A stretch of 37,027 nucleotides of DNA from assembly GCA_030706465.1 (NCBI GenBank), contig JAUZOM010000017.1, positions 1 to 37,027 of the forward strand, given 5' to 3'. The translations under genes were made by a program, and so were the position numbers. This DNA is from Bacteroidota bacterium. GTDB taxonomy: Bacteria; Bacteroidota; Bacteroidia; Bacteroidales; Paludibacteraceae. The notes beneath the pieces are model-generated. The model was not told where the DNA came from. It saw only the letters and a list, made by a program, of their open reading frames with translations, and searched no databases. Below are positions 1-37,027 of this stretch, in pieces; the first letter of the stretch is position 1, and the number at the start of each line of letters is the position of its first letter.

Positions 1-39
1 CGAAAAAGGAATTATAAAAAAATTACTAAATAGATTGGA

Positions 40-138
40 AATACATAGACAATACATAGATAATATGTATCTATATAAATACGTTTTGAATAGGTATTAA
101 ATAGGTATTATATACGTATTATATAGGTATTATATAAG
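40..138. repeat. AT-rich tandem tract with 11-bp period
   Basis: Nine consecutive 11-base units begin at 40, 51, 62, 73, 84, 95, 106, 117 and 128. Examples are AATACATAGAC and AATACATAGAT at the start, and TATTAAATAGG, TATTATATACG and TATTATATAGG towards the end. The period is not a multiple of three, no open frame uses it, and it lies downstream of the helicase terminator. A second tract with the same period but GC-richer units is at 18567-18764. The function is unknown. Confidence 0.75.
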
Positions 139-246
139 GCCCCTTCCAGGAGTTTCCCGGGAGGTTCTGCACAGCCTGGTAGGAGAAAGAGTCCCGGTGA
201 AGCAACGGGAGAACTGTGTAAGTAAACTCCTGCGAAACTTTAGATA
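139..246. other. Noncoding, GC-richer stretch after the tandem tract
   Basis: This stretch lies between the 11-bp-period tract and the helicase terminator. It contains GAGTCCCGG at 189-197, a word that also occurs at 18770-18778 just after the second 11-bp tract. I see no gene or clear RNA fold here. Confidence 0.4.
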
Positions 247-300
247 CAATAAAACAAAAGCGGATGACTCTAAAAGAATCATCCGCTTTTCGTTTTATTG
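247..300 (-). terminator. Intrinsic terminator of the DEAD-box helicase gene
   Basis: A long hairpin pairs AAAAGCGGATGA at 256-267 with TCATCCGCTTTT at 279-290. It is extended outward by CAATAAAAC (247-255) with GTTTTATTG (292-300), leaving one unpaired base. Read on the minus strand it begins 12 bases after the helicase stop codon, and its A/T-rich outer arm supplies a U-rich 3' side. Confidence 0.85.
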
Positions 301-311
301 TATTAAGAAAC

Positions 312-2186
312 TTATCTTTTCTTATACGAAGACGATCCGCCCTTATAAGAAGATCCGCTGCGACGATCGCTACTGCCTGAATAAGAACGACTGCTTCCAC
401 GGTCACTTGCATCACGGTTACGCCATGGTTTCTCAGAGTCACCTCCATTACTTCCGGAAGAAGGACGACTTCCATAACTACGATCACCGCCACGATATCC
501 GCCACCGGAATATGAACCGGAGCCACCGCCTGTACGGGGGCGATATTCTGGTTTGCGTCCACCATCAGATGACCGGCTACCCTTAGCTTCCGAAACTTCC
601 ACTTCCGATTGTCCTGCAAAAGCATTAACTACCTGTTCAAGTTGATCGGCAAATACATCAAAGAATGAAAATTTATTGGTCACTTCGATGGAACCGATAT
701 TGATTGATTTATCGCCGGTAACATCATTGATAATGCCTAACAAGCGTTTAGGATCTATTCCTTCGCGTTCACCAACATTCATTTTCAAACGAATACGACC
801 TCCCGGTTTTGATCCACGTTCACCTCTTTCGCCCCGTTCACCCCGTTCACGTGTTGCATGTTCGGGTAAATTTAAATCCTCTGCATTTTTATAATAACTC
901 AGGAAACGATTAAATTCCAACGAAACGAAACGTTTCAGGATTTCCTCCTTGCTCAGGTATTCCAACTGTTTCATGATTTGAGCCATATAAGGTTCAATTT
1001 GTTCTTCGCTCACTTCCACATTTTCCATGCGGTCGATCATATAAAACAATTGTTTCTTACATACTTCCAATCCGTTTGGAATCTGTTCCTGCACAAAGCT
1101 TTTACGGAGCATGCGCTCTATATCTTTGATTTTAAATCTTTCTTTGGAATGGATGATCGATACAGCAACACCTTTTTTGTTGGCACGACCGGTACGACCG
1201 CTACGGTGGGTGTAGATTTCCACGTCATCAGGCAAATTGTAATTGATAACATGAGTCAAATCGCTCACGTCCAATCCACGGGCTGCCACATCGGTAGCTA
1301 CCAATAACTGGATATTACGGATACGGAATTTTTGCATTACATTATCCCGTTGTGCCTGAGAAAGATCCCCATGTAGTGCATCGGCATTGTAGCCATCGTG
1401 CATCAATTTATCCGCCACCTCTTTAGTTTCCTGGCGGGTACGGCAAAAGACGATACCGTAAATATCAGGATTCAAATCCACAATACGTTTCAGCACCAGA
1501 TAACGTTGCTTTGCCTGCGAAACATAATAAACATGTTCCACATTTTCCGACCCAGAGTTTCTGGTACCAACAGTAATTTCTTCGAAATTCTTCATATACC
1601 GCTTGGCGATATTGGCAATTTCTTTTGGCATGGTAGCCGAAAAAAGCAGGGTGCGACGGGTATCGGGAGTGCGTTCGAGGATCGTTTCAATATCTTCCTT
1701 GAAACCCATATTCAACATTTCGTCTGCTTCATCGAGCACGAGAAAGTCAATGGCTCCCAATTCAATTTTGCCACGCTCAATCAGGTCGATTAAACGGCCC
1801 GGAGTTGCCACAATAATTTGCGGAGCTGTATCCAACTGACGTAGTTGCGTACGAATGTCTTCGCCACCATACACCGGCACAATACGCATACCACGCATGT
1901 TTTTGGAATATCCCTTTAAATCGTTGGCAATCTGGATACATAGTTCACGGGTTGGCGAAAGCACAAGAGCCTGGACCTGCTTGCGGGAAGCATCAATCAT
2001 ATTCAACACCGGCAACCCGAAAGCTGCTGTTTTACCGGTTCCTGTTTGAGCAAGCGCCACTAAATCGGCAGTTTGTTCTAACATGAAAGGGATAACTTTT
2101 TCTTGTACGGGCATAGGTTGCTCGTAGCCAAGTTCATTGATGGCCGATAAAATATCGTCCTTCAAATTCAATTCTTTAAATGTCAT
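312..2186 (-). CDS. deaD: DEAD-box ATP-dependent RNA helicase with DbpA-like domain and RGG tail
   Basis: The product is a cytoplasmic ATP-dependent RNA helicase of the DeaD/CsdA type, which unwinds structured RNA in ribosome assembly and cold adaptation. Visible motifs in order are a Q-motif region (about residues 3-35), Walker A AQTGTGKT (46-53), PTREL (79-83), TPGR (128-131), the DEAD box (152-155), SAT (183-185), RGLDV near 303 and HRSGRTGR (327-334). A DbpA-like RNA-binding fold lies around 455-525. The last 85 or so residues are a low-complexity Gly/Ser/Arg tail like RNA-chaperone RGG regions. The length of 624 residues is normal for Bacteroidetes members. The gene is monocistronic, with a long upstream leader and a strong terminator. 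The start is the ATG that opens the canonical Q-motif region. Confidence 0.93.
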   Translation of the reverse strand: MTFKELNLKDDILSAINELGYEQPMPVQEKVIPFMLEQTADLVALAQTGTGKTAAFGLPVLNMIDASRKQVQALVLSPTRELCIQIANDLKGYSKNMRGMRIVPVYGGEDIRTQLRQLDTAPQIIVATPGRLIDLIERGKIELGAIDFLVLDEADEMLNMGFKEDIETILERTPDTRRTLLFSATMPKEIANIAKRYMKNFEEITVGTRNSGSENVEHVYYVSQAKQRYLVLKRIVDLNPDIYGIVFCRTRQETKEVADKLMHDGYNADALHGDLSQAQRDNVMQKFRIRNIQLLVATDVAARGLDVSDLTHVINYNLPDDVEIYTHRSGRTGRANKKGVAVSIIHSKERFKIKDIERMLRKSFVQEQIPNGLEVCKKQLFYMIDRMENVEVSEEQIEPYMAQIMKQLEYLSKEEILKRFVSLEFNRFLSYYKNAEDLNLPEHATRERGERGERGERGSKPGGRIRLKMNVGEREGIDPKRLLGIINDVTGDKSINIGSIEVTNKFSFFDVFADQLEQVVNAFAGQSEVEVSEAKGSRSSDGGRKPEYRPRTGGGSGSYSGGGYRGGDRSYGSRPSSGSNGGDSEKPWRNRDASDRGSSRSYSGSSDRRSGSSYKGGSSSYKKR

Positions 2187-2433
2187 TTTGTTGTTTTTAG
2201 TACACGTCTCGAGTAGTCATCCGGCGAATATTTCATGAGAAAAAATTGACTTACTTCAACCTCTCACGGAACCCTCATAAAACTTCTGAGCTTTTAAGAA
2301 CAAAAGTGGATTCGGGTTTCATTCGTTTTTCCAAAACGTGTACCCTCAGATAAGCAGTCTGCAGTAGTTAATGCAGTGTGTGCGGATATTTTACTCACAA
2401 CGTATAGTTGTTTTTAATTCGGGCACAAAGGTA
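2187..2433 (-). promoter_or_regulatory. Long 5' leader of the helicase gene with candidate -7 box
   Basis: The only good Bacteroidetes -7 match upstream of the helicase is TACCTTTG on the minus strand (2426-2433). It has no convincing TTTG at the usual -33 distance. If used, it gives a leader of about 235 bases, which is long but common for cold-regulated helicase genes. An 8-bp complementary pair, GTACACGT (2200-2207) and ACGTGTAC (2336-2343), could fold the leader near the start codon. That pairing could also be chance. Confidence 0.4.
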
Positions 2434-2585
2434 GTGATAATAATTGAGATATTTATTAGTACCGGTAAAATATGTTTGAATTACCTATTATGCTGATTAT
2501 TAAACATTCTATTGCATTTTAAATTTTGAAAAAACAATAAAGAGATTGATCTTCAAATTATCCGGATATTCTAACATCAATCCGT

Positions 2586-2616
2586 CTTGTATTATTGAAA
2601 TTTTTCTTTAATTTTG
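2586..2616 (+). promoter_or_regulatory. Bacteroidetes-type promoter of pfp
   Basis: CTTG (2586-2589) is followed after 19 bases by TAATTTTG (2609-2616), matching the -33/-7 pattern TTTG-N19-TAnnTTTG. The predicted transcript starts near 2620, giving a leader of about 55 bases before the pfp ATG. Confidence 0.65.
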
Positions 2617-2676
2617 CAGTCGGATTTCAAGAAAAACATGTATTTGAATATCAAACTATTATAATATATTATATTT

Positions 2677-4341
2677 ATGAAACTAATGACTAAAAGCCCT
2701 TTGCAAATTGCACGTGCCAGCTATCAACCTAAATTGCCGGTAGCACTGAAAAGCAATGTTGTCCTGAAGGAAGGATCCGCTACTGAATCGGTAGCCGATC
2801 ATGCTGAAATCAAGAACCTGTTCCCGAACACCTATGGAATGCCGTTGATAACTATCGAACCGGGAGACGCTAAAAAAAATCCTATCATGGCTGTTGGTGT
2901 TATTCTTTCCGGTGGACAGGCTCCGGGTGGTCACAATGTTATTTGTGGTTTGTATGATGGCTTAAAATCATTGAATCCAAGCAATAAATTGTATGGCTTC
3001 CTGGGCGGTCCAATTGGATTGGTCGATCACGAATACATTGAACTTACGAAAGAAATTGTAGATGAATACCGCAACACCGGTGGCTTTGACATTATCGGTT
3101 CCGGCCGTACCAAGCTTGAAGAAGAATGGCAATACGTCAAAGGTGCTGAAATATGCAAAAAACTTGGAATCAATGCTATTGTGATTATCGGAGGTGATGA
3201 TTCGAATACCAATGCCTGCGTTTTGGCCGAATACTACTCGGAAAAGAAAACAGGCATTCAGGTGATCGGTTGTCCGAAAACAATTGACGGTGACTTGAAA
3301 AACGAAATGATTGAAACCTCTTTTGGATTTGACACCGCATGTAAAGTATATTCAGAATTAATCGGAAACATCCAACGGGATGCCAATTCTGCAAAAAAAT
3401 ACTGGCACTTTATCCGTCTGATGGGCCGTTCAGCCTCACATATAACCCTGGAATGCGCTTTGCAAAGCCAACCAAACATTTGTATCATTTCGGAAGAAGT
3501 TGAAGCAAAAAATATGACGTTGAATGATGTTGTTGATAAGATCGTTGCTGTAATTGTACACCGTGCAAAACATGGCCTTAATTTTGGTACCCTTTTAATT
3601 CCCGAAGGATTAATCGAGTTTATCCCGGCTATGAAAACGCTGATCGCAGAACTCAACGAATTACTTGCCGAAAATGAAGATTTCATAGCATTAAATTCTG
3701 ACGAAGAAAAACGTGAATATGTAAAAAGCATGTTGACTCCGGAAAGCACACTGGTTTACCGCAGCCTACCAAAAGGAATTGCAAGACAATTAACCCTTGA
3801 CCGCGATCCACATGGTAACGTTCAGGTATCATTGATTGAGACAGAAAAACTGTTGATCGAGATGGTGGCAAAACGTCTGGTACAACTTAAAGCAGAAGGT
3901 AAATATAAAGGTAAATTCTCTGCAATCAACCACTTCTTCGGCTATGAAGGACGTTGTGCCATACCTTCAAATTTCGATGCTGACTATACTTATTCACTTG
4001 GCTACACAGCTTCAGTTTTAATTTCTGAAGGCAAAACTGGTTACATGGCCTCCATTCGTAATCTGACTGCTCCTGCTGCCGAGTGGATTGCCGGAGGTGT
4101 GCCAATCACTATGATGATGAATATGGAACGTCGCCATGGAAAAATGAAACCGGTTATTCAAAAAGCATTGGTTCAATTAGATGGTGCTCCGTTCAGGTAT
4201 TTTGAATCAGTTCGTGAAGACTGGGCCGGTGAAAAAATGACTTATATCTATCCGGGACCTATTCAATATTACGGACCTACTGAAGTGTGCGACCAACCAA
4301 CGCGTACGTTGCAACTGGAACAAGGAAAGAATATCTATTAA
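2677..4341 (+). CDS. pfp: Pyrophosphate-dependent 6-phosphofructokinase
   Basis: This cytoplasmic enzyme uses pyrophosphate to phosphorylate fructose 6-phosphate to fructose 1,6-bisphosphate, a reversible step of glycolysis and gluconeogenesis. The phosphate-donor motif is GGDDS (172-176). Its second Asp, in place of the Gly of ATP-dependent enzymes, is the accepted mark of PPi specificity. PKTIDGDL (200-207) carries the catalytic Asp, and MGRSASH (249-255) is the substrate-binding segment. At 554 residues it matches the long PFP class of Bacteroidetes and plants. It has its own promoter and terminator, so it looks monocistronic. Confidence 0.95.
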
Positions 4342-4365
4342 AAAACGATAGATCAATTTTCATAT

Positions 4366-4393
4366 AACGGACTTGCCAAGAGGTGAGTCCGTT
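4366..4393 (+). terminator. Intrinsic terminator after pfp
   Basis: AACGGACT (4366-4373) pairs with AGTCCGTT (4386-4393) around a 12-base loop, followed by TCTTTTAT. It lies 25 bases after the pfp stop. Confidence 0.8.
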
Positions 4394-4592
4394 TCTTTTA
4401 TCTAAGAGCCAAAAATCAATACCGGATTTAACTAATTTCAGAAAAGTAGAACTAAAATATCATAGAAATGAACAGATCAACTATATTTTGATAATTTTAC
4501 GCTACAATTCCGGTTGTTCCTGATTAGACACTATCAGATACCGGAATAACATAATAACCTATCAACTGTTTTAACTGATTAACCAATTAGCC

Positions 4593-5363
4593 ATGATCCT
4601 ACTCCTTTCTCCCGCAAAAATACAGAACTTTACTCCTCAGCAATTTGTAACCGAATACACCTTGCCGGAGTTTCTTGGAGCTGCCGAAATTTTGGTAAAC
4701 AAAATAAAACAGTTATCACAGCCAGAATTAGCTGAATTACTTGAAATAAATTCAAATCTGGCTCAACTCAATGCAGACAGGCATTTCAACTGGCAACTAC
4801 CATTCACGCCAAAGAATGCAAAGCAATCGGTATTCGTATTTAATGGTGAAGTTTTTCACGGCTTGGATGCCAAGAGTTTATCACCGGATGAATTCACCTA
4901 TCTACAATCTCATTTGCGGATTCTTTCGGGATTGTATGGGGTATTACGTCCTTTCGATCTGATACAACCCTATCGTCTCGATGTAAGTACCCGACTGAAA
5001 ACCGATGCAGGAAATAATCTCTATGCTTTTTGGAAGAACCACATCACACAGGCCATCAACAAAGCTATCATTTCATCTGGAGAACCAACTGTATTGCTTA
5101 ATCTGGCTTCCGGGGAGTACTTTAAATCCATCAATCGCGCACACTTACAAGCAGATGTGATAGACTTCGACTTTCTGGAAAATAAAAACGATTCCTATAA
5201 GCCTGTAGTAGTATATATCAAGAAAGCCCGTGGCATGATGGTTCGCTATGTCATTCAAAACCGGATTGAGAATGTGGAGGATTTGAAAGGTTTTAATGCC
5301 GATGGGTATTGGTACAATCCAAGACTCTCGACAGAAAAAAAATTAGTATTTACCAGAGGATGA
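4593..5363 (+). CDS. yaaA: Peroxide stress protein YaaA (UPF0246/DUF328)
   Basis: This is a 256-residue protein of the YaaA family. In E. coli the family lowers intracellular free iron and limits Fenton damage under hydrogen peroxide stress, and it binds DNA. Family signatures visible are the N-terminal ILLLSPAK, the central LSGLYGVLRPFDLIQPYRL, the NLASGEYFKS segment and a C-terminal KxARGxMxRY-like segment. The length is normal. The start ATG lies in a short A/T-rich leader with no clear Shine-Dalgarno, as is usual in this phylum. It is convergent with rsmE, with a tandem repeat between the two stops. No oxidative-stress operator is evident. Confidence 0.9.
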   Translation: MILLLSPAKIQNFTPQQFVTEYTLPEFLGAAEILVNKIKQLSQPELAELLEINSNLAQLNADRHFNWQLPFTPKNAKQSVFVFNGEVFHGLDAKSLSPDEFTYLQSHLRILSGLYGVLRPFDLIQPYRLDVSTRLKTDAGNNLYAFWKNHITQAINKAIISSGEPTVLLNLASGEYFKSINRAHLQADVIDFDFLENKNDSYKPVVVYIKKARGMMVRYVIQNRIENVEDLKGFNADGYWYNPRLSTEKKLVFTRG

Positions 5364-5379
5364 TGATTAGGTTATTATG

Positions 5380-5427
5380 TTATTGGGTTATTGGGTTATT
5401 GGGTTATTGGGTTATTGGGTTATTGGG
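5380..5427. repeat. Six tandem copies of an 8-bp unit (TTATTGGG)
   Basis: TTATTGGG is repeated exactly six times between the convergent yaaA and rsmE genes and is preceded by imperfect copies from about 5371. It is a noncoding short tandem repeat likely to vary in copy number. A second short repeat, CATTCCT three times, follows near 5514-5535 and runs into the 3' end of rsmE. Confidence 0.9.
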
Positions 5428-5519
5428 TTGGACAAGTAACATCAACTGTTCAGTTCACTCAGTTCAGTGTAGTTTCGTTAGTTTAGTTCTCACCTGTTTC
5501 AGAGCCAGACACTCATTCC

Positions 5520-6221
5520 TCATTCCTCATTCCTCAGGTTCACTGTATGACAAGCTACCACCCCGGCTGTTTCGGTTCTCAAGCGGCTGTTCCCCAGAGA
5601 TACCGGAATAAAGCCTGCTTTCATAGCTTTTTGAACTTCCTCCTTGCTAAAATCACCTTCCGGTCCAATCAGAATCAAGACATCCGATGATCTTTTTATT
5701 TTGTTCTGCAAAAGTTTTTTATCATCTTCATAGCAATGGGCAATAAACTTTTGAGAAGCCTGATGATTTTTCATCAACTCTTCAAAGGTACACAGTGGAT
5801 TTAATTTTGGGAAATAAGCTTTTACCGATTGCTTGGCAGCAGAAACAATAATCTTTTCAAGCCGTTCGGTTTTAATGATCTTGCGCTCAGAAAAACGGCA
5901 CACAATAGGGGTTATTTCATCAATACCTATCTCGGTCGATTTTTCGATAAACCATTCCAGGCGTTCTATATTTTTGGTAGGTGCAATAGCGATATGCAGG
6001 CGGTAATCCCGCTTTCCATATTCCTGGATCGTTCCGGTAATTTCAAACGTACAATGTTTCGGATGTGGATTGCTTATTCTTGCATTGTAAAACCCTCCCA
6101 CTCCATCAACGACTGTTATAGCATCACCTGCCAGCAATCGCAATACCTTGACAGCATGTTGCGATTCTTCTTCCGGAAGAACGTTACCGTTAGACAGATA
6201 TGGAACGTAGAATAAAGACAT
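5520..6221 (-). CDS. rsmE: 16S rRNA (uracil(1498)-N3)-methyltransferase
   Basis: The enzyme methylates N3 of U1498 in 16S rRNA of the 30S subunit using SAM. The product is 233 residues, with an N-terminal PUA-like part and a C-terminal SPOUT knot. The knot is shown by LIGPEGDF (184-191) and LGNSRLRTETAG (209-220), the SAM-binding loops. The last codons and the stop fall in the CATTCCT-type repeat, so the extreme C-terminus (RNEE) may vary between strains. It is oriented with folD and ffh but separated from folD by 109 bases. Confidence 0.93.
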   Translation of the reverse strand: MSLFYVPYLSNGNVLPEEESQHAVKVLRLLAGDAITVVDGVGGFYNARISNPHPKHCTFEITGTIQEYGKRDYRLHIAIAPTKNIERLEWFIEKSTEIGIDEITPIVCRFSERKIIKTERLEKIIVSAAKQSVKAYFPKLNPLCTFEELMKNHQASQKFIAHCYEDDKKLLQNKIKRSSDVLILIGPEGDFSKEEVQKAMKAGFIPVSLGNSRLRTETAGVVACHTVNLRNEE

Positions 6222-6239
6222 TTTGATTTACAATTTAGC

Positions 6240-6257
6240 AATTTACTATTTACTATT
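6240..6257. repeat. Left arm of an 18-bp perfect inverted repeat flanking folD
   Basis: AATTTACTATTTACTATT here is the exact reverse complement of 7247-7264. The two arms bracket the folD gene. The sequence is low-complexity A/T, so shared intergenic filler is as likely as a mobile boundary. Confidence 0.8.
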
Positions 6258-6330
6258 CATATACAACTCTCTACAATCCGGAAATAAAAGTACAATAATC
6301 ATAAATTGTAAATGTATAAATAGTAGGCTC

Positions 6331-7212
6331 CTAATAGATTACCCTTTTAGCAGCCAGCAAAGTATTCTTCATCAATGCAATACGAGTCATCAGACCTACT
6401 CCGCCGGGAACGGGCGTAATAAATGATGCTTTCGGTGCCACTTCATCAAATACCACATCGCCTTTGAGTTTGAAACCTGACTTTGTAAGTGTTGATGGAA
6501 CCCGTGTTGTACCAACGTCGATAATTACCACACCATCTTTCACCATATCACCTTTTAAAAACTCAGGTTGTCCAAGGGCTGCAATAATAATATCCGCTTG
6601 CAAGCATATTTCTTTCAGGTTTTTAGTACGGCTATGGCAGACAGTCACAGTCGCATCACCCGGATACCCTTTTTGCATCATAAGAGTTGCGATTGGTTTC
6701 CCTACTATATTGCTGCGGCCAATTACAACACAATTCTTTCCTGAAGTAGGTATTTCGTAACGTTTCAGCAATTCAATTATTCCTGAAGGAGTTGCTGAAA
6801 CATAACATGGCAAACCTATAGACATACGGCCCACATTAACAGGATGAAATCCATCCACATCCTTCCGGAAATCGATAGCTTCAATTACTTTCTCTTCCGA
6901 TATATGTTTCGGTATTGGCAATTGGACGATAAAACCATCCACGTCATTATCCTTATTCAATTTATCAACTTCTGCAAGCAATGTTTCTTCCGTTACATCT
7001 TCTTCGAAGCGTATTAAAGTAGATGTAAAACCGCAATCACCACAGTCTTTCACCTTTCCGGCAACATAAGATTCGCTACCTCCATCATGACCGACAATAA
7101 TTACAGCCAGATGCGGACGTTTTGCCCCCGCAGCTATCATATTTTTTACCTCTTCAGCAATTTCAGATTTTATTTTCTCAGATATGGCTTTGCCATCTAT
7201 AAGTGTATACAT
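6331..7212 (-). CDS. folD: Bifunctional methylenetetrahydrofolate dehydrogenase/cyclohydrolase
   Basis: FolD interconverts 5,10-methylene-THF, 5,10-methenyl-THF and 10-formyl-THF in the cytoplasm, feeding purine, formyl-Met and thymidylate synthesis. The catalytic YVAGK motif is at 49-53 with Lys53. QLPIPKH begins near residue 97, KDVDGFHP lies at 117-124, the NADP-binding GRSNIVGKP at 165-173, and the C-terminal signature is PVPGGVG. The length of 293 residues is typical. It lies downstream of ffh on the same strand with a 70-base gap rich in A/T repeats, so an ffh-folD transcript is plausible but not certain. Confidence 0.95.
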
Positions 7213-7246
7213 GTTCTCTTAGTTGATTTGTTTCTCGTTCCGGACA

Positions 7247-7264
7247 AATAGTAAATAGTAAATT
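7247..7264. repeat. Right arm of an 18-bp perfect inverted repeat flanking folD
   Basis: AATAGTAAATAGTAAATT is the exact reverse complement of 6240-6257. Similarity continues imperfectly for another 15 or so bases into the ffh-folD spacer. Confidence 0.8.
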
Positions 7265-7282
7265 ATTAAATAGTAAATATCT

Positions 7283-8602
7283 TTATCTGTGTTTTCCTAT
7301 TTTCAATTTTCCCTGGCTCACAGTAGCCATTTTCATCATCTTGCTGGTTTGCTCGAATTGTTTCAGCAAGCGGTTCACGTCCACGATAGTCGTTCCGCTT
7401 CCTTTGGCAATACGTTGTTTACGGCTGCCGTTCAGCAGACTTGGGTTTTGGCGTTCATGAGGAGTCATGGAATAAATAATAGACTCTATTCCTTTAAACG
7501 CATCATCGCCAATTTCAACGTCTTTCAACGCTTTACCCATTCCGGGAATCATAGCTGCCAGATCCTTGATATTTCCCATCTTCTTGATTTGCTGAATCTG
7601 GGAAATAAAGTCATTGAAGTCAAACTGATTCTTGGCAATCCGCTTCTGTAACCTGCGGGCATCCTCTTCGTCATACTGTTCCTGGGCACGTTCCACCAAC
7701 GAAACAATATCCCCCATTCCCAATATACGATCGGCCATACGTTCGGGATAGAACACATCCAGCGCATCCATCTTTTCTCCGGTACCTACAAACTTAATCG
7801 GTTTGTCGACCACAGAACGAATTGAAAGAGCCGCACCGCCACGGGTATCACCATCAAGTTTTGTCAGTATCACCCCGTCGAAATTAAGCCGGTCGTTGAA
7901 TTCCTTGGCTGTATTTACGGCATCTTGTCCTGTCATGGAATCGACCACGAAAAGAATTTCCTGCGGATTAATCGCTTTTTTAATAGCAGCAATCTCCTTC
8001 ATCATCATCTCATCGACCGCCAATCGGCCGGCTGTATCCACAATGATAACATCATTTCCATGAAGTTTAGCATATTTTATGGCTGCTTCGGCAATAGCTA
8101 CCGGATTCTTGCTTTCCAGGTCTGAATAAACCGGAATTTGGAGCTGTTCTCCGAGAACTTTCAACTGTTCGATTGCCGCCGGACGATATACGTCACAGGC
8201 AACTAAAAGTGGGTTTTTGCTTCGTTTGGTTTTTAGCAGGTTTGCCAGTTTCCCTGAGAAAGTTGTTTTCCCCGATCCCTGTAACCCGGACATTAAAATC
8301 ACACTCGGGGAACCTTTCAGGTTAATGTCTACGCTCTGGCCTCCCATGAGTTGAGCCAGTTCATCGTGTACTATTTTTACCATCAGCTGGTTTGGTTTCA
8401 GCGAAGTAAGTACATTCTGACCAATGGCCTTTTCTTTTACGGTCTCTGTAAATGATTTGGCTATTTTATAATTTACGTCAGCATCCAACAGGGCTTTACG
8501 AACATCTTTGAGCGTTTCGGCCACATTAATTTCGGAAATCTTTCCTTCCCCTTTCAGGATTTTAAACGACCGCTCCAGTCTTTCACTTAACGATTCAAAC
8601 AT
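7283..8602 (-). CDS. ffh: Signal recognition particle GTPase Ffh (SRP54)
   Basis: Ffh binds 4.5S RNA and signal sequences of nascent membrane proteins and delivers ribosomes to FtsY at the inner membrane. It has an N domain (about 1-95), then a G domain with P-loop GLQGSGKTT (106-114), DTAGR (189-193) and TKLDGD (247-252). The methionine-rich M domain begins near 320 and carries the RNA-binding GSRKQRIAKGSG segment. The length of 439 residues is normal. The 4.5S RNA gene is not seen nearby. A good promoter lies 31 bases upstream of the start. Confidence 0.97.
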   Translation of the reverse strand: MFESLSERLERSFKILKGEGKISEINVAETLKDVRKALLDADVNYKIAKSFTETVKEKAIGQNVLTSLKPNQLMVKIVHDELAQLMGGQSVDINLKGSPSVILMSGLQGSGKTTFSGKLANLLKTKRSKNPLLVACDVYRPAAIEQLKVLGEQLQIPVYSDLESKNPVAIAEAAIKYAKLHGNDVIIVDTAGRLAVDEMMMKEIAAIKKAINPQEILFVVDSMTGQDAVNTAKEFNDRLNFDGVILTKLDGDTRGGAALSIRSVVDKPIKFVGTGEKMDALDVFYPERMADRILGMGDIVSLVERAQEQYDEEDARRLQKRIAKNQFDFNDFISQIQQIKKMGNIKDLAAMIPGMGKALKDVEIGDDAFKGIESIIYSMTPHERQNPSLLNGSRKQRIAKGSGTTIVDVNRLLKQFEQTSKMMKMATVSQGKLKIGKHR

Positions 8603-8632
8603 AAGATCTTAATTATTTATTTTTTGAGAGCA

Positions 8633-8663
8633 CAAAGGTACAAAAAATCGCTTTATTATCAAA
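8633..8663 (-). promoter_or_regulatory. Bacteroidetes-type promoter of ffh
   Basis: Read on the minus strand, TTTG (8660-8663) is followed after exactly 19 bases by TACCTTTG (8633-8640), a perfect match to TTTG-N19-TAnnTTTG. The ffh leader would be about 25 bases. Confidence 0.75.
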
Positions 8664-8692
8664 CCGTAATCCATAATCAAATAGTTTGCCGG

Positions 8693-9274
8693 CTAAATCA
8701 ATTCCTTTTGCACATATACGACCAGATCCGGGAAAAATTGATGAAACAGTTTTTCCAGTTCATCACGATTTTGAATCAGAAACGTAATCGTTTCTTCCGG
8801 ATGAATAGCCGGAACTTTATGATTAGCCATTATCTCAAGTGAATCTTTTAATCCCGCTAGCTTCGAATACTTTGAAAGCCGGTTAGTAAAAATGAAATGA
8901 AAAATAAATCCCTTCACTCGTTCTGGCAGATACCTGTAATTGACCAGTGCAACAAAATAAAAATGAAAAGCAAATTTATCCAACGATTTTTGCCGGAGAT
9001 AATCCGAGAAATTATTGGCCAGGAAATAATCGAAATACATATCAACAAGGATACCCGAATAACGCCCAAAGGTTGGACGAAGCAAGGCTATCGTTTCCCG
9101 TACCACCGGATGTGAATCGGTAAAAGAATCAATCTTTCGATGTAACACGATTCCTCGACGGATATTTTCCGGATAGGCATTCAACTGGCTTCCTTTTACA
9201 AAATCACCTATAAAATTTCCTATCTGTACTTCGGAATCAGTTCCTGACAGGTAAATATGGGCTAAATAATTCAA
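8693..9274 (-). CDS. acpH: Acyl carrier protein phosphodiesterase (AcpH family)
   Basis: This 193-residue protein has the ACP_PD signature: MNYLAHIYLS at the start, GNFIGDFVKG (about 19-28), RGIVLHRKIDSFTD (about 40-53) and a distal FHFIF-type helix. Family members hydrolyse the 4'-phosphopantetheine group from holo-ACP and belong to the HD-like metal hydrolases; the early His and Asp residues are the likely ligands. A TACATTTG box lies about 20 bases upstream. Assignment is by family resemblance, and the physiological role in Bacteroidetes is less certain than in E. coli. Confidence 0.82.
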   Translation of the reverse strand: MNYLAHIYLSGTDSEVQIGNFIGDFVKGSQLNAYPENIRRGIVLHRKIDSFTDSHPVVRETIALLRPTFGRYSGILVDMYFDYFLANNFSDYLRQKSLDKFAFHFYFVALVNYRYLPERVKGFIFHFIFTNRLSKYSKLAGLKDSLEIMANHKVPAIHPEETITFLIQNRDELEKLFHQFFPDLVVYVQKELI

Positions 9275-9293
9275 ACTACAAGTATTTTAAGTA

Positions 9294-9324
9294 CAAATGT
9301 AACAAAAACCCAACAACCGTCAAC
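9294..9324 (-). promoter_or_regulatory. Promoter of the ACP phosphodiesterase gene
   Basis: On the minus strand GTTG (9321-9324) precedes TACATTTG (9294-9301) by 19 bases, one mismatch from the Bacteroidetes consensus. Confidence 0.55.
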
Positions 9325-9469
9325 TGCGATATTGGGGGAATAACATACTTTAGGCAAGTATAGCTATTTGTACACTATTGAATTTGTTTTAATTTTTGGA
9401 TCATTCGGTAAACAGATTCCAAAATAAAATGGTTATTTGGTCTGAACAATTTCAATTGCTGTTTGTTTA

Positions 9470-9489
9470 ATAAATGTTTATTCATTTAT
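9470..9489. promoter_or_regulatory. Palindromic operator candidate before the TetR-type gene
   Basis: ATAAATG and CATTTAT are exact inverted arms around TTTATT, ending ten bases before the regulator's ATG. The core AATG-N6-CATT recurs at 10091-10104, beyond the 3' end of the same gene. This suggests autoregulation by the encoded regulator, but binding is inferred only. Confidence 0.5.
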
Positions 9490-9498
9490 AATACGAAT

Positions 9499-10071
9499 AT
9501 GAGAATAAAAGATGAGGATAAGGTAAACAGAATCTATGGAGCTGCCATGAAGGTCATTAATCAGGAGGGCTTCCAGGGAAGTTCCATGACCCGGATTGCT
9601 ACCGAAGCAAACCTTTCCCCGGCTACGATCTATCTCTATTTCGAGAACAAGGATGATATGATAAAAAAGCTGTTTATTCATCTAAAATCCAGGATGGGAA
9701 ACTCTTATTTTAATTCCGATGCCGACTTATCCCCCTCCAAAGGAACTTTCCGAACCATCTGGCTCAATCATTATCAATATATTATGGATAATCCGGAAGA
9801 ATACAACTTCCTTGAAAACTTTTCCAATTGTCCCCTGATCGGACACATTGAGAAAGAACACAATCAGGATTATTGTCCGGCATTCGAAGCACTGTTTGAA
9901 CAGGCAAAGTCAGCAAGGCTGTTACAACCCTTGCATAATGATATTATTTATAGCTTGCTCTTTGCCCCGATCAGTCAGATGGTTAAGAAATCAAAATCTG
10001 AAGATAGAGCATTAACCACCAATGATTTGATTCAAATCTTCGAAGCTTCGTGGAAAGCAGTCAGCCAGTAA
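9499..10071 (+). CDS. TetR/AcrR-family transcriptional regulator
   Basis: This 190-residue regulator has an N-terminal helix-turn-helix at about residues 8-50: the stretch from IYGAAMKVINQEGF through TRIATEANLSPATIYLYFENKDDM is the classic TetR pattern. The C-terminal half is a ligand-binding/dimerisation region with no recognisable specificity. I chose the ATG before RIKDEDKV. A longer reading from a TTG at 9463 would translate through the operator-like palindrome and adds nothing conserved. It most likely controls itself and the nitroreductase gene downstream on the same strand. The inducer is unknown. Confidence 0.87.
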   Translation: MRIKDEDKVNRIYGAAMKVINQEGFQGSSMTRIATEANLSPATIYLYFENKDDMIKKLFIHLKSRMGNSYFNSDADLSPSKGTFRTIWLNHYQYIMDNPEEYNFLENFSNCPLIGHIEKEHNQDYCPAFEALFEQAKSARLLQPLHNDIIYSLLFAPISQMVKKSKSEDRALTTNDLIQIFEASWKAVSQ

Positions 10072-10088
10072 GAAAAATTTATTCCTTT

Positions 10089-10110
10089 TAAATGAACAAT
10101 CATTCATTTA
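10089..10110. promoter_or_regulatory. Second palindromic operator candidate, between regulator and nitroreductase
   Basis: TAAATGAA and TTCATTTA are perfect 8-base inverted arms around CAATCA, 17 bases after the regulator stop. It shares the AATG-N6-CATT core with the site at 9470-9489. No T-run follows, so it is unlikely to be a terminator. Confidence 0.5.
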
Positions 10111-10394
10111 TGGTTGTTGTATTATAAAACAAATGAAAGAACTTCCGTTCATAAAAATAAATAATGACTTTAATAGAAATAAACCCAACAGGTGGTGTCT
10201 CATAAAAGGATGACCGGACAAAAGTTTCCAGGAGAATAAACTGAATTTCACATTATCCGAATTGATGGCACCTTATCGAAGTTCAAAGGGCTGAGTTACT
10301 AAAAATAAATTCAAACGTTTGATTATTATAATAACAAGACACAACTTATCCTTTAAGAATCAAAACAATAAAAAACAACGATCATAAAAACAAA
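10111..10394 (+). promoter_or_regulatory. Regulator-nitroreductase intergenic region with a 12-bp palindrome
   Basis: This region holds TCAAACGTTTGA (10311-10322), a perfect 12-bp palindrome about 70 bases before the nitroreductase start. TTTG at 10318-10321 overlaps it, but no well-spaced TAnnTTTG follows. No gene is seen here. Confidence 0.4.
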
Positions 10395-11030
10395 ATGGAA
10401 TTATTAGATGCATTCAAATGGCGTTACGCCACTAAAAAGTACGATTCTACTAAAAAAGTAGATCAGGTATTAGTAGACAAAATTGTAGAAGCAGCCCGTA
10501 TAGCGCCCACTTCTTCCGGATTACAACCATTCGAAGTATTTGTCATTACAAATCAGGAGTTGAAAAACAAAATTGTTGCCGCTGCAAACGGACAGGAAAT
10601 AGTGGCTGACTGTTCTCATCTATTGGTATTTGCCGCATGGGACAATTATACAGCCGAACGCATTGACCAAATATACGCTCTGACTACAACAAGAAGAGAA
10701 CAACCGGCCGATCGCTATAAAGCTTATACCGACCGACTGAAAAATATGTACCTGAACAGGCCCGCCGAAGTGAATTTTGCCCATACTGCCCGTCAGGCAT
10801 ATATTGCCTTTGGCTTTGCAATCGCTGAAGCTGCTAGCCTGAAAGTAGATACTACCCCGATGGAAGGATTCGTAAACGAAGAAGTTGACAAATTGCTTAA
10901 CTTGAGCGACAAAGGATTAAAAAGTGTAACCTTATTGCCAATCGGTTACCGCGACGAAACAAACGATTGGTTGGTTAACCTAAGAAAAGTCCGCAATCCG
11001 AGAGAAAAGTTTGTAACGGAGATTGCCTGA
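10395..11030 (+). CDS. NAD(P)H-dependent nitroreductase family oxidoreductase
   Basis: This 211-residue FMN-dependent flavoprotein of the NfsB-like nitroreductase superfamily typically reduces quinones or nitro compounds with NAD(P)H in the cytoplasm. The N-terminal RYATKKYD segment and ARIAPTSSGLQPFEVFV (about 33-49) form the FMN phosphate and ring-binding region. The HTARQAYIAFGFAIAEAASLKVDTTPMEGF segment (about 130-160) and the C-terminal LPIGYRDE are also characteristic. The true substrate is not predictable. Its position behind a TetR-type regulator suggests induction by a toxic compound. A strong terminator follows. Confidence 0.88.
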   Translation: MELLDAFKWRYATKKYDSTKKVDQVLVDKIVEAARIAPTSSGLQPFEVFVITNQELKNKIVAAANGQEIVADCSHLLVFAAWDNYTAERIDQIYALTTTRREQPADRYKAYTDRLKNMYLNRPAEVNFAHTARQAYIAFGFAIAEAASLKVDTTPMEGFVNEEVDKLLNLSDKGLKSVTLLPIGYRDETNDWLVNLRKVRNPREKFVTEIA

Positions 11031-11053
11031 AAATAACTAAGTAGAAATGTTCG

Positions 11054-11104
11054 ATAAATAACAAACCTCAAGACATATCCACTGCCTGGAGGTTTGTTAT
11101 TTAT
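11054..11104 (+). terminator. Strong hairpin terminator after the nitroreductase
   Basis: ATAAATAACAAACCTC (11054-11069) and GAGGTTTGTTATTTAT (11089-11104) form a perfect 16-bp stem with a 19-base loop. The U-rich 3' arm makes it a plausible intrinsic terminator. It insulates the CRISPR array, which starts 50 bases later, from read-through. Confidence 0.8.
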
Positions 11105-11154
11105 TACTGTTTCGTTGACGCAACCTGGTTGTTTCCGGTCATAAATACGCAACT

Positions 11155-11737
11155 GTTGTGATATGTTTTCGAAAAATTGTATCTTTGACTTTATAAACAA
11201 CTATGAAAAGAATTAAACTATGTACTGATAGTTGTGATTAGCTTTCAAAAAATTGTATCTTTGACTTTATAAACAACGTTTTCTTTTCTCTGTCCGTAAT
11301 GCAATCAGTTGTGATTAGCTTTCAAAAGATTGTATCTTTGACTTTATAAACAACTAATTGATCGTATGTATCCCGGACGTAATGTTGTGATTAGCTTTCA
11401 AAAGATTGTATCTTTGACTTTATAAACAACTTGACCGGGGTCATGCTTTAACACGATTCTGTTGTGATTAGCTTTCAAAAGATTGTATCTTTGACTTTAT
11501 AAACAACTTCAGTTCCTCCATTATATTTAAAAATTCTGTTGTGATTAGCTTTCAAAAGATTGTATCTTTGACTTTATAAACAACTGAAACATTTTCAAAC
11601 TGTGCTAGGTTATCGTTGTGATTAGCTTTCAAAAGATTGTATCTTTGACTTTATAAACAACCAGGTTCATCGGTAACGATTTCGCCATCAGTTGTGATTA
11701 GCTTTCAAAAGATTGTATCTTTGACTTTATAAACAAC
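11155..11737 (+). CRISPR. Type II-C CRISPR array: 8 repeats of 47 bp, 7 spacers of 29-30 bp
   Basis: Repeats start at 11155, 11231, 11308, 11384, 11461, 11538, 11615 and 11691. Each is 47 bp, beginning GTTGTGATTAGC and ending TATAAACAAC. Spacers are 29, 30, 29, 30, 30, 30 and 29 bp. Repeats 3-8 are identical. Repeat 2 has one change at position 21, and repeat 1 has five changes, all within positions 9-21. The plus strand is the crRNA strand, because the first 20 bases of the repeat are complementary to the tracrRNA at 17858-17935. Every repeat, including the first, carries TATCTTTG at positions 26-33, a Bacteroidetes -7 box, so each spacer may have its own promoter. By eye no spacer matches another part of this window. 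Confidence 0.98.
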
Positions 11738-11815
11738 AGAATGTTTGTAAGTCGTACTTAGTCAAAGAGTTGTAATGATAATTACAATTAAAAAATGAGC
11801 TGTTTATGAAGACAG
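11738..11815. other. A/T-rich flank between the array and cas2, candidate adaptation leader
   Basis: This 78-bp stretch adjoins the identical (youngest-looking) repeats. It contains a small inverted repeat, TTGTAAT (11770-11776) with ATTACAA (11781-11787). Because repeat decay is at the opposite end of the array, this flank is the better candidate for the site where new spacers enter. This is inference only. Confidence 0.4.
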
Positions 11816-11838
11816 AATCCCGCTCTAAAGGCGGGATT
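11816..11838 (+). terminator. Terminator of the crRNA precursor
   Basis: AATCCCGC (11816-11823) pairs with GCGGGATT (11831-11838) around a 7-base loop and is followed by TTTTG on the plus strand. The minus-strand side lacks a T-run, so it should stop array transcripts just before the convergent cas2 3' end. Confidence 0.8.
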
Positions 11839-11845
11839 TTTGTTT

Positions 11846-12178
<333 letters not shown>

Positions 12179-12247
12179 TTATTCTACGATATTAACTTTC
12201 CCAAAGTCCTAAATTTTGAAAAAGTTGTCTGTATTAGAAGAGTCAGA

Positions 12248-13165
12248 TCAAACAAAATCAGGATAAGTAATCTTTCTCGCTTCCCCGGCATAACATTTAG
12301 CCAGCGATGCTGTTGTAAATCCTACGGCAATCATTAACGGACTTCGTTGATGATTGATGATCACATCTAAAACCGGAACAGTCAATAATTTTGCTTTAAT
12401 GGATTTTGTAAGTTCGGATATATCTTCTCCACCATCCATGATTTCAATGACTAATTTATCAACGAAAGGCCGGTAAGGTTCCATGATGTCATCAGCCAGG
12501 CAATATGCATTATAACGGTTATGGTGATGAATACCAAATGTCGGAAGCAGTCCGCTTGCCACCAACGAACGGGCCACCACAGCCCGTAATATGGCATAAC
12601 CATAGTTTAGCAGATTATTAGGTGGTATTCCTTCCCTTCCTCTCCGGAAATCAGGAAGCTTGGGAAAAAGGCTTCCCCAATAATAAGCGGCAGCTCGTGC
12701 TTCCAAATTATCTGTATCACCGCTCTTTACGTCGTTTACCCAGGCGAGCATATTTTTTACCACCACATTTCGCTTCGTATGTAACACATAGGCCTGATTG
12801 GTAATCTTAGCCTGGATGGTTTGTTGCCACAATTGTTTCAGGAGAGGCTGTGAAGCTTCAAGCTGGGTCTGGAAACGTTCGCTTTGAATCGTATTTCCAC
12901 TTAACGGTAACTGTAATCCTACCGGCATTCGGCTACTGTCGCAGGTTATCATGGCACAATTGTTCGCTAATAGTGCTTCCATAAGCCCGTGGGTAATGGT
13001 AATCTGTTTATGATCGAGGATCACGACCCCGATATCTTCGATAGGTATGGTATTATTTCCGGTCTTGTCATCTATGCCGTTGGCTTCCGGCAAATGAATA
13101 ACCAGTTGAGCATCCCGCATACTCAGGTAAGCGGGATTTCCAAAGTAAAGAGTGCGTTTAATCAT
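12248..13165 (-). CDS. cas1: CRISPR-associated integrase Cas1
   Basis: Cas1 is the metal-dependent integrase that inserts new spacers with Cas2. The 305-residue protein has the N-terminal beta-rich domain with start RTLYFGNPAYLS. The helical domain carries the expected metal ligands: Glu155 in NLEARAA, the GIHHHNRYNA histidines (213-215) and acidic LADDIMEPYRP (223-233). These match type II Cas1. It begins 65 bases after the cas9 stop, and that gap contains a perfect 13-bp hairpin which could set cas1-cas2 expression apart from cas9. Confidence 0.96.
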   Translation of the reverse strand: MIKRTLYFGNPAYLSMRDAQLVIHLPEANGIDDKTGNNTIPIEDIGVVILDHKQITITHGLMEALLANNCAMITCDSSRMPVGLQLPLSGNTIQSERFQTQLEASQPLLKQLWQQTIQAKITNQAYVLHTKRNVVVKNMLAWVNDVKSGDTDNLEARAAAYYWGSLFPKLPDFRRGREGIPPNNLLNYGYAILRAVVARSLVASGLLPTFGIHHHNRYNAYCLADDIMEPYRPFVDKLVIEIMDGGEDISELTKSIKAKLLTVPVLDVIINHQRSPLMIAVGFTTASLAKCYAGEARKITYPDFV

Positions 13166-13181
13166 AATGCTGGGTTTTAGA

Positions 13182-13214
13182 ACTTATCCAAAGTCTCTTT
13201 TACTTTGGATAAGT
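13182..13214. promoter_or_regulatory. Perfect 13-bp hairpin in the cas9-cas1 gap
   Basis: ACTTATCCAAAGT (13182-13194) and ACTTTGGATAAGT (13202-13214) pair perfectly around a 7-base loop. Neither strand has a T-run after the stem, so it is not a standard terminator. On the cas transcript it falls between the cas9 stop and the cas1 start and could act in RNA processing, mRNA stability or protein binding. Its role is unknown. Confidence 0.7.
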
Positions 13215-13230
13215 AGCTCTAGCCATTCGA

Positions 13231-16200
13231 TTATATTGAAATATTCCCTAAACGATCGACTTTGAGCTTTTCACAATACTGCTTGATTGATAAATTATTT
13301 TCGATTTCAAATTCCATCTTGTTAAGCAATGTAAATTCCACTTTATCTACAATTGTTGTTGCAATGTTTTGTTGAACAGCATATAGTCGATTCCCTGTAA
13401 AGCTAATAATTTTATAAATGCGATTACTATCTTGAATTTCTTTTGGACTAGTTAGAATATTCTCAATAGTAGGCATATACACCAAATCATTTGGTGACAA
13501 ATGAAATAATAACTTGTTTCCCTTCTCATTTACTTCCGGCACTTCATTCCATCCTTGTTTTAGCCTTTCAATTACAATATTCAGCGGAATGGTTTCATAG
13601 CTGCGTTTGCCTTCTTCGTCAACATAAATAGCAAAGAAAAGATTGGTTCCTTTGGCAGACTCTACATATTTGTTGATCTTATTCCCGACAACACCAACAT
13701 TAAACTTATTCCCCTTGGGCTCATAAGTTCGTACTTTTAGTATCGGTTGATGCTGCTTTCCTCGGTTTAATACGACAATGTTTTTATTCATTTCATCTAT
13801 GCCTTCCGGAGAAAAAGCGAATTCAGGATGTTCAACAGTCTTTCCATCATTTTCTTCATTGTAATTTGACAAATGATTAAATAGTATTTGTTGAATGCCG
13901 GTATCCGTTATACTTTCTATTCTTTTGCTATTAAATGAAATATCTAAATTTACACGTGATGCAACTTGAATATCCTTGTCATTTGTAAAATAGTAAAGTT
14001 CAACTTTAGATATCTCTTTATCAAGCCATTTATTTTCCTGAGCAGCAAAAAACTTCTGAATCTTCTTTTTATCTAAACCTTCATTTATCAACTGCTTAAT
14101 TTTGGTTTTTAGATTTTTGTCTACTAACATTTCCCATTGATCTATCCCCAACGATAAATTAACTGTCTTTTTCATCCTTAAATTCACTATCCCTGCAACA
14201 GTATCTTTATGCAATGGCTTGCGGATAGCCCAACTATCACCTTTTTCCTGCTTTTTTACAATTTTCTTTCCATCTTCATAACACTGATAGTTATTTACAG
14301 TCTTATTTATCACTCTCAAATTTTGTTTGAAGCTAACTACAATATTTTCAAAAGCAGTTTGTGCATCTTGGGTGAATGTATCCCAGGGTTTGTAAAACTG
14401 CCATTTGTAGTTGCCTTTATCATCGGTTTTAGATTTGTAACAAAGCTTGTATCTTAAATCAGCTCTGCTTACCTTGGCTGAGGCTTTAGCCGATTCATTA
14501 TTTAAATAATTGATATGGCTTCGTGTAGCACAAGCTATAACCAATGCGTCCATCGCATGGTGACGATGATCAATCCGTTTCTTATTAAAGCCTTTCTGAA
14601 GTTCAAGTGGCATTTCTGTTTGAAAAACCCGTTTGCCCTCTTTGTTTGTCCATTGCCCAAAGTTATTGCTCTTTGTTAGTTCGTTCATGCGTTCAAAACG
14701 CGGGGTTACAATGCCGTTCCATACATCGTTCAATCCCCAATCCTGTTTTAGAATTGTAGTGATGCCTCCGGTACATGATATAACATTTTTAGACGTGGCT
14801 TCTAACTCTCCCTCTTCACGAACAATGTTGGATAAGAGCCCTTTTACTACTTTACTAATGTACCGGGTATCATTAAGTTGTCGTTGAACAAAATCTTCAG
14901 GAATATCTTCCATTAAGAGCTTTTTCATCTTACTGCGACTCTTGCTATAATATTGCTTAACGAAATCTTCATATTCTGCAATCGTGAAGATCTTTACCCT
15001 TTTACCATAGCTCAGTTCAATAATTCTTCCTTCGTTGTTTTTGATAAATTCATAACCCAGCGCATTATCTTTCTCCTTGTTTACTTCTGCTTCGCAAATT
15101 ACCTTATTGCTCAACGAATCATCAAAATAGCGTGATTGAGGAATAACATGTTCTATTTCATAAGCCGATGTAAAAAGCTTACCAAGCGGAATTATTTCAC
15201 CGGTATAAGGAGAGCGATACTTTTGTTCCAACCATAATTTGTAGCGTATCAGATCTGATCTTGAAGGTTGATTTGTTTTGGCTATTTTGGCAATATCTTC
15301 AGGTATTTCAATGCCTGAATTTAAGACTCCTTCTTCATAGATTCTCAAAATCTCTTGCTGGCTTGGAGAGTAGGGACGAACATTCTCCACATCCTGATTG
15401 ATCAGTTCGGCTAAAAGGTATTTAATTCGTAAATTGGAGTTTTCGTTTTCTGCTATTTGGGCCGTCATTTTGGCTCGTTTGTCTGCCGGATTTTTCATCT
15501 CCCTACCCAACTCAATATGAATCTCAGCTATACTACCATATTGTTTCCAAATGTCTTTAACTACACGGAGAGTTTCGGTAATAACCTGTTCGACAATTGG
15601 GTTTCTGAGAGAATGCTGTTTAAACTCGTTTATGAATTTCTCCAAATCTTCAGGCGTTTCCCATTTTTTTACATTTCCTGACTCGGAATGTCTTCCGTAA
15701 ACAGCATAGCAGGCCTGATAAGTGTTAATTCCTGAATAAGGATTGCTGCAATTTATAAAACTCTTTAGTACTTGCTTTGGAATGATGCTATCTGAAACTG
15801 TATCAATAAGGGAAGCATCGTGATGAATGGATTCTAATCTGGCTTTGATAGACTCAACTCTATCTTTTGTGTCTGCTGAAATAGTACCTTCATCCCAATA
15901 CTTTCCCATTCGCATCAAAGGCAATAACTTCTTTATCGCTTTTTCGGAAAAAGCACCATATTCTTTTTTAAAGGGTGGAAATTCCTTGAATATTTCAACG
16001 AAGTCATCACCCAATTCATTTTTTATCGCAAAGGATTTTAATGCTTTCTCAATTTCTAATTTATCTTCTACCGAATAGAGTATATGCCACAATGCAAGCT
16101 CCGTGTCTTTATCTAAGAAATTTTCAGGTACGTGATTTACTTTTGAGAGTCGGTTGAGTATTTGAGTCCTGGTCTCATTTGCAGGGTAAAGTTTATCCTC

Positions 16201-17754
16201 TACATAATTCCAACGATATTTTTCGACGTTTTTCTTTAATCCAAATGCCGGATACTTCAAGAAAGCCTTTTGATCTACATCTTTTCTTTGATTCAACCAG
16301 TCGAAAAGAGCTACATATTCTTCCTCCGATTTCAAAAAATCCGAGGTTACATCGATGTCTGTTTGTAGCCTTTCATCAACTGTTCTTTCCCGTTCACAAA
16401 TCCGGATATTTTGAATAAACTGCCATAAACGAAACTCCTGATAGATTGGATGCGACTTAGCAATACATTTAATGGGGTTTGTCTTCTTTTCGCCTGACTC
16501 TTTGTCAATAAAGGTACGTGTTTCGTATGTACAATTACTGATCAATGATTTCTTGCTTTTTAGCGGGCGTTGGTAAAAAATAATGTCTTCTAAAAACAAA
16601 TAGGTGAAATCCCGATTTGCATTACTGCTTCGATGTCCTTCATTGTTCCCGTATAGGTCTTCAAGACAGGCCCTATACAATTCAGCATTATTTAATTCGG
16701 CATGAAATTCCTTTTGTTTTTCCAGAATGGCTTTAAGTTCATTTTTATAATATTTGCGTTCGATAGTACGCACTAATTTGCCATTGACTTTTTGACCGGG
16801 AGTATGCAAAAGAACATCATAAATATAGCAACCTACTGTTTTTTGACTTTTTTCTATATCCGATTCTGTTTTCTTCTTCAGTAATGTCCAGTCATCCTCT
16901 GAAGGGGCCCGAAACGAGCGTTTTTCTTTCCCATCCTTATCTGTTTTGACTGTTCCATCATTATTTAAATCTGTTGTTACAATAAAATCTTTGGTTTTCT
17001 CTTTCCATTCAAATAGCGGCGTTTTGCTCGAACGTCTGTAAATCCATCCATTCTCTAAAATAACATTATACCAAATATCTGTTTTCCCTTTTGGTGGCTC
17101 ATCGGCTGTAACATCAACGACTCTTAAGGAATGATACTCCACTAATTTATTTGAATTTTCTTCTTCCTCTTCACCCCTTAATTGATAATAGCCTCTTTTC
17201 TGATTAAAGTTTAGTAATAACCAGGCTAATTCTTCTTTTTCTATTTTTTTGGATAATGCTTTTTTGCGTAAAAAATAAATAGTCCAATCATATGGTATTA
17301 GCTTCTCATTTTCAAAAAGCTGGGGTTGTGTGATCTTAAACTCTTCCACCATTTCTTTAAAAGAAGACTTGAAGATGAAATCAAAACTTCCATTTTCGTT
17401 CTCTCTCCAAACTAATTTGGGTTCTGTGTCTGATAAAAACTGACCTAACCGATTATCAAAATCAATGCATTTTTCATAGTGTACAGGCAGAAAGCCCATA
17501 ATATGCAATACTCTGTGCAGTCTTTCCCTGCGTAGCAAATGTCTTTCTCTAAGCCTTCGTACTCCTCTAAATCCTGTCCGGTCGGCAGTTTGCGAAATGG
17601 AATTACCGCTATCAAACTTTCCCAACATATCTTGACTCATGGGAATTATTCTGCTTCCGATTCCTAAAATTCCTTTCTGATTGTCGACATCTTCATTTAC
17701 CAATGCCCATCCAATGCTGTTTGTACCCAAATCCAATCCCAATATTTTCTTCAT
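13231..17754 (-). CDS. cas9: Type II-C Cas9 RNA-guided endonuclease, large Bacteroidetes form
   Basis: Cas9 uses the crRNA:tracrRNA duplex to cut matching DNA. All catalytic parts are present in the 1507-residue protein. RuvC-I GLDLGTNSIGWA has Asp8, the Arg-rich bridge helix is at about 58-88, and RuvC-II IHIELGREM has Glu748. The HNH segment EIEHVIPQSRYFDDSLSNKV has His869 and Asn883, and RuvC-III DHRHHAMDAL has His1066 and Asp1069. It is longer than SpCas9 and typical of large Bacteroidetes II-C proteins. The region after RuvC-III (about 1100-1507) should hold the wedge and PAM-interacting domains, and the PAM cannot be read from sequence. It is the first gene of the cas run and divergent from the tracrRNA. 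No truncation or frameshift is seen. Confidence 0.98.
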   Translation of the reverse strand: MKKILGLDLGTNSIGWALVNEDVDNQKGILGIGSRIIPMSQDMLGKFDSGNSISQTADRTGFRGVRRLRERHLLRRERLHRVLHIMGFLPVHYEKCIDFDNRLGQFLSDTEPKLVWRENENGSFDFIFKSSFKEMVEEFKITQPQLFENEKLIPYDWTIYFLRKKALSKKIEKEELAWLLLNFNQKRGYYQLRGEEEEENSNKLVEYHSLRVVDVTADEPPKGKTDIWYNVILENGWIYRRSSKTPLFEWKEKTKDFIVTTDLNNDGTVKTDKDGKEKRSFRAPSEDDWTLLKKKTESDIEKSQKTVGCYIYDVLLHTPGQKVNGKLVRTIERKYYKNELKAILEKQKEFHAELNNAELYRACLEDLYGNNEGHRSSNANRDFTYLFLEDIIFYQRPLKSKKSLISNCTYETRTFIDKESGEKKTNPIKCIAKSHPIYQEFRLWQFIQNIRICERERTVDERLQTDIDVTSDFLKSEEEYVALFDWLNQRKDVDQKAFLKYPAFGLKKNVEKYRWNYVEDKLYPANETRTQILNRLSKVNHVPENFLDKDTELALWHILYSVEDKLEIEKALKSFAIKNELGDDFVEIFKEFPPFKKEYGAFSEKAIKKLLPLMRMGKYWDEGTISADTKDRVESIKARLESIHHDASLIDTVSDSIIPKQVLKSFINCSNPYSGINTYQACYAVYGRHSESGNVKKWETPEDLEKFINEFKQHSLRNPIVEQVITETLRVVKDIWKQYGSIAEIHIELGREMKNPADKRAKMTAQIAENENSNLRIKYLLAELINQDVENVRPYSPSQQEILRIYEEGVLNSGIEIPEDIAKIAKTNQPSRSDLIRYKLWLEQKYRSPYTGEIIPLGKLFTSAYEIEHVIPQSRYFDDSLSNKVICEAEVNKEKDNALGYEFIKNNEGRIIELSYGKRVKIFTIAEYEDFVKQYYSKSRSKMKKLLMEDIPEDFVQRQLNDTRYISKVVKGLLSNIVREEGELEATSKNVISCTGGITTILKQDWGLNDVWNGIVTPRFERMNELTKSNNFGQWTNKEGKRVFQTEMPLELQKGFNKKRIDHRHHAMDALVIACATRSHINYLNNESAKASAKVSRADLRYKLCYKSKTDDKGNYKWQFYKPWDTFTQDAQTAFENIVVSFKQNLRVINKTVNNYQCYEDGKKIVKKQEKGDSWAIRKPLHKDTVAGIVNLRMKKTVNLSLGIDQWEMLVDKNLKTKIKQLINEGLDKKKIQKFFAAQENKWLDKEISKVELYYFTNDKDIQVASRVNLDISFNSKRIESITDTGIQQILFNHLSNYNEENDGKTVEHPEFAFSPEGIDEMNKNIVVLNRGKQHQPILKVRTYEPKGNKFNVGVVGNKINKYVESAKGTNLFFAIYVDEEGKRSYETIPLNIVIERLKQGWNEVPEVNEKGNKLLFHLSPNDLVYMPTIENILTSPKEIQDSNRIYKIISFTGNRLYAVQQNIATTIVDKVEFTLLNKMEFEIENNLSIKQYCEKLKVDRLGNISI

Positions 17755-17765
17755 AATACGATCTA

Positions 17766-17792
17766 TTTAAACGGTTTATTAAAGCCGTTAAA
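17766..17792. promoter_or_regulatory. Inverted repeat in the cas9 leader
   Basis: TTTAAACGG (17766-17774) and CCGTTAAA (17785-17792) form an imperfect inverted repeat with one bulged A, starting 11 bases upstream of the cas9 ATG. It could be an operator or a 5'-UTR hairpin. No clear TAnnTTTG promoter for cas9 was found. The nearest weak match is TATTTTG on the minus strand at 17816-17822, beside the -33 box of the tracrRNA. Confidence 0.4.
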
Positions 17793-17822
17793 GTTAAATG
17801 GAATATTTTATTTTACAAAATA

Positions 17823-17853
17823 TTTGTTAGATTAATTTAAATTTATATCTTTG
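17823..17853 (+). promoter_or_regulatory. Consensus Bacteroidetes promoter of the tracrRNA
   Basis: TTTG (17823-17826) is followed after exactly 19 bases by TATCTTTG (17846-17853), a perfect match to TTTG-N19-TAnnTTTG. The -7 octamer is identical to the one inside every CRISPR repeat. Confidence 0.8.
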
Positions 17854-17857
17854 TCGT

Positions 17858-17935
17858 ACAATTTTTGAAGCTAATCACAATAAGGATTATTCCGTTGTGA
17901 AAACATGTAAGGCGGGGTAACTCGCCTTTTTTTTT
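17858..17935 (+). ncRNA. tracrRNA of the type II-C system
   Basis: The anti-repeat TTTTTGAAGCTAATCACAA (17862-17880) is complementary to repeat positions 2-20, with one bulged base. It is followed by a small GGA/TCC hairpin (17884-17892), a GUUGUGAAAAC linker and a terminator hairpin AAGGCG/CGCCTT (17909-17928) running into nine T residues (17927-17935). A consensus promoter ends five bases before the predicted 5' end, so the RNA would be about 75-78 nt. It lies divergent from cas9 and about 6.1 kb from the array. Exact ends need RNA data, but identity as tracrRNA is well supported by the pairing. Confidence 0.93.
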
Positions 17936-18325
17936 ATTATCGTGATTTTATAATCAGGCCTCCCCGGTTTAAAAACAGGCCAATTTAGCCCTCCTCATTC
18001 GCTGGTTTTCATCAATTCTCTTCCGAAACATCGCGGCCTTATTATCGCCTTTTATTCAGACTTTGTAGGGAGCTGTCAGAGTGATGTCGGAATTATCTCA
18101 TAGTATTATATAGTCCCGATAACAGTGTTACCACTATCTCAATTTATACTGATTTTTTTATTGTATTGACGATGAAAGCACAAGGCGGACAGTTATCCAT
18201 TTTAATTCTTCGGTTCGCACACAATCGTTTAAGGATTTCCATAACCGGCTTTAGACGAAACTGAAATTACAGGCCCATTTCCTTGAACTTTTCTTCCCTC
18301 TTATTGTTAGGAATACAATTTATAT
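17936..18325. other. Noncoding region beyond the tracrRNA
   Basis: No gene is recognised. A short stretch at 18243-18267 (AACCGG, then AGACGAAACTGAAAT) resembles 22303-22329 inside the dispersed repeat at 22246-22361, so this may be another decayed fragment of that element. Confidence 0.35.
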
Positions 18326-18371
18326 CCTCTATAATTATAAAACAGGTTGAACTGTTTTATTATCACAGAGG
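18326..18371. other. Imperfect 20-bp stem-loop
   Basis: CCTCT (18326-18330) and ATAAAACAG (18337-18345) pair with CTGTTTTAT (18352-18360) and AGAGG (18367-18371), giving 17 of 20 paired positions around a 6-base loop. No T-run follows. It directly abuts the half-copy of the dispersed repeat starting at 18371. Confidence 0.5.
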
Positions 18372-18426
18372 ATTCATGCCGTTGAACGGATAGCCTTGCA
18401 AACATTCTGCGCACCGGAACAAATAA
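18371..18426 (+). repeat. Dispersed repeat, left half-copy
   Basis: The segment starts GATTCATGCC, carries TAGCCTTGC and ends CGGAACAAATAA. It aligns in order with 22246-22303, where the words are GATTCATGCC, TAGCTTTGC and CGGAACAACTAA. The alignment needs small gaps. The matching right half is found about 550 bp downstream at 18974-19038. Confidence 0.5.
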
Positions 18427-18566
18427 GTAATTGGAAATATACAGTACTCCCTGTTATTTTTACTTCTTACTGGAAGGAAATAAGGGAAGATTCGTAAGGT
18501 GTTCAATTCTCTACGAAGGGGAAGGAAAAAGGAAAATAGGGTTTTCTTTTTTGAACTGCCTCCCGG

Positions 18567-18764
18567 TCTTATTTTAGTCTTATTTTAGTCTTATTCCAGT
18601 TTAGGTATAGAGGGGGTTCAGTTAGGGTTCAGTTAGGGTTCAGTTAGGGTTCAGTTAGGGTTCAGTTAGGGTTCGGATAGGGTTCGGATAGGGTTCGGAT
18701 AGGTAGACCTAACTAAACCCTCTCGAAACCCTCTCTATACTCCCGTTGAAATGTCTCTATACCT
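18567..18764. repeat. Tandem tract with 11-bp period, about 18 units
   Basis: Units of 11 bases run without phase loss from 18567. They are TCTTATTTTAG twice, TCTTATTCCAG, TTTAGGTATAG, AGGGGGTTCAG, TTAGGGTTCAG four times (18622-18665), TTAGGGTTCGG, ATAGGGTTCGG twice, then diverged units such as TCTCGAAACCC and TCTCTATACCT. A perfect 12-bp inverted repeat, TTAGGTATAGAG (18601-18612) and CTCTATACCTAA (18755-18766), brackets the core. It is noncoding in all frames. The 11-bp period is shared with 40-138. Confidence 0.85.
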
Positions 18765-18973
18765 AACATGAGTCCCGGCTGGAGGAAGACTGAAGTAAGA
18801 GAATACTACCCGGGGAAAAAGGACAAAAGATGAAACAACATCCGTCAACGAGTTGGAATCCGGATAAGGATCGACTTCAACACCCCTCCTACTTCGTTTG
18901 ATGGCCGGGCTCCGGATAACTGGTCAACAGAGATTGCCCAGGTGGACAAGATGGACATTCAGTTACTCCACTT

Positions 18974-19038
18974 ACTTAAACAGGCCGATGAGCAGAAGTC
19001 AAGAACTGGACTATCGTATTTGTGCAAACGGCATGACA
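18974..19038 (+). repeat. Dispersed repeat, right half-copy
   Basis: The segment aligns with 22299-22361. The best block is GTATTTGTGC-A-AACGGCAT-G-ACA (19016-19038), with 21 of 23 bases identical to 22339-22361. Similarity extends upstream through GGACT and ATGAG-N2-GAAGT. It ends 28 bases before the start codon of the following gene. Confidence 0.7.
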
Positions 19039-19066
19039 TGACAGTCATTTCTAAACTCTTAAAACG

Positions 19067-19882
19067 ATGAAAACAAGAAATTTTATTTTGTATTTAATGC
19101 TACTTATTATGGGTACTTTTAGTTCCGCTTACGGCGAAAAGAACACAAATTCGAAGATCAAGGAAGAAACTGTAACCTATACGGTGGGCGGTACTGTTTT
19201 CAGGGGATTTATCGCCTATGATGAAAACCGGAAGGGAAAACGGCCTGCAGTATTGGTGGTGCCCGAATGGTGGGGACTGAACGATTATCCCAAAATGAGG
19301 GCCCGAAAACTGGCCGAGTTGGGCTATATTGCCCTGGCCGTTGACATGTTTGGTGATGGAAAAATTGCGGTAACTCCTACCGAAGCCCAAACCTATACAG
19401 CTCCGTTTTACAGCAATCCACAGCTTTCTAAAGTCCGGTTGGATGCTGCAATCGACAAAATCAAAGAATATAAACAAACCGATCCGGCTAACATTTTCGC
19501 CATTGGCTATTGTTTCGGAGGGTCCGTTGTTTTAAATTCGGCTAAACTGGGAAGCAACCTGAAGGGGGTGGTCAGTTTTCATGGCGGACTGAAAGGGGTC
19601 CCGGCCGACAAGGATTTATTAAAGGCCAGGATTCTCGTTTGTCATGGAGCGAGTGATAAATTTGTTCCCGAAAGCGATGTTACGGCATTCAGGCATCAAC
19701 TGGATTCCATTGGAGCCATTTATACTTTCATTGCATATCCGAATGCCACTCATGCCTTCACCAATCCGGCATCGACCGAAACAGGCAGGAAATTCAATAT
19801 GCCCATTAAATATAATAAACAGGCAGACCAGGATTCGTGGAATGACATGAAAAAGTTTTTTGCATCAATCATACTGAAATAA
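19067..19882 (+). CDS. Secreted dienelactone-hydrolase-family protein
   Basis: This 271-residue alpha/beta hydrolase has an N-terminal signal peptide (about residues 1-23, ending SSAYG), so it is probably periplasmic. The catalytic triad of the dienelactone hydrolase family is visible. The nucleophile is Cys149 in GYCFGG, the acid is Asp197 in GASDKFVP, and His229 is in NATHAFTNP. The VVPEWWGLNDY segment (about 64-74) is the usual oxyanion-side motif. Members act on lactones or esters; the substrate here is unknown. An inverted repeat lies about 105 bases after the stop. Confidence 0.9.
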   Translation: MKTRNFILYLMLLIMGTFSSAYGEKNTNSKIKEETVTYTVGGTVFRGFIAYDENRKGKRPAVLVVPEWWGLNDYPKMRARKLAELGYIALAVDMFGDGKIAVTPTEAQTYTAPFYSNPQLSKVRLDAAIDKIKEYKQTDPANIFAIGYCFGGSVVLNSAKLGSNLKGVVSFHGGLKGVPADKDLLKARILVCHGASDKFVPESDVTAFRHQLDSIGAIYTFIAYPNATHAFTNPASTETGRKFNMPIKYNKQADQDSWNDMKKFFASIILK

Positions 19883-19988
19883 TGCACAATGCATAATTAA
19901 CTTACTGACACTGAACTTTAGAAGATTGAAAAAACTTTGTCCTTAGCCTTTTTGGATAGACGTTTCTCGGGGATTAAACCTGAAAGAG

Positions 19989-20019
19989 AATGAAAGCCTG
20001 GAAGCAGCGGGCTTTCATT
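19989..20019. other. Hairpin between the hydrolase and SRPBCC genes
   Basis: AATGAAAGCC (19989-19998) and GGCTTTCATT (20010-20019) form a perfect 10-bp stem with an 11-base loop. It lacks a following T-run. It may be a weak terminator of the hydrolase gene or a leader structure of the next gene. Confidence 0.45.
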
Positions 20020-20083
20020 ACTGAACATTAAATTCGAAGAAGTTTATTATCTGCAGAAGAACAATTTGAGCTTTAATAACAAC

Positions 20084-20518
20084 ATGGAAACAAAATCAAT
20101 CAGGCAAACGGTAACATTCGAGGCTCCGGCCCGGAAAGTATACGATTTGATTATGGACCAAAAGAAGCATGCCGCTTTTACGGGTTACAAAGTGAGTATG
20201 AGCAAAAAAATAAATGGTAAATTCGATATTTTTGACGGGTATTGCCGCGGACATAATATTGAATTGATAGACGGCGAGAAAATAGTGCAGGCCTGGCATT
20301 TTCAGGAAGAAGGCTGGCCGGAAGATCATTATTCGATCTGTACTTTCCTTTTTAAACCGAAAGGTGACAAGACCCAGCTTACATTTACACAAAGCGGAGT
20401 CCCGGAACATAAAGTTGAAGAACTCAAGAGCGGTTGGAAACAATTTTACTGGAACCCCATGAAAGCTTATTTAAAAACGGGGGAAAGACACGTTACTAAA
20501 ACAGAAACAAATACATGA
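20084..20518 (+). CDS. SRPBCC/AHSA1-domain protein
   Basis: This 144-residue cytoplasmic protein has the START/Bet v1-like fold of the AHSA1 family. It shows an early TVTFEAPARKVYDLIMD helix, a GKFDIFDGYCRGHNIEL hairpin, the KIVQAWHFQEEGWPEDHYS strand pair and a C-terminal SGWKQFYWNPMKAYL helix. These domains bind hydrophobic ligands or act as co-chaperones; no specific function can be assigned. The start is the ATG at 20084, since a TTG at 20066 only adds six residues with no family support. It follows the hydrolase gene on the same strand. Confidence 0.85.
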   Translation: METKSIRQTVTFEAPARKVYDLIMDQKKHAAFTGYKVSMSKKINGKFDIFDGYCRGHNIELIDGEKIVQAWHFQEEGWPEDHYSICTFLFKPKGDKTQLTFTQSGVPEHKVEELKSGWKQFYWNPMKAYLKTGERHVTKTETNT

Positions 20519-20573
20519 CCGGTCATCATTTTATGTTATTTATTAACAAGACATTGTAATGTATCCAAAAGAA

Positions 20574-20595
20574 GCCGGCTCCTTCGGGGACCGGC
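20574..20595 (+). terminator. Weak hairpin terminator after the SRPBCC gene
   Basis: GCCGG (20574-20578) pairs with CCGGC (20591-20595), extended by TCC/GGA with one bulge and a TTCGG-type loop. The following sequence is A/T-rich but lacks a long T-run. Confidence 0.45.
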
Positions 20596-20606
20596 AATAA
20601 ATTTAT

Positions 20607-20637
20607 TTTGCAGATTAAAATAGTTTACTTACTTTTG
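20607..20637 (+). promoter_or_regulatory. Consensus Bacteroidetes promoter of metK
   Basis: TTTG (20607-20610) is followed after exactly 19 bases by TACTTTTG (20630-20637). The predicted transcript start is a few bases before the riboswitch, leaving a leader of about 150 bases. Confidence 0.8.
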
Positions 20638-20647
20638 TAGCGTAATA

Positions 20648-20702
20648 AATGTGGAGAGATTTGGACTGCTTGCAACCACAGAAAAAAATGCTAAATCGCA
20701 AC
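20648..20702 (+). promoter_or_regulatory. SAM-II-like riboswitch in the metK leader
   Basis: The leader can fold as a SAM-II pseudoknot. P1 is TGTGG (20650-20654) with CCACA (20676-20680), and loop bases GATTT (20658-20662) pair with AAATC (20693-20697) downstream. The conserved words GATTTG, CTTGCAACC and AAAAAATGCTAAA are in the expected order. SAM-II elements are known from alphaproteobacteria and Bacteroidetes upstream of methionine/SAM genes. Binding of SAM to this copy is inferred from fold and context. Confidence 0.8.
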
Positions 20703-20796
20703 CTCTTTCTGCCTCGTACAAAGTCCTGCACTAAATCATTCCTATTTTTTACAATCATCTGTTCATTGTAAAACAATTAATTATTAATTAAATATT

Positions 20797-22083
20797 ATGG
20801 GATATTTATTTTCATCCGAATCGGTATCGGAAGGTCATCCTGACAAAGTAGCCGATCAAATTTCCGATGCCTTATTGGATAACTTTTTGGCACAGGATCC
20901 AAGTTCTAAAGTAGCTTGCGAGACCCTGGTAACCACCGGCCAGGTAGTATTGGCTGGTGAAGTGAAAACATCAGCCTATGTCGATGTACAATCGGTGGCC
21001 CGTGCAGTAATCATGGACATCGGGTATACAAAAGGCGAATACATGTTTAGCGGAGATTCTTGCGGCGTTTTCTCCTCAATCCACGAACAATCGGCAGACA
21101 TCAACCAGGGTGTTGAGCGTACCGAGCCCATGGAACAAGGTGCCGGCGACCAGGGAATGATGTTTGGTTACGCTTGTAACGAGACTAAAAACCTGATGCC
21201 TGTAGCCCTCGATTTATCGCATGCATTGGTGGAAGAACTGGCGGCTATCCGGAAAGAAGGGAACGTAATGACTTACCTGCGTCCCGATTCAAAATCACAG
21301 GTTACTATTGAATACGATGATAACAACCAACCTGTAAAAGTTCATACCATTGTTGTCTCGACACAACATGATGACCTGGTACATCCGGCGCATCATGCGA
21401 AACCAACGGCTAAAGATGATGAGGAAATGCTGGCGATCATCAAAGAAGATGTGAAAACCATTCTGATTCCACGTGTTAAAGCCCGGGATGCTCAGTTTGC
21501 CCAACTCATCAAAGACGATGAGTACGTGTTACATGTAAATCCGACCGGAAAATTTGTAATCGGCGGACCTCATGGCGATACCGGATTGACAGGACGTAAA
21601 ATCATTGTAGATACCTACGGAGGCAAAGGCGCTCACGGTGGTGGTGCTTTCTCGGGTAAAGATCCTTCGAAAGTAGACCGTTCGGCAGCGTATGCAGCAC
21701 GCCATATTGCCAAGAACATTGTGGCAGCCGATCTGGCAAACGAAGTATTGGTACAGGTGGCGTATGCTATCGGGGTGGCTAAACCCATGAATCTGTATGT
21801 GAACACGTACGGAACTGCACAGGTAAAACTAAGCGATGGCGAAATTGCGGCGAAGATAGAAAAACTGTTTGATATGCGGCCAAAAGCCATTGAAGACCGG
21901 TTAAAACTACGCAACCCCATCTACCGGGAATCTGCTTCGTACGGCCACATGGGACGTGAACCAAAAGTGGTTACTAAAGACTTCCAGGATGGAAACGGAA
22001 AGAAAATTTCGTGCACTGTTGAGCTCTTCACCTGGGAAAAAACGGATAAAGTAGCCGATATTAAGGCTGAATTTGGATTGTAG
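20797..22083 (+). CDS. metK: S-adenosylmethionine synthetase
   Basis: MetK makes SAM from methionine and ATP in the cytoplasm as a tetramer. Motifs include the N-terminal [18 protein letters not shown] with the catalytic His, [12 protein letters not shown] (about 116-127), and the C-terminal [22 protein letters not shown] loop with Lys and Asp metal/phosphate ligands. The length of 428 residues fits the longer Bacteroidetes form. A SAM-II-like riboswitch in the leader implies feedback by its own product. A strong terminator follows. Confidence 0.97.
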
Positions 22084-22144
22084 AGAAAAGAACCAAGATC
22101 AAAGATCCAAGAACCTAGATTCAAGATCAAAAACTTAAGAGTTG

Positions 22145-22179
22145 AGAGAGCCCGGTTTACGTTGTAAGCCGGGCTCTCT
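22145..22179 (+). terminator. Intrinsic terminator after metK
   Basis: AGAGAGCCCGG (22145-22155) pairs with CCGGGCTCTCT (22169-22179), and the stem continues inward through TTAC/GTAA to a three-base loop. The run of 16 pairs with one G-U is followed by TGTGTG rather than a pure T-run. Before it lies a low-complexity stretch of repeated AAGATCCAAGA-like words. Confidence 0.8.
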
Positions 22180-22245
22180 TGTGTGTTCACTGGTTCTACT
22201 ATCTGCAATTACAGTGCAGTCCAACCTGTCTTATCTCCGGATGGT

Positions 22246-22361
22246 GATTCATGCCTTAGATGGTAGCTTTGCGGGGATATTCCGAGGGTAGCGGAACAAC
22301 TAAACCGGTAAATGAGACGAAGTTGAAATGGGACTCCGGTATTTGTGCGAACGGCATTACA
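22246..22361 (+). repeat. Dispersed repeat, most complete copy
   Basis: This roughly 116-bp noncoding unit shares ordered blocks with two segments near 18.4 and 19.0 kb. GATTCATGCC (22246-22255) and CGGAACAACTAA (22292-22303) match 18371-18426. GTATTTGTGC-G-AACGGCAT-T-ACA (22339-22361) matches 19016-19038. It ends 43 bases before the DCC-family gene, as the other copy ends just before the hydrolase gene. The identity of the element is unknown. Confidence 0.6.
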
Positions 22362-22404
22362 ACAATCCGGGTGTTTCATTCGTTTAAATACTAATTTAAA
22401 GGTC

Positions 22405-22806
22405 ATGGCACAATCACCGGTTATTATTTTCGATGGCGTATGCAATCTGTGTTGCGGATGGGTACAGTTTCTTATGCGGAAAGATAAAAGAATGAAATTC
22501 AAATTGGTTGCAATCCAGTCTAATCGAGGCCAACATCTGCTGCAATCGGTTGGTTTACATAACCGAGACCTGGAAACTGTAATCTATTTAAAAGGGAGTC
22601 AATACTTTCGGGAATCATCAGCGGTATTGGAAATTCTCGAGGACTTAGGAGGAATGTGGAAAGCCGTTCGATTGCTTCGGCTCATCCCGAGAAGTGTTCG
22701 GGATGCAATTTATCGATATTTTGCTAAAAGGCGCTATCGGCTATTCGGGAAACGCTCAACCTGTCTGTTGCCTACGCCTGAAAATCAGAAAAGATTCTTG
22801 CTGTAA
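22405..22806 (+). CDS. Thiol-disulfide oxidoreductase DCC family protein (DUF393)
   Basis: This 133-residue protein starts with VIIFDGVCNLCCGWVQFLMR, carrying the DxxCxxC motif (Asp-Gly-Val-Cys-Asn-Leu-Cys) that names the DCC family and predicts a thioredoxin-like fold. Members are thought to be redox proteins, but substrates are unknown. I chose the ATG at 22405. An upstream extension from 22345 would translate through the dispersed repeat and lacks family similarity. It lies 81 bases before the penicillin-binding protein gene, which has its own -7 box. Confidence 0.85.
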   Translation: MAQSPVIIFDGVCNLCCGWVQFLMRKDKRMKFKLVAIQSNRGQHLLQSVGLHNRDLETVIYLKGSQYFRESSAVLEILEDLGGMWKAVRLLRLIPRSVRDAIYRYFAKRRYRLFGKRSTCLLPTPENQKRFLL

Positions 22807-22842
22807 AATTAAAAAACTGATACAAGATTCCATCTTTTACTG

Positions 22843-22850
22843 TAACTTTG
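22843..22850 (+). promoter_or_regulatory. -7 box for the penicillin-binding protein gene
   Basis: TAACTTTG is an exact TAnnTTTG match 37 bases upstream of the start codon. No convincing TTTG is found at the -33 distance. Confidence 0.5.
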
Positions 22851-22887
22851 CGCCAAAATTCGAATTAGATAAATACGGAAGGAAATA

Positions 22888-25335
22888 ATGAAACGACTTG
22901 GAACTTTGAGCGAACTTATTAAGAACTGGCGGGAGACATTAAAAATTTATCTCCCGATAATCTGGGAGTTTATGAAAACTTGGTTCGGTAAATTTATCAG
23001 CTGGCGTAAAGCCCGGTACGCCCGTTACCGCGGGCTGGTCTGGTACCGGAAAATAGCCAATACCATACTAACCCTGATTGTCTTGTTTTTAATCTATCTG
23101 TTTCTTGTTGATATTAATTTCCTCTGGCTATTCGGCAAGTCGCCCGGATTAAGGAGTATCAGCAACCCCAACCAGAGCTCTGCTTCCATAATTTATACAT
23201 CCGATGGTCAGGTGCTTGGCAAATACTTTCGTGAAAACAGGATTCCGGTTACCTACGATGAGATTTCACCGATACTTATCCGGACTTTAGTTTCGACTGA
23301 AGACGTTCGTTTTTACCAGCATTTTGGCATTGACTTTCAAGGTGTTTTTGCGGCTATAAAAGATATGACCAGAGGCCGGAGCCGTGGGGCCAGCACCATT
23401 ACCCAGCAACTGGTTAAAAACATGTATAAAACCCGGAACCAGTATTCAACAGGTTTATTCGGATATATCCCGGGCTTGAAACTGATTATCAGCAAGACTA
23501 AGGAATGGACTACCGCCGTAAAAATTGAAATGTTTTACAGCAAAAAGGACATCCTGACGATGTACTTCAACACAGTTGATTTCGGCAGCAACGCTTTCGG
23601 TATTCATACAGCTGCCAAGACCTATTTCAACACAACCCCTTCGAAACTTAATTACGAACAATCCGCCACGTTGGTAGGCCTACTGAAAGCAACGACCTCC
23701 TATAGCCCCATTGCACACCCGGTACGATCGATGGAACGCCGGAATGTTGTGTTGGAAAATCTGGTTAAGCAAAAAGTGATTAGCCAACAGGTTTGCGATT
23801 CATTAAAACAAATTCCTATCCGATTGAATTTCAGTGTAGAGCAATCGTATGATGGTAGGGCGCTTCATTTCCGGGCTTACCTTGAAAAATACCTGCAGGA
23901 ATGGGAACAGGAAAATGGTTATGATATATATTCCGATGGGTTGAAAATATACGTTACCATTGATTCGCACATGCAAAAGTATGCCGAAGAAGCTGTTAAC
24001 CGGCAAATGAAAAGCGTCCAGAAGAAGTTCAACGACCATTGGCGCGGACAAAATCCCTGGCAGGATGAGAATCACAAAGACATTGTGAATTTCGTTGAAG
24101 ACATTGCTAAAAAAACCAAGGCATACGCCAGCCTGTCGGCCAGATACAAAGAGCATCCTGATTCGATAAAATACTTTCTGAACAAACCGCACAAGACCAA
24201 GGTATTCGATTACGATTCCGGAGAAAAAGAAATGAGCCTGAGTATTATGGATTCAATCCGGTATATGAACCGGTTTATGCACAGTAGCTTTGTGGCCATG
24301 GAACCCGAAACCGGGAATGTAAAAGCCTGGGTGGGTGATATTGACTTTAAATTCTGGCAATACGATAAGGTGGCACAGTCAAAAAGGCAACCGGGTTCTA
24401 CCTTTAAGCTTTTCGATTATACGGCAGCCTTTATGCATGGCATGTCACCCTGCGACAAGATGACCGACAGGCCGGTAACCTGGGATTACAAGGAGGGTAA
24501 AAACAATAAATCCTGGAATCCGCGAAATGCCAATGGATATAGCTTGGGCTATGCCGTCTCATTGAAAAATGCATTTGCGCAATCCATTAATACCATAGCG
24601 GTACAGGTAGCACAAATAATAGGCATACCTGAAATTATAAAATACGCGCACTTATTAGGAATTAAAACTCCATTAGAAAACCAACCATCCACTTGTTTAG
24701 GCTCATCGGATGTTTCCTTGCTGGAGTTGGTCAATTCATTTGGTACAGTCATTAATGAAGGAGTATACCACGACCCGATCATGATAACCCGTATTGAAGA
24801 CAAGGATGGTAAAGTCATTTACGAACCTAAGACAGAACAAAAACGGGTAATCCCCTATGAAGTTGCCTGGTTAATGACCGAAATGCTGAAAGGTGGTATG
24901 ACAGAACCGGGTGGAACCTCCCGGGCCCTCTGGAGTTGGGATATATTCCGGTACAACACCGATTTTGGAGGAAAAACAGGAACTTCATCCAATCATTCGG
25001 ATGCCTGGTTTGTAGGAGTTTCTCCTAAACTGATTGGCGGAGCATGGGTTGGCGGTGAACAACGATGTGTACACTTCCGTACCGGAGAATTAGGTCAGGG
25101 AAGCCGAACAGCTTTACCTATTTTCGGGATGTTCATGGAAAAAGTATTGAAAGACGAAAGCCTGAAACGTTACCGTGGCAAGTTCCCGACCAAACCGAAG
25201 GAACCCATCTCCCGGAATTATTCCTGCACAACGTACTTAAGACCCGATTCGACCGCTGTCGATTCATCGGCACTCAACGAAGCTGATACGCCCGAAGATG
25301 TTCCGCTATCAGACGAACCGACAACAAAAGAATAA
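22888..25335 (+). CDS. mrcA: Class A penicillin-binding protein (PBP1a-like)
   Basis: This bifunctional peptidoglycan synthase of the inner membrane polymerises lipid II and cross-links peptides in the periplasm. The 815-residue protein has one N-terminal membrane segment (about 58-76). The GT51 glycosyltransferase has STEDVRFYQHFGID with Glu138 and RGASTITQQLVKNMY (166-180). The transpeptidase has the SxxK serine Ser504 in QPGSTFK, an SIN triad near 575 and KTGTSSNHSDAWFVG near 705. The C-terminus is a short hydrophilic Ser/Glu/Asp-rich tail. Two successive hairpin terminators separate it from the convergent queA. Confidence 0.95.
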   Translation: MKRLGTLSELIKNWRETLKIYLPIIWEFMKTWFGKFISWRKARYARYRGLVWYRKIANTILTLIVLFLIYLFLVDINFLWLFGKSPGLRSISNPNQSSASIIYTSDGQVLGKYFRENRIPVTYDEISPILIRTLVSTEDVRFYQHFGIDFQGVFAAIKDMTRGRSRGASTITQQLVKNMYKTRNQYSTGLFGYIPGLKLIISKTKEWTTAVKIEMFYSKKDILTMYFNTVDFGSNAFGIHTAAKTYFNTTPSKLNYEQSATLVGLLKATTSYSPIAHPVRSMERRNVVLENLVKQKVISQQVCDSLKQIPIRLNFSVEQSYDGRALHFRAYLEKYLQEWEQENGYDIYSDGLKIYVTIDSHMQKYAEEAVNRQMKSVQKKFNDHWRGQNPWQDENHKDIVNFVEDIAKKTKAYASLSARYKEHPDSIKYFLNKPHKTKVFDYDSGEKEMSLSIMDSIRYMNRFMHSSFVAMEPETGNVKAWVGDIDFKFWQYDKVAQSKRQPGSTFKLFDYTAAFMHGMSPCDKMTDRPVTWDYKEGKNNKSWNPRNANGYSLGYAVSLKNAFAQSINTIAVQVAQIIGIPEIIKYAHLLGIKTPLENQPSTCLGSSDVSLLELVNSFGTVINEGVYHDPIMITRIEDKDGKVIYEPKTEQKRVIPYEVAWLMTEMLKGGMTEPGGTSRALWSWDIFRYNTDFGGKTGTSSNHSDAWFVGVSPKLIGGAWVGGEQRCVHFRTGELGQGSRTALPIFGMFMEKVLKDESLKRYRGKFPTKPKEPISRNYSCTTYLRPDSTAVDSSALNEADTPEDVPLSDEPTTKE

Positions 25336-25353
25336 ACCGGTTAAATATAATTC

Positions 25354-25399
25354 AAAAACTGCTGCCAGCGCCCTTTCAGGAAAACTGGCAGCAGTTTTT
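25354..25399 (+). terminator. Intrinsic terminator after the penicillin-binding protein gene
   Basis: AAAAACTGCTGCCAG (25354-25368) and CTGGCAGCAGTTTTT (25385-25399) form a perfect 15-bp stem with a 16-base loop, continued by more T residues on the plus strand. Confidence 0.9.
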
Positions 25400-25515
25400 T
25401 TATCATTTCGGCTCAAAATCCAACAACCGGCAAACGTACTATAATCGGTAGACATTAGCAACTCAATACAGGATCACTTTCCGCAGTTTGTAAACACAGC
25501 AGAACCCGGGCAATC

Positions 25516-25566
25516 ATAAACAACAGCGGCCGGATTCCTATATGGAATCCGGCCGCTGTTGTTTAT
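25516..25566 (-). terminator. Very long terminator hairpin after queA
   Basis: A perfect 23-bp stem (25516-25538 with 25544-25566) surrounds a 5-base TATAT loop, with GC-rich centre GCGGCCGGATTCC and A/T outer ends. It begins 18 bases after the queA stop on the minus strand and could act in both directions. Confidence 0.85.
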
Positions 25567-25583
25567 TTCGTTCAAATGGAATA

Positions 25584-26633
25584 TCAGAGAATCAACATGG
25601 CATCTCCATAAACTCCAAACCTGTATCCTTCTTTAATGGCTACATCATAAGCCTTCATGATCAAATCATAATCACCAAAAGCAGCGGTAAGCATAATTAA
25701 AGTGGAATAAGGCAAATGGAAATTTGTAATCAATGAATTAGCCACCGTAAAGTCATAAGGAGGAAAAATAAATTTATTTGTCCACCCATCATACGGTTTT
25801 ATTTTACCTTCTGTTCCGACAACAGTTTCCAGCGCACGCATAACCGTTACTCCTACGGCACAAATATTACGGTTCTCATCATGGGCTTGATTTACTTTTT
25901 CAGCCGTTTCAGGTGAAACCGACATTTGTTCAGAGTCCATTTTATGCTTGGTTAGATCTTCCACATCTATTTCGCGGAAATTACCCAAACTCATGTGCGA
26001 AGTAACAAATGCCGTATCAATCCCTTTAATTTCCATCCGTTTCATCAACTCGCGACTGAAGTGCATACCAGCAGCCGGTGCAGAAACAGCTCCTTCATTT
26101 TTAGCAAAAATGGTTTGGAAACGTTCAGCATCTTCCGGTTCAACAGCCCGGGTTATATTGCGGGGCAGTGGAGTCTCCCCCAATGCGTAAAGACCTTTTT
26201 TGAATTCTTCGTGTGTACCATCGAACAGGAATCGCAGGGTACGTCCCCGTGAGGTGGTGTTATCAATCACTTCGGCAACGATTGAATCATCGTCCCCAAA
26301 ATATAATTTATTTCCAATACGTATCTTCCGTGCAGGTTCAACCAACACATCCCAAAGTCTCATTTCATGATTCAATTCGCGTAACAAAAAAACCTCAATT
26401 TGTGCACCTGTTTTTTCTTTGTTACCATACAACCGGGCAGGAAACACTTTTGTATCATTAAAAATGAATAAATCGTTTTCGTTGAAATAATCAAGTACAT
26501 CTTTAAATGATTTATGTTCGAGCTCTCCTGTTTTCCGGTGCACAACCATTAAACGGGATTCGTCACGATTTTTTGACGGATATTGGGCAATAAGCTCATC
26601 CGGTAGCTTGAATTTAAACTTAGATAACTTCAT
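25584..26633 (-). CDS. queA: S-adenosylmethionine:tRNA ribosyltransferase-isomerase
   Basis: QueA transfers and isomerises the ribosyl part of SAM onto 7-aminomethyl-7-deazaguanine in tRNA to give epoxyqueuosine. The 349-residue protein starts [14 protein letters not shown] and carries [33 protein letters not shown] and a C-terminal [17 protein letters not shown] segment, all typical. It is the last gene of the ftsX-DUF3098-uppP-truB-queA run, 53 bases after truB, and ends at a strong terminator. Confidence 0.95.
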
Positions 26634-26686
26634 ATTTTATTGTTTAATTGTTTCTCTTTATTATTTAAAACCCTGGTCGGCAATTA

Positions 26687-27403
26687 TTAATTATCAACTG
26701 TAGATTGTTGACTATTCAAAATTTCCTGCTCCACATGCTGCACCAGATCATCAATTTGCCAGCAATCCTCCAGTCTTATATTTCCAATCCGGGTCCGTTC
26801 CAGGGCGATTAAATGGGCCCCACTCCCCAAAGCAATGCCGATATCCCTTGCCAAAGCACGAATATAGGTTCCTTTACTGCAAACTACCCGAATCCGGAGA
26901 ACAGGCAGCGTAAAATCCAACACTTCAATCTCATCTATAACCAATAATTTCGGTTTTAGTTCAATTTCCTGTCCGTTACGTGCATAATCATAAGCTCTCT
27001 TACCATCCACTTTCACAGCAGAATAAGCAGGTGGAACTTGTTGTATTTCGCCTAAAAAACCCGGTATGACGGTATCGATCAATTCTCGTGTGATATGTTC
27101 GGTGGGAAAGGTTCCATCAACCGGTAATTCTAGATCAAACGAAGGGGTTGTCTCCCCTAATTTCAGGGTCGCAATATATTCTTTGGTTTGGTATTGAAAA
27201 CTTTCAATCAGTTTGGTCGACTTTCCGGTACAAATAATCATCACCCCGGTAGCCAACGGATCAAGTGTCCCGGCATGACCTACTTTCAGTTTCTTTACGT
27301 TCAATGTTTTCTGTAGTTTCCAGCGCAATTTATTCACCAGATTAAACGAGGTCCAGTTTAGCGGCTTCGCAACGTACAATACTTCACCCTTTATAAAATC
27401 CAT
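26687..27403 (-). CDS. truB: tRNA pseudouridine(55) synthase
   Basis: TruB makes pseudouridine at position 55 in the T-loop of tRNAs. The 238-residue protein has the catalytic segment VGHAGTLDPLATG (41-53) with Asp48, and the later KVDGKRAYDYAR and CSKGTYIRALARDIG motifs. The extreme C-terminus (LNSQQSTVDN) lies in low-complexity sequence and may be variable. It is 44 bases after uppP in the same orientation, consistent with one operon. Confidence 0.95.
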   Translation of the reverse strand: MDFIKGEVLYVAKPLNWTSFNLVNKLRWKLQKTLNVKKLKVGHAGTLDPLATGVMIICTGKSTKLIESFQYQTKEYIATLKLGETTPSFDLELPVDGTFPTEHITRELIDTVIPGFLGEIQQVPPAYSAVKVDGKRAYDYARNGQEIELKPKLLVIDEIEVLDFTLPVLRIRVVCSKGTYIRALARDIGIALGSGAHLIALERTRIGNIRLEDCWQIDDLVQHVEQEILNSQQSTVDN

Positions 27404-27447
27404 CTTCTCACTTAGTTTCCTCCTTTGAAAGAAGAGGTTAAAATTCT

Positions 27448-28242
27448 TTACAGAACACTCAAATCAACACCCAGCAATAAAAGTAATAAAATGGCAATCC
27501 CTACTACAATTCTATAATATCCAAAGGCTTTAAACCCATACTTCGTAAGGAAGCCGATAAAGAACTTTATGGCTGCCATGGCTACTATAAATGCCACTAT
27601 GTTACCAATCAGTAATGTCACTAAATTTTCCGATAACATTGTTTTTCCGGCAGGATCCATAAACAATTTAAGCAATTTATAACCGGACGCTGCTGCCATG
27701 GTTGGAACAGCTAAAAAAAATGAAAATTCAGCTGCATTTTTGCGTGTGAGTTTTGTAGTCATGCCACCCACAATGGATGCCATGGAACGCGATACACCCG
27801 GAATCATAGCAATACACTGATAAAAACCGATTTTAAGAGCACGTTTCCAACCAATGGTTTGGTCTTCATTCGTTTTATTAAACCATTTATCCACGTACAA
27901 CATCAATACGCCACCCAAAACCAACATAACAGCTACCACGGTTACACTTTCAAGTAACTTATCTATTTTTTCACTAAACAAAAAGCCCAACACTAAAGCA
28001 GGAATAACAGCTATCAGCAATTTCCAGTAAAAATCAAAAGTTTGAAAGAACCTTTTCCAATAAAGGACCAACACGGATAATATAGCTCCAAACTGAATAT
28101 TAACCGTAAATGCTTTTACAAATTCCGTGCTTTCAATAGCAAGAATTTTTTGTGCGATAATCATGTGTCCTGTAGAAGATACCGGAAGAAACTCTGTTAT
28201 TCCCTCTACAATTCCCAAAATAATCGTTTGAATTAAAGTCAT
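27448..28242 (-). CDS. uppP: Undecaprenyl-diphosphate phosphatase
   Basis: This integral inner-membrane enzyme of the BacA/UppP family recycles undecaprenyl diphosphate to the monophosphate lipid carrier for peptidoglycan and polysaccharide synthesis. The 264-residue protein has the two signature motifs [14 protein letters not shown] (13-26, with Glu13 and Glu17) and PGVSRS (148-153), plus about eight hydrophobic segments. It begins two bases after the DUF3098 gene stop, so the two are almost certainly cotranscribed. Confidence 0.96.
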
Positions 28243-28244
28243 GC

Positions 28245-28472
28245 TTACTTATTCTTGGGTTTATATAATATAGCAAAAACAATGGAAATAAAGCCAAATA
28301 ATGAGATCATAGGACCTACTGTAATACGGCGGAAACTAAAAATATCAGGATTAAATTCCTTAACCGTCGATGATCCTGTCATTAGAACGAAACCCAAAAC
28401 AATTATGGCAAAGCCTACGGCAATCAATATCAAATTGATTTTACCTAAAGTGAAGTTTTTGTTATTTTCCAT
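28245..28472 (-). CDS. Small two-helix membrane protein, DUF3098 family
   Basis: This 75-residue protein has two hydrophobic helices (about 13-31 and 52-69) joined by a polar loop containing [15 protein letters not shown], matching the DUF3098 family found between ftsX and uppP in Bacteroidetes. No biochemical function is known. The tight linkage suggests a role with the cell-envelope proteins FtsX or UppP. Confidence 0.87.
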
Positions 28473-28537
28473 TTTTATTATTATTGAAATATGATGTTGA
28501 ACTGTTGAAATCAGACAATCAAACCAGGATTTTCCGG

Positions 28538-29419
28538 TTAGATAAAATACATATCATTGATATTCATCCGCAAATAGCGACCTACGGAAAAGTAGGATGA
28601 AACAGCTGTCAGGGTTATACCCAGAACGATAACTATACCTCCGACAATACAAGCCGTTAAAGGTTGAATGATAGATCCGGGCATTCCAAACTCGTAGTGT
28701 ACAAAATAAACCACCGCAGAAAGGAAAAGAATGGAAATAACGGAAGCAGCCAACCCGTTCAACATGCTGCTACGAATATAGGGACGGCGAATAAACCAGG
28801 GAGTTGCCCCGACCAATTTCATCGTATTTATCAAAAAACGATTGGAATAGAGGGACAAACGAATGGTTATATTGATAAGTGCCACCGAGACAAAAAGCAA
28901 AACAGCAGCCAGGACAAGCAAGATAAGACTCACTTTCCGTACATTATCGTTCACCAGACTCACCATGTCTCTTTGATAAACAACCCGGTTAATATGTTCG
29001 AAAGCTTTTAATTTTGATTGAACCAGACTGACGCTATCGTTATTTGCATATTGAGCATGCAATTTAACCTCTATGGATGCTTTAAGCGGATTATAGCCCA
29101 AAAACTCTTTTGGGTTTTCGCCTAAATTATTAATATGATCTTTCAACGCTTGCTCTTTCGAAATATATTCTACCGTTTTGGCATAAGGAGATAACTTCAG
29201 ATAATCTTCTATCCGCTGGGCATCTTGTCTGGCCGTACTATCGTCGAGTATAATTGATAAATTAATATTCTCCTTTACATACGTGCTCATATCATGGGCA
29301 ACAAAAAGCAACAAAAATACTAATCCAACCAGAAACAAAACCAGCGACATACTAATGGTTGAAGTTATATGAACATTCAAAAAAACAGGTTTGTTTACTT
29401 TCGATTTATCTTTTGACAT
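28538..29419 (-). CDS. ftsX: Cell division protein FtsX
   Basis: FtsX is the membrane subunit of the FtsEX complex that controls peptidoglycan hydrolases at the division site. The 293-residue protein has the expected layout: a cytoplasmic N-terminus, a first membrane helix (about 20-42), a large periplasmic loop with YISKEQALKDHINNLGENP, and three C-terminal helices. The FxSVGRYLRM end is typical. FtsE is not in this window. It is followed by DUF3098 after 65 bases and preceded by the YfhO-like gene after 35. Confidence 0.92.
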   Translation of the reverse strand: MSKDKSKVNKPVFLNVHITSTISMSLVLFLVGLVFLLLFVAHDMSTYVKENINLSIILDDSTARQDAQRIEDYLKLSPYAKTVEYISKEQALKDHINNLGENPKEFLGYNPLKASIEVKLHAQYANNDSVSLVQSKLKAFEHINRVVYQRDMVSLVNDNVRKVSLILLVLAAVLLFVSVALINITIRLSLYSNRFLINTMKLVGATPWFIRRPYIRSSMLNGLAASVISILFLSAVVYFVHYEFGMPGSIIQPLTACIVGGIVIVLGITLTAVSSYFSVGRYLRMNINDMYFI

Positions 29420-29454
29420 TTTATTCAGCGTTTATCTTTTGACAATTTATGCAT

Positions 29455-31938
29455 TTATTGCAATCTTTTTCTGCTCTTGTTCCACCGCCAGAATGCGTAT
29501 CCAAATAGACTCAATATTAACAACAGGGATGAGATTAACGCGATCGTATTTCCAATGCTGTACGACGCTGGCTCAAACTTGTATTCAATATCATAATTTC
29601 CTGCTTTAAGAGGCATTGCACGTAATAAATAATTAGCGCGGACATAAGGTACTTTATTGCCATTGATATAGGCATTCCAACCTTTATCGTAATATATTTC
29701 GGAGAAAACAGCCACCTGATTGGTCTTCGAACTGAAATGATAAACTAAATCATTCGGCTCGTACTTGATCAATGAAATATGGGCCGTAGTATCTGACTCC
29801 AGTTTGGCAGGTAACTGTGAAGCAAACAATTTATCAACCACCATTTCCTTCTTGGTATTGATCTCGCCCAACAACTTCATTTCGTCGTTTGCATTTTCCG
29901 CTACCCGAATATTGTGGATAAGCCACACATTACCATTTGCATGAGGGTTAACAATCGGTGCTGCTTCTTTATTATAGATCAGGTACTTCATGTTTAACAT
30001 ATTCAGTACCCCCAATGAATCCATCGTGTTGTTTATTATTTCCGGTGAGGTAGCCCTTCCAAAAGTTGCGAATAGCCGTCCGATTTCTTTATCGATATGC
30101 ATGTTAATCAATTCCTGGTAACGGCGCAGCTTGGCTGCATGGTATCCCCCTATATTTTTGTGAAAATAGGAAGGTGAAGCATCATTAAAGATGTTAACCG
30201 TTCCATCCAGGACCCGGAATTGCGATTTATCCTGTAAAATAATATTGTCAGCTTTCGAAGGTGTAATCAGGGTCTCGATATGGCGTGGCCGTTGGAAGCT
30301 ATCGTTGTTTAAATAACGTTTTGCAACAGGCACCAAATCAAACAACATCAAAGCCCCTAAGAGGACATAAGCCACCTTTAGTTTCAAGAAATCCTTAATG
30401 TATAACCAGATTAACCCCGCCGATAGAATCACAAACAAAAGTGACCTTAATGCATCACCTCGTAACAAAGAAGCGCGGTCCAACGGCAATGTTTCTTTCA
30501 GGAAAGCATTATTCCCGGTATATTGTGCGTCAGCAGGTGAAATAAAATCACCTGACAACGAAGGGATCAGTGCAAAAAGTAAAGCGATTCCACCTACAAT
30601 GGCTGCACTGATCATCAAGGGACGCATCAGTTTTTGTTTGTCTGTCTTTTCATTGAAAACTTCCTTTAATGCCAGTATTGCCATCAACGTCATTCCAAAA
30701 CCGGTTGCTACCAACATCATGGAAACGGTGCGGAATTTATTATACATGGGTACATAATCAATAAAGATATTGGTCAGCCACATAAAATTCTTTCCCCAGG
30801 CTAGCATCAGGGTCAATATTATCATTGGAAGCAACCACCATTTGGTACGTTTATCCACCAGAAAAATCCCCAATACAAAAAGGAAACAAATGATAGCACC
30901 AATATATACAGGGCCTGAAGTGAAAGGTTGCGATCCCCAGTAAAGCGGAAATTGATTTTCTTTCATGATTTTATTCACGTCAGGAGCTCCCAGGCTCGTC
31001 AACTTCCTGCCTGTTTCACTGTCGGCAGTCAGCGTTCCGCCGCTACCACCCCCCTTGAAATCAGGGATCAGCAAGGTCATTGTTTCGTCAATTCCATAAC
31101 TCCACTGCGTGATATAATCCTTGTTCAGTCCATGTTGTGAGTTTTGGGTATCAACCGTTAGACCGTTTGATTCACCACGCATGGTTGCCTTGCTGTAATC
31201 GTAGGTTGTCAGTAAAGAAGTTGCATTCATTCCAACCGCTATAGCAGCGGCCACCAGCAACAAGCTGCTTGTTTTCAAGAAGGAACTTATTTCTTTTTCT
31301 TTAATGCTGAAGATTAATTCAACGACAGCCAAGAAAATCAGGATGAAGACGGTATAATATAAAATCTGAACGTGATTGGCACGGATAGCCAGGCTTAGGA
31401 AAAAAGCCGTCAGTAAACTGCCCAACAATCGTTTATCCCTGAATGCCAGAAATACGCTACCAATAAGTGGCGCCATATAAGCAATCGTGATGGCTTTTGA
31501 ATTGTGCCCCGCCAAAATGATAATGAAATTATAAGAAGCAAACGAAAACGCAATAGCTCCCACTATGGCCAACCAGGGATTTATCCGGAATGCCAGTAAT
31601 AAGACGTAAAATCCCATCAGGTACAGCATGAGATTGAAGACTGTATTCGGAAAAAAACGAATCACATCTTCCACATACTTAATCAGGTTATAGGGCTGGC
31701 TCATCGAAATCTGATACGTAGGCATTCCCCCAAACATAGAGTTGGTCCATAACGTAACATCATTATGGGTGGCATTGTAATCGATAGTTTCTTTAGCCAT
31801 GCACAGCCAACTCTCGGTATCATGACCGATTAGCTGTTTTCCCTCCAGAACAGGGGAAAAATACATAAAGGAAATACAGACAAATAACAGGAAAGCAGCA
31901 ACGTGCGGAGCAAATTTGGTAAGAACTGTTTTATTCAT
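29455..31938 (-). CDS. YfhO-family polytopic membrane protein
   Basis: This 827-residue protein has about a dozen membrane segments in the first 500 residues and a soluble C-terminal region with a final helix near 800-820. It resembles the YfhO family of large GT-C-like membrane proteins. In Firmicutes YfhO takes part in glycosylating lipoteichoic acid; in Bacteroidetes the role is not established. The segment SYGIDETMTLLIPDFKGG is typical of Bacteroidetes members. I prefer the ATG at 31938 (MNKTVLTKF) over an upstream ATG at 31983, because the extra 15 residues are polar and poorly suited to precede the first membrane helix. Confidence 0.85.
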   Translation of the reverse strand: MNKTVLTKFAPHVAAFLLFVCISFMYFSPVLEGKQLIGHDTESWLCMAKETIDYNATHNDVTLWTNSMFGGMPTYQISMSQPYNLIKYVEDVIRFFPNTVFNLMLYLMGFYVLLLAFRINPWLAIVGAIAFSFASYNFIIILAGHNSKAITIAYMAPLIGSVFLAFRDKRLLGSLLTAFFLSLAIRANHVQILYYTVFILIFLAVVELIFSIKEKEISSFLKTSSLLLVAAAIAVGMNATSLLTTYDYSKATMRGESNGLTVDTQNSQHGLNKDYITQWSYGIDETMTLLIPDFKGGGSGGTLTADSETGRKLTSLGAPDVNKIMKENQFPLYWGSQPFTSGPVYIGAIICFLFVLGIFLVDKRTKWWLLPMIILTLMLAWGKNFMWLTNIFIDYVPMYNKFRTVSMMLVATGFGMTLMAILALKEVFNEKTDKQKLMRPLMISAAIVGGIALLFALIPSLSGDFISPADAQYTGNNAFLKETLPLDRASLLRGDALRSLLFVILSAGLIWLYIKDFLKLKVAYVLLGALMLFDLVPVAKRYLNNDSFQRPRHIETLITPSKADNIILQDKSQFRVLDGTVNIFNDASPSYFHKNIGGYHAAKLRRYQELINMHIDKEIGRLFATFGRATSPEIINNTMDSLGVLNMLNMKYLIYNKEAAPIVNPHANGNVWLIHNIRVAENANDEMKLLGEINTKKEMVVDKLFASQLPAKLESDTTAHISLIKYEPNDLVYHFSSKTNQVAVFSEIYYDKGWNAYINGNKVPYVRANYLLRAMPLKAGNYDIEYKFEPASYSIGNTIALISSLLLILSLFGYAFWRWNKSRKRLQ

Positions 31939-32434
31939 GATAGTACAATGGGTTTGCAGAAAGCAGTTTTCGCGAAAAATCATACAAAAGTACTACCTTT
32001 TTTCACATTTGCTATACTTATAGCGGTTAAAAATTGTTGATTTGTATATTTTGTGGCACTTATAGCAGGATCATTGATACCAGAATACGAAAGTGCAAAG
32101 TCAGTTACAACTTATTTCAAATCAACTAATAATGAATGGAAGAAAAAGGGCTCTTTAGTTGGACGGATTTATTCCAATCCGATTCCATCTATCGGACTCT
32201 CCGGTAAAGGAAACCTTTTGTACATTTACAATTAACAATGCTTTCATCCTTCTCTTAAATTAAAGCCTATAGCTATCTGTTATTTCGTTTGAAACTTGGC
32301 AAGTTCCAGTCTGGTTGTAGTAACAAATAAATCTATTTACTAAGAGATTTAAATGAAAGGATTTTTTTGAGCCGAGATTATTTCATTTCACACCTTTTTT
32401 GTTACTTTGCAGTTGAAACATAAAAACTAAAATT
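31939..32434. promoter_or_regulatory. Divergent promoter region between the YfhO-like and PspC genes
   Basis: On the minus strand TACTTTTG (31985-31992) is a -7 box for the YfhO-like gene, and TTACTTTG (32402-32409) is a weaker -7 candidate for the PspC gene on the plus strand. Neither has a clear TTTG at -33. The rest, about 400 bases, shows no convincing gene; a 60-codon open stretch from a GTG at 32053 has no family resemblance. Confidence 0.4.
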
Positions 32435-32620
32435 ATGAACAAAAAGCTTAGGCGTTCTAAGAATCAGATCGTAGGTGGAGTATGTGCCGGAATCGCGAAC
32501 TTATTTGGTTGGGATTTTACATTGGTGAGAGCCCTTTATGCTTTATTTACCATTATCTCTGTCGGAACCGGTCTTTTACTTTACATTATCCTCTGGATTA
32601 TCATGCCCGAAGAAGAATAA
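32435..32620 (+). CDS. PspC-domain small membrane protein
   Basis: The product is a 61-residue stand-alone PspC domain with KKLRRSKNQIVGGVCAGIANLFGWD leading into a single long hydrophobic helix (about 31-55) and a PEEE end. PspC domains belong to envelope-stress regulation in Proteobacteria. Short stand-alone versions are common in Bacteroidetes and are not assigned a clear role. It is convergent with the next gene, with 103 bases between stops and no obvious terminator. Confidence 0.88.
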   Translation: MNKKLRRSKNQIVGGVCAGIANLFGWDFTLVRALYALFTIISVGTGLLLYIILWIIMPEEE

Positions 32621-32723
32621 TTACCGGTTTATCCTGGAAGCAAAAAACTTCGTTTACTTGCAGTTGGGTTATTATTTCGCCAAACACAAGCCAGCGTATG
32701 CCCAGAAAGAAAAGACAGAACAC

Positions 32724-33452
32724 TCAGAAATATCTTCCTTTTATCAGGGCATGCCCAATTGTGAAATAACAGCCGGCATCAACCATGGAAAAAAGCCCAA
32801 ACCCTATAAAGGTCCAGGTAGTGAGGTGCACATTCAGTTTATTGGCTTTGTCGTGCATTGTATCGTTCAAATCATCCATTCCGCCCCGGGCAAACAGGTA
32901 TAGGAAGAATACAACAATCATGGGCAATGCATAACCGATATTATAAAGCAAGATATATCCGGTAGCTACAGGAAGTGCAGCGTGAAGTGCAGCATAGTTG
33001 CCTAAGGCAACCAGATACGGAATGGAAACAGGAAATGAAGTTACCGATATGATAACCCCTGTCCAAAAAGCGAATAAACTATTCATCGTTCGCAACCTCA
33101 GAAGAATCATATTCTCCGTCCGGTCCGGTCGCCCCTGCTTTTTCCGGTAAAAGTACCAAATTCCAATTACTGCCATTATAAGTCCCAGAATAAACTCCGA
33201 TCGGTAATAGAGCTGATTGGACAGGGCGTCTGTGGATGGAAAAAACTTGCTCAGGAAAATACGTAGCCGGTCTAACGTCATATATCCTACCATACCGCAC
33301 GCAAAATAAGCCCCGCTCAGTCCCGCAAGATAGCTTAACGCATTTTGCAACGGCTTCGCCGTTGTAAGCAACAGCATAAAAATAATAATTTGTTGTGTGG
33401 TTGACAGACTATCAAACAATGAAAGGGAAAAAGAATAAAAAATCGTATTCAT
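32724..33452 (-). CDS. Polytopic membrane protein, GAP/Sap or LysE-like
   Basis: This 242-residue protein has about six hydrophobic helices with a basic loop (YRKKQGRPDRTEN, about 104-116) in the middle. Features such as TTAKPLQNALSYLAGLSGAY near the first helices resemble GAP-family exporters of the LysE superfamily. That assignment is tentative and the substrate is unknown. It stands alone, convergent with the PspC gene. Confidence 0.6.
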   Translation of the reverse strand: MNTIFYSFSLSLFDSLSTTQQIIIFMLLLTTAKPLQNALSYLAGLSGAYFACGMVGYMTLDRLRIFLSKFFPSTDALSNQLYYRSEFILGLIMAVIGIWYFYRKKQGRPDRTENMILLRLRTMNSLFAFWTGVIISVTSFPVSIPYLVALGNYAALHAALPVATGYILLYNIGYALPMIVVFFLYLFARGGMDDLNDTMHDKANKLNVHLTTWTFIGFGLFSMVDAGCYFTIGHALIKGRYF

Positions 33453-33802
33453 TTATTTTCTTGAATTTGGCCTCTTCTTATCGCAATTTAACGGGACAGA
33501 ACTTTCCCGCAAACAGGTAAAAATTCTGTTCACCGGTTTGGATATGTTCGGGAAAATTCAATTCAGCTTTAATTGTATCCCATCGAACCATCTGCTTAAA
33601 AACGTAAAAATACAACTTTTGAATCAGACTTTCGGTAACGGCACAAATTTTATTTTAGAATACACTTTACAACTACGAGATACAGAAAACGATTAAACAA
33701 TTATTTTACTGGTTAATCATGGCACTTTTATACATTAAATAGTTCATCCATTATTTTTAGTAGGTCAGCAGCGATTCCCGATACTGTCTCTGCACTCTCA
33801 GG
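33453..33802. other. Intergenic region without recognised features
   Basis: About 350 A/T-rich bases lie upstream of the membrane-protein gene and downstream of the secreted-protein gene. I found no well-spaced TTTG/TAnnTTTG pair, no gene and no strong hairpin. Confidence 0.4.
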
Positions 33803-34855
33803 TCAATGCTGAAGTAATTTCTTCTTTGATTTGGCATCTCCTCTGTAGACAGAATTCTTGATTTTTAATATTCTGTAACAGTCATAAGGAATACTGTTTA
33901 TACCGCCATCCCACTCACGCAATTTACCCTTCCATGATTTCCCGGAATGTCCCCACAAACCCTCCGCATAAATAGGTTGACCTTCCGCCATATCAACAAC
34001 TACCATTCCATATCGCTGGAGTGCCTTGGCCACGATGGTCTCTTCCCAAGTAAGACCGAAACGTGAAAGATCGAGTGTTGGATCAAGCTGAATCACCGCA
34101 CCTTCCGGTATGCCTCCATCTACCGTTCCATCCGTCCAAGTAGCGGGATAAACGAATTCCTGAAAAGCTCCGTATCGAGTGGCACAAGAAAGTTTATGAC
34201 GGATCTCGCCGGCCATTACTTCATCATACATGATAAGCCCGGCAATAATCGGTACACCCGCTGCACGGCTTGGCCCATGAAAATGTACGCTTTCTCCATC
34301 AATTATATTATAGCTTTCCGTATTGTAAACGCCAGGACCATCGAGTGGATAGGTCATACCGGTTTTAGATTCGAAGGAACCATCAGGCAACTTACGAAAA
34401 GCCCACATATCCCAGCCAATTTTGTGGGTGCGATCGACCACGGCAAAATGGGCGTCATTTTCTGGATCGGGAGAAGCGGCAACAGGAACTGGAACTTTAT
34501 CAAAACCTGGACCATGACCGAAAAAATTGCGTATAGTAGCCCAATTCAGCTTCTCTCCTTTAGTTAAATAATGCTTTTTAATTTCATATACCGGAGTCGA
34601 ACTGTCTACTTCGTAAACGGGAACAGTCCACTTATTGCACGAGATTCCAAAATTTTCACCGGTAGGCTCTTGCTTTAACATAATGATCCATCGTGAACTA
34701 TTCGGGTCAATCTCTGGATTTTGGGGTAACGGCTGATTCCAAAAGCTGGTATCCGAAAAAAAGCGTTTTGTTTGTTGGCTTTTGACTGGTTCATAATTAT
34801 TAGCAATAGCAATAATAATTAGAATCAGCAGTTTTAAATCTGTAAGTTTTCTCAT
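33803..34855 (-). CDS. Secreted protein of unknown function
   Basis: This 350-residue protein has an N-terminal hydrophobic signal segment (about 8-20). It is Trp- and aromatic-rich, with SDTSFWNQPLPQNPEIDPNS (34-53), GWDMWAFRKLPDG, ESVHFHGPSRAAGVPIIAGL and a C-terminal LRILKIKNSVY-like region. I recognise the general pattern of extracytoplasmic proteins with FWN-P and AAGVP-type motifs found across bacteria, but no function. The HFHGPSR and RTHKIGWDMW segments would be candidates for a binding or active site. It stands alone; no promoter match was found. Confidence 0.7.
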   Translation of the reverse strand: MRKLTDLKLLILIIIAIANNYEPVKSQQTKRFFSDTSFWNQPLPQNPEIDPNSSRWIIMLKQEPTGENFGISCNKWTVPVYEVDSSTPVYEIKKHYLTKGEKLNWATIRNFFGHGPGFDKVPVPVAASPDPENDAHFAVVDRTHKIGWDMWAFRKLPDGSFESKTGMTYPLDGPGVYNTESYNIIDGESVHFHGPSRAAGVPIIAGLIMYDEVMAGEIRHKLSCATRYGAFQEFVYPATWTDGTVDGGIPEGAVIQLDPTLDLSRFGLTWEETIVAKALQRYGMVVVDMAEGQPIYAEGLWGHSGKSWKGKLREWDGGINSIPYDCYRILKIKNSVYRGDAKSKKKLLQH

Positions 34856-35027
34856 TTTGATTAAATCTGATATGGATAGTATATTTAATGGTTAGTTACA
34901 AAACAAACATTTGATAATCAATAAAAAAAAATGGTAACATAGTTGGGAATTGTCTAAAGTAAGGCTTTTAAATGTTCAATAAACCTGGTGCTAACTGAGT
35001 TTTACAAAAAATGGTAAAGAGATAGCA
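34856..35027. other. Intergenic region upstream of the secreted-protein gene
   Basis: This is A/T-rich sequence between the secreted-protein start and the transposase remnant. I see nothing specific in it. Confidence 0.35.
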
Positions 35028-35186
35028 CGAAAGCTTTAGTTCTCTACTCGGTTGAAAATGAAAGCACAGTATATTATCAGTTTCTATCGTTCAAGCTTTC
35101 AGGTTGAATTGATCTATCGGGATGCAAAGCAATACTGCGGACTGACCAACAGTTATTGCAAGATTCGAAATAAACCTGAAATCTAA
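35028..35186 (+). pseudogene. C-terminal remnant of an IS4-type DDE transposase
   Basis: In the frame of the ATG at 35058, the translation reads FYRSSFQVELIYRDAKQYCG, the C-terminal Y-R-E-K signature region of IS4-type transposases. The essential Glu and the Lys seven residues later are present, but the usual Arg three residues after the Tyr is Ser. Similarity continues upstream (FSTRLKMKAQYII) behind an in-frame TAG at 35037. The frame stops at 35184-35186, shortly after the motif. The rest of the transposase is absent, so it is dead. Confidence 0.72.
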
Positions 35187-36037
35187 ATAAACTAATAAGG
35201 TTTTAAGACCCTATCTTAAACTGCTACGGAGGTGGATATTTATAAAAATAAGGTCTAAACCTTCACCGCCTGATAAGATTCCATCAAACAAAACCTTATT
35301 GTATTATTCAACTAATTTTTTTATACTGTACTGAGTGCTTAGTTATGTCGAACTCACGTTCATTAATCTCTTAAGTCTGTTCAATGAAAAAGTAAAACTC
35401 AAAACATATCTAATTTTATTAGACAAAGATAAACCGTACGATATGATTAAAATCATATCTTTTTATCCGAATATGATACTTTTCTTACGATTGCTTTGGT
35501 GAGACCGGAATATCCCATTCGATCGAATTTCAACTTCTTCAAAGTTTATATTATCCGTTACAAAACAATGAAACCTGTTTTATACCGGATAGTTGATATT
35601 TCTGATTCCGGTTGCTGGGTAGCTTCCTTCAGGTGGGTTTGTTCACTTCGTACAGGCATGTAAAGTTTTTCGCCAACAAGACGCCTGTACTGTTTATAAC
35701 CAAGGCTGAGAATTCATCTACCTTTTTTATGTTTCGTTTATCGCATAAATCTTCTTAGCATAACTGACTGGAATGCAGAATGTCATCAAAGCTAAGTATT
35801 CTATTATAAGCTATTTTGGGCAGAGTGTTATCTTTTCTGTTTTCTTCAAACGGTTAGCCTGAAAGAAGTCTTGGAAATTTAGTATAAAGATTGGTCTGTT
35901 AAACGAAACAGACAAAAGCATTGTGCGACTGTTATAACAACTGGTTGTTCTACAATCAATCACTAGTTTTCAACAAACCAACCTTCAATTCTCATAATTC
36001 AGTAAAATAGAATTATTTATGCGAATTAAGAGTTGAA
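35187..36037. other. Noncoding, probably decayed mobile DNA
   Basis: About 850 A/T-rich bases between two transposase remnants. There are inverted words at the left (AAGGTTTTAAGACC near 35199 and AAGGTCTAAACCTT near 35260) and an exact 8-bp pair GTACAGGC (35650-35657) with GCCTGTAC (35683-35690). No gene is recognised. It may contain worn insertion-sequence ends. Confidence 0.4.
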
Positions 36038-37026
36038 TTAGAAAATTAAATATATAAAAGCTGCAATAATTCTACCACACACAAATGCCAATAGTCCTTT
36101 TGTGGATCGAACTTTACTAGCTCTTTGAATATCAGTTTTCTCAATTAACCAATTGAATAGTGATTCAATTGGCTGTCTGACAGAAAAAACGATTTTTGAG
36201 AACAAGTCATTATATGCTTTTTCTCTTTTCTTTTGCGATTCATGCTGCCCTTTTATATCTTTAATGGGCGTAAGCATTCTGGAATTATTAGTTTGTTCTA
36301 TTTCAGACCAGAAGTCAACATTGCCATAGATTTTATCACCGAAATAGGTGCGATTGTCTATGTAAGAAGCGACACGTTTTAAATGGGTAATATCATTCTC
36401 AGATGCTTTAGTAAAAAGTAATTGCTCTGGATGTGGCAAATGACCTTTATGATAAAAACCTAAGCCGTGTAACTTTAAACCATGGTAATAAATTCCTTTA
36501 GTAGTCCCTCAAAAGGATGCTAAAAGCCCCAATAAAAGCAACTTTATAAAATGCTGATATTGTGCTAATTAAAATTTAGTTGCATAAGAGAACAGAACCC
36601 CTTGTCGGTTATTTCTTTAGCTACCTTTGAATTGCGTTTTCCAGAACAAGTAATGACTGACATAGAGTCTATTAGACTTATCTCTTGATTACAATCTTTA
36701 GGTATAAATTCTGTCAAAACAGTTTCAGATAAAACACTGAAGACTTCACACAATCGATTTATACGGTTTGTAAAGGCTTCATAAGAAAGCAATTTAGGAA
36801 ATCAATCACGAAGATGTTCGCTTGCAAATTCGTGAATATGTTTTACTTTAAGACGGTACTCTAAATGCATTACATAAAGGTAAATGGATATCGACTCTTG
36901 GTCTGAAAATTCAGGTTTATTATTGTTACTAAAACGTTCACAAAGATATTTCCATTCGTTATCATAGTGATCGCAAACATAAAAGTATATTTTAATAAGC
37001 TTAATCTTCTTATCAGTAGGGATCAT
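36038..37026 (-). pseudogene. Broken IS982-family transposase
   Basis: Three minus-strand segments together make one IS982-type DDE transposase of about 300 residues: an N-terminal part (37026-36805), a middle part with ISLIDSMSVITCSGKR containing the first Asp (36801-36589), and a C-terminal part with YFGDKIYGN and QPIESLFNWL containing the second Asp and the Glu (36505-36041). The first break is an in-frame TGA at 36802-36804, where the family has Trp (HLRD-stop-FPKLL). The second is a roughly 83-bp insertion (36506-36588) that shifts the frame between KGFCS and TTKGIYYHG. The start ATG lies one base from the window edge. It is inactive unless suppressed. Confidence 0.88.
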
Positions 37027-37027
37027 A

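Follow-up and report, generated by a model that had tools for sequence, protein, structure and literature searches.

In the type II-C CRISPR arrays of Campylobacter jejuni and Neisseria meningitidis, a sigma-70 type −10 box ends the 36-bp repeat, and transcription starts at or in the spacer. Each repeat of these arrays reportedly carries a promoter (Zhang 2013 and Dugar 2013, as cited in PMC12080349 and PMC5006608). A per-repeat promoter has already been proposed for F. columnare and F. psychrophilum, and transcription of their arrays was reported from RNA-seq, according to the available portions of the two papers (PMC8092290, PMC10309648). In R. anatipestifer, new spacers are described, in the part of the paper available, as inserted between cas2 and the array (PMC6008519), and the II-C array of B. 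fragilis is reported to lack an assignable leader (PMC5704556, available sections). A survey devoted to extra repeats across more than 650 II-C systems indicated in its available text that mutations of the first repeat fall chiefly within the first 15 nt, and its authors suggest that the first repeat must keep its promoter (PMC12080349); the word starts Bacteroid and Flavobacteri gave no match in that text. In the open-access literature searched, and within the portions of it available, no description of a TAnnTTTG box in a CRISPR repeat was found; the nearest accounts name only a TTG, and the octamer mentioned in the accessible part of PMC10459013 sits in a spacer.

The locus described here lies in a stretch of 37,027 nucleotides (hereafter the window) from a member of the Paludibacteraceae (Bacteroidota, Bacteroidia, Bacteroidales); among the best 80 of 573 named GTDB relatives, the closest Cas9 matches belong to Paludibacter. 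The window contains a type II-C locus in which cas9, cas1, and cas2 lie on the minus strand and the array and tracrRNA gene on the plus strand (Table 1). Consistent with membership in type II-C, these three are the only cas genes among the window open reading frames scanned, the five others being assigned to nitroreductase, TetR, ACP phosphodiesterase, DLH hydrolase, and metK, and a tracrRNA with an anti-repeat is encoded near cas9, as is characteristic of this type. The initial annotation likened the array to the repeat promoters of Neisseria and Campylobacter, and at the level of sequence the likeness is supported: a II-C Cas9, a putative promoter in each repeat, and predicted transcription in the direction of the spacer-acquiring end are common to the window and to N. 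meningitidis and C. jejuni, whereas the window has a sigma-ABfr −7 box in the middle of a 47-bp repeat and a predicted start inside the repeat.

The array (11155–11737) comprises eight 47-bp repeats and seven spacers of 29–30 nt. With one ambiguous base allowed, the exact repeat occurs seven times in the assembly, always within this array, and the eighth copy is repeat 1, which is degenerate (positions 9, 10, 12, 17, and 21 altered) with the box and 3′ half intact and which, being degenerate and distant from cas2, is probably the oldest repeat. Repeat 8 would be the site of new spacer insertion, by analogy with R. anatipestifer as described in the available part of PMC6008519. The inverted repeat 5′ of the array was not called in the terminator scan, and between 10900 and 12100 one terminator-like site was found as against 0.8 in shuffles, which alone is chance level. 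Tandem repeats of 11 bp (GTCTTATTTTA, 2.7 copies; GGGTTCAGTTA, 7.5 copies) were also observed at 18566–18696, in the interval separating the tracrRNA from the gene that follows.

Table 1. Positions of the II-C locus features in the window, with predicted elements marked as such.
Feature	Position	Strand	Remark
Inverted repeat, A+T-rich, 5′ of array	11054–11104		Possible terminator of the nitroreductase gene
Repeat 1	11155–11201	+	−7 box 11180–11187; predicted start 11192
Repeat 2	11231–11277	+	Box 11256–11263; predicted start 11268
Repeat 3	11308–11354	+	Box 11333–11340; predicted start 11345
Repeat 4	11384–11430	+	Box 11409–11416; predicted start 11421
Repeat 5	11461–11507	+	Box 11486–11493; predicted start 11498
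Repeat 6	11538–11584	+	Box 11563–11570; predicted start 11575
Repeat 7	11615–11661	+	Box 11640–11647; predicted start 11652
Repeat 8	11691–11737	+	Adjoins cas2; box 11716–11723; predicted start 11728
Terminator-like site 3′ of array	11814–11840	+	On the crRNA strand
cas2	11846–12178	−
cas1	12248–13165	−	TIGR03639, type II
cas9	13231–17754	−	1507 aa
tracrRNA −7 box	17846–17853	+	TATCTTTG, identical to the repeat octamer
Predicted tracrRNA	17858–17940	+	Anti-repeat, stem, terminator stem with T run; fold z-score −3.8

In all eight repeats, the octamer TATCTTTG, an exact TAnnTTTG, occupies positions 26–33 on the plus strand, which is the crRNA strand because the tracrRNA anti-repeat, on which the orientation of the array was based, shows the direction of the repeat; the initial annotation is confirmed on this point. 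A promoter element on the crRNA strand is accordingly present in each of the eight repeats, as expected of repeat-embedded promoters, and the element has the form of the −7 box of promoters read by sigma-ABfr, the primary sigma factor of Bacteroidota. The partial −33 match proposed with it, TGTG, is indeed found at positions 3–6, 19 bases 5′ of the box, but the TTG at positions 2–4, which overlaps it and starts 24 bases 5′ of the box, is the better candidate. We conclude, with a probability of roughly 0.85 and from sequence comparison, that each repeat is likely to be a complete sigma-ABfr promoter and that each spacer would be read from the preceding repeat. The array itself contributes little to this conclusion: TAnnTTTG occurs 52 times in the window as against 42.5 expected, subtraction of the eight array copies leaves 44, which is chance level, and the eight copies count as a single event that duplication has multiplied. 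Since the motif is common by chance and one array proves no more, the repeats were compared across loci. As a same-genome yardstick for the promoter code of the host, TACTTTTG at 20630 begins 15 nt 5′ of the SAM-II riboswitch before metK (20630–20704).

The comparison set comprised 239 further cas9 loci. In the order sample, 155 of 393 genomes were above the Cas9 cut-off, and 100 regions taken from them, together with the window, gave 101 loci, comprising 62 long-repeat arrays (61 distinct repeats), 14 arrays put in the short class (34–37 bp), and 25 loci in which no array was found; one locus once placed in the short class (L119) proved to have a long repeat with the box, which had been truncated and read from the wrong strand, and was not added to the long set, and 13 short repeats (36–37 bp) remain. 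In the phylum sample, 65 of 395 genomes were above the cut-off and 59 regions were taken, and the named GTDB sample consisted of the best 80 of 573 relatives, 49 of them with an array of three or more copies. Among the 80 named loci, at least five coincide with DNA already represented in the unnamed samples, and repeats already counted were removed from the 42 that this sample contributes; the 103 distinct long repeats (45–50 bp) are these 42 and the 61 of the order. The array-finding script required a minimum of three copies, contig ends cut some arrays, and counts use one array per locus, the largest; the second tandem repeat of L117 was excluded, and the second array of L056 was turned by hand.

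The initial annotation proposed that the position of the box be compared across II-C repeats, and in this comparison an exact TAnnTTTG is present in 82 of the 103 distinct long repeats. In the order, 48 of 61 distinct long repeats carry it, as against a mean of 1.4 and a maximum of 6 in 500 trials in which repeat positions from 21 to the end were permuted, and only one of the 61 carries it on the opposite strand; in the named sample, the box is found in 40/48 distinct repeats and in 34/42 of those new to the set. The repeat of the cultured Paludibacter jiangxiensis (L192) is nearly identical to that of the window, and Bacteroides faecis (L197) is another cultured member of the class among the loci compared. 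The box is absent from all 13 short repeats of the order. Long repeats from other orders of the class contain the exact box in 2/14 cases and a box with the last two letters relaxed and a start at 21–29 in 12/14, and the corresponding counts in other classes of the phylum are 2/10 and 1/10. Alignment columns from MAFFT do not resolve the box sharply, since its position varies by as many as five bases. In some repeats without a mid box, a box-like element stands at positions 31–34, as if the promoter had moved: GATCTTTG at 32–34 in L084, L093, L110, L113, and L117, and TATATTTG at 31–32 in L223 and L235, these late boxes being inexact or exact. A separate long-repeat subfamily (L064, L245, and L258) shares a AACATTGA element near the usual place of the box. 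Furthermore, TTCTTTG without TA stands at the box place in five loci from other classes of the phylum (L148, L149, L179, L187, and L188), and the 36-bp repeats of L158, L160, and L182 contain a box-like element towards the 3′ end (GATCTTTG, TATCTTAG, and TACCTTAG, respectively).

The same promoter code precedes the tracrRNA genes. Among 161 tracrRNAs recognized by an anti-repeat followed by an AAGG motif, those of long-repeat loci have TAnnTTTG within 25 nt upstream in 50/59 cases in the order (shuffled, 1.7) and in 41/45 in the named sample (shuffled, 1.3); in other orders of the class and in other classes, the motif lies upstream in 6/13 and 2/9, respectively. In the window, a TTTG ends 19 bases 5′ of the tracrRNA box, and the anti-repeat pairs with repeat positions 2 to about 26. 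The T of the tracrRNA box is most often 12 nt 5′ of the anti-repeat, and therefore the duplex ends where the box begins; uncut alignments of repeat and tracrRNA end near 18–28 in clear cases, some rows being longer via gapped or off-target matches. The box is placed at −12 to −5 in F. psychrophilum in the available part of PMC9723704, and therefore the tracrRNA should begin at the anti-repeat. In B. thetaiotaomicron, a −7/−33 motif of similar kind is given for 81% of primary starts in the portion of PMC7366714 available. By comparison, upstream gene regions of the order loci showed hardly any excess of TAnnTTTG (100 sense, 83 antisense) in a small sample with crude gene calls.

A promoter model was trained on 95 tracrRNA promoters, which were chosen for a loose box so that the model is not blind to it, and a repeat passed at or above the 10th percentile. 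The model passes 94 of the 103 long repeats (57/61 in the order and 37/42 in the named sample), as against 6.9 and 6.4% of shuffles and 2/61 and 1/42 on the opposite strand. It further passes 12/14 long repeats from other orders of the class and 6/10 from other classes, and, among short repeats, 0/13 in the order, 2/6 in the class, and 7/16 in other classes; given the last figure, repeat length does not cleanly separate the two kinds outside the class. The window repeat scores 16.2, the median tracrRNA promoter 15.3, and the window's own tracrRNA promoter, which is in the training set, 19.1. At the level of sequence, box and model both support the claim that every repeat holds a Bacteroidetes-type promoter directed along the crRNA strand. 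The nine long repeats that fail are those of L044, L064, L066, L082, L199, L244, L245, L258, and L260. The initial annotation would have counted active boxless repeats in close relatives against its claim, and such a case was encountered in part: L066 (G383), of the window's family, has a boxless array of 15 repeats with a model match 112 nt upstream, and L109 (G041), also of this family, has the box.

The putative −33 element of boxed repeats lies near the distance found in tracrRNA promoters. In 99 tracrRNA promoters, TTG peaks at 23 (30 promoters) and 22 (21 promoters) bases 5′ of the box, and in 89 boxed-repeat loci the TTG of GTTGTG lies 22 (45), 21 (18), or 23 (8) bases 5′ of the box, i.e., at 21–23 in 71/89. 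The distance of 24 in the window repeat is within the range and off the mode, and 4/99 tracrRNA promoters have the same spacing. The −33 match is not independent evidence because boxless repeats also keep GTTGTG, which pairs with the tracrRNA.

The alternative that survives best, and which we nevertheless regard as improbable, is that the octamer is kept for spacing or recognition by Cas1–Cas2 during integration, or simply by descent, and that a promoter upstream of the array drives its transcription. The box position is fairly fixed within the repeat, and the nn letters vary less among repeats than among tracrRNA promoters, being TC in 61/86 boxed repeats versus 17/114; therefore, common descent or another constraint also keeps the octamer. 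However, among near neighbours with at least 80% identity outside the box, counted irrespective of the box because a boxed-only set is biased by its own selection, TA/TTTG varies less (27/348 sites differ) than nn (22/116) or the next eight bases (103/462), with p about 1e-8 for box versus post-box sites, and at 60% identity the differing sites are 80/486, 44/162, and 197/646, respectively. The same element at the same spacing also precedes the tracrRNA gene, although this gene is no repeat, and boxless short repeats stand beside Cas9 genes as well. As for upstream promoters, long arrays exceed chance both in TAnnTTTG (11/82 versus 5.0 ± 2.2 in shuffles) and, among arrays passing the model, in model matches within 200 nt (16/90 versus 8.8 ± 2.4), so that a subset may additionally possess an upstream promoter; nonetheless, 74 of the 90 passing arrays have no match in that interval, and in the window the crRNA strand contains no TAnnTTTG from the end of the nitroreductase gene to repeat 1. 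In the order, such matches were found for 7/47 passing long arrays versus 6/12 short-repeat arrays (uncorrected p of 0.017 without L119 and 0.025 with it), and the best upstream match of each matching short-repeat array is 101–141 nt away.

It is quite unlikely that the box is a weak and largely silent promoter-like relic, with most crRNA arising from read-through of neighbouring genes. In the available part of PMC8092290, only eight reads mapped to the F. columnare II-C array (36-bp repeats), as such a relic would lead one to expect, but active pre-crRNA transcription was seen by RNA-seq in F. psychrophilum CN46 (PMC10309648, available part), and the repeats score as high in the model as tracrRNA promoters. 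Moreover, of the 97 long-repeat arrays whose locus has a cas9 strand call, 94 point against cas9 (38 have no such call), and therefore read-through from the cas genes is unlikely to serve boxed arrays. Short-repeat arrays follow the direction of cas9 in 16/19 callable loci of the order and class, and those of other classes of the phylum are opposite to it in 5/5. A terminator-like site lies within 170 nt 3′ of long-repeat arrays on the crRNA strand in 62/82 and on the other strand in 47/82, a test that is only weakly directional, as for a terminator shared between converging units. Finally, that the box is kept because this part of the repeat pairs with the tracrRNA is scarcely credible, since the conserved 5′ half of the repeat does pair but the duplex, in an alignment cut at repeat position 26, ends near the start of the box, and bases upstream of the anti-repeat match box positions 3–8 in 51 of 498 cells, below a quarter.

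Decay of the first repeat was considered as strong support for the box and rejected, as short-repeat arrays show the same pattern. The first repeat is altered in 32/47 boxed arrays, mostly in the tracrRNA half, and keeps the box in 42/47, but the bases after the box are kept as well as the box itself, and the 3′ half is also kept in the first repeats of short-repeat arrays, so that the pattern is not evidence for the box and is only consistent with a box promoter; the −33 TTG is retained in 16/31 decayed first repeats. An opposite polarity of acquisition in short-repeat arrays of the order was also rejected: of eight arrays, three had altered first repeats (one by masked letters only) and three altered last repeats, and in the class and phylum short-repeat groups the altered repeats are the first ones.

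If each repeat is a complete promoter, GTTGTG at the 5′ end of the repeat would serve as the −33 element and TATCTTTG as the −7 element, and transcription would start at about repeat position 38, approximately 10 nt before the spacer. This position is predicted from where the available part of PMC9723704 locates the F. psychrophilum box, and it agrees with the earlier expectation of a start within the last 10 or so repeat bases. The predicted repeat tail is about 12 nt in 53/82 boxed repeats and 10 nt in the window. The transcript would begin with roughly the last 10 nt of the repeat, cross the spacer, and continue into the next repeat, whose 5′ half would pair with the tracrRNA before processing; read-through would halt at the terminator-like site at 11814–11840, and new spacers would join on the cas2 side, gaining a promoter with their repeat. 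The expectation that mature-like crRNAs arise with little 5′ processing is not supported, the predicted transcript keeping 10 nt of repeat and the whole 29–30-nt spacer. Purified Fp2Cas9 is active with 22–30-nt spacers and best with 24–26 (PMC12609912, in the part available), which suggests that the 40-nt 5′ part may well be trimmed; given the repeat bases left by the predicted start, it is doubtful that initiation rather than processing sets the crRNA 5′ end.

For the class Bacteroidia, at slightly under even odds, we would tentatively propose two II-C designs. Long repeats (45–50 bp) would be whole sigma-ABfr promoters spanning about −37 to +10, with the extra 11 bp housing the start, and would run against the cas operon; short repeats (36 bp), mostly boxless, would run with the cas genes and be read from a promoter 100–140 nt upstream. 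On this view, promoter geometry and the integrase would together determine how long a repeat is.

The proposed promoters offer a concrete answer to how arrays without an assigned leader may be read in a major bacterial phylum and a sequence-based means of orienting such arrays, and they predict separate expression of each spacer, i.e., of each item of stored virus memory, with new ones expressed at once. Repeat promoters are known in II-C arrays, and the Flavobacterium proposal was made from TTG alone; within the open-access literature searched, the −7 version is a new one. For F. columnare and F. psychrophilum, of the same phylum, the available text names only a TTG 33 or 35 bp before the spacer, and TAnnTTTG only for the cas9 gene; this TTG is part of GTTGTG, which is also present in boxless 36-bp repeats of the Flavobacterium type, and the box described here supplies the missing −7 half. 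The II-C system of R. anatipestifer resembles that of the window in its 47-bp repeats, 30-bp spacers, and tracrRNA upstream of cas9 (PMC5006608, PMC6008519, available parts). In the accessible text of the 2016 report, its authors stated that they had found no promoters in the repeats and predicted ones next to cas2 (PMC5006608); the repeat sequence did not surface when that text was searched. Compared by description, the promoters proposed here run counter to what was printed about the repeats of R. anatipestifer.
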